Below are positions 1 to 63,052 of a DNA stretch of 63,052 nt, in pieces. The notes below the pieces were generated by a model. The model did no database searches. It was given only the letters and a program-made list of their open reading frames with translations, and was not told the DNA's origin. Made by a program: the position numbers and the translations under genes. Position 1 is the first letter of the stretch. Every line of letters begins with the position of its first letter. The DNA is taken from positions 1 to 63,052 of the forward strand of contig CANIWM010000026.1 in assembly GCA_947471505.1 (NCBI GenBank). Direction: 5' to 3'. This stretch comes from Chthoniobacteraceae bacterium (GTDB lineage Bacteria; Verrucomicrobiota; Verrucomicrobiia; Chthoniobacterales; Chthoniobacteraceae).

Positions 1-77
1 CGCCTCTCCGTCGGCCTCCGCTACGCTCCGGCCTCCTCCGAGGCGGGCGTCCCGCGCTGATGCGCGCCCGTTTTTGC

Positions 78-118
78 CCATTCCGCTTTTGTTCCGTCTC
101 CATTCCGCTTTTGTTCCG
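78..118. repeat. Two-copy 19-bp direct repeat, period 22
   Basis: The 19-mer ccattccgcttttgttccg occurs exactly at 78-96 and again at 100-118, with three bases between. It lies in the 223-bp stretch before prs, which otherwise shows no gene I can support. Function unknown; it could be a remnant of a short-period array like the others in this window. Confidence 0.8.
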
Positions 119-223
119 GCCCCGACACGTCGGAGCGATGGAAATGGTAAGACGAAGTTTCCCTGCCTTCCCGCTTGCCAAGGAGCGGACGGCGGGTAAC
201 GTCGCGCCCCTTTTTTTACCATC

Positions 224-1180
224 ATGCTGCGCGCACAATCTGAGCTCAAAATCTTTTCGGGAACCGCCCACAAGGTCCTCGCGCACCGTATCGCCGAACA
301 ACTAGGGATGCCGCTCGGTGATGCCACCGTGGATACGTTTCCGGACGGGGAAACGATGGTGAAAATCAACGAAAATATCCGAGGGCGCGATGTGTTCTTC
401 ATTCAGCCGACTTGCCCACCGACGAACCAAAACCTGATGGAACTCCTCATCATGGTGGATGCCGCACGGCGGGCCAGCGCGGCACGGATTACGGCGGTCA
501 TTCCATTTTTCGGCTACGCCCGGCAGGACAGAAAAGACCAGCCACGTGTGCCCATCACCGCGAAGTTGGTGGCGAATCTCCTCACGGCGGCAGGTGTGAA
601 TCGTGTGCTCACGATGGACCTTCATGCGCAGCAAGTGGCGGGCTTTTTCGACATCCCGGTGGACCACCTTTTTGCGGCCCCGGTCATCATCCAGTATCTC
701 CGCAATAAGGGGCTGGAGAACCCGGTCGTCGTCTCGCCGGATGTGGGCGGATTGAAGATGGCGAGCGCCTACTCGCAGGCACTCGACGCCGGGCTGGCAA
801 TCGTGGCGAAACGCCGCACAAGCCCGACGGATGTCGAGGCCACGAGCGTCATTGGCGATGTGGCGGGCCGACCCGTGATTCTGGTGGACGACCTCACGGA
901 AACCGCCGGCACTCTGACAGCGGCAGCCAAGATTTTGAAGGCGAACGGGGCCCGCGAAATCATGGCCTGCGTGTCACACGCGGTGCTCGGCGAGATTGGG
1001 ATTCAGCGGTTGAAAAACTCCGAGATTACCGAACTCGTCTGCACCAACTCCGTGCCGGAAAATCACTGCGCCGATTTTAAAATCACGACGCTCTGCGTGG
1101 CTCCGCTCCTCGCCACAGCCATCCGGCGCGTCTCGGATGAAGAGTCCGTCTCATCACTTTTCCAGATACCGAAACTCTGA
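224..1180 (+). CDS. prs: Ribose-phosphate pyrophosphokinase
   Basis: Makes PRPP from ribose 5-phosphate and ATP in the cytoplasm, the precursor for purines, pyrimidines, NAD, histidine and tryptophan. The 318-residue length is normal for the family. The subunit-contact/ATP loop reads FFGYARQDRKDQPRVPITAK (about residues 95-114), the metal-binding MDLHAQQ is at about 131, the flexible catalytic loop KRRTSPTDVEA starts at about 196, and the PRPP-binding VDDLTETAGT is at 221-230. The last motif is a variant of the usual DDM-DTAGT. The ATG at 224 gives the expected N-terminus; no clear Shine-Dalgarno precedes it. It heads a run with rplY, pth, rpsF and ssb, a common bacterial arrangement in which prs and the L25 gene are neighbours. 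Identification is secure. Confidence 0.96.
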   Translation: MLRAQSELKIFSGTAHKVLAHRIAEQLGMPLGDATVDTFPDGETMVKINENIRGRDVFFIQPTCPPTNQNLMELLIMVDAARRASAARITAVIPFFGYARQDRKDQPRVPITAKLVANLLTAAGVNRVLTMDLHAQQVAGFFDIPVDHLFAAPVIIQYLRNKGLENPVVVSPDVGGLKMASAYSQALDAGLAIVAKRRTSPTDVEATSVIGDVAGRPVILVDDLTETAGTLTAAAKILKANGAREIMACVSHAVLGEIGIQRLKNSEITELVCTNSVPENHCADFKITTLCVAPLLATAIRRVSDEESVSSLFQIPKL

Positions 1181-1244
1181 AACCAATTTCCCTAGAACTC
1201 ACACTAAACAAATAACAAACAACTAAGCAGTAGCTACAAACGCA

Positions 1245-1925
1245 ATGGCCAAACATATCTCACTCCAAGCAGAACCACGCGCCAATCCTGGCACGACAGG
1301 CTCGAAAGCAATCCGAAAAGCAGGGAAAGTCCCCGCAATCATCTACGGACGTCACTTCGCTCCACAGACACTTCAACTCGACGCACACACGCTGGCGCTC
1401 AAGCTCAAAGGCGGCATCGAGCACGCCCTCGTGGACCTAGAAATCGTCGGCGGAGCAAGCACGCTCGCCCTCATTCAGGACGTCCAACATCACCCCGTGA
1501 AACGCCACATCGTTCACATTGATTTCCATGCACTCAAGGAAGACGAAGTCATGCACACCACCGTGCCCATCATCGGCCAAGGTGAGCCGCTCGGCGTCAA
1601 AAACGGCGGCGGTCGTCTCGAACAGATCATCCGCAACCTCGAAGTCTCGTGTTTGCCGAAAGACCTACCAGAGAGCCTCGTCGTCGATGTCTCTGGCCTG
1701 AACCAGGGCGACTACATCCACGTCAACGAACTCACACTTCCAGCCGGAGTCACCTCGCTCTCGCACGCTGAATCCGTCGTCTTCCACTGCGCCGCGCCGA
1801 CCGTCGAAGTCGTCGAAACGCCAGTCGAAGGTGCCGCAGCGCCCGAAGTCCTCAAGGAGAAGAAACCCGCCGCCGGTGCTGCTGCAGCCCCTGCCGCCGC
1901 CGCTGCTCCTGCGAAGAAGAAGTAA
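1245..1925 (+). CDS. rplY: 50S ribosomal protein L25/CTC family
   Basis: Binds 5S rRNA in the large ribosomal subunit. At 226 residues it is the long CTC-type form: an N-terminal L25 barrel (the GSKAIRKAGKVPAIIYGRH segment near residues 19-37 is typical), then the C-terminal TL5 beta domain with VDVSGLNQGDYIHVNEL at about 150. The tail after about residue 195 is a low-complexity Ala/Pro/Lys run ending in AKKK, usual for this type. It follows prs by 64 bp and precedes pth by 17 bp, so cotranscription is likely. Family assignment is firm; whether the tail contacts rRNA is not visible here. Confidence 0.94.
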   Translation: MAKHISLQAEPRANPGTTGSKAIRKAGKVPAIIYGRHFAPQTLQLDAHTLALKLKGGIEHALVDLEIVGGASTLALIQDVQHHPVKRHIVHIDFHALKEDEVMHTTVPIIGQGEPLGVKNGGGRLEQIIRNLEVSCLPKDLPESLVVDVSGLNQGDYIHVNELTLPAGVTSLSHAESVVFHCAAPTVEVVETPVEGAAAPEVLKEKKPAAGAAAAPAAAAAPAKKK

Positions 1926-1942
1926 TCAACCGGACTGGATGA

Positions 1943-2515
1943 ATGGCTCGCTTAATCGTCGGACTCGGCAATCCCGGACGCGACTATGCAGACACGCGAC
2001 ACAACATCGGCTTCATGGTCCTCGACCGTCTCGCCGCTGCCGCAGGAGCCATCTTCCGGTCTGAAAGAAAGTGGCAGGCACACTTCGCCACCGCCCGAGT
2101 GGGTGGGAGCGAAGTCTGGCTGTGCAAACCGCAAACTTACATGAACCTCAGCGGCGAAAGCGTGAGTGCCATCACGGGCTTCTACAAAATAGAGCCCCGG
2201 GATGTCCTCGTCGTGCTCGACGACTTGGCCTTACCGCTCGGTCGTCTTCGCCTGCGAGAGAGCGGGAGTGCTGGGGGCCAAAACGGCCTCAAGAACATCC
2301 TCCTTCACCTCGGCACCCAAGAAGTGCCAAGGGTCCGCATCGGGATCGGAAGCGGGGCAGACGCCACGGGCCATGTGCTCGGGAAGTTTGCCCTCGCCGA
2401 ACGCCCCGCGCTCGAAGAAGCTCTCGTCAACGCCACCGAGGCCGTGCAGTTTGCGCAAAGCCAGACCTTTGCCGCCGCAATGAATCGCTACAATCAACAA
2501 CCGAAAACAGAATAA
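1943..2515 (+). CDS. pth: Peptidyl-tRNA hydrolase
   Basis: Cleaves the ester bond of peptidyl-tRNA released from stalled ribosomes and so recycles tRNA. The 190-residue protein has all family hallmarks: GLGNPGRDYADTRHNIGF at the N-terminus with the catalytic His at about residue 22, the KPQTYMNLSG segment with the conserved Asn, the VVLDDLALPLG stretch with the catalytic Asp, and RESGSAGGQNGLKNI. The ATG at 1943 lies 17 bp after the rplY stop. The rplY-pth-rpsF order is widespread in bacteria. Secure. Confidence 0.96.
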   Translation: MARLIVGLGNPGRDYADTRHNIGFMVLDRLAAAAGAIFRSERKWQAHFATARVGGSEVWLCKPQTYMNLSGESVSAITGFYKIEPRDVLVVLDDLALPLGRLRLRESGSAGGQNGLKNILLHLGTQEVPRVRIGIGSGADATGHVLGKFALAERPALEEALVNATEAVQFAQSQTFAAAMNRYNQQPKTE

Positions 2516-2524
2516 CTAAATAAT

Positions 2525-2833
2525 ATGAGCAAACATCGCTACGAAGGACTCCTCGTCCTCAACGTCAAAGGCAAAGAAGACGGAGCCCAAAAAATCATCG
2601 ACCGCATCGAAAAAGACTTCAAAAACGAAGGCTGCGATGTGGAGAGCATCCAGAAGATGGACACGCGTCATTTCAGCTACGCAAAGGGCGACCTGAGCAG
2701 CGGCTTCTTCGTCAACTTCGTCTTCAAGGCCGCCCCCGCGTCCCTCGACAAAATGCGGGCGAAATTCGCGCTGGATGATGACGTTTACCGCCAGCAATAC
2801 GGGCGTCTCTCCGACAAGGCGAAAGCCGCCTAA
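2525..2833 (+). CDS. rpsF: 30S ribosomal protein S6
   Basis: Small-subunit protein that normally binds 16S rRNA together with S18. The 102-residue sequence has the S6 fold signature: YEGLLVLNVKG at the start, a helix, then VESIQKMDTRHFSYAKGDL and the strand GFFVNFVFKAAP. It starts 9 bp after the pth stop and ends 36 bp before ssb. The usual partner gene rpsR (S18) is not found after ssb. Secure identification. Confidence 0.94.
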   Translation: MSKHRYEGLLVLNVKGKEDGAQKIIDRIEKDFKNEGCDVESIQKMDTRHFSYAKGDLSSGFFVNFVFKAAPASLDKMRAKFALDDDVYRQQYGRLSDKAKAA

Positions 2834-2869
2834 GCCCGCTCGGGCCGATCAACTCAGCCACCACGCACT

Positions 2870-3370
2870 ATGGCAAATCTCAACAAGGTCATGCTCATCG
2901 GGAATCTCACCCGAGATCCCGAGATCAAGTACACGCCGAAAGGCACGGCCATCGCAGCCTTCGGGCTCGCGGTGAATCGCAACTACACCACTGAGACCGG
3001 CGAAAAGCGCGAGGAGGTTACATTTATCGATGTGGACGCCTTTGGCCGAGTCGCTGAAATCATCGGTGAATACTGCAAAAAGGGCCGCCCCCTCTTTGTA
3101 GAGGGCCGACTGAAACTCGATACGTGGGACGACAAAGCAAGCGGACAAAAACGCAGCAAGCTAAAGGTCATGGTCGAAAACATCCAACTCCTCGGAGGCC
3201 GCGAAGGTGGCCCCGGTGGAGGAGGGCCGGGAGTTTCGCCAGACATGGCCGACTACGCCGACAGCCAAGTCGCCTCCGCGCCACCCGCTCGTCGCTCTGC
3301 GCCGTCCGCCCCACCGAGGCCTCCGGCAGACCCGGATCTCGACGCCGCGCCCGACGACATCCCGTTCTAA
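2870..3370 (+). CDS. ssb: Single-stranded DNA-binding protein
   Basis: Coats single-stranded DNA during replication, repair and recombination. Residues 1-110 form the OB fold: the N-terminal MANLNKVMLIGNLTRDPEIK, a YTPKGTAIAAFGLAVNR strand and the EVTFIDVDAFGRVAEI segment. A Gly/Pro/Ala-rich linker (about 113-158) leads to the acidic tip DDIPF, the site that recruits partner proteins. At 166 residues it is of normal length. The gene is followed by a strong intrinsic terminator, so it is the last gene of the rpsF transcript. Secure. Confidence 0.96.
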   Translation: MANLNKVMLIGNLTRDPEIKYTPKGTAIAAFGLAVNRNYTTETGEKREEVTFIDVDAFGRVAEIIGEYCKKGRPLFVEGRLKLDTWDDKASGQKRSKLKVMVENIQLLGGREGGPGGGGPGVSPDMADYADSQVASAPPARRSAPSAPPRPPADPDLDAAPDDIPF

Positions 3371-3393
3371 ACGGAAAACGCGAACCAAAAACA

Positions 3394-3430
3394 GAAGCCG
3401 CTGGAAGAGATTCCAGCGGCTTCTTTGTTT
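3394..3430 (+). terminator. Intrinsic terminator after ssb
   Basis: A perfect 13-bp stem (3394-3406 with 3411-3423) closes a GAGA tetraloop and is followed by TTTGTTTG. It begins 24 bp after the ssb stop and ends the rpsF-ssb transcript. Confidence 0.92.
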
Positions 3431-3615
3431 GCCGCCAACTCACACAATCCGAGGAGTTGCGCTCGAACGCCGTTTTTTACAGTTTTGTTCGCACCGCGAC
3501 ACGAGGAACTCGATCTCTTCGACGGGATAGATGGCAGGACGGCGAGAGCATTTGAGCGTCTCGAAGAGCTCACTACGCACGAAAACCGACATTTAACCTA
3601 CGCCTCGGATGGCTA

Positions 3616-3779
3616 TTAAGACTGGGGCGCAAAAAGTCGGAGGCGCGGCGTAGCTCGACTTTCCAAAGTCGAGGTTCGACATCCTCGTCAGAGAGAACGT
3701 CCTGCTTTACCCCGACGCTCACTCGACATTGGAATGTCGAGCTACGTTTTTGCGCCAGCGTCGATTAAGAGTGGTGCGC
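3616..3779. repeat. Compound inverted repeat, possible small non-autonomous element
   Basis: The outer arms ggcgcaaaaa (3626-3635) and tttttgcgcc (3747-3756) are exact reverse complements. Inside are two small palindromes, ctcgactttccaaagtcgag near 3654 and ctcgacattggaatgtcgag near 3722, and the pair gtagctcgac/gtcgagctac is inverted with respect to each other. The unit is flanked by imperfect direct repeats of the form attaaga-tgg-gcgc (starting about 3615 and 3764), which might be duplicated target sequence. No gene is supported in 3431-3819; the rest of that stretch shows nothing else I can name. Confidence 0.6.
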
Positions 3780-3819
3780 CCGTGCATCTGTATCCAGTGC
3801 GTCGCTAGGCGGGCGTTTT

Positions 3820-4548
3820 TTAGAGTTGCGCGGTCGGCGACTCGGCAGAAGGGGCTTCCGGCTCCGCCACGGGAGTGACAGGAGCGTCGCTGAGGATGTA
3901 CCGAGCCGTGCCGATCTTCTGAATAGCAGGGTTCTTCTTACCGGTCGTCGCGAACCAAATGAAGAGGTTCTTGTATTTCTTCACTTCGAGCTTCTTCGCC
4001 AAGTCCCGCACTGTGATGCCTTCTGGTCCCGCTTCTTTGAGACCAGCGACGATACGGGAGGCTAGCTCGCCGCGTCCACTCAGAGGGCGCGTGCTGAGTT
4101 TGCGACGTCCGCTCTTGGTCTTTGCTTTTGGCGAGGGTCCGTCGAGTTCAGACTGCGAGACGGAGCCCTCGAGCCGGTATCGGGATTCGCCAATCTTTTT
4201 AATGGCGTCCACACGCTTGCCAGAAGTCTGGAACCACGAATGGATGTTTGCAGCCTTCACACCTAGGGTGGCGGCGAGATCCTTCACCTTCACGCCCGAA
4301 CTCCCTGCGGCGGTAAGCGCACGGAGAATCTCTAGTTTCAGCGCGCCACGGGCAGATCGCCCGCCGGAAGTCCTATCGATGGATGCAGGGCCTGTGGACG
4401 AGCGGACGTAGCCGTCGTTGTCGAAGAGTAGCGTCTTGATCTCAGAAAGTCGGAGGAGAATGCCGTCGAGTTGCCCCTGGAGTTGGCCGCGCTTTTCCTC
4501 AAGTGACATTGCTTCTTTGTATAAGTTGATACGGTCGTTTGTAATCAT
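3820..4548 (-). CDS. Unknown protein with tandem HTH-like modules
   Basis: I do not recognise a named family. The 242-residue protein has three parts. Residues 1-45 are a charged helix (LYKEAMSLEEKRGQLQGQL) likely to form a coiled coil. Two similar modules of about 55 residues follow, at about 72-130 and 158-215. Module 1 reads GVKVKDLAATLGVKAANIHS then WFQTSGKR; module 2 reads GITVRDLAKKLEVK then WFATTGKK. Each ends in a matching strand, KKIGESRYRL and QKIGTARYIL. The 'G-(V/I)-(K/T)-V-(K/R)-DLA' helix and Trp-containing turn resemble winged-helix DNA-binding units, so a role in transcription or chromatin is inferred, not shown. The gene stands alone, facing the ssb terminator, with a candidate -10 box 38 bp upstream. 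Confidence 0.7.
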   Translation of the reverse strand: MITNDRINLYKEAMSLEEKRGQLQGQLDGILLRLSEIKTLLFDNDGYVRSSTGPASIDRTSGGRSARGALKLEILRALTAAGSSGVKVKDLAATLGVKAANIHSWFQTSGKRVDAIKKIGESRYRLEGSVSQSELDGPSPKAKTKSGRRKLSTRPLSGRGELASRIVAGLKEAGPEGITVRDLAKKLEVKKYKNLFIWFATTGKKNPAIQKIGTARYILSDAPVTPVAEPEAPSAESPTAQL

Positions 4549-4585
4549 GAGCCGGAGGGTATCGATGACTGTTGGATTTTGCGCA

Positions 4586-4591
4586 AGTATA
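4586..4591 (-). promoter_or_regulatory. Candidate -10 element for the tandem-HTH gene
   Basis: Read on the minus strand this is TATACT, 38 bp upstream of the start codon at 4548, in a locally AT-rich stretch of a GC-rich region. No good -35 hexamer is seen at 16-18 bp, so this is only a candidate. Confidence 0.3.
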
Positions 4592-4718
4592 AATTGCTAG
4601 CTCAATCAATCTATCTCTACATGCCGCAGCCCATTGATTGATGCACCCATTCCGAACACAGGCGAACCATGCGCAATCTGTGAATCGACACCTACTCATT
4701 GTGCAAGTCAGCCCAACC

Positions 4719-5486
4719 TTAACCGCGCATCACGAAGAAGGCCTGCCAAGTCAGCCGTGCAGCGAGCAACACGGCTGTCACGATGAAAATCGGGCGGATA
4801 ATGGCCGCTCCACGCGTCAACACGAGCCCGCTGCCGAGGCGCGCGCCGAGGAGTTGGCCGACGATCATCGCCAACCCGACATCCCATCGCAACAGGCCCA
4901 CGCTGGCAAACGCGAGGAGCGACGCGACGTTGCTCGTGAGATTGAGCGCCTTGGTCGTGCCCGTCGCCACACGGAGGTCGAGCCCGAGTGCGAGCACGCA
5001 GGCAATCATCCAGAACGAGCCCGCGCCCGGCCCGAAGAATCCATCGTAAAACCCCAGCACACTCCCAAAAACCAGCGCAAACCCCACCATCCCCATCCGC
5101 GCAGCACGCTGTGCCGCGCCGAGTTTCGGATTCAGCGCCGTGTAAATGGCCACCGATAGCAGCAGCACCGGCACCGCGCGTTCCAGCACCGACTTATCCA
5201 AATGCGTCATCGCCAAGACACCGAGCATCGCCGCGAGAAACGTCACCACCACCGCCAGCCCCAACTTGCTCCACGGAATGAGCCCTCCGCGCGTGTAGCG
5301 AATAACGGCTAGCGTCGTGCCACAAGACGATTGGAGCTTATTCGTCCCCAGCGCCACCGGGATGGGAAGCCCCGCCCACAAAAGCGCGGGTACCGAAACG
5401 AGCCCGCCTCCGCCCGCGATCGCATCAATAAACCCAGCCGCTGCACCGGCAAAAGCAAGGACGACGTAAGTGGATGGGCTAAGCAT
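4719..5486 (-). CDS. TauE/SafE-type membrane permease (DUF81)
   Basis: A 255-residue integral membrane protein with about seven to eight hydrophobic segments. The N-terminal repeat GFIDAIAGGGGLVSVPALL and the matched second-half motif GFYDGFFGPGAGSFW (about residue 145) are the diagnostic internal duplication of the TauE/SafE family. Members export or import sulfite, sulfonates or related organic acids; the substrate here cannot be read from sequence. It ends 170 bp before the tandem-HTH gene and starts 18 bp downstream of bioA on the same strand, so it may be cotranscribed with bioA. The family is firm; function within it is open. Confidence 0.9.
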   Translation of the reverse strand: MLSPSTYVVLAFAGAAAGFIDAIAGGGGLVSVPALLWAGLPIPVALGTNKLQSSCGTTLAVIRYTRGGLIPWSKLGLAVVVTFLAAMLGVLAMTHLDKSVLERAVPVLLLSVAIYTALNPKLGAAQRAARMGMVGFALVFGSVLGFYDGFFGPGAGSFWMIACVLALGLDLRVATGTTKALNLTSNVASLLAFASVGLLRWDVGLAMIVGQLLGARLGSGLVLTRGAAIIRPIFIVTAVLLAARLTWQAFFVMRG

Positions 5487-5504
5487 ACGGGCGAGACTGA
5501 CGAA

Positions 5505-6725
5505 TCACAATTCTCTGACCGCACGGGCTATGGCGGTGATGATAGTTTCGAGCTGGGCGTCGCTCACGCAGTAGGGCGGCATAACGACGACGGTGTCGCG
5601 GATGGGGCGCGTGAGCAGGCCGTATTTGCGCGCGGCGATGCAGACGGCGGCTCCGTTGGCGGCGACATCGATGCCCGCGATGAAGCCGCATTGCCGCACG
5701 GCTCGGATGCCGGGTTCCTTTTCCAGCGTGGCGAGCAACTCGGTGAGGCGGGCGATTTTTCCGGCGAGTGTGGAGAGGACGTTCTCATCGGCGAAAACGG
5801 CGAGGTTCTCCAGAGCGAGGGCGCAGCCGAGTTGGTTTCCGCAATAGCTGTGGCCGTAGTAGAGCGTGCGCTCGGGGCCGCCGAGAAACGCCTCATACAC
5901 GCGCTCCGTCGTGAGCGTCGCGGCGAGCGGGAGGTAGCCGCCAGTGAGCCCTTTTGCCAGCGCGACGAAATCCGGCGTCACGCCCTCTCGCTCGCACGCA
6001 AACATCGTCCCCGTACGCCCAAAACCCGTCATCACCTCATCCGCGATGAGCAGCGCGCCGTGTGCGTCGCACCACTCGCGCAGCGCGGCGAGCATCCCGG
6101 CGGGCCACAGCCGCATTCCGGCTGCGCCTTGGATGAGCGGCTCGATGCACACCGCTGCGACGCGCTTGCCGTCGAGTTTTTCTAGCTCCTCCATTCCCGC
6201 CACATGAGTCACGGGGAAATGCCACCCGGCGCGAAAAGTCGCGATGCCGCCGAGCGACGCAGCGCCCACCGTATCGCCGTGGTAAGCGCCGCCAAACGCG
6301 ACGAACTCCCGCCGCTCCTCGCCGTGGAGTTGCCAAAATTGCGCCGTCATTTTCAAAGCCACCTCAATCGCGGTGGAGCCGTCGTCCGTGAAAAAACAGC
6401 GTGTCAATTTCCCGCTCGGCCACAGTCCGCAAAGCTGCGCGGCCAGCGCGGCAGCGGGAGGATTCGTGAAGCCGAGAAACGACGTGTGCGCCACGCGGTC
6501 GAGCTGTCGGCGCAACGCGGCATCCAAGCGTGGATGCCGATGCCCGTGGAGATTCGTCCAGATGGAAGAGTTCCCATCGAGATACTCGCGCCCTTGGTCG
6601 TCGCGCAAAATCGCGCCCTCGCCCTCGACGAGCACCAGCGGCTCATGCCCCGGCGCGCACCAATCGCGCATCTGCGTGAAAGGGTGCCAGCCGTGGTGCT
6701 GGTCTTGGGCGACGGTGTCGGTCAC
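5505..6725 (-). CDS. bioA: Adenosylmethionine-8-amino-7-oxononanoate aminotransferase
   Basis: PLP enzyme of biotin synthesis that transfers the amino group of S-adenosylmethionine to 7-keto-8-aminopelargonate. Motifs: HGWHPFTQM near the N-terminus (typical of BioA), NSSIWTNLHGHRHP, FFTDDGSTAIEVALKM, the cofactor-binding DEVMTGFGRTG and the Schiff-base lysine in ALAKGLTGGYLPLAAT. A longer frame exists, but I start at the GTG at 6725 because it overlaps the stop of the upstream gene as GTGA, follows a purine-rich GAGGAAGCGGAG stretch, and places HPFTQM at the usual distance. No other bio genes are in the window. About 406 residues, normal length. Confidence 0.93.
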   Translation of the reverse strand: MTDTVAQDQHHGWHPFTQMRDWCAPGHEPLVLVEGEGAILRDDQGREYLDGNSSIWTNLHGHRHPRLDAALRRQLDRVAHTSFLGFTNPPAAALAAQLCGLWPSGKLTRCFFTDDGSTAIEVALKMTAQFWQLHGEERREFVAFGGAYHGDTVGAASLGGIATFRAGWHFPVTHVAGMEELEKLDGKRVAAVCIEPLIQGAAGMRLWPAGMLAALREWCDAHGALLIADEVMTGFGRTGTMFACEREGVTPDFVALAKGLTGGYLPLAATLTTERVYEAFLGGPERTLYYGHSYCGNQLGCALALENLAVFADENVLSTLAGKIARLTELLATLEKEPGIRAVRQCGFIAGIDVAANGAAVCIAARKYGLLTRPIRDTVVVMPPYCVSDAQLETIITAIARAVREL

Positions 6726-7000
6726 TCCTCCGCTTCCTCCCAAGTCCCCCCGCGCTCCGTGATCATGAGTTCCACCGCCGCCACGTCTTCCCATGCGAGG
6801 TGTTTGCGCTGGTATTTATTAAAGAGCACGAGGCGCAAGGCCACGAGGTCTTCCAGCTCCGGCACGTCGTAGTAAGTCCACTTTTCGTCGTGCTTGAGCT
6901 TCGATTGAATCTTCCACTTCTTGCCGAATTTCTCAGCGCGCACTTCGCGCCGTTCGGTGTCCGTGTTGTGTTTCCAAGTATGAATGTTGCGATTGCCCAT
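6722..7000 (-). CDS. Small unknown protein coupled to bioA
   Basis: A 92-residue, highly charged protein beginning MGNRNIHTWKHNTDTERREV and ending in an acidic GGTWEEAEE tail. No family recognised; there is no signal peptide or membrane segment. Its stop overlaps the bioA start by four bases, so the two are translationally coupled. I chose the ATG at 7000; the frame stays open to an ATG at 7039, but that start would overlap the divergent CPBP gene more. It looks like a genuine small soluble protein (codon use and length are stable and it is coupled), but the function is unknown. Confidence 0.65.
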   Translation of the reverse strand: MGNRNIHTWKHNTDTERREVRAEKFGKKWKIQSKLKHDEKWTYYDVPELEDLVALRLVLFNKYQRKHLAWEDVAAVELMITERGGTWEEAEE

Positions 7001-7895
7001 TTTCCCGGCACCATGCGCCGCCTTGAACGCAACCGGCAAGATCGTCCTTTATTTCATCGCAGTTCTCTTTTTTGGAGCCCTGCTCGCACCACCGCTTTTC
7101 TGGGCGGGGAACGCCCTCATTCCCGCACTCCGTGAGCATCCATTCCAGCGATTCTTTAATCGTGCCGCGCTCATCGCCGCCCTCGCGCTGCTGTGGCCGC
7201 TGGCCAAAAGTTTCCGCATCCGCAGCCGCGCAGAGCTAGGGCTGGAGCCGAATGCGCGCTGGCTCCGCGATGTTCTCACCGGGCTCGCTGCCGCCATCGG
7301 CGCGATGCTGGTCCTGTGCGTCGTGCTGAAGTCGCTCGGCTACTTCAAGTGGCTCTCGCCCAAAGACCGGCACCCGGAGCAACTCGTGCAAGTGTTCTTC
7401 ACCGCCGCGTGCGTCGCTTTGATGGAAGAGTCGCTTTTTCGTGGCGCGTTCCTTGGCGTCTTTCAGCGCACGATGGGGAAATGGAGCGCACTGTTGACGA
7501 TGTCGGTGATTTTTTCCGTCCTGCATTTCATCAAGCCGATTGATGTAACCATCGCCGCCGAAGACGTGCGATGGACCTCCGGCTTCGCGCTCATCCCCGC
7601 GACGTTCAGCCAGTTTTCCCAGCCGATGATGATCCTCTCGCTCTTCACCACGCTCTTCGCCGTCGGCTGGATTCTCGGCTACGCGAAGATACAGACGCGT
7701 TCGCTCTGGCTCCCCATCGGGCTCCACGCCGGCTGGGTCATCTGCGCGCAAGGCTTTGGAAAGTTCGCGAAGCTCGGCAAAAACCACCTCCCGTGGATCG
7801 GCAGCGAATTGCGCATCGGTATCGCCCCGCTTTTGACGATTATCGCGACGGGAATCGCCTGCTGGATGCTCGTCCGGCGGCGCTCCGGCGAATAG
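6984..7895 (+). CDS. CPBP-family intramembrane metalloprotease
   Basis: Membrane protein of 303 residues with about seven to eight hydrophobic segments. The family motif EESLFR is at about 147-152 (EExxxR), with downstream histidines in FSVLHF and GLHAGWV, the usual metal ligands. CPBP (Abi) proteases process prenylated proteins in eukaryotes; in bacteria they act in bacteriocin self-protection or membrane-protein turnover, so the substrate is unknown. The start is uncertain: the ATG at 6984 makes the gene overlap the divergent small gene by 17 bp, while the in-frame TTG at 7023 would avoid the overlap and remove a short, poorly hydrophobic leader. Confidence 0.88.
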   Translation: MLRLPIFPAPCAALNATGKIVLYFIAVLFFGALLAPPLFWAGNALIPALREHPFQRFFNRAALIAALALLWPLAKSFRIRSRAELGLEPNARWLRDVLTGLAAAIGAMLVLCVVLKSLGYFKWLSPKDRHPEQLVQVFFTAACVALMEESLFRGAFLGVFQRTMGKWSALLTMSVIFSVLHFIKPIDVTIAAEDVRWTSGFALIPATFSQFSQPMMILSLFTTLFAVGWILGYAKIQTRSLWLPIGLHAGWVICAQGFGKFAKLGKNHLPWIGSELRIGIAPLLTIIATGIACWMLVRRRSGE

Positions 7896-7940
7896 TTCGC
7901 GACAAACTGCGAGTCGTCTGTTACTCCCGCATCCACGAAT

Positions 7941-8177
7941 ATGAAACGCCTCTTCGTCCTTGTTTGCACCGTCGCCACATTTGCTGGCTGCACTAGCTCC
8001 AATCAATACACCTCCGTGTCCGAGCCCGTCGGAGGGACTCGTGCCTTGGACCCGATCGTGAGCACGCCGCGCAACTGGAATAAGCCCGTAAAATCCCACT
8101 CGGCAGCACGCGCGGAAGTCGAGGACGGCACGCGGACGATTCAGGGTTCGTCGTGGGAGCGGTCTTGGCACGATTAG
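7941..8177 (+). CDS. Small putative lipoprotein
   Basis: A 78-residue protein with a lipoprotein signal: MKRLFVLVCTVATFAGC, positively charged start, hydrophobic core and a Cys at residue 17. The mature part is short, hydrophilic and ends in two tryptophans (SSWERSWHD). No family recognised. A second protein of similar size and layout lies at 10430-10702, also with Trp near its C-terminus. Probably envelope-located (inference from the signal). Confidence 0.72.
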   Translation: MKRLFVLVCTVATFAGCTSSNQYTSVSEPVGGTRALDPIVSTPRNWNKPVKSHSAARAEVEDGTRTIQGSSWERSWHD

Positions 8178-8191
8178 TCGGAGGGCGTTGT

Positions 8192-8212
8192 GAATGACGA
8201 ATGACGAATGAC
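8192..8212 (+). repeat. GAATGAC heptamer x3 covering a start codon
   Basis: Three perfect head-to-tail copies of GAATGAC. The third copy contains the ATG at 8208 used by the TPR gene; the ATGs in copies one and two (8194, 8201) are out of frame with it. Gain or loss of a copy would move the upstream ATGs relative to the frame. Confidence 0.85.
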
Positions 8213-9083
8213 GAAAATCGCGCGCCGTTCGTCTTTGGTTGCGCTGGTGGCTGCGTCCTTCCTGTTTACGTCTGCATGGGCTCAGGTGCCTGCTGCGGTT
8301 ACTCCAATCTATGCGGAAGCGAAGGCTGCGCTGGATGCCCACGAGTTTGCGGAAGCGGCTCGCGTCCTTGATGAAGCGCTCGCCAAACTCCCGCCGGACA
8401 CCGCCGGGCTCGCGTTGCTGCAACTGACGCTCGGCACAGCGCGACTGCGTGCCAATGAGCCCGAAAAAGCCATCTTTCCTCTCGAAAAAGCGGCGGCGAG
8501 CGATCCTGCTGCGATCCCACTGCTGGCAGACGCGCTGCGCGGAGCGGGGCGCACTGACGATGCCCGCCGCGTTTACGAAAAGGCTGCGACTGGCGACGCC
8601 GTGAACGCCAAATACTCCCGCGCACGAATCGCCCAACTCGACTCCGCCACGGAAAAAGACGCATTGAAAGCCGTAGCGTTCGCCTTCACGGCTGCCGACA
8701 CATTTGCCGCGCTTGGCGAGGAAGACCCGACCTATCTCGACGAAGCTACGGCCATCTATGAAGCCATCGCCCGTAGCAAACAATGGCGCGGCGAAGCCAC
8801 CGCCCGCGCGGTCTATTCCCTCGGCGAAGTTCAGCGCCAAAAGAAGGCGCTCCCCGAGGCCATCGCCTACTACCAGCGCTGCTTCGTCTCGTGGACGCGG
8901 TATCCGGCTTGGTGTGCGCGGGCATACCTTCGCGCGTCAGAGTCTTTCGAGGCGCTAGGCCGTCGCCCCGAGGCCATCGCCCACCTCCGGGAGTTGCTCC
9001 GGAAGGTCGATAAATACAGCCGCTTCCCCGAGTTTGAGGAAGCCAAGAAACGCCTCCGTGCATGGGGCGAAGTGGTGCCATAA
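8208..9083 (+). CDS. Secreted TPR-repeat protein
   Basis: A 291-residue protein with a Sec signal peptide (residues 1-26, ending SAWAQ) followed by alpha-helical repeats of about 34 residues: AALDAHEFAEAARVLDEALAK, then ANEPEKAIFPLEKAAASDP, ALRGAGRTDDARRVYEKAAT and, near the C-terminus, the ALPEAIAYYQRCF and LGRRPEAIAHLRELL units. These match the TPR consensus of small-large-Ala positions. It is probably periplasmic and a scaffold for protein contacts; no enzymatic domain is seen. The start lies in a heptamer repeat. It is followed 66 bp on by the glycogen synthase gene. Confidence 0.82.
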   Translation: MTKIARRSSLVALVAASFLFTSAWAQVPAAVTPIYAEAKAALDAHEFAEAARVLDEALAKLPPDTAGLALLQLTLGTARLRANEPEKAIFPLEKAAASDPAAIPLLADALRGAGRTDDARRVYEKAATGDAVNAKYSRARIAQLDSATEKDALKAVAFAFTAADTFAALGEEDPTYLDEATAIYEAIARSKQWRGEATARAVYSLGEVQRQKKALPEAIAYYQRCFVSWTRYPAWCARAYLRASESFEALGRRPEAIAHLRELLRKVDKYSRFPEFEEAKKRLRAWGEVVP

Positions 9084-9149
9084 AACAAGCACTGGCCGCA
9101 ATGCCGGATGGACATTTAGCGCACGCTTACTGCATATCGGCACCACGAT

Positions 9150-10364
9150 ATGAAAGCGCTCTTTTTGACCAACGAATATCCGCCCACCATCTACGGCGGC
9201 GCTGGCGTGCATGTGGATTACCTCTCTCGCGAGCTGGCGAAGCTCATTGATGTAGAAGTCCGCTGCTACGGTAAAACGGCGCGCGAACCACGGCTCGACC
9301 TCGCCACGCTGAAGGCCACGGGTTTTGGCTGCGACACGACCGGCTACACGGCTCCGAAGGCGCTGCATTCTGTCTTTGCCGCGATTCAGCGCGGGCTGGA
9401 TTGGAATACCACGGCGGTGGATGCCGATCTCGTGCATCTTCATACGTGGTACACGCATCTTGGCGGCATCATCGCGAAGCTCAACTACGGCATCCCGCTC
9501 GTCCTCACCGTCCACTCGCTAGAGCCCCTGCGGCCCTGGAAACGCGAGCAGCTCGGCGGCGGCTACGATTTCTCCTGCTGGGTGGAAAAGACGGCTATCG
9601 AGATGGCCGACGCCGTCATCGCAGTCTCCGAGGGGACGCGCGAGGACATTTTGCGCTACTTCGACGTGCCGAAGGAGCGCGTGCCCGTCATTTATAACGG
9701 TATTGACCTCGCGGAATACCATCGCGTCGAGACGACCGCCGCGTTGGAAAAATACGGCATCAACCCCCGCGAGCCCTACGTGCTGTTCGTCGGGCGCATC
9801 ACGCGGCAAAAAGGAATCGTCCACCTCGTCCGAGCCATCCAGCATATGGCCCCCGGCTTCCAGGTTGTCCTCTGCGCAGGAGCCCCTGACACGCCAGAAA
9901 TCGCTGCTGAAATGAAAGCTGCAGTAGCCGTCGCGCAGGAGAAAAGGGCGGGCGTCTTCTGGATTGATCAGATGATCTCCAACACGGAGAAGATCGAACT
10001 CTACAGCCAAGCCGCCGCCTTTTGCTGCCCGTCGATCTACGAGCCATTCGGCATCATCAATCTCGAAGCGATGGCCTGCGAGACCGCCGTCGTCGCCAGC
10101 GCGGTTGGAGGGATGAAAGAAGTCATCGTCCACGGAGAAACCGGCTACCTCGTGCCGCTCGAACAAATGACAGAGTCGCCCTTTGAAGCCACACAGCCCG
10201 AGCAGTTTGCGCGCGACCTCGCCGCTCGGGTGAATGAGCTTATGGCCGACGCCCCGCTCCGCGAGCGCATGGGCAAAGCGGGCCGCAAGCGCGTGGAGGA
10301 GCACTTCGGTTGGGACGCAATCGCGCGCCGCACCTTGAACCTCTACAAGAGCCTCGTTCATTAA
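9150..10364 (+). CDS. glgA: GT4 glycogen synthase (GlgA/GlgM type)
   Basis: A 404-residue GT-B glycosyltransferase of family GT4, close in layout to the actinobacterial-type glycogen synthase/maltose-1-phosphate synthase rather than the GT5 E. coli enzyme. Evidence: the N-terminal MKALFLTNEYPPTIYGGAGV with the glycine donor loop, HLHTWYTHLGG, HSLEPLRPWKREQLGGGY, YNGIDLAEY, FVGRITRQKGI and the nucleotide-sugar site PSIYEPFGIINLEAMAC. It would elongate alpha-1,4-glucan from ADP-glucose or make maltose 1-phosphate; motifs alone do not separate these. No other glycogen genes are in the window. Confidence 0.86.
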   Translation: MKALFLTNEYPPTIYGGAGVHVDYLSRELAKLIDVEVRCYGKTAREPRLDLATLKATGFGCDTTGYTAPKALHSVFAAIQRGLDWNTTAVDADLVHLHTWYTHLGGIIAKLNYGIPLVLTVHSLEPLRPWKREQLGGGYDFSCWVEKTAIEMADAVIAVSEGTREDILRYFDVPKERVPVIYNGIDLAEYHRVETTAALEKYGINPREPYVLFVGRITRQKGIVHLVRAIQHMAPGFQVVLCAGAPDTPEIAAEMKAAVAVAQEKRAGVFWIDQMISNTEKIELYSQAAAFCCPSIYEPFGIINLEAMACETAVVASAVGGMKEVIVHGETGYLVPLEQMTESPFEATQPEQFARDLAARVNELMADAPLRERMGKAGRKRVEEHFGWDAIARRTLNLYKSLVH

Positions 10365-10429
10365 AATGCGGATTTCTTTCGACGGTCCCGTTGACGAATT
10401 ACGGCGAATCTGATTTTGTCGCCGGGCTT

Positions 10430-10702
10430 ATGAAAAAGTTCACCCTTTTGGCGCTCTGCGCCGCCACAACAGTGCTGTCCACCGGATGCACCAACACCAA
10501 CACCCTCTACAATCACCGTAAGGACTTCCAGCCCAAGGGTCACGGCGGGCCGTGGAACACCGAGTACGAAAACGTCGTGCGCGGGGAAAGACGTGCGCAA
10601 GCTGACGCCGCGAAAGGCGAAAACTCCCACCGCGCACTCTGGCGCTCGGGGACTTGGCAGGAGTTCTTCTGGCAGCCCGGCGGCAGGCTCCGCTCGAACT
10701 AA
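10430..10702 (+). CDS. Small putative lipoprotein
   Basis: A 90-residue protein starting MKKFTLLALCAATTVLSTGC, a good lipoprotein signal with the lipid-attachment Cys at 20. The mature part is polar, with GKGENSH-like stretches and a Trp-rich end (LWRSGTWQEFFWQPGG). No family recognised. The ATG at 10430 was chosen because it gives this signal; the frame is open upstream to 10310 but that part overlaps the end of glgA. It is closed by an intrinsic terminator 28 bp downstream. Compare the similar small lipoprotein at 7941. Confidence 0.7.
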   Translation: MKKFTLLALCAATTVLSTGCTNTNTLYNHRKDFQPKGHGGPWNTEYENVVRGERRAQADAAKGENSHRALWRSGTWQEFFWQPGGRLRSN

Positions 10703-10729
10703 CATCCGCCCAACAAGGCTCTTTTCTCT

Positions 10730-10771
10730 GACGACTCCGGCGATTCATGCAGGAGTCGTCCGAACTTTTTT
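10730..10771 (+). terminator. Intrinsic terminator after the small lipoprotein gene
   Basis: A 9-bp stem gacgactcc (10730-10738) with ggagtcgtc (10752-10760), a 13-nt loop and a run of six T (10766-10771). It separates the lipoprotein gene from the FHA/REC gene and argues against any start for the latter before 10772. Confidence 0.8.
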
Positions 10772-10904
10772 GAGCCCCGATCACGCTACTCGATGCGAGG
10801 AGAATCGAGGCCCAGCCGTCATTTTCATCTCTCCCGTTGCAAATGGAAAATCGGGCATCGGATGTGCTTTTAGAGTGGGTGCGAGACTTACCGAATCGCA
10901 GCCC

Positions 10905-12326
10905 ATGCCAAAACTTTTAATCAAACATCCAGAAAAGGGTGACCTGAATTTCACACTCAGTGGAAGCCGCATTTCCGTAGGACGGAGGCCGGAAAATGGA
11001 ATCCAGATCAACCACGGAACAGTGTCCGGCGTCCACGCAGAGCTGTTTCCTGTAAATGGACACTACGTCCTTCGGGATCTCGAATCGACCAATCACTCCT
11101 TCCTCAACGGGCAGCGGGTCGTCTCTGAAGTGGAACTGACGGAAGCATGCAAAATCACTTTCGGTACGGTTGAGTGCGATTTTATCCCAGACCACGCAAA
11201 GGTTACCGGACCGATAACGGGAAGCGACCTTGATACGCTGCGTAAGAACATCGGAATCCTCCGGGCTCAAAACGACGAACTTCTGGGGAAACTTGCCGGG
11301 CAAAAACAGCAAATCGAGATTCTTGGATCGGCGAAGCTCATCATGCGCTCGAAAGGCAGCACGGAACCTACCGAGCAGAACGAAAAGCTTCAGGCAATCA
11401 CCGTTGAGCGGGATGACCTTCACCGGCAGAACGATACGCTTCGCAGTGAAATCGCGATGCTGCGCAGCCTGTTACAGACGTACTCCGAAAACACGGTCGC
11501 CGATCGTGGGCTCAGAGAAACCGTCCCAATCAAATTGGCCCCAACTCCGAGCCAACCAACCGCCGTCAACGTGACGCCCAGCGGTACCGTGCGCATGGCT
11601 GCCCCAGTCGCAAAAGTCGTCGAGACCTCACCAAACGGGGATGTCTTCCGATATTTCGCAGAAATCGTCGGGAAAATGCGCCCACTCACCAGCAGTTTTA
11701 CTCAGGAACAAGAATCGCGTAGCGAGATGCTCCTACTCGCCAAGCACCTCGTCGAAAAGTCCAACGTCCTCGGAAATCATCCGACTGGTCGCATGGCGAA
11801 GGCTCTCGAAGGTCTATTGCGCGACGTTTCGCAGGCGGGGAAGGGGATATCTCCAAGCATCCTCCGCACAATATCACATGCCGTTGACGCGTTTGCTCAG
11901 ATTCTTGAACCGGAGAACCTCGCTCGATGCGAAAACCTCCCGTCACCCAGCGTTCTCGCCGTAGAGGACGACGTGGACTTTCTCCCTGCAATGATCGCCG
12001 CACTTGAGTTCGCAAGATTGCCCGCCACTGGTTGCGCCGATGCGAAGGATGCGCTCACGATTCTTGGGGAGTGCCGCTTCGATCTCATCATCCTCGACCT
12101 CGGGCTACCGGACATCGACGGGCTCGACGTGTGCAAGGCCATCCGTGCGATCCCGAACCACGCAAAGACCCCGATCCTTATCCTCACAGGCAGCGACAGC
12201 ATCGAAAGCCGCGCCCAGAGCTCGATTCGCGGCAGTAGCGACTTTCTCGCCAAACCGTGCAACCTGTTCGAGCTAACTCTTCGCGCTTTCACGTGGTCGT
12301 TTAAGCACCAACTCGGGCTCTCGTAA
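10905..12326 (+). CDS. FHA domain - coiled coil - response-regulator receiver protein
   Basis: A 473-residue signalling protein. Residues about 20-95 are a forkhead-associated (phosphothreonine-binding) domain with the canonical ISVGRRPENGIQI, SGVHAEL and LRDLESTNHSFLNGQRV blocks. A helical, probably coiled-coil stretch follows (about 105-200), then a poorly characterised helical region (about 245-345). The C-terminal part, about 347-470, is a receiver domain with VEDDVDF (acidic pocket), the phosphoacceptor Asp in IILDLGLPDIDGLDV, ILTGSD and the conserved Lys in FLAKP. There is no DNA-binding domain. It could link Ser/Thr kinase signalling to a two-component phosphorelay; the partners are not in the window. 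The start at 10905 begins right at the FHA domain; an open upstream extension crosses the terminator at 10730 and is rejected. Confidence 0.88.
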   Translation: MPKLLIKHPEKGDLNFTLSGSRISVGRRPENGIQINHGTVSGVHAELFPVNGHYVLRDLESTNHSFLNGQRVVSEVELTEACKITFGTVECDFIPDHAKVTGPITGSDLDTLRKNIGILRAQNDELLGKLAGQKQQIEILGSAKLIMRSKGSTEPTEQNEKLQAITVERDDLHRQNDTLRSEIAMLRSLLQTYSENTVADRGLRETVPIKLAPTPSQPTAVNVTPSGTVRMAAPVAKVVETSPNGDVFRYFAEIVGKMRPLTSSFTQEQESRSEMLLLAKHLVEKSNVLGNHPTGRMAKALEGLLRDVSQAGKGISPSILRTISHAVDAFAQILEPENLARCENLPSPSVLAVEDDVDFLPAMIAALEFARLPATGCADAKDALTILGECRFDLIILDLGLPDIDGLDVCKAIRAIPNHAKTPILILTGSDSIESRAQSSIRGSSDFLAKPCNLFELTLRAFTWSFKHQLGLS

Positions 12327-12701
12327 TCGAGAGGAGAATTGCGAAGCTTCGTGTCGGTAGGCCTACAATCGCCGCTCACTTTCGCTGTGAGATGCCTACC
12401 CGCTCCCGCGTCATATTCTCACTGCAAGTGCAAAGGACTTTGAAGATGTGCCGGGACTGAAAATGATCGCGGTGGTGGTTTCGTCACCATTGACAGGCAG
12501 ATACCAAAAGGAGCGATGCTCACGTAGGCCATCGATGGCTGTCTGGTGCTGGCGAGAAGTGCCCGCGAAGACGCCACGACCCTGAGTTGCCAGCCAGTCG
12601 TCTTTGGTCGCTCCGATCTGCGCGCGGAGATTTCGCACCGCCGCCGCACTTTTCCGTTTCCCTCGGGGCTCGGGTGCGCTTTGTTCTGCGCTCACTTTTC
12701 T
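12327..12701. other. Non-coding gap before leuD, with a weak stem-loop and a doubtful reading frame
   Basis: Near the left end ggtaggc (12357-12363) pairs with gcctacc (12395-12401), and ctcac/gtgag (12376-12380 with 12388-12392) pairs inside it. There is no T-run, so it is a poor terminator. A minus-strand frame at 12411-12710 could encode 99 residues including ATKDDWLATQGRGVFAGTSR and a hydrophobic end. It has no recognisable family and would start inside leuD, so I do not call it a gene, but it may be a decayed one. Confidence 0.4.
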
Positions 12702-13250
12702 ATGGCTCAATCAATCACCAGTCCTGTCTTCGTCGTTCGCGATAATATCGACACCGACCAAATCATCCCCGCGCAATATCTCACGCTCGTGCCGACGAAG
12801 CTCGATGAGTACGAGAAGCTCGGCAGCTTTGCACTCATCGGCCTTCCCGATGACCAGTATCCGGCGAAGTTCATCACCGAGGGGACGATGAAGACGCCGT
12901 ATAAGATCGTCATCGCTGGGCGCAACTTCGGCTGCGGCAGCTCGCGGGAGCACGCGCCTATCGCGATGGGCGCGGCGGGCTGCGAGGCGGTGGTCGCGGA
13001 GTCTTACGCGCGCATTTTTTTCCGCAACTGTATCGCGACGGGCGAGCTGTATCCGTGCGAAGCGGGTGAGCGGCTGTGCGACGTGGTGAAGACGGGCGAC
13101 ATGGCCACGCTCGACCTCGAAGCTGCGACGCTGACCGTCGGAGAGCGCACTTGGTCGCTCAAGCCACTCGGCGAAGTCATCCCCGTCGTGGACGCAGGCG
13201 GCGTCTTCAATTACGCCCGGCAGACCGGGATGCTCCCTGCGCAGGCGTAG
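12702..13250 (+). CDS. leuD: 3-isopropylmalate dehydratase small subunit
   Basis: Small (swivel) subunit of isopropylmalate isomerase, which with LeuC converts 2- to 3-isopropylmalate in leucine synthesis. The 182-residue protein has RDNIDTDQIIPAQYL at the N-terminus, the active-site loop RNFGCGSSREHAPIAM, and VAESYARIFFRNCIATGE, all diagnostic of the aconitase-family small subunit. I start at 12702 because the conserved N-terminus begins there; an upstream extension is low-complexity. leuC is not in the window, so the two subunits are encoded apart or the partner is elsewhere. A homoaconitase-type role is possible but less likely. Confidence 0.92.
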   Translation: MAQSITSPVFVVRDNIDTDQIIPAQYLTLVPTKLDEYEKLGSFALIGLPDDQYPAKFITEGTMKTPYKIVIAGRNFGCGSSREHAPIAMGAAGCEAVVAESYARIFFRNCIATGELYPCEAGERLCDVVKTGDMATLDLEAATLTVGERTWSLKPLGEVIPVVDAGGVFNYARQTGMLPAQA

Positions 13251-13262
13251 TTCTTTTTCCCG

Positions 13263-13742
13263 GTGACACCCAAAGCCCGGAATCTCGGATTGCTCTCGGC
13301 AGCAATCCTCGTCGCTGGCGTCGCCGTGTGGTTTTTCCTCATCCGCATCCCGCCGGTCACTGCGGAGTTTTTGCAGGGTGAATGGATACAAGACCCGGAG
13401 TTTCTCCAGCACGCAGGGCAGGATTTGGATGCGCAGAAGCGGGAGATCGATCTGTGGGAGAACTACGAGTTCCTGTTCAAAGGTCAGCACCTCTCGGGAT
13501 GGCGGCTGACGTTTGACGATGGCGCGAAAAACATGAGCGGCTGGGCGGAGGGCCACGGCGTTGCGTTCGAGTCTGACTTCACGCTTGCCCCTGCGAAGAA
13601 GGCGACGCTCCTGCGCTTTACGGATCACACCAAAGCTCCCGCTGAAGCGCATCTTTCCCGCGAGGGGGAAAAGGTCGCGCTTGTGCTTGGCGATCGTCGT
13701 TTGCGGCTGATGAAGTCGCCGACTACGCGGGTGGGGAAATAG
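13263..13742 (+). CDS. Unknown membrane-anchored protein
   Basis: A 159-residue protein with one N-terminal hydrophobic segment (about residues 8-28: LGLLSAAILVAGVAVWFFLI) and a soluble C-terminal part with no motif I recognise. The start is GTG, 12 bp after leuD, so it may be cotranscribed. The soluble part has an alternating pattern (GWRLTFDDGAKNMSGWAEG, KVALVLGDRRLRLMK) suggesting a small beta-rich domain outside the cytoplasm. Its 3' end overlaps the convergent CLC gene by 20 bp. Confidence 0.68.
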   Translation: MTPKARNLGLLSAAILVAGVAVWFFLIRIPPVTAEFLQGEWIQDPEFLQHAGQDLDAQKREIDLWENYEFLFKGQHLSGWRLTFDDGAKNMSGWAEGHGVAFESDFTLAPAKKATLLRFTDHTKAPAEAHLSREGEKVALVLGDRRLRLMKSPTTRVGK

Positions 13743-14973
13743 CGCTCGTCATCCGCTTCCGATAGAGCCCTGGCCCGCCGCTCACCCGCCACGCAATGCC
13801 GCACGCGAGGGCGAGGAAGACCCCATACTGCACGCCGAACAGTTCCATGCCCATGACCGTGCAGGCGAGCGGCGTCTTCGTCGCTCCGGCGAAAATGGAG
13901 ACGAACCCGAGCGCGGCGAAAAGGCTCAGCGGAGCGCCGAGTGCCGCTGCGAGCGCGTGACCGAGCGCTGCTCCGATGAAAAAGAGCGGCGTCACTTCGC
14001 CGCCCTTGAAGCCCGAACTGAGAGTGATCGCGGTAAAGACGAGCTTCCACAGCCAGATGAGCGGCAGCGGTTCCGAGGATGTGAAAAAGGACCGAATCGT
14101 GAGCGCATTCGGATCGCGAGCCCACACGCCGAGGCCCAAATAGTCGGGAGTTCCCGTGGTGAAAAACAGTGCGATGACCAGCACCCCACCCAACGCTGGA
14201 CGCATCGGAGCAAAAGGGACAAGCCTTTTGAGCCACTCGCCCAGCCAGCGCGAAAAATCGCAGTAAAACCGGCTCACCAAGCCGAACCCCGCCGCGGCCA
14301 GCGCTACCTTCACGAACAGCATCGGCGGCCATCCAGTCAGCGACGCGACGAGGTATTGCGTGTGGCCGATTCCCCACGCGCGGCACGTCCAATCACCCAC
14401 GAGCGCGGCGAGGATGCACCCGATTACCGCCCGATAGCGGAAGGTCCCCGCCGTCCGCGCCTCCATCGCGAACACCACGCCCGCGAGGGGCGTCCCGAAA
14501 ACCGCACCGAAGCCCGCTGCCACTCCGCCCATCAGCATCGTGCGCACTTCCGCAGGGCCGAGTCGTAGCGCGCGGCAGAACCCGCTCGCGAGGCTCCCGC
14601 CCATCTGCACCGCCGTTCCCTCGCGGCCCGCCGAGCCGCCGAAGAGATGCGTCACCAGCGTCCCGAAGAGAATCAGCGGTGCCATCCGACGGGAAACGCC
14701 GCAGCCGCCTGGCGCGTGGATTTCATCGAGGATCGAAGTCGTCCCGCCCTCCGCCGAACGCCCCACCCAATGATACAAAAACCCCACCACCACGCCGCCG
14801 ATTGGTAGAAAGTAAATCATCCACGAATGCAGTAGCCGCACATCCGTCACCGCATCGAGGCTCCACAAAAAGAACGCGCATGCCGAGCCTACCACCGCAG
14901 CCATCGGAACAAGCGCCAGCATCACCCGCAGAGACACGAGCCACTCGGAAAGGAATTGCCGGAACTTGGACAT
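13723..14973 (-). CDS. CLC-family channel/antiporter, probably fluoride-type (CLC-F)
   Basis: A membrane protein of about 416 residues with some ten to twelve hydrophobic segments. The CLC core is clear: HLFGGSAGREGTAVQMGGSL with the gating glutamate in GREG, FGAVFGTPLAGVVFAMEA, and SSGFKGGEVTPLFFIGAALG. The usual GSGIP chloride motif is not present near the N-terminus; instead there is ILDEIHAPGG. Together with GREGTAVQMGG and GGEVTPLF this resembles the fluoride/proton antiporter clade rather than chloride channels. That is inference from remembered motifs. I start at the ATG at 14973, which follows a GGGAG ribosome-binding site; the upstream GTG at 14988 is an alternative. Confidence 0.85.
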   Translation of the reverse strand: MSKFRQFLSEWLVSLRVMLALVPMAAVVGSACAFFLWSLDAVTDVRLLHSWMIYFLPIGGVVVGFLYHWVGRSAEGGTTSILDEIHAPGGCGVSRRMAPLILFGTLVTHLFGGSAGREGTAVQMGGSLASGFCRALRLGPAEVRTMLMGGVAAGFGAVFGTPLAGVVFAMEARTAGTFRYRAVIGCILAALVGDWTCRAWGIGHTQYLVASLTGWPPMLFVKVALAAAGFGLVSRFYCDFSRWLGEWLKRLVPFAPMRPALGGVLVIALFFTTGTPDYLGLGVWARDPNALTIRSFFTSSEPLPLIWLWKLVFTAITLSSGFKGGEVTPLFFIGAALGHALAAALGAPLSLFAALGFVSIFAGATKTPLACTVMGMELFGVQYGVFLALACGIAWRVSGGPGLYRKRMTSAISPPA

Positions 14974-15046
14974 TCCACTCCCTGCCACGAAAGCCCGCCG
15001 CCCGACGAATAGAATCTGCGCTAGTCATACCGCCCCCGACTTCGGT

Positions 15047-16513
15047 ATGCGTATCCCCATGTCCTTGCCGCTCGTCCTTGCTATCGATTTAGGCACATCG
15101 TCCACGCGTGCCGCGTTTTTCGACGCCGAAGGCCGCCGCCACATCCACACCACAGCGCAGCAAACTTACCCGCTCCTCACCTCCGCAGATGGAATGGCCG
15201 AGCTCGAGCCCGGCGCACTCCTCGGCGCAGTAAAAATGTGCATCGCCGAAACTCTCCGCCATCGCCGCACCGACGCTACGCTCAAAGGGCTCACCATCGC
15301 AGGCATCGGCGTCTCCTGTTTCTGGCACAGTATGATCGGCTGTAACGCAAAAGGCGAAGCCGTCACCCGCGTCATCACTTGGGCCGACTCTCGCTGCCGC
15401 GAAGACGCCGCCGCGTTGCGAAAAAAGTTCGACGAAAAAGAAACTCACGCCCGCACCGGGTGTATGATGCGCGCCAGCTTTTGGCCCGCCAAACTGAAGT
15501 GGCTTCACCGCGTCGAAGAGCGCACCTTTGCCCGCGTCGTCCAATGGATGTCCCCCGCCGAATGGCTCCAACTCCAGCTCACCGGCGACACCCACTGCGC
15601 AATCGGCATGGCCACCGGCACAGGACTCTTCAACCCCACCACCCTCAAATGGGATGCCCCTTTACTAAAAGCCACCGGCATCACCGAGAAACACCTCCGC
15701 CCGCTCAGCGACGCGCCCACCTACATCACCGGGGAGTTCGCACAGGACCACCCCGAGCTAAAAGGCGTCCCGTGGTTCCCCGGCATCGGCGACGGAGCCG
15801 CGAGCAACCTCGGGAGCGGTGCCACCAAGCCCGGATTCGCCGCCATCAACGTCGGCACCAGCGCCGCCATCCGCCTCATGCGCGAAGGTGCCGAAGCTAC
15901 CGCCCCCCTTGGCCTTTTCTGCTACCGCGTCGATGCAAAACGCACCCTCGTCGGCGGCGCAGTCAGCAACGCCGGAAACCTCCGCGCTTGGTGCCTCCGC
16001 GAACTCCGCCTCACCGACGGCCCCGAACTCGAAGCCGCCCTCGCAGCGCGCCCCGAGCCTTTGCACGGACTCACCGTCCTCCCGTTTTGGACCGCCGAGC
16101 GCGCACCCACATGGAATGAGGACGCCACTGGCGCCATCCACGGTATCCGCCAGAGCACCACGGCCCTCGACATCCTCCAAGCCATCACCGAGGCCACCTA
16201 CCACCGCATCGCCCGCATCGCGGACCTCCTTCTCGCTGGAGAAAAAACCCCGCCCAAACTCATCGTCAGCGGCGGCATCCAGAAAAGCCCCGCCGCCATC
16301 CAGCGCCTCTGCAACATCCTCGGCCAACCCGTCTATCCCAACAACGAACCCGAAGCATCCCTCCGCGGTGCAGCCGTCTTCGCCCTCGAAAAAATCGGCT
16401 TCCCAATCGCTACCGCCAAACTCTCCAACTGCATCCGTCCCTCCGTCAAAGCAGCCCGCCTCTACGCTGCCGAACGCGACAAACAACAGCGTCTCGAAAC
16501 CCTCCTCGCGTGA
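15047..16513 (+). CDS. FGGY-family carbohydrate kinase
   Basis: Phosphorylates a sugar or sugar acid with ATP. Residues about 5-20 carry the phosphate-1 motif LVLAIDLGTSSTRAAFFD; about 240-290 give GIGDGAASNLGSGATKPGFA and NVGTSAAIRL, and KLIVSGGIQKSPA with NEPEASLRGAAVFAL near the C-terminus completes the actin-like ATPase fold. About 488 residues, normal for xylulokinase/gluconokinase relatives; the substrate is not evident. Two ATGs at 15047 and 15059 are equally plausible. The 3' end overlaps the next gene by four bases (GTGA), so translation of ApbE is coupled to it. Confidence 0.88.
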   Translation: MRIPMSLPLVLAIDLGTSSTRAAFFDAEGRRHIHTTAQQTYPLLTSADGMAELEPGALLGAVKMCIAETLRHRRTDATLKGLTIAGIGVSCFWHSMIGCNAKGEAVTRVITWADSRCREDAAALRKKFDEKETHARTGCMMRASFWPAKLKWLHRVEERTFARVVQWMSPAEWLQLQLTGDTHCAIGMATGTGLFNPTTLKWDAPLLKATGITEKHLRPLSDAPTYITGEFAQDHPELKGVPWFPGIGDGAASNLGSGATKPGFAAINVGTSAAIRLMREGAEATAPLGLFCYRVDAKRTLVGGAVSNAGNLRAWCLRELRLTDGPELEAALAARPEPLHGLTVLPFWTAERAPTWNEDATGAIHGIRQSTTALDILQAITEATYHRIARIADLLLAGEKTPPKLIVSGGIQKSPAAIQRLCNILGQPVYPNNEPEASLRGAAVFALEKIGFPIATAKLSNCIRPSVKAARLYAAERDKQQRLETLLA

Positions 16514-17529
16514 GCTCCATGTATCGCCTTGCCACCCTGCTCGTCGTCGCGCTCGCCACCGCCGCACTCGCCGAGCCCCAAAAATTCGCCTTCGAGAAAG
16601 CCGAGATGGGCATCCGCTTCACCGTCACCCTCTTTGCCGAAAAAGAAGACCTCGCCAAGCAAGCCGCCGACGCCGCCTTTGCCCGCATCGCCGCCCTCAA
16701 CCACATCTTCAGCGACTACGAGGACGACAGCGAACTCGCCCTCCTCTCGCACACCGCAGGCTCGGGAAAAAAAGTCCCGCTTTCCCCAGAACTCGCATTC
16801 GTCCTTGCTCGCGCACAGCATTACGCTGAGCGCAGCGGCGGCGCTTTCGACCCCACCTGCGGCCCCCTCACCGCGATGTGGAGGCGTGCGCGGCGCAAAA
16901 ACGAACTGCCTTCTCCGGCCCTCGTCGAAGAGATGCGCGCACGCTGTGGCTGGAAAAATCTCATCCTTGCCGACGGCGGCGCCACCCTCCTTATCCCCGA
17001 CATGCGCCTAGACCTCGGCGCCATCGCCAAAGGCTACGCCTGTGACGAAGCCCTCCGGTTCCTGCGAGAGCGCGGACACCCCATCGCGCTCGTCGCTGGG
17101 GCAGGGGACATGGCCGCTGGCGACCCACCGCCGGGCCGCAAGGGTTGGCGCATCGCCATCGACCCCCTCGACGCCGAAGACGGCGCGACGCCCCCGCCCA
17201 CCGTCGTCATCGAACTCGCCAACAACGCCATCGCCACCAGCGGCGACCGCTACCAACGCCTCCAACTCGACGGAAAACGCTACTCCCACATCCTCGACCT
17301 CCGCACCGGTCAACCCCTCACCGACCACAGCCTCGTCACAGTCCTCGCCCCGAACTGCATGACCGCCGACGCCCTAGCCACCGCCCTCAGCGCCCTCGGC
17401 CCGGAGAAAGGTAAGGCCCTTTTAGCCGAAGAAAAAGCCCTCGCCCGTTGGCAACGTCAGCCCGCAGCCACGGTCGAGATCGTCACATCCCCCGGCTGGG
17501 CCGAGCGAGAAATGCCCGTTGGAAAATAG
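16510..17529 (+). CDS. apbE: FAD:protein FMN transferase (ApbE family)
   Basis: Attaches FMN covalently to a threonine of a flavoprotein such as Nqr or Rnf subunits, in the periplasm. The 339-residue protein begins with a signal peptide (YRLATLLVVALATAALAEP). Core motifs: MGIRFTVTLFA, FSDYEDDSELALL, the central GAFDPTCGPL, LDLGAIAKGYACDEALRFL, NNAIATSGDRYQR and SHILDLRTGQPLTDHSLVTV followed by ADALATAL with the metal-binding Asp. The GTG start overlaps the upstream kinase stop; ATG 16519 is the alternative. No nqr or rnf genes are in the window, so its target is elsewhere. Confidence 0.92.
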   Translation: MSSMYRLATLLVVALATAALAEPQKFAFEKAEMGIRFTVTLFAEKEDLAKQAADAAFARIAALNHIFSDYEDDSELALLSHTAGSGKKVPLSPELAFVLARAQHYAERSGGAFDPTCGPLTAMWRRARRKNELPSPALVEEMRARCGWKNLILADGGATLLIPDMRLDLGAIAKGYACDEALRFLRERGHPIALVAGAGDMAAGDPPPGRKGWRIAIDPLDAEDGATPPPTVVIELANNAIATSGDRYQRLQLDGKRYSHILDLRTGQPLTDHSLVTVLAPNCMTADALATALSALGPEKGKALLAEEKALARWQRQPAATVEIVTSPGWAEREMPVGK

Positions 17530-17539
17530 GCGCTCCCTT

Positions 17540-18616
17540 CTACAGCTTCACGCCGAACTCGTCGCCGTCCGCCACGCTCTCTACGAAGCCGGTGACGAGG
17601 TCTATGGTCTTCTCCACGTCGGAGAGTTGGCACATCTCGACGATGCTGTGCATGTAGCGCAGCGGGAAGCTGATGAGTCCGCTAGGGATGCCTTCGCGCA
17701 CGTCAAAGATCACATCGGTATCCGTCCCGCTGTAACGGCTGCTGCTTTCGTGCTGGAGCGGTATCGTCTTCGCGGCGGCGACCTGCATGATGCGCTTCAT
17801 CACGTTCGGATGGTTGCAAGTTCCGTGGGTAATCGCGGGGCCACCGCCGAGTTTCACTTCGCCGTGGATGGCGTGTTCGATGCCGGGCGTATCGGTCGCG
17901 TGTGTCACGTCGAGGACGATGGCGACATCGGGCATGAGCCGATGCGCGGCCATCTTCGCGCCGTAGCCGCCGATTTCTTCCTGCACAGCGTTGACGGCGA
18001 TGACGGTCGCAGCGGCGCGCTTTTTCGCCAGCCGAGCGATGACTTGCGCGATGATGAATCCGCCGAGCCGATTATCGAGCGCCCGTCCGCAGACGCGGTC
18101 TTTGCCAAACTCTTCGGCGGAATCCGAATACACCGCCGGATGCCCGACACGCAGGCCCAGCTCGGCGACTTCCTTGTCCGTGGATGCACCTACATCCACG
18201 TAAAGCTCGTGGATTTTCGGAGCTTTCTCATCGGCCAAACTGTCCTTGCGCAAATGGATCGCCGTGTTGCCGATGATGCCGCGCACGGTGCCTTTGTCGC
18301 CGAGGAAATCGAGCTTGCGCCCGCGCGCCGTCGCTGTGTCGCTGCCACCCACGCGGTCGAGGCGCAGGAAGCCATCTTTGGTGATGTGCTTGATGATGAA
18401 CCCGATCTCGTCTGCGTGTGCTTCGATCATCACGCGGCGCGGCTTTTTTGACTTCCCCTTGAGCGTTGCCCAAGCGGTGCCGTAAGCGTCGCTTTCCACC
18501 GAGTCGGCGAATTGGCCGACGTATTTTGCCCACACACGTTGCCCCGCGATTTCAAAGCCCGTAGGGCTCGGCGTGCGGAGGAGTTCAAAGAGAAATGCTT
18601 TCGAGTTTGCGTCCAT
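17540..18616 (-). CDS. M42-family metallopeptidase
   Basis: Cytoplasmic zinc or cobalt aminopeptidase of the glutamyl-aminopeptidase/TET type. The 358-residue protein has the metal ligands and catalytic residues in order: IEAHADEIGF (His, Asp), CGRALDNRLGG (bridging Asp), NAVQEEIGGYGAKM (catalytic and binding Glu), VLDVTHATDTPG (Asp), and a C-terminal SFPLRYMHSIVE with the last His. I start at the ATG at 18616 (MDANSKAFLFELLRTPSPTG); the frame continues eight codons up. It ends just after ApbE on the other strand and lies 48 bp downstream of the epimerase gene, same strand, possibly in that operon. Peptide specificity is not visible. Confidence 0.92.
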   Translation of the reverse strand: MDANSKAFLFELLRTPSPTGFEIAGQRVWAKYVGQFADSVESDAYGTAWATLKGKSKKPRRVMIEAHADEIGFIIKHITKDGFLRLDRVGGSDTATARGRKLDFLGDKGTVRGIIGNTAIHLRKDSLADEKAPKIHELYVDVGASTDKEVAELGLRVGHPAVYSDSAEEFGKDRVCGRALDNRLGGFIIAQVIARLAKKRAAATVIAVNAVQEEIGGYGAKMAAHRLMPDVAIVLDVTHATDTPGIEHAIHGEVKLGGGPAITHGTCNHPNVMKRIMQVAAAKTIPLQHESSSRYSGTDTDVIFDVREGIPSGLISFPLRYMHSIVEMCQLSDVEKTIDLVTGFVESVADGDEFGVKL

Positions 18617-18664
18617 AAATGTCGTGCGCAGGCAACGCAACCGCCTCGCTGGTGTCGAGCGAGA

Positions 18665-19639
18665 TTACTCGCGGCTTTGGAAAATCCACTCGTTCGCTTT
18701 GAGCCAATCCACGGTGCGCTCGACGCCTTGCTGGATCGTGAGTTTCGGCTTCCAGCCCGTCGCGAGGATGCGCGCGGTATCGAGAAAAATGAACGGATTA
18801 TCGCCCACCCAGCCGCGCTGTCCGCCTGCGAAGTCGAGCCGCGGCGCGACGCCCATGCGTGCGCAAATCCAGCCGATAGAATCGCGCACCGCACAATGCT
18901 CCGACGTGCCGAGATTGAAGATCGCCACGCGATTGCTGGCCTTCGCTGCGAGCCCCTCGCCGACTGTGTGAAGCAGTGCCTCCACGCAATCGCCGACGTG
19001 CAGGTAGCTCTTGCGCGCCGTGCCGTCGCCGAGTACGCGGAGATGGTCCGGGTGCTCGCGGAGTTGCTTGTAGAAATCGAAGATGTGTCCGTGCGTGTAA
19101 CGCTCGCCGAGGATGGAGACGAAGCGGAAAATCGTCCCCTCAAACCCATAGCCTTCGCAATACGCCTGAATGAGCCCTTCGCACGCGACCTTCGATGCAG
19201 CGTAGAGCGAAGTCTGGATGGGAAACGGCGCGTTTTCCGGCGTGGGAATCTGCTCCGTCTCGCCATAGACCGAGCCCGTGGACGAGAACGCGATGCGTTT
19301 GATTCCGTTAGCGCGCATGGCCTCGAGCACATTGAAAGTGGCGATAGTATTCTGCTGGAGGTCGCGCTCGGGATGATCGAGCCCGAAGCGCACATCCGCA
19401 TTGGCCGCGAGGTGAAAGACCATGTCGCAGCCAGCCATCGCCTTCGTCAGAGCAAGGGCGTCGAGGTTATCTCCACGCACGAGCGTGTAGCCGGGATGCG
19501 TGCGGGCAGTCGCGATGAACGCCTCTTGCCCCGTGCAAAAATTGTCCCACGCCACCACCTGCTTGCCCTCCGCGAGCAAGCGGTCTGCGAGATTGCTGCC
19601 GATAAATCCGGCTGCGCCGGTGATGAAAACTCGTGTCAT
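18665..19639 (-). CDS. NAD-dependent nucleotide-sugar epimerase/dehydratase
   Basis: Extended short-chain dehydrogenase of 324 residues, related to UDP-glucose 4-epimerase. The NAD loop is GAAGFIGSNLADRLL at residues 8-22, the catalytic Ser/Thr are in FSSTGSVYGE, and Tyr/Lys in YAASK at about 168. LGDGTARKSYLHVGDC fits the substrate-binding region. Its start overlaps the upstream methyltransferase stop as ATGA, so it belongs to the glycosyltransferase-methyltransferase operon and probably acts in making an unusual sugar or surface glycan. The exact sugar nucleotide is not evident. Confidence 0.88.
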   Translation of the reverse strand: MTRVFITGAAGFIGSNLADRLLAEGKQVVAWDNFCTGQEAFIATARTHPGYTLVRGDNLDALALTKAMAGCDMVFHLAANADVRFGLDHPERDLQQNTIATFNVLEAMRANGIKRIAFSSTGSVYGETEQIPTPENAPFPIQTSLYAASKVACEGLIQAYCEGYGFEGTIFRFVSILGERYTHGHIFDFYKQLREHPDHLRVLGDGTARKSYLHVGDCVEALLHTVGEGLAAKASNRVAIFNLGTSEHCAVRDSIGWICARMGVAPRLDFAGGQRGWVGDNPFIFLDTARILATGWKPKLTIQQGVERTVDWLKANEWIFQSRE

Positions 19640-20316
19640 TCTTCGTAAGCGATGAGGTTGGAGCGGAACGGCCCAAAGCCCAAGCCCGAATACGCCGTCC
19701 GCGCCACGCGCCCCGCTGGAAACATGGCACGCAGCGCGCCGGGCGTGACGTGATTGAGGTTCTCCTCACGGCTCCAATGCTGCCAGCGCGTCCGCGCCAT
19801 GAGCCCGCGAAAAAGACGCACAGGCAACCAATGAACAAGCGGCAGTGCGGTGTGATGCTCGACGGGAAAAAGACGATTCGGCACTGCGAGGAAAACGCGG
19901 TGACCCACCCGGCAAAGCTCATGAATAAAGGCGCGCTGCTTGTCCGCACTGCCGACGTGTTCGAGCACGGCATTCGAGTAGGCGATGTCAAATTCCCCGT
20001 CGCGAAATGGCAGCGCCTTAGCGGCTTCGATGCGCGTGTGGCGGATGCCGGGATACGCGGCGACGATCCCCGCGCCATCGCCAAGGCTGGCGCAGACGAT
20101 GCGCTCGCGGTGCGGGTGCCGCTGTTCGAGCATGTTGCTCTCCACGGTGATTTCGTCGGACACACCGACATCGAGAATCGTCGTCTCCGCGCCGGGACGC
20201 ATCACTTTTTGAAAGAGCCGATAGTTCGCCTCGCGAGCCTTCGCGGAGATGCGGCGCAGGAAGGAGAGATTCCCGGCGTGGGCGTAATAAATCTCATCGG
20301 TCACAGCCTCACTCAT
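19636..20316 (-). CDS. Class I SAM-dependent methyltransferase
   Basis: A 226-residue protein with a Rossmann methyltransferase core: TTILDVGVSDEIT (SAM motif I, at about residue 45), a following acidic strand region, DIAYSNAVLEHVG (motif IV-like, about 115), and FLAVPNRLFPVEHHTALPLV beyond. This pattern is typical of small-molecule or lipid/sugar methyltransferases of the Methyltransf_11/25 type. It overlaps its upstream GT2-fusion gene by four bases (ATGA) and its downstream epimerase gene the same way, so all three are translationally coupled. Substrate unknown; glycolipid or polysaccharide modification is likely from context. Confidence 0.87.
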   Translation of the reverse strand: MSEAVTDEIYYAHAGNLSFLRRISAKAREANYRLFQKVMRPGAETTILDVGVSDEITVESNMLEQRHPHRERIVCASLGDGAGIVAAYPGIRHTRIEAAKALPFRDGEFDIAYSNAVLEHVGSADKQRAFIHELCRVGHRVFLAVPNRLFPVEHHTALPLVHWLPVRLFRGLMARTRWQHWSREENLNHVTPGALRAMFPAGRVARTAYSGLGFGPFRSNLIAYEE

Positions 20317-21905
20317 AGGCCCAGAGCGCGCTGGCGCTCCATTTCACCGAGCGGGTTGAGTTTTGAAAAGCGGAGCTTCAGGCAAACTTTGATCCACGAA
20401 GTCGGGTCGGCAACCATCGTGACCTTCTTGCCCTGCTTGAACGAGCGGGACCTGTAGTTCACGGGAATCTCGATGGGCACGTAGCCTTTTTGCACGAGCC
20501 GGATGAGCAGCTCGTAGTCGAAGTCGAACCGGTTGCACGCGAAGGTGAGCCCGTGGAGGCAATCCCGCCGGAATACTTTATACATCGTGAACGGGTCTTT
20601 CAGCTTCAGGCCGAAGAGCACGTTCACCAACGTGGTGAAAAACCAGTGCCCGAAATTCAGCACCCCGCTCAGACCGGCTTGCCCAGAGAACTGCCGCATC
20701 TTCCACACACTGCCGCTGTGCCGCGAGCCGAGCACGAACGCCTGACGCCCCGCGATGAGCGGCTCCAGCAGGGTGTCGTAGTCATCAAGGTCGTATTCGC
20801 GGTCTGCGTCTTGGATAAGGATGAAGTCGCCCGTCGCCGCTGCCAGCCCCGTGCGGACGGCGTGGCCTTTTCCTCGCGGGCGGTCTTCGAGGATTAGCTT
20901 CACGCGCGGGTGATCTTTATACCGCAGAGCAAGTTCGCGGGTGCCGTCGGTGGAGTTGCTCTCCACAAGCACGAACTCGATTTCGAGCCCGGCGATCTCT
21001 TTCGCCAGCACCGCCTCGAAGGTATCCACGAACGTCGCCGCTTCGTTAAATGCGGGCAGCACCACGGTGAGCTTCCGCTTTACCTTCGCGGGAATCGCAC
21101 GCGCAAACGCCAGCATGTCGCTCCCTTCAACGGAACGCCTCAACTCGCGCAGCGGCCCCGGCAGCACACGCTCGGCAAGCCGTGCCAATGCAGGCCGCCA
21201 GCCCCGGCGCCCCATCGTGTAGTTCGCCATTTGCTCGATGCTCAGTCGCCGCTGACTGCTGGAGACGATTACTTGATCGAAGTCCGTGAAAAACAGCGCA
21301 GTCTCTAGCGCCTGCCGATTAAACACCGTCTGCTGGAGCGTCTTAAAAGCCGGCCATTCCTCGCACAGCACACGGGCGGGCATCGAGTTCATGTCCGGCG
21401 TGATGACGCCGATCACTGCACCTTCCGCCAATTCCGCGTGGGCGGCGCGGAGCAGTGCGAGCGGGTCGGGCGCACGGCCCAGCGTGTGCCAGAAGACGCA
21501 GAGATCGAACGGCCCTTCCGCCGCCAGTTCCCCCGGCGACACAGCGCGCACGCGGTATCCTGCTTCCGTCGCCACTTCTGCGAACGGGCTCTCATTTTCA
21601 CAAATCACCAGCATCGCTCCGCCGTGCGAGCCCCGATAGCGCAGCAGTTGGGAGAGGAAATACTCCGCCTTCTCCCGCATCACTCCCGGCGGCTCTCCTG
21701 TCCCAGTAGGGCTCGTGAGGTCGCTCGGATTCAGAAAGATCAAGTTGCAGTCCACGCATTCGACGTACCGACGCTCGGCCCGGTAAAAGGCGTAGCGTTG
21801 GCGCTTGCTGGCGCACAGTGGACATTGAGTGACAAGTGTCCGCATGGTTGATTGGGCTGTCTGCATGACGGTATCGGGCTCCGCTTTTAGCAACGGGTGT
21901 GCCAT
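20313..21905 (-). CDS. Zinc-ribbon/degenerate methyltransferase fused to GT2 glycosyltransferase
   Basis: A 530-residue two-part protein. The N-terminal part (about 25-270) starts with a zinc ribbon (CPLCASKRQRY, then CVDCNLIF), followed by a Rossmann-like region (LVICENESPFAEVATEAGY, then FDLCVFWHTLGR, DPLALLRAAHAEL). That matches the zinc-ribbon plus methyltransferase layout of sugar-modification enzymes, but the usual glycine-rich SAM loop is replaced by ICENESP, so catalysis is doubtful. The C-terminal part (about 285-510) is a GT-A family 2 transferase: VVLPAFNEAATFVDTFEAVL, ESNSTDGTREL, RGKGHAVRTGLAAATGDFIL, QDADREYDLDD, and the YKVFRRDC tail, close to dolichyl-phosphate-type synthases. 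It heads the coupled operon. Confidence 0.87.
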   Translation of the reverse strand: MAHPLLKAEPDTVMQTAQSTMRTLVTQCPLCASKRQRYAFYRAERRYVECVDCNLIFLNPSDLTSPTGTGEPPGVMREKAEYFLSQLLRYRGSHGGAMLVICENESPFAEVATEAGYRVRAVSPGELAAEGPFDLCVFWHTLGRAPDPLALLRAAHAELAEGAVIGVITPDMNSMPARVLCEEWPAFKTLQQTVFNRQALETALFFTDFDQVIVSSSQRRLSIEQMANYTMGRRGWRPALARLAERVLPGPLRELRRSVEGSDMLAFARAIPAKVKRKLTVVLPAFNEAATFVDTFEAVLAKEIAGLEIEFVLVESNSTDGTRELALRYKDHPRVKLILEDRPRGKGHAVRTGLAAATGDFILIQDADREYDLDDYDTLLEPLIAGRQAFVLGSRHSGSVWKMRQFSGQAGLSGVLNFGHWFFTTLVNVLFGLKLKDPFTMYKVFRRDCLHGLTFACNRFDFDYELLIRLVQKGYVPIEIPVNYRSRSFKQGKKVTMVADPTSWIKVCLKLRFSKLNPLGEMERQRALGL

Positions 21906-21967
21906 CCGCCGAGCTTCGATTCCGCGACTCCTTCAAGCACGCCCCCTGCTTATTACCGTCCAGTATC

Positions 21968-22408
21968 ATGCCCGAAGCCACACTATCTAACGCCCTCGAC
22001 GCTGCCAGCGACCTCGACATCAAGAGCATTCTCCTTCTCGACGACGACATCGAACTTGCCGACACGGTGAAGCTCCTGCTCGAAGCCCACAACTTCGTCG
22101 TCACCACCGCCAAGAACGGCGTCGAGGGGCTCCGTGAAGTCATGGCCATGGATTTCGACGTCATCATCTGCGACATGATGATGCCCACCATGCCCGGCGA
22201 TATGTTTTACCTCGCTGTGCAAAAGGTGAAGCCGAACCACTGCAAGCGATTCCTCTTTGTCACCGGTCACGGGCGCGATGCAAAGATCAGCGACTTCCTC
22301 CAAAAGACCGATGGCCTCGTGCTCTTCAAGCCCGTCCCGACCGATGAGCTTTTGCAGATGATCTCGCTCGTTCTCCAGCGCAACGGCAACGCGGCGAAAC
22401 ACGCGTAG
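21968..22408 (+). CDS. Single-domain response regulator
   Basis: A 146-residue receiver protein with no output domain. Residues about 20-140 contain SILLLDDDIELADTVKLLL (acidic pocket DDD), the phosphoacceptor Asp in VIICDMMMPTMPGDM, FLFVTGHG with the switch Thr, and the Lys in VLFKPVPTDEL. Stand-alone receivers of this type act as CheY-like effectors or phosphorelay shuttles. No kinase gene is adjacent. It converges on DUF1501 with only 7 bp between stops. Confidence 0.88.
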   Translation: MPEATLSNALDAASDLDIKSILLLDDDIELADTVKLLLEAHNFVVTTAKNGVEGLREVMAMDFDVIICDMMMPTMPGDMFYLAVQKVKPNHCKRFLFVTGHGRDAKISDFLQKTDGLVLFKPVPTDELLQMISLVLQRNGNAAKHA

Positions 22409-22415
22409 CTTTCGC

Positions 22416-23864
22416 CTACGCCAGCAGCTCCTTCACCACCCGCGCAGCCTCCGTCCCCGTGAGCTTCGCGTCGAGTCCCTGCCACTTGAAGGTCAACCGC
22501 GAGTGGTCGAAGCCCAGCAGTTGCAGCAGCGTCGCGTGCAAGTCGCGCACGTGCACAGGGTTCTCCACGATGTTGTAGGAAAACTCGTCCGTCGCCCCGT
22601 ACACCGTCCCGCCTTTGATCCCGCCGCCCGCCGCCCACATCGTGAAGCAGCGCGGATGATGGTCCCGCCCGTAGTTTGCCTTCGACACTCCGCCTTGGCT
22701 GTAAATCGTTCGCCCAAACTCTCCGCCCCACAGGATCAACGTGTCGTCAAAAAGACCGCGCGATTTCAAATCCTGAATGAGCCCGTAGATCGGCTGGTCC
22801 ACATCTCGGCACTGGTCGGGCATCCTCCCCGCGACGTTCGAGTGATGGTCCCAATTATTGTGGTACACCTGCACAAAGCGCACGCCGCGCTCCGTCAGTC
22901 GCCGCGCCAGCAGCGCCGTGTTTGCGAACGTCCCCGGCTTCCGTGCGGCCTCTCCGTATAGCTCGAAGGTGGATGCCGGCTCTTTGGAAAAGTCCGTCAA
23001 ATCCGGCACGCTCGCCTGCATCCGAAACGCCATCTCGTATTGCGCGATGCGCGTGTGAATCTCCGGGTCGCCCACCAGCGCAGCGTTCTGCTCGTTCAGC
23101 GCCTTGATTCCATCCAGCGTCGTCCGCCGCACATCCTTCGTCACGCCCGGCGGATTATTGATGTATAAAATCGGGTCGCCTTTACTCCGAAACGCCACCC
23201 CCGCGTGCTGCCCCGGCAGGAATCCACTCGTCCATAGCTTCCCCGAAATCGCCTGAATCTGCTCCTTGTTCGACGGCTCCGCGACCAGCACCACGAACGT
23301 CGGCAAATCCTCATTCGCGCTCCCCAGCCCGTAGCTCATCCACGAGCCCAGGCACGGACGCCCCGCGAGTTGATTCCCGGTCTGCATCATCGTGATCGCA
23401 GGCTCGTGATTGATCGCTTCCGTGAACATCGAGCGGATGAACGCCACATCGTCCGTGCATTTAGAAAACCACGGCAACAGCTCCGAGTTCAGCCACATCC
23501 CCGACTTCCCATACTGCGCGAATTTGTATTTCGACGGCGCGATGGGAAACCGCTTTTGCTTCGAGGTCATCGTCGTCAACCGCTGCCCCTTGCGCACGCT
23601 CTCGGGTAAATCTTTGTCGAACCACTTCTCCATCTCCGGCTTCGGGTCGAAGAGGTCCATCTGCGAAGGTCCGCCCACCATGTGCAGATAGATCACCCGC
23701 TTCGCCTTCGGCGCAAATTGCAGCGCCACCTTCGCCGGATGGTCCGCCGCCCCCGAGTCCCGTCCCAGCAGGGAAGCCAGCGCCGCCATCCCCAGCGCAT
23801 TCTTCCCCCGAGCGAAAAACTGGCGGCGAGTCTCAAACGTCGAATAATCAAAAAGCGGCTGCAT
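22416..23864 (-). CDS. DUF1501 family protein, Tat-exported (orphan copy)
   Basis: A 482-residue protein of the DUF1501 sulfatase/alkaline-phosphatase-like family expanded in PVC bacteria. The N-terminus has a twin-arginine signal (TRRQFFARGKNALGMAALAS, about residues 12-31), then PKAKRVIYLHMVGGPSQMDLF, typical of the family, and near the C-terminus LILWGGEFGRTIYSQGG and GRDHHPRCFTMWAAGGGI with metal-binding His and Asp. Members are predicted periplasmic and often sit next to DUF1549/DUF1553 cytochromes; here neither is adjacent, unlike the second copy at 52752. The start at 23864 was chosen for the Tat signal; an open extension upstream runs back through the tRNA and is rejected. Confidence 0.9.
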   Translation of the reverse strand: MQPLFDYSTFETRRQFFARGKNALGMAALASLLGRDSGAADHPAKVALQFAPKAKRVIYLHMVGGPSQMDLFDPKPEMEKWFDKDLPESVRKGQRLTTMTSKQKRFPIAPSKYKFAQYGKSGMWLNSELLPWFSKCTDDVAFIRSMFTEAINHEPAITMMQTGNQLAGRPCLGSWMSYGLGSANEDLPTFVVLVAEPSNKEQIQAISGKLWTSGFLPGQHAGVAFRSKGDPILYINNPPGVTKDVRRTTLDGIKALNEQNAALVGDPEIHTRIAQYEMAFRMQASVPDLTDFSKEPASTFELYGEAARKPGTFANTALLARRLTERGVRFVQVYHNNWDHHSNVAGRMPDQCRDVDQPIYGLIQDLKSRGLFDDTLILWGGEFGRTIYSQGGVSKANYGRDHHPRCFTMWAAGGGIKGGTVYGATDEFSYNIVENPVHVRDLHATLLQLLGFDHSRLTFKWQGLDAKLTGTEAARVVKELLA

Positions 23865-24022
23865 ACAAGTCCACCCAGAGCACCAAAAGCGCCCCCGCTT
23901 GTCAGTAGATAAATCCGAACGCGCAGCACTCTGGAGAAACGACTCGCAGCAAGATTCTTCACCCCAAACGATCTCTGAGCTTGCGCACCGGAAAAAACCA
24001 CGCACTCTCCGCCCCCTCAAAC

Positions 24023-24113
24023 GGATGGGTGGCAGAGTGGTCGATCGCGCCCGCTTGGAAAGCGTGTTAGGTCTTAACAACCTACGAGGGTTCGAATCCC
24101 TCCCCATCCGCCA
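24023..24113 (+). tRNA. tRNA-Ser(GGA)
   Basis: Acceptor GGATGGG (24023-24029) pairs with CCCATCC (24103-24109). The discriminator is G and the CCA end (24111-24113) is encoded. The anticodon loop is TTGGAAA (24055-24061), anticodon GGA. The long variable arm (GTTAGGTCTTAACAACCTAC region) and the GGTTCGAATCC T-arm are those of a class II serine tRNA. Confidence 0.96.
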
Positions 24114-24270
24114 CCTCCTTAAAGTGCATGGGGAAGCAAGGCGGGCTTCTGGGAGATGAAAGGGAAGGAAAGAGCCGCAAGATACACCTCCGCATCCTGT
24201 TTCAATGCGTCGCCCTATCGCGCTCGCTGGTGCCGTTTTTTAGAGCTCTTTTTTCGACTCCAAGTGGCGC

Positions 24271-27200
24271 TTATTCCCCCGGCGGCTTTACTTCGCGGGT
24301 CGTTGCGCCGTTGGTTTCGCTCAGGATCAAAATGGAGAGCTTCTCCACGCTGGCGAGTTCGGCGGGTTTGAGCATTTGGTAGTCGAGGCCGTTTTTTGGC
24401 GCAGACTCGGCGGCCATTGGCTGCGCCTGCTGTCCGCCGCCGTTCAGGCTGGCGTAGTCGAAGCGCCCGCGCAGGTCGGTGTAGCCGTCTTTGTAAAAGC
24501 GGACGGTGCCGTTTTTCAGTCGCGCATAGACTTTCACGTAGGCCTTTGCCACGGCCTTGTCGTTAGTGCTGTCGCGCGTTTCTAGGCGGCCGTAGTTTTC
24601 GGTGAGGGTGAGCTTGAGCGTGTTGGCGTGGTAGGCTTGTGCTTTGCGCTGGCCGGCGCCGACGATCTCGATGAGGACGTTCGCTTTTGCAAACTCGGCG
24701 GGCAGCGGGATATCGAGCGCGTCCTTGTCTTTGGCGAGGGCCTGGACGGCGGATTTGTTGGGCTTGATGATGCTGAAGCGGCTGGCGTCTTCGCTGACGA
24801 ACGGGTTGCTGCTGAACGAGAACTCGGGGTCCATGAGGTAGTAGTTCACGGTCACGTCGCCGAGGTTTTTGTAGTTCATGGAGATGGTCTGTTTCTCCAC
24901 TTTGAAGTCGAACGTGGGCTCGGTGGCGGCGAGTTCGGCCTGCTGTTTTTCGCGGTCGGGTTTGTCGCCTTTTCCCGCGGGCGCTTTGCCTTCGATTTCG
25001 TCGAGCTGGCTGGTGACTTCGCTAAAGAGCGTGCGCCAGCGGGTGACGGGGAATGCGGCGTATTTCGCTGCGACGGTGCGGGCGTCGGCGAGGTTGCCCT
25101 CGTAGAAATCGGCGTAGCAGCGGAAGTAGTCGTGTTGGATTTGGGTGGGGAGTGTCCGCTTTTCGATGACGATGTTGCCTGCTCCGGCGGGGCCGAAATT
25201 GTCGTGCTGCGTTTCCTTGACGACGGCATTTGGGTCCACGCTGCTGAAGCGTGCGAGCGCTTCTTCGACGCGGTCTTGCAGGAAGAGGTGGTACGAGACG
25301 GTCATGGTGTCCATCGGGTCGAGCGCGGGTTTGTGCGCGAGGATGTCGAGGAAGCGCGTGTATTGCCCACGCACGGCGGGGTTCGCGATGCGGAAGTCGT
25401 TGCCGAGTTTGTGGGCGCGCTGGTTGACGAGCGGGGAGTATTCGAGCTGCTCGTAGGCGCGGCGCTCGATGGGGTCGAGCAGCACGAGCTTCGTGGAAAG
25501 GAACGGCCCGCACTGCGACACGAACGCATCCTTGTGTTTGAGCCATTCGCGTAGCGCGGGGCCATCGTTGTGGACGAGCGCGTAGCTGAAGATCGTCTCG
25601 TCCCAAATATGATGCGCCCCGAGGAAAGCGGTGAGCTTCTTAAAGAACGCCGCGTCTTTGCACCGCCACGCGATGCGCGGCATGGCGAGCGAGGCGAGGT
25701 TGTTCTGCTCCAAGAACGCGAAGACTTCCGCATCGGTGCCATACTGCGAGACGTAGTCCCACGAGGCTTTGTCAAACTGCGTGAGCTTGGCGACGACGTT
25801 GAACTCAAACGGCTTCGCAGCGCCCGCGACCGTGTTCTTCACAGCAGCGTTCACGGGGAAGTGCGGGAACTTTTTCCCCTCCGCCGCAGTCGCCGGGAAA
25901 TAGAAGTAATACTCAAACGTCTGCGTGGTGTACGGCGCGAGCTGCACGCGGCGCGAGTCGGTGGCTTTGCTGCCGGAGACAGGCAGCGCGCCTTGCGGAA
26001 TCTGCAAGAGCACCTCGGCCTTCGACGGCGATGACGTGGGATTGGTGACGACGACATTCGCGCCATAAACCGCGCCGGTGAGGAACTCCTCGGTGACGTA
26101 TTTCTCGAACTTCTCATTGCCCTCCTGCCGGAAGCGGTCGTTCGCGCGGAAGAAGCTCTGCGACACGAGCAACTGCCCCGCATCCGCCGCTGCCGCGCCC
26201 GCTGGCTTGATCTCTTTGTGATACACCACGACCGGCCCGCCCGCTGTGAGCGAGAACTTTCCAGCGTCTGTCTTGCTCGCGTGCTCCGGCGCGTCGAACG
26301 GCAAATCGAGCACCGCCAGCGCCAGCATCATCTCGGTGAAATTGCCCGATGCTTCGGCGACGTTTGCGGAGACAAAAGGCGTCGCTTTGCCCGCAGCCAC
26401 ATGCGCCGCGTAGTCGCGCCAGAAGGCGTTCACGGGAACCAGCGCGGCGTTTTGCTCCACGATGCGCAGCTTGTAGTAATTATTCTCCGCCCACTCCTTC
26501 GTCGCCCCGAGCGGGCGGAACATTGCGCGGTAGTTCGCGGTGACGGCGGCGGCTCCATTCACGCCGAAGAAGGCGAGTTCGACGTTCGGTTCGCCTGGGC
26601 GCTTTTCTCGCCCAAGTCCTTCCGCTTCACCCAGCAGCATCCCGCCGAGCGCGACTTGCCTGCGGGCTGCGGACCTCGCCTTTTCCTCAACCTGCCAGGA
26701 CTTGCGAAGCTCTTGGAGTTCCGAGCCGTCGCCATCCATGTCCGCAAGTCGGTCCATCTGCTTCGCATCCATCGCGATGCCGCCGTCTGCCAATCGAGCA
26801 AGGGTGGCGCGTTCCAGCCCTCGGTTTCCACTCGTCGGCTTCGCAGCCATTGCGGGAGCGGGAGACATCGGGGCGGCGGGCGCAGGAGTCGCTAGGCTAG
26901 ATCTCAAGTCGTCAGCCATCGCCTTCGATTTCTCCATCCTGAATCGCGATGAGGTCACAGCGCCGGAAGCGTCTGCTTTGTCCACTCCCAGCGCGGCGAG
27001 GGCCTCCACGGTTTCCTCCATTTCCCGCCCACGCAGCGCCGTCTCGAACAAGCGATCTTGCTCCGCCGGATTTGGCGGGAGCAGCTCCCACTGCTCGCGG
27101 AGGCTGCGCGAAATGTCGGCGGCGTTCGCTTTGATCCGCGTCGCCAGCAGCGCCCGCTCGACGGCGTTGAGCTGTGCAAATGCCGTCGGCTCCAAGTACC

Positions 27201-30200
27201 GCGCCATGTCCGCGCCGAGGAGGAAGTCGTCCATGAAAGTCCGGTCCTTCTTGTTCGCGAGATACGGCTTCACGACTGCGTCGAAAAAGACGGGGTCTTT
27301 GCGCGAGAGGAAGAAGTGCAGTTCGTGGCAGGCAAATTCGGAATACTTCGCCCGCTTCTCGTCGTCCTTGAGCCTCGGCCAGTTGAGCAGCCACGCAAAC
27401 TGCGCGAGGTGCCCGTTGCCGCTTAGCGTGGTGAAGAGCGAATGGATGCCGCCGAGCGTGTCATACGTTTCCAGCTCGCTCGTGAGGATGTCTGCGAGCG
27501 TGAGCTGCTCGCCCTTCGCCAGCACCGTGACTTCTTTGCGCTGGGTGAACGGCTTCGCCGGATCGAGCGCCTTCGCCAGCCGTAGGTCGCTGAACTTTGT
27601 CACCACCTCCGGCACTGCAAAGGAGCGCCACACCGCGTTGCCGAGGTCTTCCGCATACACTTGCACATGCTGGCGGTCGCCGAGCCGGGCGCGGGGGATT
27701 TTGAGCGAGCCGTCCGCTTCAGGGATGAGGTTGAAAATCACCGCCGCCGAGTTCGCGAGGAAGTCCAAGTTCGTATCCGCCGCCGCGCCGCCGGGGGCTC
27801 CCTGCGGGTCCATCGGCGCTGCCTCAGCCTGCGCTTTCTTCATCGCACCGCCGCGTCCGCCCGCCGTGCTGCCGGCTTGCTGGCCTTGCTGTTGGGCGAG
27901 TTCGTTGAGGTCGGTGTCGCGCACTTCCCACGGATTGAGAAGCAGGCCGGGCCGCGTCAGCATGTTGCCGGGCAGCAGCTTCGCGTAGCGGCGGTCGAGG
28001 ATGTAGCGATACTCGTCGCCGATCTCGCGTCCGGCGGAGAAAAGATTCGGGTTTCGCGCAGGCACGCCCTCCGCCGCACCGAAACGCGCAAAGCCGCCGA
28101 GCCCCTGGAAAATGCCGCGTCCCGCCTCAAAGCGCGTCGCCGCGATGTGGACGCGCGTGAACGGCGTGACGTTCGCGAGTTTGACGGTGAGGAACTCGGC
28201 GTCCGTCGCCGTATTGACGATTTGCAGCGGCATTTCCGCCTTTGCCTGCAAGTTGCGCGCGGCTCCGAGATACCAGCCGTTGCTTGCTTTTCCTCCGCTA
28301 ATCTTAATCGCGATGTCGCGCTCTTCGCGACGGAACCGCAGTGAGTAGTCGCCCGGCGGAAGCGGCTGCACGACGAGGAAACCGTCTTTCGCTCCGAGCT
28401 TCGCCGAGTGGTCGGCGACAAAGGTGCCCGCCTTCGTTTCGAGCAGCGATACCTCGCCAGCGGCCCAGTTTGGTGGAGCGGGAATGACCACGCCCTGCCC
28501 CGCGCCCGTGTGAATCGCCGCCGCCCAAGTCCGCTCAAAGCTGTCCAGCTCCCACCGCGCATCGCGGCCATTCGGAGCTTTGGCGTGGAAGCTCTTAATG
28601 CCTGCCAGCGCCCCCAGCGCCACGCGGCCTTTCTCGTCCGTTTTGAGCGCGATGGACTGCGTGCGGGTGAAGCCGTGATGCTTAAATATGAACTCGATCT
28701 GCTGGTCGGCGATGGGTTCGCCGTTCTTGCCGAGCAGCTCGTAAACGTAGTCGTTGCCAAACTTCGAGAGGTGCCCGTCGTTCGTCGCATCGGTCTTGTC
28801 CATGCCGTTGAGCTGCCACGAATGCGACGCGGAGACTGCGCGCTTCTCGCCGCCATTGCTCAGCACTTCCACTTTTCCTTCGAGCGTCGCGGTGAGCGTC
28901 GCCAGCCGCTCGGGCACGGTGATTTCCTGCGTGAGGATGGAGCCCGCGCTGAGCTTGAGGTCTTTGAATTCTTTCGTCGTCTTGATGCCGTCGTGCGTGG
29001 TCGAAGTGACCGTGAGCTTTGTGTCCTTGAGCATCTCCGGCGCGAGGTGCGACTCGCCGAGCATGAGCGCCACACGCACGCCGAGCGTGGCGGAGCGGCG
29101 GGCGAGCAGTTGCTCGCGCTCGATGTGAAACTGCGCGTCGAGCACATGCGCCTCCGCGTGATGCTCGAACTGCGTGAGCGTCGCAAACGTCCCCGCCGGG
29201 TCGCTCACGATCAGCGGGCGCTGGCCCGGCTGCGCCGTAAATGGAACGACGATGCGCGAGCCGAGCTTCTCGTCGGGCACGAGCTTGCGGCCATCCAGCC
29301 ACACGACGGCGTCCTTCACTGGCTCGCCCTTTTCATCCAGCACCGTGAGCAAATCGCCGCCCGGCGAAACCGTCTGCACGACCTGCCACTGCCCCACGCG
29401 CAACAGCGCCCGGCTGCTGCGCCCGCCGCCGATAAACTCGACAATCCACGCCCCGCGCCGCCCCTTTAGCTCGGGGAACGAGAACGCCTTTGTCGTCCGC
29501 ACAAACGGCCCGCCGTCGAACGCTTCCGTGCGCTCGCTGTTCGCCACGAGGCCGTCGAGATTCAGGTCGGTGTTGAGCTGGCGCTTCTGCGTCTGGAAGG
29601 CGTTCAGTGCATTCAGCTCGTAGATTTTGACGATGAGCTTCGGCGTGTTCTTCACGACGACATCGAACTTCACGTCATCGCCCGGCGCGAATTGCTCCGA
29701 GTTGGTTCGCGGGAACTCGATGTCCACGCGCTCCTTCAACGCCTGGAAAGCCTGCGGCGAAAGCAGAGAGGCCCAGTTCTCTGCCTTGCCGTAGCCCGCC
29801 GTGATGAGCGCCTCGGCGAGCACCGGCTTCAGCCACGTATCGCGGACATACTGCGTGTAAGGCTCGTCCATCCGCAGAGCGCTCTTTTCATCACCAAGCG
29901 TCGCTGCACGAGTCTGGAACAAATGGATGAAGTAATCGCGCACGAGTTCCTCATCATTCCCGATGGGCCGCGCCCGCAGCAGCGGCTCTGAGAGGTCTGC
30001 GTTCACATCCCACAGCCCCGTCTTCTCGCGCACCGACTCCAGCCACTTGGGATTCACGAAGCCTGAGCTGCGCGGCAATTTGAGATACTCCACAAACCGC
30101 CCCGCGTCGTAGATGCCCTTCTTCCGGTCATGCTCCAGCCGCCGAAATAGAATGTGCGCCTTCACCGTATTGAACGCATTTGGCAGCGTCTTCGCATACG

Positions 30201-31017
30201 CCCAAACGCGCTCCAGCCAAGCCTCGCGCTCCACCGCATCTTGCTCGATGTCCACATCCGCACCCGGTGCGAGCTTGCGCAGTTTGGTGAAAACGAACGC
30301 TTCTTCTGTGGCGAGGCGCGGGACGAGTTTCGCCAGCGCGTCGAGCTGCTCCGGCAGCAGCGCTTTGTGAATCGCGAACTGCCCAAACCCCGACGACTCC
30401 TTCATTTGGAGCTCCGCTGCAATGAACTCCACGAGGTTCGCCAGATCAGGCCGCGTGAGCTTCCCGAGCGCGGCACGATGCTGCTGCTGCGAGAGCGGCG
30501 TCTTTGCAATGACCAGCGACTCCACCGCTTCCACCGACAGCGATTGTAGTCCGGGGTCGTTTGCGAGTGTGTCCTTCAAAAACACCTCGCGCGCCACCCG
30601 CGCCGCATCGAGCGCGACGGGCAGGTTCGGCTTCTTATCCCGCGCCTCCTGCTGGTGGTTGTGCTGCACGTTCAGTCGCTCTTTCAAATAAGCGAGCGTC
30701 TGCTGCGGCGTCGCATCGTAATCAAGGAGCGCCTCGCGGTTGAGGATGATGCGGCGGCGCGCATTCTCGTTGGGCGAGCGTTCCTCCCACGCTTTCAGGA
30801 TTTCCGCCAGCTTCGCTTCGTTGCGAGTATTTTGCGCGTGGAGCGCGTGGAAAAAATAGTAGTCCTCGGAGCCGGGGACGAGTTCCCCGAGCGCCTTCTC
30901 GCGGTCTGCGGCGAGGGCGAATCTTTCGATAAAGCCGACTTCGTTCTCCGCCCACGAGAGCGACGGAAAAGTGAGGACGGCGATGAGCGCGGCGGCGGAC
31001 TGAAAGTGAGTGTTCAT
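24271..31017 (-). CDS. Alpha-2-macroglobulin-like giant secreted protein
   Basis: A 2248-residue protein with a Sec signal peptide (MNTHFQSAAALIAVLTFPS, cleavage near LSWA). The body is a string of beta-rich domains and helical stretches like bacterial alpha-2-macroglobulins: APGDDVKFDVVVKNTPKLIV, an MG-type GEPVKDAVVWLDG loop, KNGEPIADQQIEFIFKHHG, and ELKGRRGAWIVEFIGGG. A helical toroid-like part follows (about 1200-1700), then a long Lys/Ala-rich C-terminus. I find no CxEQ thioester motif, so it would be a thioester-free form or a divergent relative. Bacterial members trap attacking proteases in the periplasm; the usual PbpC partner is not adjacent. I start at 31017, the ATG that gives the signal peptide; a 15-codon upstream extension has none. 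Divergent from the gene at 31205, with 187 bp of shared promoter region. Confidence 0.8.
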   Translation of the reverse strand: MNTHFQSAAALIAVLTFPSLSWAENEVGFIERFALAADREKALGELVPGSEDYYFFHALHAQNTRNEAKLAEILKAWEERSPNENARRRIILNREALLDYDATPQQTLAYLKERLNVQHNHQQEARDKKPNLPVALDAARVAREVFLKDTLANDPGLQSLSVEAVESLVIAKTPLSQQQHRAALGKLTRPDLANLVEFIAAELQMKESSGFGQFAIHKALLPEQLDALAKLVPRLATEEAFVFTKLRKLAPGADVDIEQDAVEREAWLERVWAYAKTLPNAFNTVKAHILFRRLEHDRKKGIYDAGRFVEYLKLPRSSGFVNPKWLESVREKTGLWDVNADLSEPLLRARPIGNDEELVRDYFIHLFQTRAATLGDEKSALRMDEPYTQYVRDTWLKPVLAEALITAGYGKAENWASLLSPQAFQALKERVDIEFPRTNSEQFAPGDDVKFDVVVKNTPKLIVKIYELNALNAFQTQKRQLNTDLNLDGLVANSERTEAFDGGPFVRTTKAFSFPELKGRRGAWIVEFIGGGRSSRALLRVGQWQVVQTVSPGGDLLTVLDEKGEPVKDAVVWLDGRKLVPDEKLGSRIVVPFTAQPGQRPLIVSDPAGTFATLTQFEHHAEAHVLDAQFHIEREQLLARRSATLGVRVALMLGESHLAPEMLKDTKLTVTSTTHDGIKTTKEFKDLKLSAGSILTQEITVPERLATLTATLEGKVEVLSNGGEKRAVSASHSWQLNGMDKTDATNDGHLSKFGNDYVYELLGKNGEPIADQQIEFIFKHHGFTRTQSIALKTDEKGRVALGALAGIKSFHAKAPNGRDARWELDSFERTWAAAIHTGAGQGVVIPAPPNWAAGEVSLLETKAGTFVADHSAKLGAKDGFLVVQPLPPGDYSLRFRREERDIAIKISGGKASNGWYLGAARNLQAKAEMPLQIVNTATDAEFLTVKLANVTPFTRVHIAATRFEAGRGIFQGLGGFARFGAAEGVPARNPNLFSAGREIGDEYRYILDRRYAKLLPGNMLTRPGLLLNPWEVRDTDLNELAQQQGQQAGSTAGGRGGAMKKAQAEAAPMDPQGAPGGAAADTNLDFLANSAAVIFNLIPEADGSLKIPRARLGDRQHVQVYAEDLGNAVWRSFAVPEVVTKFSDLRLAKALDPAKPFTQRKEVTVLAKGEQLTLADILTSELETYDTLGGIHSLFTTLSGNGHLAQFAWLLNWPRLKDDEKRAKYSEFACHELHFFLSRKDPVFFDAVVKPYLANKKDRTFMDDFLLGADMARYLEPTAFAQLNAVERALLATRIKANAADISRSLREQWELLPPNPAEQDRLFETALRGREMEETVEALAALGVDKADASGAVTSSRFRMEKSKAMADDLRSSLATPAPAAPMSPAPAMAAKPTSGNRGLERATLARLADGGIAMDAKQMDRLADMDGDGSELQELRKSWQVEEKARSAARRQVALGGMLLGEAEGLGREKRPGEPNVELAFFGVNGAAAVTANYRAMFRPLGATKEWAENNYYKLRIVEQNAALVPVNAFWRDYAAHVAAGKATPFVSANVAEASGNFTEMMLALAVLDLPFDAPEHASKTDAGKFSLTAGGPVVVYHKEIKPAGAAAADAGQLLVSQSFFRANDRFRQEGNEKFEKYVTEEFLTGAVYGANVVVTNPTSSPSKAEVLLQIPQGALPVSGSKATDSRRVQLAPYTTQTFEYYFYFPATAAEGKKFPHFPVNAAVKNTVAGAAKPFEFNVVAKLTQFDKASWDYVSQYGTDAEVFAFLEQNNLASLAMPRIAWRCKDAAFFKKLTAFLGAHHIWDETIFSYALVHNDGPALREWLKHKDAFVSQCGPFLSTKLVLLDPIERRAYEQLEYSPLVNQRAHKLGNDFRIANPAVRGQYTRFLDILAHKPALDPMDTMTVSYHLFLQDRVEEALARFSSVDPNAVVKETQHDNFGPAGAGNIVIEKRTLPTQIQHDYFRCYADFYEGNLADARTVAAKYAAFPVTRWRTLFSEVTSQLDEIEGKAPAGKGDKPDREKQQAELAATEPTFDFKVEKQTISMNYKNLGDVTVNYYLMDPEFSFSSNPFVSEDASRFSIIKPNKSAVQALAKDKDALDIPLPAEFAKANVLIEIVGAGQRKAQAYHANTLKLTLTENYGRLETRDSTNDKAVAKAYVKVYARLKNGTVRFYKDGYTDLRGRFDYASLNGGGQQAQPMAAESAPKNGLDYQMLKPAELASVEKLSILILSETNGATTREVKPPGE

Positions 31018-31204
31018 AGTGATTCGGAAGTTCAATGAGGCTGAGTCTGCGGATTGCACCATGCAATCCCGAACCCGGCTGCTTCATTCGACGAATCACC
31101 AGCGGTGGTTATTAGGAGATTTGCCGAAAACGCCGGCAATCGGGGCGTTCGCGCTAAATTTTCTTTCTTCGCTAAATGGGGGCCGTATTAAACGGCGCAT
31201 TGTT

Positions 31205-32635
31205 ATGGGTTTCCTGAGCCATCTTTTTAAGCACCGCGAGGCGGGCGATGCGTCGCCGGTCGGGGAGGGGTGTGCCGGGAAAACGGAGATTCCCCCGCAG
31301 ATCGCGGGGATAATGCGGCTGGAGTTGGGCGATGTGCTGCCGCGCGTGCCGGAGCAGTTTGTGCGGGCGGGCGAGCATGACCTTCGGCAGAAGCTGTCGT
31401 TTGACGCGGAAACGGTCGCGGCTTCGATGGCGCGGGGCCGGGTGGAGGTGCCTCTGCCCGTCATCTCCGAGCAATGCCCCAGCGTCTTCTTCCTCAGCGC
31501 GCACGCGGCGAACGAAGTCCTCATCCGGCTGCCATTGCAGAAGCTGGTGGAGCAACTCGGTGCGCTGCCTTCGGAAGTTTCCCCTTCGGTATCGGAAATC
31601 GCCCCGTCGCTTTTGGAAACGGTATCCCCACTTTCGAAAATCGCTGTAGCGCCTTTGGAAATCCCCGCGCAGGATTTAGAAACGCCGCCGCAAGCGCTGG
31701 AAACGCCCACTTCGCTTTCGGAAATTGCCGTAGCGCCTTTGGGAATTGCCGCGCAAGGTCTGGAAACGCCCGCTTTGCTGTCGGAAATTGACCAACGACC
31801 TTCGGAAATGGTCGTTTCGCTGTTGGAAATTAACCAGCAGCTTTCAGGAACGCCCGCTTCGCTGTTGGAAATTGACCCTTGCCCTTTGGAAATGAGCGCG
31901 GAGGTGTTGGAAATTGCCCATTCGCCTTTTGAAATGAGCCCTCCAACAGAGATAACTTCCTCCGTCGCCGAAGAAAATGACGCTCCGCGTGCGGAGATTC
32001 CCGTGGAGCGCCACGACGCCCCGAGAGCCCCGCTCCCGCTCGATGGCTATCTCGGCGAAGACGCCCATTTTCAAGTCACCGTCGCAGCGAGTGCGGGCAT
32101 TCCGTTTTTGGCATCGCTGCGCCCGGCGGTACTCGGTGCCACCATTCCAGCGCCGGAGATTCCTGCCGCGCACGCCGCGCCGCCGGAGGGAAGTGTTGCC
32201 GTGCGGCCGCTCGGGATTCAGCCGCCGCCGGTGAAACCGATCATTTTCCCTCCGCGGCCCGCCTCTTCCGTGGCGCAAATTGCCCCATCCGCTCCGGCGA
32301 CTCCGTTGCCGGTTGCGGAGAGTGTCGTGCGGAAGAGCGGCGAGCGATACGCGGCATTGCAGCCCATTTTTATGACGGACGAAACGCTCGATCTCGCCGC
32401 CATCGCGCGCCACTGCGCTGCGCTTCCAGGGGTGAAAGCCTGCGTTCTCCGAGTCGGCGCCGATGAGGAGAAAAGCGGGGAGTTCCCTGATGCCGGCGAG
32501 ACGATTTTGCACACCCAGACGATCCGTGCTGGTGATGTGATTCTGCGAGTGCTACTCAGCCCGCGTGGTTTCATTCCCGGCGTGCGCGAGCGGCTCGCGC
32601 AGGCGGTGGAAGCTATTGTGAGTTGTGATTGGTGA
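31205..32635 (+). CDS. Repeat-containing protein with Roadblock-like C-terminus
   Basis: A 476-residue protein in three parts. Residues 1-121 are a globular-looking N-terminus (starting MGFLSHLFKHREAGDASPVG) with no family I recognise. Residues 122-247 are 18 head-to-tail heptapeptides of the form x-L-E-(I/T/M)-x-x-x, encoded by an unbroken 21-bp-period DNA repeat (31568-31945). A Pro/Ala-rich linker follows, and the C-terminal about 95 residues (LAAIARHCAALPGVKACVLR and IPGVRERLAQAVEAIV) resemble a Roadblock/LC7 domain, the family that regulates MglA-type GTPases. That matches the next gene, an MglA-like GTPase. The Roadblock call is inference from pattern and context. The stop codon lies inside the left arm of a hairpin. 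Confidence 0.72.
   Translation: MGFLSHLFKHREAGDASPVGEGCAGKTEIPPQIAGIMRLELGDVLPRVPEQFVRAGEHDLRQKLSFDAETVAASMARGRVEVPLPVISEQCPSVFFLSAHAANEVLIRLPLQKLVEQLGALPSEVSPSVSEIAPSLLETVSPLSKIAVAPLEIPAQDLETPPQALETPTSLSEIAVAPLGIAAQGLETPALLSEIDQRPSEMVVSLLEINQQLSGTPASLLEIDPCPLEMSAEVLEIAHSPFEMSPPTEITSSVAEENDAPRAEIPVERHDAPRAPLPLDGYLGEDAHFQVTVAASAGIPFLASLRPAVLGATIPAPEIPAAHAAPPEGSVAVRPLGIQPPPVKPIIFPPRPASSVAQIAPSAPATPLPVAESVVRKSGERYAALQPIFMTDETLDLAAIARHCAALPGVKACVLRVGADEEKSGEFPDAGETILHTQTIRAGDVILRVLLSPRGFIPGVRERLAQAVEAIVSCDW
31568..31945 (+). repeat. 18-copy 21-bp tandem repeat inside a coding region
   Basis: Eighteen contiguous 21-bp units with a TTGGAAAT-like core (for example cctttggaaat and ctgtcggaaat). The period is exact, so all copies stay in frame. 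The copies differ mainly at the last three codons of each unit. The stretch is open in other frames too, where it reads as FGN-type heptads, which suggests the DNA repeat, rather than the peptide, may be what is being kept. Confidence 0.9.
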
Positions 32636-32731
32636 TTAGTGAGTTGTCGCAAGCGTGCTTCTATTATCTTCTCCGAACAGCGTCTCACATCCGCTTGCGA
32701 CGAATCACCAATCACCAATCACCAATCACAA
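32623..32731. repeat. Two-step inverted repeat with AATCACC heptamers
   Basis: TTGTGATTGGTGATT (32623-32637) is the reverse complement of 32717-32731, and gtcgcaagcg (32646-32655) of cgcttgcgac (32692-32701). The right arm lies in an array of AATCACC, three full copies plus a partial (32703-32729). The structure fills the gap between the repeat-protein gene and the GTPase gene; the first gene's stop is inside the left arm, and the second's ATG is 10 bp after the right arm. Confidence 0.85.
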
Positions 32732-32740
32732 AAACAAGCC

Positions 32741-33763
32741 ATGCCGACCATCGACTATACCGCAAAAGAAGTAGTGTTCCGCGTCGCCGCGTGCGGACCG
32801 GCGAGCGTGGGCAAGACGCTCCTCCTTTGGCGGCTGCACGCGCAGACGCCCGCCAGCGAGAGGAGTGAGCTGAGCATTCGACCCCTTGTCGCGGATCAAC
32901 TCGTGTCCTTTGAGTGCACGGCGCACGACCTCGTCCCCACGGGCGACTACCGCGCCAAGCTCCACATTTTCACCGTGCCGGGCCGAGTGAGCGACCCCGC
33001 GATCTGGCAGCGCGTCATGAACGATGTGGATGGGATTATTTTCGTCGCCGATTCCCAATACGAGCGTATCGGCGAAAGCGCAGACGCTCTTCGCGAACTG
33101 AATACGCTGCAAGGCATCGCGGGCGTGCCCCTCGTCTTCATCTACAACAAGCGCGATCTGCCCAACGCAGCGCCCGTGGATTACATCGACCAAGTCATCA
33201 ACAACGCCGAGCCGCGCATCCCGAGGTTCGACGGCATTATCTCGCAAGGAAAAGGAGCCGCCGAAGCCCTCGCCGCGCTCACCAAGCTGATGCTTGCCCG
33301 CACCGCGCAAAAGGAAGAAGAGCCCGCGCCGCCCGCGCCGCCCGAAGCTCGCCAAGAGGTTGCAGTTGTCCCGCAAGAGCCCGCCGTTTCGCTCGATGGC
33401 GGCTGCCTCTGCGGTGCTGTCCGCTACCGACTGCACGGACTGCCGCGAGAGGTCTTCCACAGTCACAGCATCATCCATCGCCGCGCCCACGGAGCGCCAC
33501 TGGTGACGTGGGTCGCCTGCGCGCCGTGCGATTTTTCGGTGCAAGCAGGCAGGGTGAAAGAATACAGCGCGGAGGGCTGCGTGCGCACTTTCTGCCCCGA
33601 ATGCGGCACGCCGCTGACCTTCCGCGAACTCGCCGCCGAAGTGCTCCTCATCGCCGCCGCCACACTCGACACGCCAGAACTCCTCTCGCCCACGCGACAC
33701 GAAGCTGCATCTGATGCGCTCCCGTGGCCGAAGATGACCGACGGACTGCCGCGGTCGTTGTAA
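32741..33763 (+). CDS. MglA-type GTPase fused to a GFA zinc domain
   Basis: A 340-residue fusion. Residues about 10-190 form a Ras-like GTPase: P-loop GPASVGKTLLLWRL, FTVPGRVSDPAIWQRVMNDV, DGIIFVADSQYERIGES and the G4 motif YNKRDLP. The VPG and VADSQ blocks are those of MglA, the polarity/motility switch. A Pro/Ala/Glu linker (about 190-215) joins a GFA/CENP-V-type domain: GGCLCGAVRYRLHGLPREVF, WVACAPCDFSVQ and RTFCPECGTPLTF, with the Cys pairs that bind zinc in glutathione-dependent formaldehyde-activating enzymes and relatives. The combination of GTPase and GFA in one chain is not a layout I know. It starts 106 bp after the Roadblock-like gene and likely shares its transcript, though a hairpin lies between them. 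Confidence 0.85.
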   Translation: MPTIDYTAKEVVFRVAACGPASVGKTLLLWRLHAQTPASERSELSIRPLVADQLVSFECTAHDLVPTGDYRAKLHIFTVPGRVSDPAIWQRVMNDVDGIIFVADSQYERIGESADALRELNTLQGIAGVPLVFIYNKRDLPNAAPVDYIDQVINNAEPRIPRFDGIISQGKGAAEALAALTKLMLARTAQKEEEPAPPAPPEARQEVAVVPQEPAVSLDGGCLCGAVRYRLHGLPREVFHSHSIIHRRAHGAPLVTWVACAPCDFSVQAGRVKEYSAEGCVRTFCPECGTPLTFRELAAEVLLIAAATLDTPELLSPTRHEAASDALPWPKMTDGLPRSL

Positions 33764-33765
33764 CG

Positions 33766-35570
<1,805 letters not shown>

Positions 35571-35706
35571 GTAGGTGTAGGTTGGATTGCCGACGACGGA
35601 GCCCCAGAATTACCGTCTGTCGAGATGTTGTCGCAGTGGGTTTTGATGTTCTGGTTCCCCCGGCGACGCGGCGGGAATAGGCGGATGCACCCCGCGTGGC
35701 AAGCGC

Positions 35707-36399
35707 TTACCGCAGGTCGAAAAGCAGCGCCTCTGTTGCCTCCGTGGCTGTGAGGGTGAAAGTGCCCGGCGTCTCCGTACTGGCGGCATCGCCAGCGGCC
35801 AGCGTGGTATTTCCCATCGTCAGCGCGCCCCGCATCACTTGCACCCACGCGCCGCGCCCGTCGGCAAGCTCGTGCGTGGTGCTCTCGCCCGGTTGGAGCT
35901 GAATGCGCCAGACCGATGCGTCTTGGTGGATGGTCGCCGAGCGGTCGCGCCCATCGGGCGAGATGACGAGCACTTTCGCCGCCGATTCGCCTGCTGGGTG
36001 CCACTCCGTGTAGCTCGGGGCGATGCCGCGCTCGTTTGGCTGTATCCAGATTTGCAGGAAGTGCCCGGGCGCTTTGCGGTCCGGGTTAAACTCGCTGTGC
36101 GTCACGCCGGTGCCCGCGCTCATGAGTTGGATTTGCCCAGGCCGCAGGACGCTGCCATTTCCCATGCTGTCCTTGTGCTCCAGCGCGCCATCGAGGACGT
36201 AGCTGAAGATCTCCATATCGCGGTGGGGATGCGTGCCGAAGCCCATGCCCGGCGCGATGCGGTCCTCATTGATCACCCGCAGCGAGCGAAAGCCCATGTG
36301 CGCCGGTTCGTAGTAATCGGCGAAGCTGAAGGTGTGCTGCGACTTCAGCCAGCCGTGGTCGGCGTGCCCGCGTTCGTGCGATCTGCGAATGGTGATCAT
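35707..36399 (-). CDS. Pirin-family protein
   Basis: Bicupin protein of 230 residues. The N-terminal cupin has GTHPHRDMEIFSYVLDGALE with the metal-binding His-X-His and Glu, then MSAGTGVTHSEFNPD, the family signature. Members such as YhhW act as quercetin 2,3-dioxygenases in vitro; the cellular role is usually unknown. The start at 36399 gives the usual MITIRRSHERGHADHGWL opening; the frame is open further up but that part has no family resemblance. The GC-rich gap to the next gene (36400-36538) contains nothing I can name. Confidence 0.9.
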   Translation of the reverse strand: MITIRRSHERGHADHGWLKSQHTFSFADYYEPAHMGFRSLRVINEDRIAPGMGFGTHPHRDMEIFSYVLDGALEHKDSMGNGSVLRPGQIQLMSAGTGVTHSEFNPDRKAPGHFLQIWIQPNERGIAPSYTEWHPAGESAAKVLVISPDGRDRSATIHQDASVWRIQLQPGESTTHELADGRGAWVQVMRGALTMGNTTLAAGDAASTETPGTFTLTATEATEALLFDLR

Positions 36400-36538
36400 G
36401 GTGAGGACTATCGAGGAGGACTGCGGCGGCGTGCAAGGTTGTCGCGGCGAAAAGTAACGTTGCAGCAAAGTTTGCGTGGAGTTTTCCGAATTATGGGGAA
36501 TGTTGCGCCCAGTGCTCACCCGCACTTTTAAACCCAAT

Positions 36539-39500
36539 ATGCTGAACAAGTCTCTTCTCGCCCTTTTCGTGTCCACACTCTGTGCATCTGCCGCAGACTC
36601 GGTGCTCGTTTTTAATGAGCTGCAGTATCACCCAGCCAATGAGCTGACGCAGACGGAGTGGGTGGAGCTGCGCAGCCTGCAAGCGGTGGATGTGGACATC
36701 TCGGGGTGGCGGATTGATGGGGGGATTGATTACACGTTCCCTGCTGGGACGATCATGCCCGGCGGTGGATATGTCGTGGTGGCGGCGGTGCCGGGGCAGA
36801 TTGCGGGATCGCTCGGGCCTTTCACGGGGCAGCTCGCGAATGGCGGGGAGACGCTCCGTTTGAAGAACCGCAATGGCCGCGTGATGGATGAACTGAGCTA
36901 CGGCGACTCGGGCGATTGGCCCGTGGGCGCGGATGGCTCGGGGGCGACGCTGGCGCGGGTTCGCGCTTCGGCTGCGGCGGGCGCTGCGAATTGGACCACG
37001 AGCGCGCAAGTGGCGGGCACTCCGGGGGCGTTGAATTTCCCCAATTATAATGTGCAGACTACGACGACAGCGGTGGCGAATGGAGCCTCGTGGAAGTATA
37101 GCGACACCGTCGGCGCTCCGGCTGCGAATTGGGCGGACCCGGCTTATAGCGATGCTGCTTGGGCGCAAGGGAATGCCTCGCTGGGGACAAGCTCCACGTC
37201 GGCGCTGACGGTGACTGCGAATCTCGTGGAGCGGTTCCGAGCGAGTGCGATCACGGGCGTGGCGGATGGGGGGACGATTTCTTCGTGGGTGGACACTGCG
37301 AATGGCGCGGGCTTCGGCGACAATGTTGCGCAAAGCGCGGCTCCGAGTTTGCCCGCGTACTCGCCCTCGCTGAAGCTGAGTGCGACCGCGTCCGGAAAAG
37401 CGGCGGTTCGCTTTTCTGCAAATACGCAGGAACTCCGAACCTCGGCGGCTCCGGGAATCGGCGCGACGAGTGGGTGGACGTATTTCATCGTGCTCCGGGC
37501 AAATGCCGCGCCGGTCAATGGCTCCTACATTATAGATAGAACGTCGGCGACGACTCCGCTGGCATCGCTGCAAGTGGTTGGCGGAGGCTACGGCATTCAG
37601 AAGCGGTACGATGGGAACACGGGGCTCGGCGGGCCGGCCTCGACGACCGCCATCTCGCAGACAAATTTCCAGATCGTAGCGATGCGCAGGAAGACATCCA
37701 CGGCGCAGTTTGAGGTATGGGTGAACGGAGTATTGGAAGGGACTGGAGCCGACACTGGCGCTGCGCTGACGCCGCCCGCGCTGAATATCGGGCATCACGC
37801 GACGGCTGGCGCAACGAACGGCTTCATCGGCGATATTGCGGAAGTGCTCGTGTATAATAATGAGCTTTCGACGACGGACTTCCAGTCAGTCGGCAGCTAT
37901 CTGGAGTCTGAGTATGGCATTGATACGGCGTTCCCCGGCACGCCGGTGGTGACGCCGATGTCGGCGGCGGCGCCGACGTATTACTTGCGGAAGTCGTTCA
38001 CCTTTTTGGGGAATCCCGCCGAGACGATTCTCTACATGACGCACACCATTGCGGACGGCGCGGTATTTTATCTGAACGGGACGGAACTCACGCGGACGAA
38101 CATGCCCGCTGGCGCGGTGACGCATACGACGCTTGCTTCGTCGCCTCTCACGCCCCCGTCGTATTTCACCCTTCCCAGCCTGCCGTCCACGGCGTTGGTG
38201 ACGGGGACGAACGTCCTCGCGGTGTCGCTGCACAAGGCGCCGGGCTCGGCAGGAGCGTATTTCGACGCATCACTGCAAGCGCTGGAAACTCCGGTGCCGC
38301 CAGCGCCAGCGTTCCGGTTTAACGAGATCACGGCAGCGGGAGCGGCGGGCTTTTTCGTAGAGCTGCGCAATCTCTCGACGACCGTGCAGAATACGGCGGG
38401 CTGGGTCGTCCGAGCGAGCACGGGGCAGACTGTGACGCTCGGCTCGCAGAGTATCGCGGCGGGGGGCTACGTGGCGCTCACGACTGCGGAACTCGGCTTC
38501 ACGCCAGCCAATGGGACGCGGCTATTTTTACTAGCTCCAGGAGAGACGGCGCTCCGCGATTCGCGCGAGGTCACGAATCGCTTGCGTGGGATGAATGCGA
38601 ACGACCAGTGGATGTATCCAGACTCGGCGACTGCTGGCGCGGCCAATGTCATCACGGTGAGCGATGCGATCGTGATCAACGAAATCTTTTACAAAGGCGC
38701 GGACCCGACTCCGCCCACGGTGCCGAGCGGCGAGCAATGGGTGGAGCTGTATAATAAGAGCGCGTCGCCTGTGGATGTGAGCGGGTGGCAGTTTAGCGAG
38801 GGAATCAGTTACACGTTCCCGGCTGCGACTCCGCTGATCCCGGCGGGCGGCTACGTGGTGGTGGCGTGGAATCCTGCCACCTTCGCCACGCTGCACGCGG
38901 GCGTCACGGCATACGGACCTTTCAACGGCTCGCTGAGCGGCAGCGGCGAGACGATCAAGCTCTCCGATGCCAATGGCAACGTCGCCGACGAGGTGCGCTA
39001 CCACGACGGCGGGCGCTGGAGCCAGTGGGCGGACGGCGGAGGTTCGTCGCTGGAGTTGATTGACCCGCATTCCGATAACTCGAAGGGCGAAGCGTGGGAT
39101 GCCAGCGATGAGTCGAGCCACTCGACTTGGCAAAATGTGAGCATCAGCGGCGTGGCGACGCTGGCCCCCGCGAACAACCCGACGAATTGGAACGAGTTTC
39201 TCTTCGGCCTGCTGAACGCCGGCGAGTGCCTCATTGACGACATCAGCGTGATTGATAACACGCAGGGGACGCCGAATTTGATCCAGAATGGAACCTTCAG
39301 CAGCGGGAATACGAACTTCTGGCGCATCATCGGCACGCAGAGCGGCACCGTGGTTTCCGACGCCGGCAACAACGTGCTGAAACTCACAGCCACCGCCGAG
39401 ACCGAGCACATGCACAACCAAGCAGGCACGACGCTGAAAAACGGCGCGAGCTTTCACACGCTGGTTTCCACGGACACTTACACCATCACCTTCCGCGCAA

Positions 39501-42301
39501 AGTGGCTGCGCGGCTCGAACGCGCTGCACTCGCGGCTCTACGTGAACCGGCTGCCGCTGAAAACGCTGCTGAATCGCCCCACCACGGGAGGCACTCCCGG
39601 CGCGGTGAACAGCCGCTTTGTGGCAAACATCGGCCCGACTTTCGACACGCTTTCCCACTCGCCCGCAGTCCCGGCGACCAGCGCCACGGTGACCGTGAGC
39701 GTGAAGGTCGTGGACCCGGACGGCATCGGCTCGGTGCAGCTTTTCACGTCCATCAACGGAGCCTCGTTCACCAGCGCCGCGATGACCACCGCAGGCGGCG
39801 GCGTCTATACCGCGACCATCGCCGGGCAGGCTGCGGGAGCCCTCGTGCAGTTCTACGTGCGGGCGACGGACACGCCGGGGGCGATCAGCTTTTTCCCCGC
39901 TGGCGGGGCGGCGTCGCGGGCCATGATCCAGTGGGACGACGGACGCGCCGCCCTCACGCTCGCGAGTGGTGCAAAGCCGCACAATATCCGCGTCATTATG
40001 CCCGCAGCGGATGCGGGCGAGATGTACAAACAGGAAAATCTGATGAGCAACGCCGCAGTGCCGTGCACGGTGATTCTCGATGAAAAAGAAATCTACTACC
40101 GCGCCGGTGCATCGCTGAAGAGCAGCGAGCATGGCCGCTTCAACATCGTGCGCGTCGGCTACAACATCGAGTTTCCGCCGGACGATCTGTTCCTCGGCAC
40201 GCATGGAGGTATCTCGATTGACCGCTCCGGCGGTACGACGACCGGGCAAAAAGAAATCCTGCTCAAGTCGCTGTGCGTCCTTGCGGGCGGTATCCACGCG
40301 CCGCAGGACGACATCATCCGCCTCATCCCCGCCAAGGCCGCAAGCCCGACCGGCATTGCATTCGACGGCTCCGGGATGCTCGGCGCGGCGATTCTTTCCA
40401 AGACTCGGCTCAAGGGTGACTACCTCGACAGCCAATTCACGAATGGCGGCGACGGGATGATGTTCAAATACGAGCGCATCTACGTGCTCACGCAGACGAT
40501 CAACCCGGCGACGCGCGTCGTGGATGCGAGCGTCGTCGTGGAGAATCCGAAAATCCCGCAAGACACCACATCGCCTCCGGGTGTTGCGGTGACGAATCTC
40601 GGCGCAAGTTCCGAGATTTACCGCTGGCACTGGCTCGTCGAAGGCGGGCGCGACGCGGACGATTACACGGGCGCGACGAATCTCGGCACACCGTTCCCCA
40701 ACACTGGCATCGTCAACCTCGTCACCGCCATCGGCCAAGCCGCAGGCTCGACGTTTAACACCGAGGTGGACAAATACATTGACGTAAACGCATGGCTCCG
40801 TGCGCATGTACCGTCCGTTTTGTATGGCGTTACGGACAACTACATGGCTCCCAACGGTGCCGGCTCGCAGCACAACACGCTGTTCTATTTCCCGCCGGGG
40901 CAGAAGGCCGTGGCGTTCCCGTGGGACAATGACTTTCTCGCGCAATCGAACCCCACAACTACTACGCTCATCGGCGGGGACATCGCAAAGTTCATCGCGA
41001 ACCCCGTTTGGAAGCGGCTCTACTACGGCCACATGCTCGACATCCTGAACCGTTCGTTCAACACGGCGACGATGACGACTTGGGCCACGCACTACTCGCG
41101 CTTTGGCACGGACGACATGGTCCCCAGCGTGAGTGCCTACCTCACGCCGCGCGCAAACTACGCGCTGGCGCAAATCAGCGTTGCCATCCCGAGCGTCGCC
41201 TTCACTCGCACGAGCGCTAGTCCCGTTACTGTCGCCACACCCTTCGCGACGGTCGCTGGCGACGGCTGGGTGAACATCGCAGAAATCCGACTGCAAGGCT
41301 CCACCGAGGCGCTCGCCGTGACGTGGACGGACGAAAATTCGTGGACGCTGCAACTGCCCGTCAGCGCGGGGACGAATACGTACACCCTCGTCGCCTACGA
41401 CACAAACGGCACATCGCTCGGCACGACGAGCGTCACCGTCACGGGAAGCGGCGGCATTTTCCCCGCCAGCACGGGCAACCTCGTCGTCACCGAGCTGCAC
41501 TACAATCCGCTGGGGAGCACGGAAGCCACGGAGTTCATCGAACTGCTCAACGTTACCGGCGCTACGCTGGACCTCACAAACTGCCACTTTGACGAAGAGC
41601 TGGGGCAGGGGATTGCGTTCACGTTTGCCAACGGCACCCAAGTCGCCGCCGGGGCTCGCATTATCGTCACACGGCTGCGCGCATCGTTCCTCGCCGCATA
41701 TCCCACAGTACCCGCCGCGCAAGTCGCCGCGGGCCAATTCGACCCAAGCGGGCTCGATAACGGCGGCGAGCGCATCGTGCTCTACAGCGCGGGCGGGCTC
41801 CCGATTTTCGACTTCACTTACAGCGACAACCTCGCCCCGACTGATGGCAATGGACGCTCGATGGTCCGCGTCGTGTCCAGCACCGCCCCGAATTGGAGCA
41901 CCTACGAATGGCGCGCAAGCACTGCGGACGGGGGGAATCCAAACGCCAGCGACGCGCTCGTATTCTCCGGCCCTGTAAATGCCGACGCTGACAACGATGG
42001 GACGCCAGCTCTGATGGAATACATGCTTGGCACGAGCGACTCCACGCCGGGCGGCCAACCATTCACCACGACACGCGATGTCGCGGGAAATCTGATCCTC
42101 AATTTCTATCGCCAGACCAACGCCGACGATGCCGACATCAGCATCAAAGCCGTATCGGCGCTTGGCGACGTATGGGCGGCGGCCACAGCGCAGAAAACGA
42201 GCGACACCACCATCGGCACCCTGCGAAACGAAATCTGGCAAGTCACCCCGCCCCTCGGCGCAGTGCAGTTTTTCGTCAGACTGAAAGCGACTTTGCGGTA
42301 G
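36539..42301 (+). CDS. Giant secreted lamin-tail/CotH-type protein
   Basis: A 1920-residue exported protein. After a signal peptide (about 1-20), lamin-tail (LTD) beta domains start at about 22 (VLVFNELQYHPANE), 596 (FRFNEITAAGAAGF), 706 (VINEIFYKGADP) and 1647 (LVVTELHYNPLG). A LamG/concanavalin-like domain lies at about 240-460 (SYIIDRTSATTPL, IGDIAEVLVYNNELSTTDFQ). About 1145-1500 is a CotH-type region: AGASLKSSEHGRFNIVRVGY, GVTDNYMAPNGAGSQHN, AFPWDNDFLAQSNP. The C-terminus (about 1815 on) has an EF-hand-like NADADNDGTPALMEYMLG spacer and a final beta segment typical of outer-surface proteins in Verrucomicrobia. Likely an extracellular or cell-surface protein; the CotH kinase activity is inferred only from the family. 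Starts facing away from pirin. Confidence 0.85.
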   Translation: MLNKSLLALFVSTLCASAADSVLVFNELQYHPANELTQTEWVELRSLQAVDVDISGWRIDGGIDYTFPAGTIMPGGGYVVVAAVPGQIAGSLGPFTGQLANGGETLRLKNRNGRVMDELSYGDSGDWPVGADGSGATLARVRASAAAGAANWTTSAQVAGTPGALNFPNYNVQTTTTAVANGASWKYSDTVGAPAANWADPAYSDAAWAQGNASLGTSSTSALTVTANLVERFRASAITGVADGGTISSWVDTANGAGFGDNVAQSAAPSLPAYSPSLKLSATASGKAAVRFSANTQELRTSAAPGIGATSGWTYFIVLRANAAPVNGSYIIDRTSATTPLASLQVVGGGYGIQKRYDGNTGLGGPASTTAISQTNFQIVAMRRKTSTAQFEVWVNGVLEGTGADTGAALTPPALNIGHHATAGATNGFIGDIAEVLVYNNELSTTDFQSVGSYLESEYGIDTAFPGTPVVTPMSAAAPTYYLRKSFTFLGNPAETILYMTHTIADGAVFYLNGTELTRTNMPAGAVTHTTLASSPLTPPSYFTLPSLPSTALVTGTNVLAVSLHKAPGSAGAYFDASLQALETPVPPAPAFRFNEITAAGAAGFFVELRNLSTTVQNTAGWVVRASTGQTVTLGSQSIAAGGYVALTTAELGFTPANGTRLFLLAPGETALRDSREVTNRLRGMNANDQWMYPDSATAGAANVITVSDAIVINEIFYKGADPTPPTVPSGEQWVELYNKSASPVDVSGWQFSEGISYTFPAATPLIPAGGYVVVAWNPATFATLHAGVTAYGPFNGSLSGSGETIKLSDANGNVADEVRYHDGGRWSQWADGGGSSLELIDPHSDNSKGEAWDASDESSHSTWQNVSISGVATLAPANNPTNWNEFLFGLLNAGECLIDDISVIDNTQGTPNLIQNGTFSSGNTNFWRIIGTQSGTVVSDAGNNVLKLTATAETEHMHNQAGTTLKNGASFHTLVSTDTYTITFRAKWLRGSNALHSRLYVNRLPLKTLLNRPTTGGTPGAVNSRFVANIGPTFDTLSHSPAVPATSATVTVSVKVVDPDGIGSVQLFTSINGASFTSAAMTTAGGGVYTATIAGQAAGALVQFYVRATDTPGAISFFPAGGAASRAMIQWDDGRAALTLASGAKPHNIRVIMPAADAGEMYKQENLMSNAAVPCTVILDEKEIYYRAGASLKSSEHGRFNIVRVGYNIEFPPDDLFLGTHGGISIDRSGGTTTGQKEILLKSLCVLAGGIHAPQDDIIRLIPAKAASPTGIAFDGSGMLGAAILSKTRLKGDYLDSQFTNGGDGMMFKYERIYVLTQTINPATRVVDASVVVENPKIPQDTTSPPGVAVTNLGASSEIYRWHWLVEGGRDADDYTGATNLGTPFPNTGIVNLVTAIGQAAGSTFNTEVDKYIDVNAWLRAHVPSVLYGVTDNYMAPNGAGSQHNTLFYFPPGQKAVAFPWDNDFLAQSNPTTTTLIGGDIAKFIANPVWKRLYYGHMLDILNRSFNTATMTTWATHYSRFGTDDMVPSVSAYLTPRANYALAQISVAIPSVAFTRTSASPVTVATPFATVAGDGWVNIAEIRLQGSTEALAVTWTDENSWTLQLPVSAGTNTYTLVAYDTNGTSLGTTSVTVTGSGGIFPASTGNLVVTELHYNPLGSTEATEFIELLNVTGATLDLTNCHFDEELGQGIAFTFANGTQVAAGARIIVTRLRASFLAAYPTVPAAQVAAGQFDPSGLDNGGERIVLYSAGGLPIFDFTYSDNLAPTDGNGRSMVRVVSSTAPNWSTYEWRASTADGGNPNASDALVFSGPVNADADNDGTPALMEYMLGTSDSTPGGQPFTTTRDVAGNLILNFYRQTNADDADISIKAVSALGDVWAAATAQKTSDTTIGTLRNEIWQVTPPLGAVQFFVRLKATLR

Positions 42302-42304
42302 GGG

Positions 42305-42682
42305 TTATTTCTTCGCCTGCGCTCGTTTGAAGTTCGCCGCTGTGGTCGAGAATGCTTTCGGGCGTTCGGTGCCGGGCTCGACGTTTTCCATTTTGAGCAC
42401 ATCGCCTTTGAGTTCGATGATGGTCGTCACCTTCCCATGAGAGCCCCAGTCAATGTCGAGGGCGACGGGCTTTTTCGTCCAGTCCACGGCGTAGGTGCCC
42501 GAGCCTCCTTCATCACCCACTTTCATCTGCACGCTCTTTGCGCCGAAAGTCATGGAGATGGTGTCGCCGCCGCGCTTTGCGCTCCATGTGCCGAGGAGCC
42601 GTGCTGCATCCGCTTCGCCCTCGCCGAAGGATGTGCAAGAGACGAAGAGTGCTGCGATGAATGCGAGGCGGGTGAGTTTCAT
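42305..42682 (-). CDS. Small putative lipoprotein, TIGR03067-like
   Basis: A 125-residue protein with a lipoprotein-type signal (MKLTRLAFIAALFVSCTSFG, Cys at about 16). The mature part, LLGTWSAKRGGDTISMTFGA then GTYAVDWTKKPVALDI and ELKGDVLKMENVEPGTERPKAF, follows the pattern of the TIGR03067 domain common in Planctomycetes and Verrucomicrobia (function unknown). Its stop is 3 bp from the CotH-type gene's stop on the other strand. I chose the ATG at 42682 for the signal; upstream the frame runs into the rhomboid gene. Confidence 0.78.
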   Translation of the reverse strand: MKLTRLAFIAALFVSCTSFGEGEADAARLLGTWSAKRGGDTISMTFGAKSVQMKVGDEGGSGTYAVDWTKKPVALDIDWGSHGKVTTIIELKGDVLKMENVEPGTERPKAFSTTAANFKRAQAKK

Positions 42683-42725
42683 GGCGGGATGACAGTGCGA
42701 CACGGAGCCGTCCGCAAGCGCATTC

Positions 42726-43748
42726 TCAAACTCCGCGCGAGCGTGTTCCGCTGAGGTATCCCCACGCCATCCCGGCGAGGAGGCCGACGGCGTGGGCGGC
42801 GTTCGCGACGTTGGGGATGAGGCCGATGACGCACGCGCCAAACCAGATCATCATGGACTGAATGATCACGGGGCTGAGCGTCCAGACGACGAAGCGGTCG
42901 TGCTTTTGGCGCATCCAGAGGAAACCGAAGAGCGCGTAATTTACGCCCGAGAAGCCGCCGAAGAATGGCCCGTTCCATAGCAGTTGCCCGTAGTTGCTGA
43001 GGGCTGCGGAGAGGACGACGAGGAGCCCGAGGTACCACGCGCCAAAGCGATGCTGGATGAAGCCGCCGAGGTCGCGCAGCCACATCAAATTGAACAGGAG
43101 ATGCAGGAGCCCGCCGTGGATGAAGATGGGCGTGATGAGCCGCCAGACTTGCCCGCTGCGGACTTCGGGGAGCGATCGGTCCACCCACAGGCGCAGAGCG
43201 CTGCGAGGGTTTTGGATGATTTCCAAACTGTCTCTAAAGTCCGAGAGAGTGTCAAATTTGGGCGGGCGGAGCTTGGTGATTTGCAGGAGCTGAAAATGTT
43301 CAGCCCGCTTGATTGCGCCCGCTTCTTCGTCTTGCGGATCGCCAGCAAATCCACGCGGGAGAAAATCGAGCGTGCCTGCAAAAATGGTCCCTGCCACGCA
43401 GAGCACGGCGAAGATCATCGGTAGCCATGCAAAGCCGGAGAAGTTGCGCTCGTAGTCGAGCCGCTCGCGGCTGATGACGCGCGATTTCCGGCGGGCGTCG
43501 GCTTTGGCTTCCTCGGCGCGCTTTCGGTCGGCATCGGTGGCGGAGTCGAACTGGGGAGCCGTCGGGTCTGCGCGGAATGCGTCGAGGTGCTTCTTGGCGA
43601 GGCCGAGCTGTGCGTCATCGTGGACCCATAGGTCAAAGTGCCCGTCGTCGTCGCCGTCTTCGATGTCGTTCTCGATTCCCTGCACGTAGAGGAAGTCGCC
43701 GAATCGGCTGGCTTGTTGCTCGCTGGGAAGTGTGCCGATTTTCCTCAT
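42726..43748 (-). CDS. Rhomboid-family intramembrane serine protease
   Basis: A 340-residue protein. The N-terminal 60 residues (RFGDFLYVQGIENDIEDGDD and FDLWVHDDAQLGLAKKHLDAF) match the cytosolic domain found before the membrane core of GlpG. A charged helix and then six or so membrane segments follow. The catalytic Ser is in GGFSGVNYALFGF (about residue 270) and the catalytic His in NAAHAVGLLAG (about 323). Cleaves membrane proteins within the bilayer. The start overlaps the nagB stop by four bases (ATGA), so it is translated with nagB. Substrate unknown. Confidence 0.9.
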   Translation of the reverse strand: MRKIGTLPSEQQASRFGDFLYVQGIENDIEDGDDDGHFDLWVHDDAQLGLAKKHLDAFRADPTAPQFDSATDADRKRAEEAKADARRKSRVISRERLDYERNFSGFAWLPMIFAVLCVAGTIFAGTLDFLPRGFAGDPQDEEAGAIKRAEHFQLLQITKLRPPKFDTLSDFRDSLEIIQNPRSALRLWVDRSLPEVRSGQVWRLITPIFIHGGLLHLLFNLMWLRDLGGFIQHRFGAWYLGLLVVLSAALSNYGQLLWNGPFFGGFSGVNYALFGFLWMRQKHDRFVVWTLSPVIIQSMMIWFGACVIGLIPNVANAAHAVGLLAGMAWGYLSGTRSRGV

Positions 43749-44500
43749 AGGTCTGCCGCTGAGTCTGTGTCCACATACAGCGCCGCCGCTGCGTGGGTGC
43801 GCAGGATGGTGGCGGGGCAGGCGGTGGTGATGGCGTCGCGCAGGGTGGCGCGGACGGCTGCGGCTTTGCGCGGTCCGGGGACGGAGCATATGAGTGCGCG
43901 GGCGCTCATGAGCGCGGGGATGGTGAGCGTGAGGGCGTGCGTGGGCACGGCGGCGAGTGTGGGAAAGCAGCCGTCGTTCACTTGCTGCTGGCGGCAGGTG
44001 GCGTCGAGCTCCACGACTTTCACGAGTGCTGGGTCGGCGAAGTCGGCGACGGGCGGATCGTTAAAAGCGAGGTGCCCATTTTCCCCAATGCCGAGGCAGC
44101 AAACATCAATCGGTGCCTCGCGGAGCAGTGCAGAATAGCGCGCGCACTCGGCGGCGGCGTCTGCGCTTTCACCAGCGATCCCGTGGAAGGCGTGCGAGGT
44201 GATCTTTGAGAGGACGTGCGTGCGCTGATACGAGCGGAAGGTCTCCGGATGCTCGGCGGGCAGGCCGAGATATTCGTCCATGTGGAAGATGGTGACGCGG
44301 CTCCAATCCACTGCCGATGCGAGAAGCGCGGCGAGCGTCTCGGTTTGCGAAGGTGCGCTGGCGAGGATGATGCGGGCCGCGCCGTTGCGCTCGATGGCTG
44401 CTCGGATGGCCTGCGCCGCGTGGGCTCCGGCTCGCGCGCCCATGTCGGCGCGGCTGGCGGAAACGATGACGCGGAGGGTGCCGACGGTGAGTTCTTTCAT
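43745..44500 (-). CDS. nagB: Glucosamine-6-phosphate deaminase (NagB family)
   Basis: Converts glucosamine 6-phosphate to fructose 6-phosphate and ammonia, the last step of amino-sugar catabolism. The 251-residue protein has ILASAPSQTETLAALL (phosphate site), FHMDEYLGLPAEHPETFRSY with the catalytic Asp, and CCLGIGENGHLAFNDPPV with the catalytic His, then TIPALMSARALICSVPG. The first phosphate-loop glycines are replaced by SAPSQTE, which is a change from the usual GxSG/STP form, so the exact substrate (for example galactosamine 6-phosphate) is less certain. It is cotranscribed with rhomboid and lies 11 bp from tRNA-Val. Confidence 0.87.
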   Translation of the reverse strand: MKELTVGTLRVIVSASRADMGARAGAHAAQAIRAAIERNGAARIILASAPSQTETLAALLASAVDWSRVTIFHMDEYLGLPAEHPETFRSYQRTHVLSKITSHAFHGIAGESADAAAECARYSALLREAPIDVCCLGIGENGHLAFNDPPVADFADPALVKVVELDATCRQQQVNDGCFPTLAAVPTHALTLTIPALMSARALICSVPGPRKAAAVRATLRDAITTACPATILRTHAAAALYVDTDSAADL

Positions 44501-44511
44501 GGAAAAAGGAT

Positions 44512-44586
44512 GGTGGGCAGTGAGGGATTCGAACCCCCGACCAACTCGGTGTAAACGAGACGCTCTACCGCTGAGCTAACTGCCCC
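44512..44586 (-). tRNA. tRNA-Val(UAC)
   Basis: On the minus strand the acceptor GGGCAGT (5' end at 44586) pairs with ACTGCCC (from 44522). The discriminator is A and CCA (44512-44514) is encoded. The D-arm TAGCTCAGCGGTAGAGC, anticodon loop TTTACAC with anticodon TAC, and GGTTCGAATCC T-arm are all present. 75 nt including CCA. Confidence 0.96.
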
Positions 44587-44596
44587 TCGCACGCTC

Positions 44597-45181
44597 TTAC
44601 TCGCGTACCGTGACGGGCATGCCAATCACAGAATGCTTAAAATAATGCTCTGCCATGAAACTCGGGAGCCGGACGCAGCCGTGCGAGGCGGGGTAATTCG
44701 GCACCTTGCCCGCGTGGAGCCCGTAGCCGTCGTGAAAGCGGAGATAAAACGGCATCTTCGCTCCGGCAAACGTGCAGCCTTCGGGCACCTTCATTTTGCT
44801 GAGGTCGGCGTCGCGCGTCACCGTCGCGCCTTCGGCATCGAGGATGTTGCCGTAGAGGTTGGACATGTGGTGAAGGTCTTTTTGCGTGACCTTGTATTCG
44901 CCGGGCGGGGTGCCGAAGCTCTTCTTGCCACTGGAGCACTTGGAGTCTCCGACGAGTTCTTCGCCTTTATAGAAATAGGCGCGTTGGGCGGTCAGATCGA
45001 CGACGATACTTGGATCGCCCTTCACGCCGTCACCCTTCCACCAGCCGACGGGCTGCGGTGTGGGTTTCTGCGGCGGGGCGGGCGGCAATTTCGGCGGAGC
45101 GACGCAGGCGACGAGAAGTGCTGCGGCAAAAGCACCTGCGATACATGGATTCAAAAAGCGATGGGCAGTCATTTCGGGCAC
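44597..45181 (-). CDS. L,D-transpeptidase (YkuD domain), putative lipoprotein
   Basis: Cross-links peptidoglycan peptides or attaches proteins to it. The 194-residue protein begins with a lipoprotein-like signal (NPCIAGAFAAALLVAC), then a Pro-rich spacer, then the YkuD domain from about 58: SIVVDLTAQRAYFYKGEELV, TPPGEYKVTQKD, and the catalytic HAGKVPNYPASHGCVRLP with the His and Cys. It ends 11 bp before tRNA-Val. The first ATG (45181) is used; MTAHRF at 45172 is an alternative. Confidence 0.9.
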   Translation of the reverse strand: MPEMTAHRFLNPCIAGAFAAALLVACVAPPKLPPAPPQKPTPQPVGWWKGDGVKGDPSIVVDLTAQRAYFYKGEELVGDSKCSSGKKSFGTPPGEYKVTQKDLHHMSNLYGNILDAEGATVTRDADLSKMKVPEGCTFAGAKMPFYLRFHDGYGLHAGKVPNYPASHGCVRLPSFMAEHYFKHSVIGMPVTVRE

Positions 45182-45216
45182 GACGTTAGCGGCTGCGGGA
45201 TACTTTGCAAATCGTT

Positions 45217-46431
45217 CTATTTCCGCCAGCCGTAGCTCGTGCCCTTCATCGTCCGCACGCCTTTGCCGACGCCGCCCGCTTTCAGCGAGTCTTCGTTGAA
45301 CAGTGCGGTGTAGAGGTATGGGAAGCCTTCGAGTTTCGTGCGCTTCACTTTCGCGCCGATGTAGCGTTCGATTTTCCGCACGGCGTCGAGTTCTTCGGCG
45401 GTGTAGATGGTGAATGCGTCGCCCGTTTGCAGCGCGCGGCCTGTGCGCCCGATGCGGTGGACGTAATCTTCCGGGTGCTGCGGCACGTCGTAGTTCACGA
45501 CGTGCGTGACGCCTGCGATGTCCAGCCCGCGCGCGGCGATGTCGGTGGCGACGAGCACTTCGTATTTGCCGCTCTTAAAGCCTGCGAGCGCTTCCGTGCG
45601 TTCGTTCTGGTTGCGGTCGCCGTGGATGACGCCGATCTTGCCGGGGATGATTTTCATCAGCCGCGAGCCGACAATGTCTGCGGCCACTTTCGTCTGCGTG
45701 AAAATGATCACGCTATGGTATTCCTCCTTTTGTAGGATGGCGAAAAGGAGGTCCATCTTCTGGTCGCGCGCCACGGGGTAGAGCGCGTGGGCGACGGTCT
45801 CGGCGGCACTTTGGCGGCGTCCGATTTCGACGGAGACGGGGTCGGTGAGAATCCACTTCGTCAGCGTCTCTAGCTCGGGCGGGAGGGTGGCCGAGAAGAA
45901 GAGCGTCTGCCGGTCTTTCGGGCACGAGCGGATGATGCGGCCCACGTCGGGGAGGAAGCCCATGTCGAGCATCCGGTCCACCTCATCGAGTACGAGATGG
46001 CGCACATCGCCGACTTTGATCGTCCCGTCTTCCATGAAGTCGAGGAGCCGTCCTGGAGTCGCGATGACGATATCCGCGCCCTTTGCCATCGCCTCGCGCT
46101 GCGGCCCGTGGGCGACGCCGCCGTGGACGAGGACAGAGTGCAAACCGGTGAACTTCCCATACGTGACGAAGCTCTCGTGGACCTGCTGCGCCAGCTCGCG
46201 CGTCGGCTCTAGGATCAAAGCGCGGAACTTCCCGTGCGAGCCGAGTTGCGTGAGGATGGGCAGCGCGAACGCAGCAGTTTTGCCGGTGCCGGTTTGGGCA
46301 GAGCCCATCACGTCGCGGCCTTGTAAAACGAGAGGCATGGCCTCAGCTTGGATCGGGGTTGCATCTTTATACCCCTTGGCCTCGATTCCCTGCATCACTG
46401 CCTCGGAAAGGCCGAATTCTGTAAATGTCAT
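45217..46431 (-). CDS. DEAD-box RNA helicase (DEVD variant)
   Basis: ATP-dependent RNA helicase of about 404 residues, RhlE-like. All motifs are present in order: Q motif TPIQAEAMPL, Walker A GSAQTGTGKTAAFA, PTRELA, TPGRLLDF, the Walker B box as VLDEVDRMLDMGF (DEVD rather than DEAD), FSAT, then VIIFTQTK, ATDIAARGLD and HRIGRTGRA. The C-terminal tail is short. I start at 46431 (MTFTEFGLSEAVMQGI, the usual helicase opening) instead of the longer frame, whose first 12 residues do not fit. Probably acts in ribosome assembly or cold adaptation; no specific partner visible. Confidence 0.92.
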   Translation of the reverse strand: MTFTEFGLSEAVMQGIEAKGYKDATPIQAEAMPLVLQGRDVMGSAQTGTGKTAAFALPILTQLGSHGKFRALILEPTRELAQQVHESFVTYGKFTGLHSVLVHGGVAHGPQREAMAKGADIVIATPGRLLDFMEDGTIKVGDVRHLVLDEVDRMLDMGFLPDVGRIIRSCPKDRQTLFFSATLPPELETLTKWILTDPVSVEIGRRQSAAETVAHALYPVARDQKMDLLFAILQKEEYHSVIIFTQTKVAADIVGSRLMKIIPGKIGVIHGDRNQNERTEALAGFKSGKYEVLVATDIAARGLDIAGVTHVVNYDVPQHPEDYVHRIGRTGRALQTGDAFTIYTAEELDAVRKIERYIGAKVKRTKLEGFPYLYTALFNEDSLKAGGVGKGVRTMKGTSYGWRK

Positions 46432-46469
46432 CGCCGTGTGGTGTAGCGGACTGACTGCGTGGCGCAAGG

Positions 46470-46596
46470 ATGGATTGCATCGCGGGGCGTCGGTGGTGAT
46501 AAAAGTGGGCAGTTGTCAGCGGGCAGTAGGCAGTCTGCCCACTGCCCATTGACAACTGCCCACTGCCTCATGCTCAAACCAGCACTCACCGCCATC
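46470..46596. repeat. Copy A of a duplicated 127-bp segment
   Basis: Aligns along its length with 49641-49768, starting atggattgcat and ending with the first codons of the DUF1549 gene (atgctcaaacc at 46570). It includes a near-perfect hairpin (46505-46532 with 46536-46563) built from GGGCAGT/ACTGCCC heptamers. After 46596 the similarity to the DUF1549 gene stops and IS66-derived sequence begins. Confidence 0.85.
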
Positions 46597-46630
46597 GGGA
46601 AAAAGAATTCCGGCTCGCCGGGACGCCGAC

Positions 46631-46822
46631 GCCGGCCAACGCGGAGCGATCCTGTACACCATCGTCGAAAGCTGCCGCCGTCGGAGCATCGACCCGCTCG
46701 CCTACCTGCGCGACGTGCTCACGTGACTGCCGTCGATGAAAGCCAGCGAGATCAAAGACAACACCCCCGCCGCCTGGGCCAAAGCCCAGCGCACGCAGCG
46801 CGTGATGCAGCAAGCCGCATAA
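46631..46822 (+). pseudogene. IS66-family transposase, C-terminal remnant
   Basis: Translation gives AGQRGAILYTIVESC, then RRRSIDPLAYLRDVL, an in-frame TGA at 46724-46726 in place of the Arg expected in VLTRLP, then LPSMKASEIKDNTPAAWAK and a stop. This is the C-terminal end of IS66-type transposases. The rest of the transposase is missing, so it is dead. It sits directly after duplicated segment A. From 46823 to 46950 I see nothing. Confidence 0.8.
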
Positions 46823-46950
46823 AAGTTCGTAAGTTCCATATACGAACTCCCTACGCAATTTATACCTCAGCGCCGACGTAACGCGACTCTTGCGCAACGG
46901 TGCCCGTGACTCTTACAATACCGCAGCCTAAAACGCGCAATCATCATTCC

Positions 46951-47505
46951 CTACGTGTCGCTCTGCCAAAGGAGTTTAAAGCGGAGGCCCGTGTAACCTT
47001 GTTTGTGATACCATTGGTAGAAGTCTTCTTCCGGTGGCAGGTTTGAATCGCTGACGATGATCGTTACTGCAGTCCTGAACTGGCCGAGGCGGCATATCTG
47101 CCCGCATGGGGGGAGCCTATCCTGAGAAAACACCCACACGTCGTCAGATAGGCATTTAATTCTGCTGCTGGCCTCATCCACACAGTCAACTACCTTTGTT
47201 GAATGAATCATTATCGGAGCCATCGTCGGCATCGATAGAGGCAGAAGCTCGCATGATTTAACAAGTAACGCCCTTGAAATGATGTCCGATTGCACTCGAT
47301 TCGACAGTAGGACCGGGAGCATGCTAAATGAAGCAAAATCAGTCATGTTTTTGCGCGGCTTGTAAAAGCAACACTCTATTGGATCCCAAACTGAAAGCTT
47401 CGGAGTGCCATCAAACGAGCCGTATTTAAAAATAGCCTGATCGCCCAATACTGCCGCAAGGGTGGCGCTCTTTTCCTCCTTTCGGATGTCAAAAACTTGT
47501 TTCAT
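46951..47505 (-). CDS. Imm11-like putative immunity protein
   Basis: A 184-residue protein, paralogous to the next gene. It has the overall plan of the Imm11 (DUF1629) immunity family: an N-terminal beta part (SVWDPIECCFYKPRKNMTDF), a middle with SCELLPL and VVDCVDEASSRIK, and the C-terminal IIVSDSNLPPEEDFYQWYHK followed by QGYTGLRFKLLW. Imm11 proteins neutralise secreted toxins in contact-dependent systems; no toxin gene is nearby, so that role is inference. Codon use is clearly more AT-rich than neighbours, a sign of transfer. It lies between the IS66 remnant and its paralogue. Confidence 0.65.
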   Translation of the reverse strand: MKQVFDIRKEEKSATLAAVLGDQAIFKYGSFDGTPKLSVWDPIECCFYKPRKNMTDFASFSMLPVLLSNRVQSDIISRALLVKSCELLPLSMPTMAPIMIHSTKVVDCVDEASSRIKCLSDDVWVFSQDRLPPCGQICRLGQFRTAVTIIVSDSNLPPEEDFYQWYHKQGYTGLRFKLLWQSDT

Positions 47506-47604
47506 TGAGCAAATTGAATATGTAGCCGACTATTAACTAAGTCATCAGCAATGGATTGTAATTCATTCCGAATATCCCTTCCCTGTTTTCCTCTCTGTCT
47601 GTGT

Positions 47605-48189
47605 TTACCTTGGCGCAATGACCCCGTCGTCTCCCCCGTTTCCCCACTCTTCGCTCTGCCAGAGTAGCTTGAAGTCAAGTCCGGTGTAGCCTTGCTTGTG
47701 ATACCATTGGTAGAAGTCTTCTTCTGGCGGAAGGTTTGAATCGCTCGCGACGAATCTAGTGGATGTCATGCCTTCAATTGTGAAAATTTCGCCGAAAGGA
47801 ACTTTTCCAAGACAAAAACGATAAATATCGTTATCCACGAATGCAATTCTACTGGCGGGTCGATCAAGGCAATCTGAAGTCTTTATAACATGGATCGCGA
47901 CAAGCTTGCTTGGACCAAGCACAAGTTGCAGATATTCGCACGATCTTCCAACTAATGATGCTAGAACTGTATCATCAATCAAAAGAGTTTCCGCGCAAAC
48001 TGGAATTAAACAGAACCTCGCGAACGTCGTTCTATATTTTTTAGGTTTATGCAAATGACACGGCAAAGGTGACCACCAATGTGATTTAGGTTTTCCATCG
48101 AACAGCAGGCACTCAAGAGGATAGTTCTCGTTAGGAAGTGCAAGCACGGTGGAATTATTAGATGGAAGAAGGCGGTAAATTCTTTGCAT
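47605..48189 (-). CDS. Imm11-like putative immunity protein, paralogue
   Basis: A 194-residue protein starting MQRIYRLLPSNNSTVLALP. Its middle (SCEYLQLVLG, VIKTSDCLDRPASRIAFVDN) and C-terminus (ASDSNLPPEEDFYQWYHK then QGYTGLDFKLLW) match the upstream-lying paralogue; the last 30 residues are almost identical while the N-terminal half has diverged. At the DNA level a 28-bp run in this part is identical between the two. A short extra tail (EEWGNGGDDGVIAPR) is present here only. Low-GC like its paralogue. Probably an immunity-type protein; function not shown. Confidence 0.65.
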   Translation of the reverse strand: MQRIYRLLPSNNSTVLALPNENYPLECLLFDGKPKSHWWSPLPCHLHKPKKYRTTFARFCLIPVCAETLLIDDTVLASLVGRSCEYLQLVLGPSKLVAIHVIKTSDCLDRPASRIAFVDNDIYRFCLGKVPFGEIFTIEGMTSTRFVASDSNLPPEEDFYQWYHKQGYTGLDFKLLWQSEEWGNGGDDGVIAPR

Positions 48190-48255
48190 TTACTGAGCGC
48201 TCTGAATTGTTATCCGATGATTTACAAGATCGTCGGCAATGGAAACGGGGTCATT

Positions 48256-48285
48256 GGAAACGGGGTCAGTGTGCGAAACTTGACA
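48256..48285. repeat. Left 30-bp inverted repeat of the RAYT element
   Basis: Begins ggaaacggggtcagtgtgcg and pairs with 49385-49414 with one mismatch in 30. A shorter extra copy ggaaacggggtca is at 48241-48253. It lies 15 bp outside the stop of the RAYT gene. Confidence 0.92.
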
Positions 48286-48299
48286 TCTTTTGCGTTCAT

Positions 48300-49349
48300 T
48301 CATGGCTCTGTGGTTGCCGTTTTGATGAACTTCTCCAGACCTTTTGGCAACTTCACTTTCTCCCGATTGCGCTTGTATCGCCGAATCACTTGACAGGCGT
48401 TTGATGCGCTTTTGAGGTGCAGATTCTCCGCCAGCCACTCCTGTGATACCGTCGTCCGGCTCCAGAGCAACTCGGCCAGCGCCGCCTTTCGCACATCGCT
48501 TCCCGGCAGGCTCCGAATCCATTCCTCGCTCAACTCCGCTGCCGCCAGCCCCTCGGCCAACCACCTCTCCGCCTGCTTTTCTCCGTGCGCTCGCTCTTCC
48601 GTCGCCCGTTTATACCCTCGCGACTTTCCTTTCCCGCTCATTGCCTCCACCATCTTCAAGAGCCGCTCTGCAAACTTCTCGCTCCCCCAATACCATCCCC
48701 GCCGAAGGTGGCTGCGCCGCGCATCCACCTCGGCAGAATCCTCTGGGATTCCACTTCTCGCTGCGTCCTCCACCACGGCCCGCCGGTCCAACAGTTCCAC
48801 AAATCTCTGCCGCCCTTCCGCGGTATCCGGCAGCCCGTGCTCCGCAAGTCCCGACTCAGCGGCGAGCCATTTTGCCCTCTTCTCCGGTGCCAGCGCGTAG
48901 CCTCCCGCTACACTACTCCACGGATAGTCCATCACACTTTGCCCCTCTGCCGGCTTGATGATGCCGGCACGCACCGGATTGAGGTGAATATAGTCCATCA
49001 GCGTCCTCCCGTAGTGCCCTCCGCCCTCCACCGGGATCGCCTTATACCGGTCCCCAAACACCCGGCCCCATGCTCGATGCCTTACATTGAATCGCCGAGT
49101 CACCGTGTTTTGCAACCACTTCATCCCCGCCACAAGGTTGGGCTCCGGCGTCTGGATGCACAGATGATAATGGTTGGTCATCAATACCCACGCAAACACC
49201 CGCCACCCCGTCATCGCACACGCCTCAGCGAGCGTCCCGAGGAAAAACCTCCGGTCCTCATCATCAAGATAGATTGCCTCCCGCCGATTTCCTCGCGCCA
49301 TCACATGGTAATTCGCCCCTGCGTATTCGATTCGTATGCTTCGTGCCAT
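48300..49349 (-). CDS. REP-associated tyrosine transposase (RAYT)
   Basis: Y1/HUH-type transposase of 349 residues. The N-terminal core is diagnostic: RSIRIEYAGANYHVMARGNR, the metal-binding VLMTNHYHLCIQTP with the His-X-His, then VFGDRYKAIPVEGGG and the catalytic-Tyr region YGRTLMDYIHLNPVRAGI. The C-terminal half is helical and charged (about 200-349), with a helix-turn-helix-like QEWLAENLHLKSASNACQVI that may read the REP sequence. Flanked by 30-bp inverted repeats that look like its own recognition sequences, so it is probably a still recognisable RAYT locus. Not obviously degenerate: full-length with all motifs. Confidence 0.92.
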   Translation of the reverse strand: MARSIRIEYAGANYHVMARGNRREAIYLDDEDRRFFLGTLAEACAMTGWRVFAWVLMTNHYHLCIQTPEPNLVAGMKWLQNTVTRRFNVRHRAWGRVFGDRYKAIPVEGGGHYGRTLMDYIHLNPVRAGIIKPAEGQSVMDYPWSSVAGGYALAPEKRAKWLAAESGLAEHGLPDTAEGRQRFVELLDRRAVVEDAARSGIPEDSAEVDARRSHLRRGWYWGSEKFAERLLKMVEAMSGKGKSRGYKRATEERAHGEKQAERWLAEGLAAAELSEEWIRSLPGSDVRKAALAELLWSRTTVSQEWLAENLHLKSASNACQVIRRYKRNREKVKLPKGLEKFIKTATTEP

Positions 49350-49384
49350 TCTCCCTTTTCGCGCTCCTCCTCAATTTTGGCAAT

Positions 49385-49460
49385 TGTCAATTTTCGCACA
49401 CTGACCCCGTTTCCCTGACCCCGTTTCCGTTTCCCTGACCCCGTTTCCCCGTTTCCCCGG
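49385..49460. repeat. Right 30-bp inverted repeat and CTGACCCCGTTTCC tandem copies
   Basis: 49385-49414 is the inverted partner of 48256-48285. It runs into tandem ctgaccccgtttcc units (49401-49414, 49415-49428, 49435-49448, with a partial gtttcc between) and further gtttcc pieces. These resemble REP-type targets of the RAYT. Confidence 0.9.
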
Positions 49461-49486
49461 CAAAAGGGCCGTGGAGATAGAAGACA

Positions 49487-49640
49487 GTGTCGCACTTTAA
49501 GGTTCAAGTGTGGCACTTGATGACCGGACCTCGATACTTTAGCCATCAAGTGCGGCACTCTAGCGTTAAAGTATGGGACTTTAACGCTAGACCCTGAGAC
49601 TTGATGGCTAGAGTGCGACACTTCAACATTATACCTTGAG
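49487..49640. repeat. Non-coding 21-bp tandem array, seven units, hairpin-forming
   Basis: Seven contiguous 21-bp units (49487-49633) plus a partial, consensus close to GTGNGGNACTTNA followed by variable bases. Neighbouring units are often inverted complements: 49559-49572 and 49578-49591 form a perfect 14-bp stem around an ATGGG loop. It abuts duplicated segment B at 49641. No coding frame is supported across it. Confidence 0.88.
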
Positions 49641-49768
49641 ATGGATTGCATTTCGGGGCGTGGATGGTGATAAAAGTGGGCGGTTGCCGGGTGGCAGTCT
49701 GCCCACTGCTTACGGCCCACTGTTTACTGCCCACTGTCTTCATGCTCAAACCTGCACTCATCACCATC
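49641..49768. repeat. Copy B of the duplicated segment, leader of the DUF1549 gene
   Basis: Matches 46470-46596. It carries degenerate GCCCACT/GGGCAGT heptamers just before the DUF1549 start codon at 49742 and includes its first nine codons. Confidence 0.85.
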
Positions 49769-52066
49769 ATCGCCACCGCCGCTCTTGCCTCGGGGGCGGA
49801 GCCTTTGCCGGAGCGAGTCCGCTTTAATGCGCACATCCGCCCCATCCTCTCGAACCAGTGCTTTGCCTGCCACGGGCCGGACGACAAGCATCGCGATGCG
49901 AAATTGCGCCTCGATACTCGCGAGGGCGCGCTTGCCGACCTCGGCGGCTACGCGGCAGTCGTGCCGGGCAAGCCGGACGACAGCGAACTCATCAAGCGCA
50001 TCACCAGCGACGACCGCGATGAAGTGATGCCGCCGCCGAAGTCCAAAAAGCCCACGCTCCCCGCCCGCGATGTGGCGCTGCTGCGCAAGTGGATCGAGCA
50101 AGGCGCGGAATATGAGGGGCACTGGGCTTTTCTCCCGCTCCAAAAGGCCGAGCCGGGCGCGACGCTGGATTCTTTCATCGCGAAAAGGCTCGCCGCAGAG
50201 AAAATCAAACCTTCTCCCGAGGCCGATGCGGCGACGCTTTGCAGGCGGCTGTTCCTCGACCTCACGGGGCTGCTCCCCTCGCCGGAAGAAGTCGCCGCAT
50301 TTGTAAAAAATCCCGACGTGCCCAAGCTCGCCGACGCTCTCCTCGCCTCGCCACACTATGGCGAGCGGTGGGGGCGCCACTGGCTCGATCAGGCCCGCTA
50401 CGCCGACAGCGACGGCTACGCGGTGGATGCCTTCCGTGCCGTGTGGCCGTATCGTGATTGGGTGATTCGCGCGCTGAACGACGACATGCCGTTCGACCAA
50501 TTCACCGTCGAGCAACTCGCCGGCGACCTCCTGCCGAAGCCCACCAAGGCGCAACTCGTCGCCACCGGCTTTCACCGCAACACGCTCATCAATACCGAAG
50601 GCGGCAGCGACCCGGAGCAGTTCCGCGTGGAGGCGGTGATGGACCGCGTGAGCACCACCGGCCTTGTCTGGCTGGGCCTCACCATCGGCTGCGCGCAGTG
50701 CCACACGCACAAGTTCGACCCCATCTCCCACCGCGAATACTACCAGTTCCTCGCCTTCTTTAACCACGGCCAGGACCGCAACAGCAAAGGCGCGACCGCC
50801 ATTGTGAGCGAGGGCGAGTTGTTCGGCAAAGCGCCTGCCGCGCCTACCGACACAGCGAGCAGTGGTGAACTGGAGTTGTTGGAAGAAGCATGGGAAACCG
50901 CCGAACTCGCCAAGCCCGCGAACGCCACTAGCAAACTCGGCGAGGCCCTTCGCCTTAACCCCGCGGCGCGCAGTGGACCGCAGCAGAAGATCGTCCGCGA
51001 TGCCTTTGAGAAAGCAGAGCCCAAGGCGCGGAAAAAGAAGATTGGCAACGGCGACCCCGAAGCGAAAATCGTCGAGCAGATGATCATGCGCGACCTGCCG
51101 CAGCCACGGGAGACCTACCTCTTTCTGCGCGGCGACTTCACCCGCCCAGACAAAGCAGGCGGGCTCTTGCAGCCCGGCGTCATCGCGGCGGTGAATGCGT
51201 CCGGCACCGCAGGCTTCAAGAACCGCCTCGACCTTGCTAGATGGCTCGTGGATCCGAAGAACCCGCTCACCGCCCGCGTCACCATGAACCGCGTGTGGAT
51301 GCGCTATTTCGGCAAGGGGATTGTGGAAACGGAGGACGACTTCGGCACCCAAGGTTCCGTCCCTTCACACCCCGAACTCCTCGACTGGCTCGCCAGCGAA
51401 TTCATCCGGCGCGGCTGGAGCATGAAGGCCATGCACCGCCTCATCGTCACCAGCGCCACCTACCGTCAATCCTCCCACGCCCGGCCCGACCTCGCCGAGC
51501 GCGACCCGCGCAACATCCTCCTCGCCCGGCAAGAGCGCCTCCGCGTCGAGAGCGAGATCGTCCGCGACGCCGCCCTCTGCGCCAGCGGTCTGCTGAACCC
51601 CGCCATCGGCGGTCCCAGCGTCCGACCACCGCAGCCCGACGGCGTTTACTCCTTCACTCAAAACCCCAAAGCGTGGAAGACCAGCGAAGGCCCCGCGCGG
51701 TTCCGGCGCGGCATCTACACGACCTTCTACCGCAGCGCCGCCTACCCGTTGAACACCACCTTCGACGCCCCCAATTTCCAAGCCACCTGCACTCGCCGCC
51801 CGCGCAGCAACACCCCGCTCCAATCGCTCACCCTTGCCAACGACGCCGCCTTTATCGAACTGGCCCGCGCCCTCGCCGAGCGGATGCAGCGTGAGAGTTC
51901 CGACCCCGCCGCCCAGCTTCAGCGTGGTTTTCTTCTCACCCTCGGGCGAGCGCCTTCGGCAAAGGAACTCGCCGTCCTCCAAGCCTACACCGCCACCGAG
52001 AGCGAGCCCATGTTCGCCGCCGCCCGCGTGCTGCTGAATACGGATAACTTCATCACTCGGGAGTGA
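49742..52066 (+). CDS. DUF1549/DUF1553 protein with N-terminal c-type heme motif
   Basis: A 774-residue exported protein of the planctomycete cytochrome C type. After a signal peptide (ITIIATAALASG, about 1-20) comes a heme-binding SNQCFACHGPDD (CxxCH at about 39), then the DUF1549 domain (about 140-340, RRLFLDLTGLLPSPEEVAAF, GCAQCHTHKFDPISHREYYQ with a second CxxCH), and DUF1553 (about 500-760, NPLTARVTMNRVWMRYFGKG, LASEFIRRGWSMKAMHRLIV, TRRPRSNTPLQSL). These proteins are thought to work with DUF1501 partners in periplasmic degradation of complex substrates, but this is not proven. The next gene is an opposing Uma2 gene, not the expected DUF1501. Confidence 0.93.
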   Translation: MLKPALITIIATAALASGAEPLPERVRFNAHIRPILSNQCFACHGPDDKHRDAKLRLDTREGALADLGGYAAVVPGKPDDSELIKRITSDDRDEVMPPPKSKKPTLPARDVALLRKWIEQGAEYEGHWAFLPLQKAEPGATLDSFIAKRLAAEKIKPSPEADAATLCRRLFLDLTGLLPSPEEVAAFVKNPDVPKLADALLASPHYGERWGRHWLDQARYADSDGYAVDAFRAVWPYRDWVIRALNDDMPFDQFTVEQLAGDLLPKPTKAQLVATGFHRNTLINTEGGSDPEQFRVEAVMDRVSTTGLVWLGLTIGCAQCHTHKFDPISHREYYQFLAFFNHGQDRNSKGATAIVSEGELFGKAPAAPTDTASSGELELLEEAWETAELAKPANATSKLGEALRLNPAARSGPQQKIVRDAFEKAEPKARKKKIGNGDPEAKIVEQMIMRDLPQPRETYLFLRGDFTRPDKAGGLLQPGVIAAVNASGTAGFKNRLDLARWLVDPKNPLTARVTMNRVWMRYFGKGIVETEDDFGTQGSVPSHPELLDWLASEFIRRGWSMKAMHRLIVTSATYRQSSHARPDLAERDPRNILLARQERLRVESEIVRDAALCASGLLNPAIGGPSVRPPQPDGVYSFTQNPKAWKTSEGPARFRRGIYTTFYRSAAYPLNTTFDAPNFQATCTRRPRSNTPLQSLTLANDAAFIELARALAERMQRESSDPAAQLQRGFLLTLGRAPSAKELAVLQAYTATESEPMFAAARVLLNTDNFITRE

Positions 52067-52071
52067 GCTGA

Positions 52072-52641
52072 CTACAGCCCCGTGCGTTCGTAAATCGCCG
52101 TGAGCGGCAACTGGCACTCGATACACCCCAGCGCGAGCACGTCGCCTTTTTCCAAAAGAAGTTCGCTCTCCCAGCCTGCTGCTGTCTTGCGATAAACCGT
52201 CACCGCTACCCGAGCTTGGTCCACGAGCACGTAGGCTTCGAGCGAGGCGAGGCGCTGGTAGTTTTGCAGTTTCTCGCCACGGTCCACGCGCTCGGTGGCT
52301 GGCGAGAGGACTTCAAAGATCACACGCGGCGACTCGGAGTATCGCGAGTCGTTCGCACGGCCCGTGCAGTCCACCGTCACGTCCGGGTAGTAGTAAAACT
52401 CTGCCGTCTCGGTGCGGACGTGGACGCGGGTATCGGCGCTGAATGCTTCGCAGGGCTTGCCCGAAAATTGGTTCCCGAGGTGCCGCGAGATATTCATCGT
52501 GATGCGGTCATGCCCCGCGCTCGCGCCTGCCATCATATAGACGACGCCGTTGAGGTATTCGTGTTTATCCACGCTGAGTTCCTCGCCAGTGAGGTATTCA
52601 TCGGGAGAGATATAGTAGTCGTTGCGAAGTGCGTTGCCCAT
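52072..52641 (-). CDS. Uma2-family restriction-endonuclease-fold protein
   Basis: A 189-residue DUF820 protein. It has the PD-(D/E)XK nuclease pattern: EYLNGVVYMMAGASAGHD, YYYPDVTVDCTG with the active Asp, IFEVLSPATERVDRGEKLQN with the active Glu and Lys, and LEAYVLVDQARVAV. Family function is unknown; some are proposed anti-phage or mobile-DNA nucleases. The ATG at 52641 gives the usual MGNALRNDYYISPDEYLTGE-type start; a longer frame runs into the divergent DUF1501 gene. It sits on the opposite strand between the DUF1549/DUF1553 and DUF1501 genes, which are commonly adjacent. Confidence 0.87.
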   Translation of the reverse strand: MGNALRNDYYISPDEYLTGEELSVDKHEYLNGVVYMMAGASAGHDRITMNISRHLGNQFSGKPCEAFSADTRVHVRTETAEFYYYPDVTVDCTGRANDSRYSESPRVIFEVLSPATERVDRGEKLQNYQRLASLEAYVLVDQARVAVTVYRKTAAGWESELLLEKGDVLALGCIECQLPLTAIYERTGL

Positions 52642-52751
52642 GCGGCGCACCGTAGCGACGGCCTCGGAAATGGCAAGACGGCGGGCGACTTCCGAGGGAG
52701 ACTTTGCAAACTTGACGCGCGCTTCTTTGCCGCTCACTTCATCACACGCGA

Positions 52752-54182
52752 ATGAACTCACACGATCACACGCTCCGCGAAATCACCCGCCGCCATTTCT
52801 TCGGCCAATGTGGCGTCGGGCTTGGCGCGCTGGCGCTGAACCAACTCATCAAGGCGGAGGGCGCGATGAAGATCGATCCGGCAAATCCGATGGCTCCGCG
52901 TGCGCCGCATTTTGCACCGAAGGCAAAGCGGGTCATCTATCTCTTCATGGCGGGCGGGCCGTCGCAGCTCGACTTGTTCGAGCACAAGCCTGAGCTGGTG
53001 AAACTGAGCGGCCAGAAGCCTCCGGCGAGCCTCATGGCGGGGAAGCGGTTCGCCTTTCTCAAAGGCACGGAGACCCTGCTCGGCTCCCCTCGGAAGTTCG
53101 GCACATACGGGCAGTCCGGCATGTCGCTCAGCGAGCTGTTCCCGCATCACCAGAAGATTGCGGATGAAGTGTGCTGGCTGCGCGGGATGACTACGGATGT
53201 GTTCAATCACGGCCCGGCGAAGCTCTTTATGAACACCGGCTTCCAAGGTCCGGGGCGGCCCAGCATGGGCTCGTGGGCGACTTACGGGCTCGGCTCGCCC
53301 GCGCGGGATTTGCCGGGATTTGTTGTCCTTCAAAGTGGGCCGCGTGGGCCGCGCGCGGGGGCGCAGTTGTGGAGCAGCGGGTTTTTGCCGTCGTCGTTTC
53401 AGGGCGTGCCGCTGCGGGGGAAAGGCGATCCGATTTTGAATCTGCGCAGCCCGGAAGGCATGACGCGGGAGAGCGAGCGCCGCTTTTACGATGCCGTCGC
53501 CGGGTTGAATAAAGAGCGCCTCGCCGCAACCGGCGACCCGGAGATTTTGACGCGCCTCAACGCCTACGAAACCGCCTACCAGATGCAGACGAGCGCGCCG
53601 GAGCTGATGGACCTTTCCGGCGAGAGCGCTGCGACGCTGGAGGCTTACGGCTGCGACCCCGCCGCGCCGAGCTACGCGCGCAACTGCCTGCTCGCCCGCC
53701 GACTCATCGAGCGCGGCGTGCGATTCGTGCAGCTCTATCACACGAATTGGGACAGCCACGGCGGGCCGAACGAGAACCTCAACGGCGACTTCGAGGCCGT
53801 CTGCCGTGAGGTGGACCGCGCTTCCGCTGCACTCGTGCTCGACTTAAAACAGCGCGGCCTGCTGGAGGATACGCTCGTCATTTGGGGCGGAGAATTTGGC
53901 CGCACTCCGATGGGCGAGAATCGCGCGACGCTCGGGCGCGACCACCACGTTGATGCCTTCACGATGTGGATGGCCGGCGGCGGCGCGAAGCCCGGAATCT
54001 TCGGCGCGACCGACGAACTCGGCTTCGGCGTCGTGGATGGGCAAGTCCACGTCCACGACCTGCACGCGACGATCCTGCACCTGCTGGGCTTCGACCACGA
54101 GCGGCTGAACTACCGCATCCAAGGCCTAGATATGCGGCTCACGGGCGTGTTCGGGAATGTGGTGAAGGGGATTGTGAGATAG
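52752..54182 (+). CDS. DUF1501 family protein, Tat-exported
   Basis: A 476-residue DUF1501 protein, the second in the window. Twin-arginine signal TRRHFFGQCGVGLGALALNQ at about 12-31, then APKAKRVIYLFMAGGPSQLD, the middle GVRFVQLYHTNWDSHGG, and LVIWGGEFGRTPMGENRATL with GRDHHVDAFTMWMAGGG near the C-terminus. Its natural partner is the DUF1549/DUF1553 gene 0.7 kb upstream on the same strand, separated here by the Uma2 gene. Predicted periplasmic metal-dependent hydrolase-like protein; the reaction is unknown. Confidence 0.92.
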   Translation: MNSHDHTLREITRRHFFGQCGVGLGALALNQLIKAEGAMKIDPANPMAPRAPHFAPKAKRVIYLFMAGGPSQLDLFEHKPELVKLSGQKPPASLMAGKRFAFLKGTETLLGSPRKFGTYGQSGMSLSELFPHHQKIADEVCWLRGMTTDVFNHGPAKLFMNTGFQGPGRPSMGSWATYGLGSPARDLPGFVVLQSGPRGPRAGAQLWSSGFLPSSFQGVPLRGKGDPILNLRSPEGMTRESERRFYDAVAGLNKERLAATGDPEILTRLNAYETAYQMQTSAPELMDLSGESAATLEAYGCDPAAPSYARNCLLARRLIERGVRFVQLYHTNWDSHGGPNENLNGDFEAVCREVDRASAALVLDLKQRGLLEDTLVIWGGEFGRTPMGENRATLGRDHHVDAFTMWMAGGGAKPGIFGATDELGFGVVDGQVHVHDLHATILHLLGFDHERLNYRIQGLDMRLTGVFGNVVKGIVR

Positions 54183-54183
54183 C

Positions 54184-54235
54184 AAATGACGAATGACGAA
54201 CATCGCCGAACTTCGCCATTCGTCATTCGTCATTT
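54184..54235. terminator. Inverted repeat of AATGACG heptamers between convergent genes
   Basis: aaatgacgaatgacgaa (54184-54200) is the exact reverse complement of 54219-54235, with an 18-nt loop. It lies between the DUF1501 stop and the pilT stop, so it could end both transcripts, though no strong T-run follows on either side. The arms are tandem heptamers. Confidence 0.65.
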
Positions 54236-54245
54236 CCCCCCCATC

Positions 54246-55412
54246 TTACCTCCGCGCTTCACGGCCTGCGAGGAGTTGGGCGGCTAGTTCGGGGTCTTGG
54301 GCTTTGGAGAAGACTTGGTCGCGGGCGATGATGCCGGCGAGGTAGAGGTCCACGAGAGATTGCTCGATGGTGACCATGCCGACTTTGGAGCCGGTTTGGA
54401 TTTCGGTGGCGATGCGGAAGGTTTTGTTGTCGCGGATGAGGGCGGCGACGGCGTGGGTGTTCACCATGATCTCGAAGACGGCGATGCGGCCCGGTTTATC
54501 AATGCGGGGGACGAGGAGTTGGGAGATGACGGCCTTCAAATTCGTGGAGAGTTGCACGCGGATTTGCTCCTGCTGGTGGGATGGGAAGGAGTCCACGATG
54601 CGGTCCACGGTGCGCCCGGCTCCAGTGGTGTGGAGGGTGGAGAAGACGAGGTGGCCGGTCTCGGCGGCGCGGATGGCGGTTTCCATCGTCTCGAGATCAC
54701 GCATTTCGCCGACGAGGATAACGTCGGGGTCTTGGCGGAGGGCGCGGCGGAGACCTTCGGGGAAGCTGGTGACATCGGTGCCGACTTCGCGTTGGTTGAT
54801 CATGCCGGATTGGTGCTCGTGGACGTATTCGACGGGGTCTTCGATGGTGACGATGTGGTCGCCGAGGTTCGCGTTGATGGCGTTGAGCATGGCGGCGAGG
54901 CTGGTGGTCTTGCCGGAACCGGTGGGACCGGTGACGAGGACGAGGCCGCGCGGCATCCGGATCAGCTCGGTGACGATGGGCGGGAGGCCGATTTCTTCGA
55001 GGGAGAGCATCCGCTTTGGGAGGAGGCGCATGGCCATGGCTGTGGTGCCTTTTTGTTTGTAGAGGCTGACGCGGAAGCGGTTCCTGCCGTCGAGCGACAT
55101 GGCGAAATCCACGCTGCCTTCGGTGGCGAGGGCGTGTATCTGTGTGCCGTTGGCGATGTCGCGGGCGAAGTTATCGGTGTCTTCGGGGAAAAGGGCGCGG
55201 GTCTCTAAGCGGATAAGGACGCCGTGGATGCGGAAGACGGGCGGGGAGCCGACAGTGAGGTGGATGTCGGAGGCTTCGGACTCTATGGCGAGGCGGAGGA
55301 TGTCGCCGATGGGTGCAAATGCGCCACGGTCGCCGGTGGAGATGCCGCCGACCGACCGCGCGGGCGGGGCGGCGAGGGGCTCGGATGCGGTCTTTTTGGT
55401 GAAGAGGCCCAT
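54246..55412 (-). CDS. pilT: Type IV pilus retraction ATPase
   Basis: Hexameric ATPase that depolymerises type IV pili. The 388-residue protein has an N-terminal DIHLTVGSPPVFRIHGVL region, Walker A VTGPTGSGKTTSLAAM, the Asp box IEDPVEYVHEH, Walker B VILVGEMRDLETMETAIRAA, the His box HLVFSTLHTTGA, and the ARM/C-terminal domain with VPRIDKPGRIAVFEIMVNT. It starts 7 bp after the pilB stop on the same strand, so both are one unit. An extra 25-residue leader precedes the usual PilT start. Secure as PilT-type; a PilU role cannot be excluded. Confidence 0.93.
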   Translation of the reverse strand: MGLFTKKTASEPLAAPPARSVGGISTGDRGAFAPIGDILRLAIESEASDIHLTVGSPPVFRIHGVLIRLETRALFPEDTDNFARDIANGTQIHALATEGSVDFAMSLDGRNRFRVSLYKQKGTTAMAMRLLPKRMLSLEEIGLPPIVTELIRMPRGLVLVTGPTGSGKTTSLAAMLNAINANLGDHIVTIEDPVEYVHEHQSGMINQREVGTDVTSFPEGLRRALRQDPDVILVGEMRDLETMETAIRAAETGHLVFSTLHTTGAGRTVDRIVDSFPSHQQEQIRVQLSTNLKAVISQLLVPRIDKPGRIAVFEIMVNTHAVAALIRDNKTFRIATEIQTGSKVGMVTIEQSLVDLYLAGIIARDQVFSKAQDPELAAQLLAGREARR

Positions 55413-55419
55413 GTGCGTC

Positions 55420-57126
55420 TTACTCGGCGTCGGACATGGTGGCGCTGATGACTTCGTCGGCAGTGGTCATGCCGCCGAGGACTTTGCGGATACCGTCTTC
55501 GCGAAGGGTGCGCATCCCCATTTCGCGGGCGCGTTTGCGAAGCTCTACGGTGGTGGATTTGTTGTTCACCATGTGGCGGACTTCGTCGTCCACGACGAAT
55601 ATCTCGAAGATGCCCGCGCGGCCTTTGTAGCCCCGGTGTTTGCAGGCTTCGCAGCCTGCGCCGTGGAGGATGGTGGCTTCGTAGAGCTGCGAGCGGTCGA
55701 GGCCGAGGCCGCTGACTTCGGCGTCGGTGAGTTCGTAAGGCGCTTTGCAGTTCGGGCAGATTTTGCGGACGAGGCGCTGGGCAACCATTGCGCGGACGGC
55801 GGAGGAGACGAGGAAGGGCTGCACGCCGATGTCCACGAGACGGGCGACGGCGCTGGGTGCGTCGTTGGTGTGGAGGGTGGAAAAGACGAGATGCCCGGTG
55901 AGTGCGGCGTTGATGGCGATGTTGGCCGTCTCGGCGTCGCGAATTTCTCCGATCATGATGATGTTCGGTGCTTGGCGGAGCATGGCGCGGAGGGCGGCGG
56001 GGAAGGTCATGCCTACGTCGGCGTTCACTTGCACCTGATTGATGCCGGCCATCTGGTACTCGACGGGGTCTTCGACGGTGATGAGCTTTTTGTCCGGTTT
56101 GTTGATGGTGTTGAGGCAGGCGTAAAGCGTGGTCGTTTTCCCCGAGCCGGTGGGGCCGGTGACGAGGAGGATGCCGTCGGGCAGGGTGATGAGCTTCTCG
56201 AACAGCTCTTGGTCGTCGCTGAGGAAGCCAAGCTGCGGCAGGCCGAGGGAGAGCGCCGATTTATCGAGGATACGCATGACGACGGACTCGCCGTGCGTGG
56301 TGGGGATGATGCTGACGCGCAGATCGATCTGCTTTTTGCCCATCTTCACTTGGATGCGCCCGTCTTGCGGCAGGCGCTTCTCGGCGATGGACATGGTGTT
56401 CGTCATGATTTTCAGCCGGGAGATGATGGCGGCTGCGAGCTTCTTCGGCGGCTGTTGCGTCTCGATGAGGACGCCGTCCACGCGGAAGCGGACGCGGAGG
56501 TGTTTTTCCATCGGCTCGATGTGGATATCCGAGGCGCGCATGTTGTAAGCCTCCAGCAGCATCATCGTGGCGAGCTTGATGATGGGGGCTTCGCCGGTGT
56601 CGCCTTCCGCAGAGCCGGTGCTCACGTCCACTTCGTCGTTGCCGATGAGGATTTTGCCCATCGCCTCCTCCATCCGCTCCACGGCGTCTTGCGCGGTGCC
56701 GTAGAGTTTTACGAGCGCGGTGCTGAGGGCGTCGGGCGTGGTGCAGACAAACTCCACCTCGCGCTGGAGCACGGCTTGGATGGCGTCGAGGGAGTTGAAG
56801 TTGAGCGGGTTATCCACCGCGACGATGATGCCGCCGAGGTCGTTCACGCCGACGGGGACGACGCGGTAGCGCCGTGCGATGTCTGCCGTGATGATGTGTG
56901 CGACTTCATCGGGAATGCTCACATGTTCGAGGTTGATGAAGTCCATCGCCGCATTCGAGGCCATAGCGCGATACACTTCCTCCTGCGTGAGCAAGCCTTG
57001 GCGGATGAGCACGTCCACAGCGGACTCGCTGCCCTTCCTGGTCTGGAGCGCGTCTTCGACCTGTTGGCCGGTCACGAGGGAGTTTTCCTGGAGGATTTCT
57101 AAAATGTAGTCGTCGTTGGATGCCAC
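55420..57126 (-). CDS. pilB: Type IV pilus assembly/type II secretion ATPase
   Basis: Hexameric motor for pilus extension or type II secretion. The 568-residue protein has an N-terminal MshEN region (about 1-140), ASDIHIEPMEKHLRVRFRVD, SIAEKRLPQDGRIQ, Walker A VTGPTGSGKTTTLYACL, Walker B IIMIGEIRDAETANIAINAA, the His box HLVFSTLHTND, and a tetracysteine zinc motif (CPNC, then CEACKHRGYKGRAGIFE). That set is shared by PilB and GspE; adjacency to pilT favours PilB. No pilin, PilC or PilD gene is in the window. Confidence 0.92.
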   Translation of the reverse strand: MASNDDYILEILQENSLVTGQQVEDALQTRKGSESAVDVLIRQGLLTQEEVYRAMASNAAMDFINLEHVSIPDEVAHIITADIARRYRVVPVGVNDLGGIIVAVDNPLNFNSLDAIQAVLQREVEFVCTTPDALSTALVKLYGTAQDAVERMEEAMGKILIGNDEVDVSTGSAEGDTGEAPIIKLATMMLLEAYNMRASDIHIEPMEKHLRVRFRVDGVLIETQQPPKKLAAAIISRLKIMTNTMSIAEKRLPQDGRIQVKMGKKQIDLRVSIIPTTHGESVVMRILDKSALSLGLPQLGFLSDDQELFEKLITLPDGILLVTGPTGSGKTTTLYACLNTINKPDKKLITVEDPVEYQMAGINQVQVNADVGMTFPAALRAMLRQAPNIIMIGEIRDAETANIAINAALTGHLVFSTLHTNDAPSAVARLVDIGVQPFLVSSAVRAMVAQRLVRKICPNCKAPYELTDAEVSGLGLDRSQLYEATILHGAGCEACKHRGYKGRAGIFEIFVVDDEVRHMVNNKSTTVELRKRAREMGMRTLREDGIRKVLGGMTTADEVISATMSDAE

Positions 57127-57269
57127 AGCGCTGGGTCAGTTCGTTGAAAGTGATGTTCGGTTTAAGACAGGTGCCCGAAGGCAGCTAGTGCATCCGAATG
57201 GCAGCGGCTCACCTTCGCCGCAACATCAATCTTTCAGCAAATGAAAAAGCTGTGCGTCTGCGGACGCGC

Positions 57270-60200
57270 TTACTTCTTCGCGAGCCCTTCGAGGTAGTCG
57301 AGCAGGCTGGCTAAATCGCTCACGGTGAGCGCGGCGGCGAGTCCCTCGGGCATCAGCGATTTGTCGTTCTTCTCGCGCTTGGCGATGTTCTTGGGGTCGA
57401 GCGTGATCTCCTGCGCGGCGATGTTGCGCATGACGATTTTATCCGCCGCCTCCTGCGTGATGAAGCCCATCTGCACGCTGCCGTCTTTCATCGTGAAGAG
57501 GTTCGTGACGAAGCCCTGCGCGATGGTTTTGTTGGGCAGCAGGATGGCTTCGGCGAGTTCCTTGCGCTTGTAGGTTTCCGCGATGTTGCCGAGGAACGGG
57601 CCTTTCGGCGCATCGCTGGCTTTCACCGTATGGCAGGCGACGCAGCCAGCTTGCGTGAAGAGCGTTTCGCCGCGTGCGCGGTCGCCTTTGGTCGTCATCA
57701 CTTGCGCGAGCACGTCGTCCACTTTCATCGTGGAAATGAGCGGGCCGGTCGGCTTGGCGGCGAGTTTCGCGGGGTCGAGCTTGAGCTTCTTGACGGCCTC
57801 TTGCGCGGCTTTGGCGACGGCGGCGTCGGGGTCTGTCAAAGCGGCGGCGATCTGCGCGGCGCGCGATTTATCGTCGGCGAAAACGGCGGCGTTGATGATC
57901 TGCGCGCGGCGTTTCGTGTCGGCCCAGCCAGCGTCGAGCGACTTGGCGGCCATCTCGCGCGGCTCGGGCGAGCCGACTTTGCGCGCGGCGAGGTTGAGCA
58001 GCGCGGCGTCGGCCCAGACGCTCATGGTGCCGTCGAGCATCGGGGCGGCTTGCTCCAGTGCTTGATGCTGATTCTCGATGAGGCGCGAGCCAAAGAACGC
58101 GGCGCGGAGTTTGGCGAAGTCCTTCTTCTTTTCGCCGAGCCGCGCCAGCGTGCCGAGGATGGCGTGAGTGGCGTCGCGACTGTCGGCTTTGCACAGCGCG
58201 AAGGCGGCAGCGGTGGCGGTGGCGTCGTCGGCATCGGCGCTGGCTTTCATCAGCAGCGGGAGTGCTTCGGCGGGGATGGTGTCGGCTTCGGCGAGCTGCT
58301 TGGCGAGGATGGGGAGGACGCTGGCATCCTTCGCAGCGATTGCGATGAGCTTGGCCGTGGCGTCGTTCATTTTGATGCGGTGCCGTCCGAACTCTTTCGC
58401 GAGGAAAGCCGCTTCTTCGTTGCTGGAAGCGTTGAGCGTGGCCTTCAGCACGTCAGCGATCTTCTTCGTCTCCGCCCATTCTTCCGGCTGGTAAAATGGC
58501 CCGCGTGTATCGGGCCGCGTGCCCCACGATTCGCCGACGCCCTTTGCGTCCGTCTTCCATGTGCCCTCGATAAAGTAGAGGCGGCAGAGCGCGGTGAGCA
58601 GTCCTTCGCGTTGCGTGCGGTCGGTCGTTTTGCCGAGGCGCGCGATGAGTCCGTCCACGGTCTTCGCGTCGTGGATGCCGCGCAGGACCATCAGCGCTCC
58701 AGCTCGGAGCGGCGTGGCGGCGGCGGGTTGATCAATGATGGCAAAGCACGCATCGCTGGCGCTGAGTTGGCGGAGCACCTGCATCGCTGTGTGCGCCACG
58801 ATGGGGTCCGCGTCGCCGAGCAGCGGGGCGATTGCGGCGGCGGTCCGTGCGAGCCCGGTTATATTCACCTTTTGCAAATTGGGCGTCCCGCCATCGGCCC
58901 ACACTCCGCTGAGTCCGTGCGAGCGACCCAGCGCCACGACGGCTTCTTTGCGAGTGCGCGCGTCGGCGCTCGTGAGTCCCTTGCCGATGGACGCCTCGGA
59001 GAGCGAATTCTGCATGTCCAAATCAAACTCCGCGCGAATGATGAATGGCTCCAGCAGAGTGTCTTTGCGGTAGTCGTTAAAGACGATATTCGTTCCGCTC
59101 GGATCGAGTTGCTTCAGCGTAAAGATAGCCGCCACACGGGATTCCAAGGAGTTCTTCGGATTATTGAAAACTGCGATGAGCGGTCCTCTGAGTGCGACGT
59201 AGGCGGGGTATTCGTGCTTCTTTCGCAGCAGAGTGCGTTGCGCCTCCAGCCGCGTTCGGTTGCTCGGCGACTCCAGCAGCTTCACCAGCTCCGCATCGCT
59301 CGCTTTCGCAAAGTTCGGCAGCTTCGGCGGGACGTGACCTTTCGGTGCGATGCGGACGATGTAGCCGACTTCCGGCCCTGCCCACGCAAAGGTCGCCGGG
59401 CCTTTCCACGAAGACGCATAGACGTAACCACGCGCGTCCACATCGCCATCTGTCGAGCGCGTCATGCCCACGAGCGGCGTCGGCTTTTCCGTCTCCTCGA
59501 ACGTCGCGCCTTTCGCCTTCACCGTGTGACGGAAGATCGGCCCTTTCCCCCAATCGCTCGTGTAAGGAAGGTTGTTCCAAGCCGCTGGCCAGCCCGGCTC
59601 ATCCAGCCAGAACGCGCCGCAGCCCGAGCCCCCGCCGTAGTCCGCCAGCGGCGCGATGTGCTCGTCGCCGAAGTTCTGGAAAAGGCGCGGATACCCGTGG
59701 TCCTCGAAGCCCGTGAAGTGATGCAGCCGGATGTCCCACCCACCGCCGTCGTTCGTGTTATCGCGTGTGAAAATATCCAGCAACGGCGACACCGCCGCCT
59801 CCAGAATGTTCCGCGTGCCCCGCGCGTAGAGCTGGATGCCGCTGCCATCGGGCCGCACGCGGATGACACCGCCGCCGCGCAGTTGCAGCTTCCGCCCATC
59901 CGTCCCCGTCGCCTCCATGAACCCGAAGTCGCCGCCCGCGATATAAAGCCAGCCATCAATCCCCATCTCCATCCCGTTCGTCGTGTGGTCCGCCGGACGG
60001 CCCTTGAAATCAAACGCGATACCCTTCACCAGCACCTTCTCCACATCGCTCACGCCGTCGCCATTGGTATCCGTGAACGCGCTCACGTCCGGCGGATGCA
60101 CGCAATAGACCGTATTTCCATCCACCACGAGCCCGCGCGGCGAGTCCACCTTCGCAAACTCCGTCACTTCATCCGCGCGCCCGTCGCCGTCCGTATCGCG

Positions 60201-60449
60201 CAGCCGCAGGATGCGCCCGCGATCCTTGTCGCGCCCGAGCGAGCCGTTCCCATCGCTGGAGACGTAGAGCGTCCCATCCGGCGCAGCCGCGATGAACACA
60301 GGATAGTTCGACTGCGGCGGCGCGGAAAACAGCGTCGCCTCTAAGCCCTCAGCGAGCTTGATGTCCTTCAGCAATTCCGCCTCTTTAGGAAAAGGCGGCG
60401 TGGCAACGGCAGTGGCGACAATCGTGGTAGCGAGAATAAAGCGGATCAT
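57270..60449 (-). CDS. PVC-type secreted beta-propeller/HEAT/heme protein
   Basis: A 1059-residue exported protein. Signal peptide at about 1-17 (MIRFILATTIVATAVATPP). About 25-430 is the membrane-bound dehydrogenase/beta-propeller type domain: GNGSLGRDKDRGRILRL, DTDGDGRADEVTEFAKVDSP, TNGMEMGIDGWLYIAGGD, GDVDARGYVYASSWKGPATF. About 430-930 is a run of helical HEAT-like repeats. The C-terminal 124 residues (from 936) are a c-type heme domain: CVACHTVKASDAPKGPFLGN then LAEAILLPNKTIAQGF, matching the TIGR02603 heme domain. It probably binds a polymer or organic substrate outside the cell and passes electrons; not demonstrated. The start at 60449 gives the signal; a 20-codon extension upstream does not. 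Confidence 0.88.
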   Translation of the reverse strand: MIRFILATTIVATAVATPPFPKEAELLKDIKLAEGLEATLFSAPPQSNYPVFIAAAPDGTLYVSSDGNGSLGRDKDRGRILRLRDTDGDGRADEVTEFAKVDSPRGLVVDGNTVYCVHPPDVSAFTDTNGDGVSDVEKVLVKGIAFDFKGRPADHTTNGMEMGIDGWLYIAGGDFGFMEATGTDGRKLQLRGGGVIRVRPDGSGIQLYARGTRNILEAAVSPLLDIFTRDNTNDGGGWDIRLHHFTGFEDHGYPRLFQNFGDEHIAPLADYGGGSGCGAFWLDEPGWPAAWNNLPYTSDWGKGPIFRHTVKAKGATFEETEKPTPLVGMTRSTDGDVDARGYVYASSWKGPATFAWAGPEVGYIVRIAPKGHVPPKLPNFAKASDAELVKLLESPSNRTRLEAQRTLLRKKHEYPAYVALRGPLIAVFNNPKNSLESRVAAIFTLKQLDPSGTNIVFNDYRKDTLLEPFIIRAEFDLDMQNSLSEASIGKGLTSADARTRKEAVVALGRSHGLSGVWADGGTPNLQKVNITGLARTAAAIAPLLGDADPIVAHTAMQVLRQLSASDACFAIIDQPAAATPLRAGALMVLRGIHDAKTVDGLIARLGKTTDRTQREGLLTALCRLYFIEGTWKTDAKGVGESWGTRPDTRGPFYQPEEWAETKKIADVLKATLNASSNEEAAFLAKEFGRHRIKMNDATAKLIAIAAKDASVLPILAKQLAEADTIPAEALPLLMKASADADDATATAAAFALCKADSRDATHAILGTLARLGEKKKDFAKLRAAFFGSRLIENQHQALEQAAPMLDGTMSVWADAALLNLAARKVGSPEPREMAAKSLDAGWADTKRRAQIINAAVFADDKSRAAQIAAALTDPDAAVAKAAQEAVKKLKLDPAKLAAKPTGPLISTMKVDDVLAQVMTTKGDRARGETLFTQAGCVACHTVKASDAPKGPFLGNIAETYKRKELAEAILLPNKTIAQGFVTNLFTMKDGSVQMGFITQEAADKIVMRNIAAQEITLDPKNIAKREKNDKSLMPEGLAAALTVSDLASLLDYLEGLAKK

Positions 60450-60582
60450 GTTCAAAGTGAAGACATGGAAAGACCGCACACGCCAAAGTCTTAGCCAGAA
60501 CGCCCCCAAGTGCGCATTTATCGCGTCTTTGCATTTTCAGACTTCTCACGGCTGCTTCTTGCGCCACACTGCGGAGACAATC

Positions 60583-61428
60583 ATGGGAATCTTCAATCAG
60601 CCCGTCTTTACTTCTGACAAAAAACGCGAGCTTCCGGCAGGGCTTTGGACCAAGTGCCCGAGCTGTGGCGAAATCATCCACAACCTTGAGCTGGAGCGGA
60701 ACGACCGCATCTGCAACAAGTGCGAGCATCACTTCGCCCTCACCGCGTCGGACCGCATCGCGCTGGTGGTCGATGAAGGCACATTCGTCGAGCACGACGC
60801 GGATTTGACCTCCGTGGATACGCTCAAATTCACCGGCCAAGCCAGCTACACCGACCGCCTCAAAAAATACCAAGTCGCCACCGGGCAGAAGGACGCCGTC
60901 ATCTGTGGGACGGGCCGCATTTCCGGCAGCGAAGTGAGCATCGCGGTGATGGACTTTCAATTTCTCGCGGCGACGATGGGCAGCGTCGTCGGGGAGAAAA
61001 TTACCCGCGCGATCGAGCGGGCGACGGCGGCGCGACTTCCCGTCATCATCATCAGCGCCAGCGGCGGCGCACGGATGTATGAGGGGATGCTCTCGCTCAT
61101 GCAAATGGCGAAGACTTGCGGCGCGCTTGCCCATCACTCCGACGCCCATTTGCCCTACATCAGCATCCTCACCAATCCCACCACCGCAGGCGTGATGGCC
61201 AGCTACGCCAGCGTCGGCGATGTGATCCTCGCCGAGCCGAAGTGCATGATCGGATTCGCCGGGCCCCGCGTCATTCGCGAGACCACGCACCAAGAGCTGC
61301 CACCGGGATTCCAGACGGCTGAGTTTTGCAAAGACCACGGACTCGTGGACATCATAGTGCATCGCAAGAAGATGAAAGAAACCCTCGCGGGGCTCATCAG
61401 CTGCCTCGCGCCGGTAAAGCGGGGATGA
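60583..61428 (+). CDS. accD: Acetyl-CoA carboxylase carboxyltransferase subunit beta
   Basis: Beta subunit of the carboxyltransferase that, with AccA, makes malonyl-CoA, the first step of fatty-acid synthesis. The 281-residue protein has the N-terminal zinc ribbon (CPSCGEI at about 26 and CNKCEHHFALTASDR at about 45), then the crotonase-fold core with VAVMDFQF-like IAVMDFQFLAATMGSVVGEK, PVIIISASGGARMYEGMLSL and ILTNPTTAGVMASYASVGDV. Start at 60583 is the ATG that leads straight to the zinc ribbon. Its stop overlaps the folC start (ATGA). accA is not in the window. Confidence 0.95.
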   Translation: MGIFNQPVFTSDKKRELPAGLWTKCPSCGEIIHNLELERNDRICNKCEHHFALTASDRIALVVDEGTFVEHDADLTSVDTLKFTGQASYTDRLKKYQVATGQKDAVICGTGRISGSEVSIAVMDFQFLAATMGSVVGEKITRAIERATAARLPVIIISASGGARMYEGMLSLMQMAKTCGALAHHSDAHLPYISILTNPTTAGVMASYASVGDVILAEPKCMIGFAGPRVIRETTHQELPPGFQTAEFCKDHGLVDIIVHRKKMKETLAGLISCLAPVKRG

Positions 61429-62657
61429 CCTATACCGAGTCGCTCGACTGGCTCTACGGGCTGCAAGTCCACGGGATCATCCTCGGCCTAGAAAGCATCC
61501 AGCGACTTTGCGAAGCGCTCGGCGTCGAGACCTCCAGCACCGACCAGCGCCGATTCATCCACGTCGCCGGGACAAACGGAAAAGGCTCCGTCTGCGCATT
61601 CGCCGCCGCCATGCTGTGCGCATCGGGAAAACGCACCGGGCTTTACACCTCCCCGCACCTCGTGAACTTCCGCGAGCGCATCCGACTCGGGCGCAACCCT
61701 ATCCCAGAAGCGCAAGTCGCCGAAGGGCTCAGCGACATCCGAACCCTCACGGCGAACTGGGAACGCAGCGTCACGTTTTTTGAAGCCACGACAGCCCTCG
61801 CTCTCGCGTGGTTCCAGCGGCAGCACGCCGAATGGGTCGTCCTAGAAACCGGCCTCGGCGGGCGGCTCGACGCCACCAACGTCGTCACCCCAGCCGTCAG
61901 CGTCATCACCGCCATCGGGCTCGATCACACGCACTACCTCGGCACCACGCTCTCCGCCGTTGCCGGGGAAAAAGCGGGCATTATAAAGCGCGGCGTCCCC
62001 GTCGTCTCATCGCCGCAAGAGCCCGAAGCGGACGTTGTCATCGCCGACACCGCCGCCCAGCTCGACGCCCCGCTCACACGCATCTCCAATCCCATCGCCG
62101 ACAACTGCGAACTCGCACTCGCCGGGAGCCACCAGCGCATGAACGCCGCCGTCGCATTTGCCGCCATCGTCGCCGCCGGACTGCGCCCAGACCCTCGCGC
62201 CATCTACAACGCCCTCCGCGTCGTCGAATGGCCGGGCCGATTCCAGCGAGTCGGCGACGGACGAATCATCCTCGACGGCGCGCACAACCCGCACGCCGCC
62301 CGCCGCCTCGCAGAGACATGGCGCGAAGTTTTCCCCGGCGAAAAAGCCGTCCTCATCCTCGGCGCGATGGCCGACAAAGACATCGCCGGCATCTGCGAAG
62401 CCCTCGCGCCCATCGCCTCCCGCATCCTCTGCGTCCCCGTCGCGAATCCCCGCAGCGCCACTGCCGCCGCCCTCGCCGAACTCGCGCGCCCCTTTGCCGA
62501 TAGCGCCGAACTTTCCACGCACCTCAGCCTCGCCGCCGCCCTCGCCGCAGCGGGAGAAAGCGAGCGCATCCTCATCGCAGGCTCGCTCTTCCTCATCGGC
62601 GAAGCCCTCGTCCACTTCGGCCTCGCAGAGCCCGATGGTCGCACGACGAGCCAGTAA
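61425..62657 (+). CDS. folC: Folylpolyglutamate synthase/dihydrofolate synthase
   Basis: Adds glutamates to folates (and, in the bifunctional form, L-Glu to dihydropteroate). The 410-residue Mur-ligase-fold protein has the P-loop HVAGTNGKGSVCAF at about 47-60, TGLYTSPHLVNFRERIRL, ETGLGGRLDATNVV, AVAGEKAGIIKRGVPVV and ILDGAHNPHAARRLAE. The ATG at 61425 overlaps the accD stop as ATGA, so translation is coupled to accD. Secure family; whether both activities are present is not visible. Confidence 0.94.
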   Translation: MTYTESLDWLYGLQVHGIILGLESIQRLCEALGVETSSTDQRRFIHVAGTNGKGSVCAFAAAMLCASGKRTGLYTSPHLVNFRERIRLGRNPIPEAQVAEGLSDIRTLTANWERSVTFFEATTALALAWFQRQHAEWVVLETGLGGRLDATNVVTPAVSVITAIGLDHTHYLGTTLSAVAGEKAGIIKRGVPVVSSPQEPEADVVIADTAAQLDAPLTRISNPIADNCELALAGSHQRMNAAVAFAAIVAAGLRPDPRAIYNALRVVEWPGRFQRVGDGRIILDGAHNPHAARRLAETWREVFPGEKAVLILGAMADKDIAGICEALAPIASRILCVPVANPRSATAAALAELARPFADSAELSTHLSLAAALAAAGESERILIAGSLFLIGEALVHFGLAEPDGRTTSQ

Positions 62658-62658
62658 T

Positions 62659-62833
62659 CACTCCGCGATATTGAGCCGCAGGAATCGCTTCGCCGTTCCG
62701 CCGGGGACGGCGAACTTCAAGCGCCAGTGCTGGTCGCCGTTGCTCTCGGTGCTGATGAGTTCCGTGAGGTCGGGCGCGGTGGGCGTCCAGCCTGCGAGGT
62801 CGGCGGAGACTTCGCCGAAAACGCTGGTGATCC
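62659..62833 (-). pseudogene. C-terminal scrap of a surface-protein-like frame
   Basis: On the minus strand this encodes ITSVFGEVSADLAGWTPTA, then a TESNGDQHWRLKFAVPGGTA stretch and LRLNIAE before a stop, similar in style to the C-terminus of Verrucomicrobial surface proteins. There is no start codon or upstream domain, and the sequence leading into it is a TTGAGGG-like heptamer stretch (about 62848-62863), so it looks like a broken 3' end. Between here and 62940 I see nothing else. Confidence 0.45.
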
Positions 62834-62939
62834 TAAAAACGGCAGTTGAGGGTTGAGGGCGAGGGGGAGCGGCGCGGGTTGGATTTCACGGTGGCGGCAG
62901 GTCGATGATGCTGCGCGCGGTGGTTGCGCGGTCGCTGTT

Positions 62940-63052
62940 TTAGAAAATCAGCGCGTTTTGTTTGGGTGGGGAGAGGCCTCGGGCGAGGTAGGGGGCGAGG
63001 ATTCTTTTCCAAATTCGTTGCCAGCGTTGTGGGGCGCTCAACTGCTCCGCAG
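62940..63052 (-). CDS. C-terminal end of a gene entering from the right edge
   Basis: The minus strand ends with an in-frame TAA at 62940-62942 after APQRWQRIWKRILAPYLARG and LSPPKQNALIF. The frame is open to the window edge, so this is the last 37 codons of a larger gene. Too little is present to name a family; the Trp/Arg-rich, Pro-Lys end is compatible with a nucleic-acid-binding protein. Confidence 0.5.
   Translation of the reverse strand, partial: AEQLSAPQRWQRIWKRILAPYLARGLSPPKQNALIF

Follow-up and report, generated by a model that had tools for sequence, protein, structure and literature searches.

MglA is a GTPase known from solved structures of the Thermus thermophilus (3t12) and Myxococcus xanthus (6h17) proteins, and its gene lies alongside that of a Roadblock-type protein. 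Of the five MglA groups of Wuichet and Sogaard-Andersen, group 1, to which these proteins belong, has the G3 motif TVPGQ, whereas groups 2-5 have GTPGQ in common and no Arg finger, and a different mechanism common to them all is presumed (PMC4316618). A second paper (PMC6876712) states that Thr54 of M. xanthus MglA completes magnesium coordination and that the Q82L substitution abolishes GTP hydrolysis.

GFA/CENP-V proteins, a family that includes formaldehyde enzymes, are zinc proteins of the beta-tent fold. In the Paracoccus GFA protein (1X6M/1XA8), Cys31, Cys33, Cys99 and Cys102 hold a structural zinc and Cys52, Cys54 and Cys57 a second zinc; the paper concerned (PMC4682968) adds that glutathione binding was not seen with the C54A variant, and that the wild-type protein did not speed up the glutathione-formaldehyde reaction under the conditions tested. 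A beta-tent domain that acts on a Ras-superfamily GTPase is exemplified by Mss4/RABIF, which works with Rab GTPases (2FU5) and resembles GFA in fold, but which is a separate eukaryotic protein with no significant sequence similarity to GFA (PMC4287342).

Here we analyse a gene that joins members of the MglA and GFA families, found in a 63,052-nucleotide stretch of contig CANIWM010000026.1 from a Chthoniobacteraceae bacterium (assembly GCA_947471505.1), hereafter the window. Its product shares with MglA the Ras-like fold (by homology), the TVPG, VADSQ and NKRD blocks and a putative Roadblock-type protein encoded alongside, but it forms a branch of its own, lacks Arg53, Thr54 and Gln82, is five residues shorter after VADSQ and carries a C-terminal GFA domain. 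That domain scores over the cut-off of the GFA/CENP-V family (PF04828) and, like 8ajq and the Paracoccus protein, has the structural CxC and CxxC motifs; it differs from the family in that its Cys triad is replaced and in that it sits behind a GTPase instead of standing alone. The fusion is a new, lineage-restricted combination built from the two families, and no description of a GTPase-GFA fusion was found in searches of an open-access literature collection, most subscription papers lying outside that scope.

A single frame encodes an MglA-like GTPase and a GFA domain

The gene (32741-33763, +) is a single frame that opens with the ATG at 32741, ends with the stop codon at 33761-33763 and specifies a product of 340 aa. 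An MglA-like GTPase domain (residues 1-190; 32741..33310, +) is followed by a linker of 26 codons rich in Pro, Glu and Ala (residues 191-216; 33311..33388, +) and by a GFA (CENP-V/GFA, beta-tent) domain (residues 217-340; 33389..33760, +). This order, read from the letters alone in the original prediction, was recovered by Pfam, which placed Arf at residues 53-155 (E 4.8e-10) and GFA at 218-320 (E 2.6e-14, 53.7 bits for a cut-off of 24.3), as well as by comparison with solved structures: the best relatives of the first half were MglA proteins (3t12, E 1.6e-26), and the second half matched the CENP-V/GFA protein 8ajq (E 1.2e-8).

A sister genome of the same genus (G008) also encodes an in-frame fusion of 340 aa, 94% identical to that of the window. 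Over the 340 codons the two copies differ by 59 nucleotides and 19 amino acids, with no frameshift. Since the in-frame copy is present in a second assembly of the genus, the fusion is genuine and not an assembly error.

The fusion is restricted to one lineage

The prediction had also held the two-domain order to be undescribed, and it is indeed rare: full-length matches were found in two of the ten genomes of the genus, and these same two were the only ones among 40 genomes of the family and 213 of the order. Among 387 genomes sampled from the phylum, searched at E 1e-20 with up to five candidates evaluated in each, the window's own genome alone gave a full-length match. Inspection by eye of the order-level matches listed revealed no further contig with both GTPase and GFA matches. 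Among 72,556 plasmid records, 45 had a match and none matched over 80% of the protein at a single place; the IMG/VR viral sequences gave no match with the two patterns used, and a wider contig collection gave a single locus, the sister copy.

No GFA match was found in the other eight genomes of the genus (completeness 76-100%), and the only one in the window's genome (96.7% complete) is the fused domain. In five of the eight (G003, G004, G005, G006 and G009) the GTPase has a gene of its own (about 170-190 residues); the other three (G001, G002 and G007) have the MglA-type gene only. A stop between the two domains in homologues had been named as a possible objection to the fusion. The homologues that end after the GTPase are separate genes in genomes without a GFA match, so the fusion stands and the GFA part looks like a gain in one lineage rather than a misread frame.

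The GTPase belongs to a clade that has lost MglA catalytic residues

In an alignment with MglA, the P-loop (G1, GPASVGKT; 32795..32818, +) and the guanine-specificity motif NKRD (G4; 33146..33157, +) of the fusion GTPase are intact. By contrast, switch I has Gln53-Leu54 where MglA has Arg53-Thr54 (32897..32902, +), Arg53 being the intrinsic Arg finger of group 1, and G3 reads TVPGR instead of TVPGQ (32972..32986, +), an Arg thus taking the place of the catalytic Gln82. The MglA-type VPG block noted in the original prediction is present, but with Arg where MglA has Gln; that MglA catalytic residues are absent had been overlooked there.

These changes are shared by a divergent paralogue clade represented in seven of the ten genomes of the genus, the two fusions included. 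Position 82 in its seven members reads R, R, K, K, H, R and R, and none has the Arg53-Thr54 pair; the P-loop Thr is absent from three, one of which (G006) also lacks NKRD. The five solo paralogues belong to the same clade, show the same catalytic loss and have a partner gene upstream, but differ from the fusion by the lack of a GFA tail. The MglA-type gene of all ten genomes (L009-L018, L018 being a fragment) retains Arg53-Thr54, Gln82 and the P-loop Thr. Arg, Lys and His at the matching position of Ras (Gln61) are known hydrolysis-impairing changes.

In the GTPase tree, from which the fragments L018 and L019 were dropped and which carries a long-branch warning for L028, L006, L007 and L008, the divergent clade has a support of 100/99. 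Judged by its Arg and Gln residues, it fits none of the five MglA groups as they are defined in PMC4316618, because groups 2-5, which lack the Arg, nevertheless keep GTPGQ. In another genus of the family (G031), an altered MglA-like gene, L028, has the P-loop GTPASGRA and SLTGG as G3, and is placed beside the divergent clade on a long branch; the protein encoded upstream of it is similar by eye to the other upstream proteins and has no significant score with the Roadblock-end HMM described below (E 0.32). We are unsure whether L028 joins the clade (91/90), and whether the clade stands beside the MglA genes of the order (84/83), as the tree would have it.

With P-loop and NKRD intact, the GTPase would still bind guanine nucleotide; with no Arg finger, no switch I Thr and Arg in place of Gln, it would hydrolyse GTP poorly and its switching would be altered. 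Loss of catalytic residues is by itself no proof that GTPase activity is missing. The protein might be an ordinary MglA switch that carries an active GFA enzyme and achieves full GTP hydrolysis through other residues and its Roadblock partner. The intact nucleotide-binding motifs are compatible with such a protein, as is the other mechanism ascribed to groups 2-5, which lack the Arg finger (PMC4316618). These groups, however, keep the Gln of GTPGQ where the fusion has Arg, M. xanthus MglA Q82L cannot hydrolyse GTP (PMC6876712) and, as described below, the reactive site of the GFA domain is lost, all of which makes an ordinary switch highly improbable.

The GFA tail keeps its structural zinc ligands and has lost its reactive site

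The two halves of the structural zinc site are kept: C222 and C224 in the CxC motif (33404..33412, +), and C285 and C288 in the CxxC motif (CPEC; 33593..33604, +). By contrast, the reactive-site motif C-H-C-x-x-C reads S-H-S-I-I-H in both fusions (33461..33478, +), the Cys triad being replaced by Ser, Ser and His; two codons of this motif differ between the fusions, both synonymously. We compared 25 solo GFA proteins (20 plus 5 further), a selection, mostly of the best-scoring, from many more order-level matches. All 25 keep C-H-C-x-x-C, and one structural ligand is missing from at least four of them (L050, L058, L090 and L093). Seven solo GFA proteins with long frames were inspected for a hidden fusion, two of them already among the first 20, hence the 25 distinct proteins; in each an ATG lies shortly upstream of the GFA domain, and no upstream domain was seen by eye.

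The motifs named in the original prediction, TVPG(R), VADSQ, NKRD, GGCLCG, CAPC and CPECG, are all present, but CAPC (residues 260-263) is no GFA zinc motif and reads CAPS in the sister copy. In the GFA tree the fused domain lies on a long branch; as it has no supported nearest solo relative, no GFA donor can be named.

The proposal of a redox- or aldehyde-sensing tail was not supported by this comparison, the reactive-site thiols being replaced in both fusions and kept in 25 of the 25 solo proteins. A wider version would have the tail read a small molecule or a metal and alter the GTPase, possibly through histidines rather than thiols: the homology to GFA favours it, and His 240, 242, 246 and 250, which surround the former reactive site, are shared by the two fusions (the codon for 246 differs synonymously), so that a metal could conceivably sit at this cluster. 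Against this, all three reactive-site thiols are gone, and in Paracoccus the C54A change alone left no glutathione binding to be seen (PMC4682968). We regard such a sensor as quite unlikely; with the reactive cysteines of the domain gone, a structural or regulatory function of the tail is more likely than chemical sensing.

One regulatory role would follow from the resemblance to Mss4. GFA and MSS4 share the beta-tent (MSS4-like, b.88) fold, and MSS4 is an exchange factor or chaperone of Rab (PMC4287342 and PMC6767298). The tail could bind the nucleotide-poor GTPase in cis, as a built-in exchange factor or as a holdase for a destabilised GTPase; the changed nucleotide-site residues of the GTPase are a case where a holdase could help, and loss of the reactive zinc site with retention of the structural ligands would suit such a function. 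However, MSS4 and GFA are not significantly similar in sequence (PMC4287342), a common fold does not demonstrate a function, and solo GTPase relatives with equal or greater residue loss occur in genomes without any GFA match. An AlphaFold model of the fusion, computed from an alignment of the two fusion sequences, had a mean pLDDT of 34 and gives no modelled contact, so that contact between tail and GTPase is hypothetical. We give this role a small probability, and it is very unlikely that the fusion is a prokaryotic parallel to Rab-Mss4, in which a spent GFA enzyme would have been re-used in cis to hold an MglA paralogue impaired in hydrolysis, or to reload it.

The upstream gene encodes a putative Roadblock-type scaffold

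Upstream of the fusion lies a partner gene of 476 aa (31205..32635, +). Its product has an N-terminus with MGFLSHLF.. and LPL-type motifs (by eye), a variable low-complexity middle and a shortened Roadblock-like C-terminus (32345..32617, +); a repeat-like stretch (31589..31926, +) has copies spaced mostly by 42 nt. The middle looks unrelated in the two fused genomes, with LEI/LET-type versus LPEP-type repeats (L003:2637-3662 (-)), and the C-terminal 200 residues align without gaps. No MglB-like gene adjoining the fusion was seen at the locus.

Upstream of MglA-like genes in the genus, family and order, 22 of the 24 loci read have a frame of at least 460 residues with a similar C-terminus, most of these frames running to the end of the locus. 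An HMM built from the 22 C-termini (L021 and L028 left out) matched the whole partner protein with 27.7 bits (E 1.2e-7), while the best of 1200 shuffles reached 3.8 bits (E 2.9). This match falls into two pieces, HMM positions 44-96 being absent, and by itself the second piece scores weakly (2.8 bits); the G003 and G004 partners match in one piece each. Pfam assigned the partner to no family, Robl_LC7 included (with the whole protein as query up to E 1, and with the C-terminus up to E 10), whereas the MglA-type scaffold of the window's own genome matched Robl_LC7 with E 5.2e-7. The predicted Roadblock-like gene upstream was thus retrieved by the HMM, but its domain is shortened and escapes Pfam.

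Other comparisons gave less. With thin alignments, hhalign returned probabilities of 10.9% and 15.5% for the partner against the MglA-type scaffold and of 0.5% against the MglB-like protein. A model of the partner C-terminus (mean pLDDT 56.5) had no Foldseek match at E 0.001, and the 50 best rows of a fold search contained no Roadblock chain, the best being Vps29 (Z 4.8). A partner gene lies upstream of the GTPase gene in all seven clade genomes: four partners match the Roadblock HMM and three are short and likened by eye through their N-terminus, that of G009 not rising above the shuffles among the matches listed. On balance the partner looks, from its C-terminal sequence, like a Roadblock-type scaffold whose domain is shortened in the fused lineage, and the GTPase would pair with it. 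Gain of the GFA domain and shortening of the Roadblock end co-occur in one lineage (n=1).

A dispersed palindromic element lies between the partner and fusion genes (window 32616-32731), with copies in L079-L088. It consists of about four GTGANNN heptamers, TCGCAAGCG, a variable core, CGCTTGCGA and about four NNNTCAC heptamers. Besides the copy at this same site, near-full elements occupy four places in the window's genome (G000) and nine in G008; the same-site copy of G008 has another heptamer type (CTCTCAA) in its right arm, and its left arm differs less. The window also encodes a Y1-type (IS200-like) transposase (48300-49349, -; Pfam E 4.5e-10), which might move the element in a REP/RAYT-like manner.

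Signs of purifying selection in both domains

We compared the two fused copies with neighbouring genes, glnK and amtB (named by eye). By the NG86 method, dN/dS was 0.107 in the GTPase domain, 0.448 in the linker and 0.157 in the GFA domain; for comparison, glnK had 0.098 and the part of amtB analysed 0.096. YN00 gave 0.07, 1.43 and 0.15 for the three segments, and 0.052 and 0.047 for glnK and amtB, the GFA part thus having about three times the value of the comparison genes. The linker is the least constrained segment of the protein. From this single pairwise comparison (n=2 fused sequences), both the GTPase and the GFA domain look to be under purifying selection. The last 100 residues of the partner are less constrained (dN/dS 0.37).

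These values bear on whether the fusion is an accident on its way to decay, in which a GFA gene gained from elsewhere became joined to a degenerating GTPase of low function. That the fusion occurs in one lineage only, that reactive residues are lost from both domains and that the Roadblock end of the partner is shortened and less constrained would all fit such a history. The absence of any stop or frameshift among the 59 nucleotide differences and the NG86 values of 0.107 and 0.157 speak against it. We consider decay unlikely.

Relation to pilus ATPase genes and to the canonical MglA system

In three of the seven pair-bearing genomes (G005, G006 and G009), each with a short partner, the partner-GTPase pair lies directly behind a GspE/PilB-type ATPase gene, identified in G009, the one of the three on which Pfam was run, as T2SSE (E 1.7e-138). 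Such an ATPase gene was present in all seven further genomes in which it was sought, and the pair is not behind it where the locus reaches past the gene (in G003 and G007 the locus stops inside the gene or shortly after it); nor was the link seen beside the fused copies or beside the G003 and G004 pairs. Two adjoining GspE/PilB/PilT-type ATPase genes occur in the window (54246-57126, -), about 20 kb from the fusion.

The window's genome and G008 also have a trio made of a Roadblock-ended scaffold, an MglA with its catalytic residues and an MglB-like Roadblock protein (L065:6605-9245 and L066:279-2925; Pfam was run on the G000 trio), the MglA gene occupying the middle position. From the kinship with MglA and the ATPase gene beside three of the seven pairs, we infer a role of the divergent GTPase in pili or polarity.

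Discussion

We lean, if only by a little, towards the following explanation, which draws on residues, gene order and substitution patterns: the fusion would be a diverged MglA paralogue that binds nucleotide and hydrolyses it poorly, encoded behind a Roadblock-type scaffold gene and extended by a non-catalytic GFA module. In the window's lineage the GTPase would have acquired a GFA domain that kept its structural zinc ligands and lost its reactive thiol site. The tail would be a folded module that binds, positions or stabilises the GTPase, or docks a partner, and its host protein would be a regulator of the polarity or pilus type.

The genus holds an MglA-type paralogue clade (seven of ten genomes) in which no member seen has kept the catalytic residues, and in one lineage a GTPase of that clade gained a domain that had itself lost its reactive site. 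Should the tail touch the GTPase, the fusion would be a simple test case of a beta-tent domain turned GTPase regulator; if it does not, the fusion would still be a clean case of a single chain in which two enzymes have taken on non-enzymatic roles.
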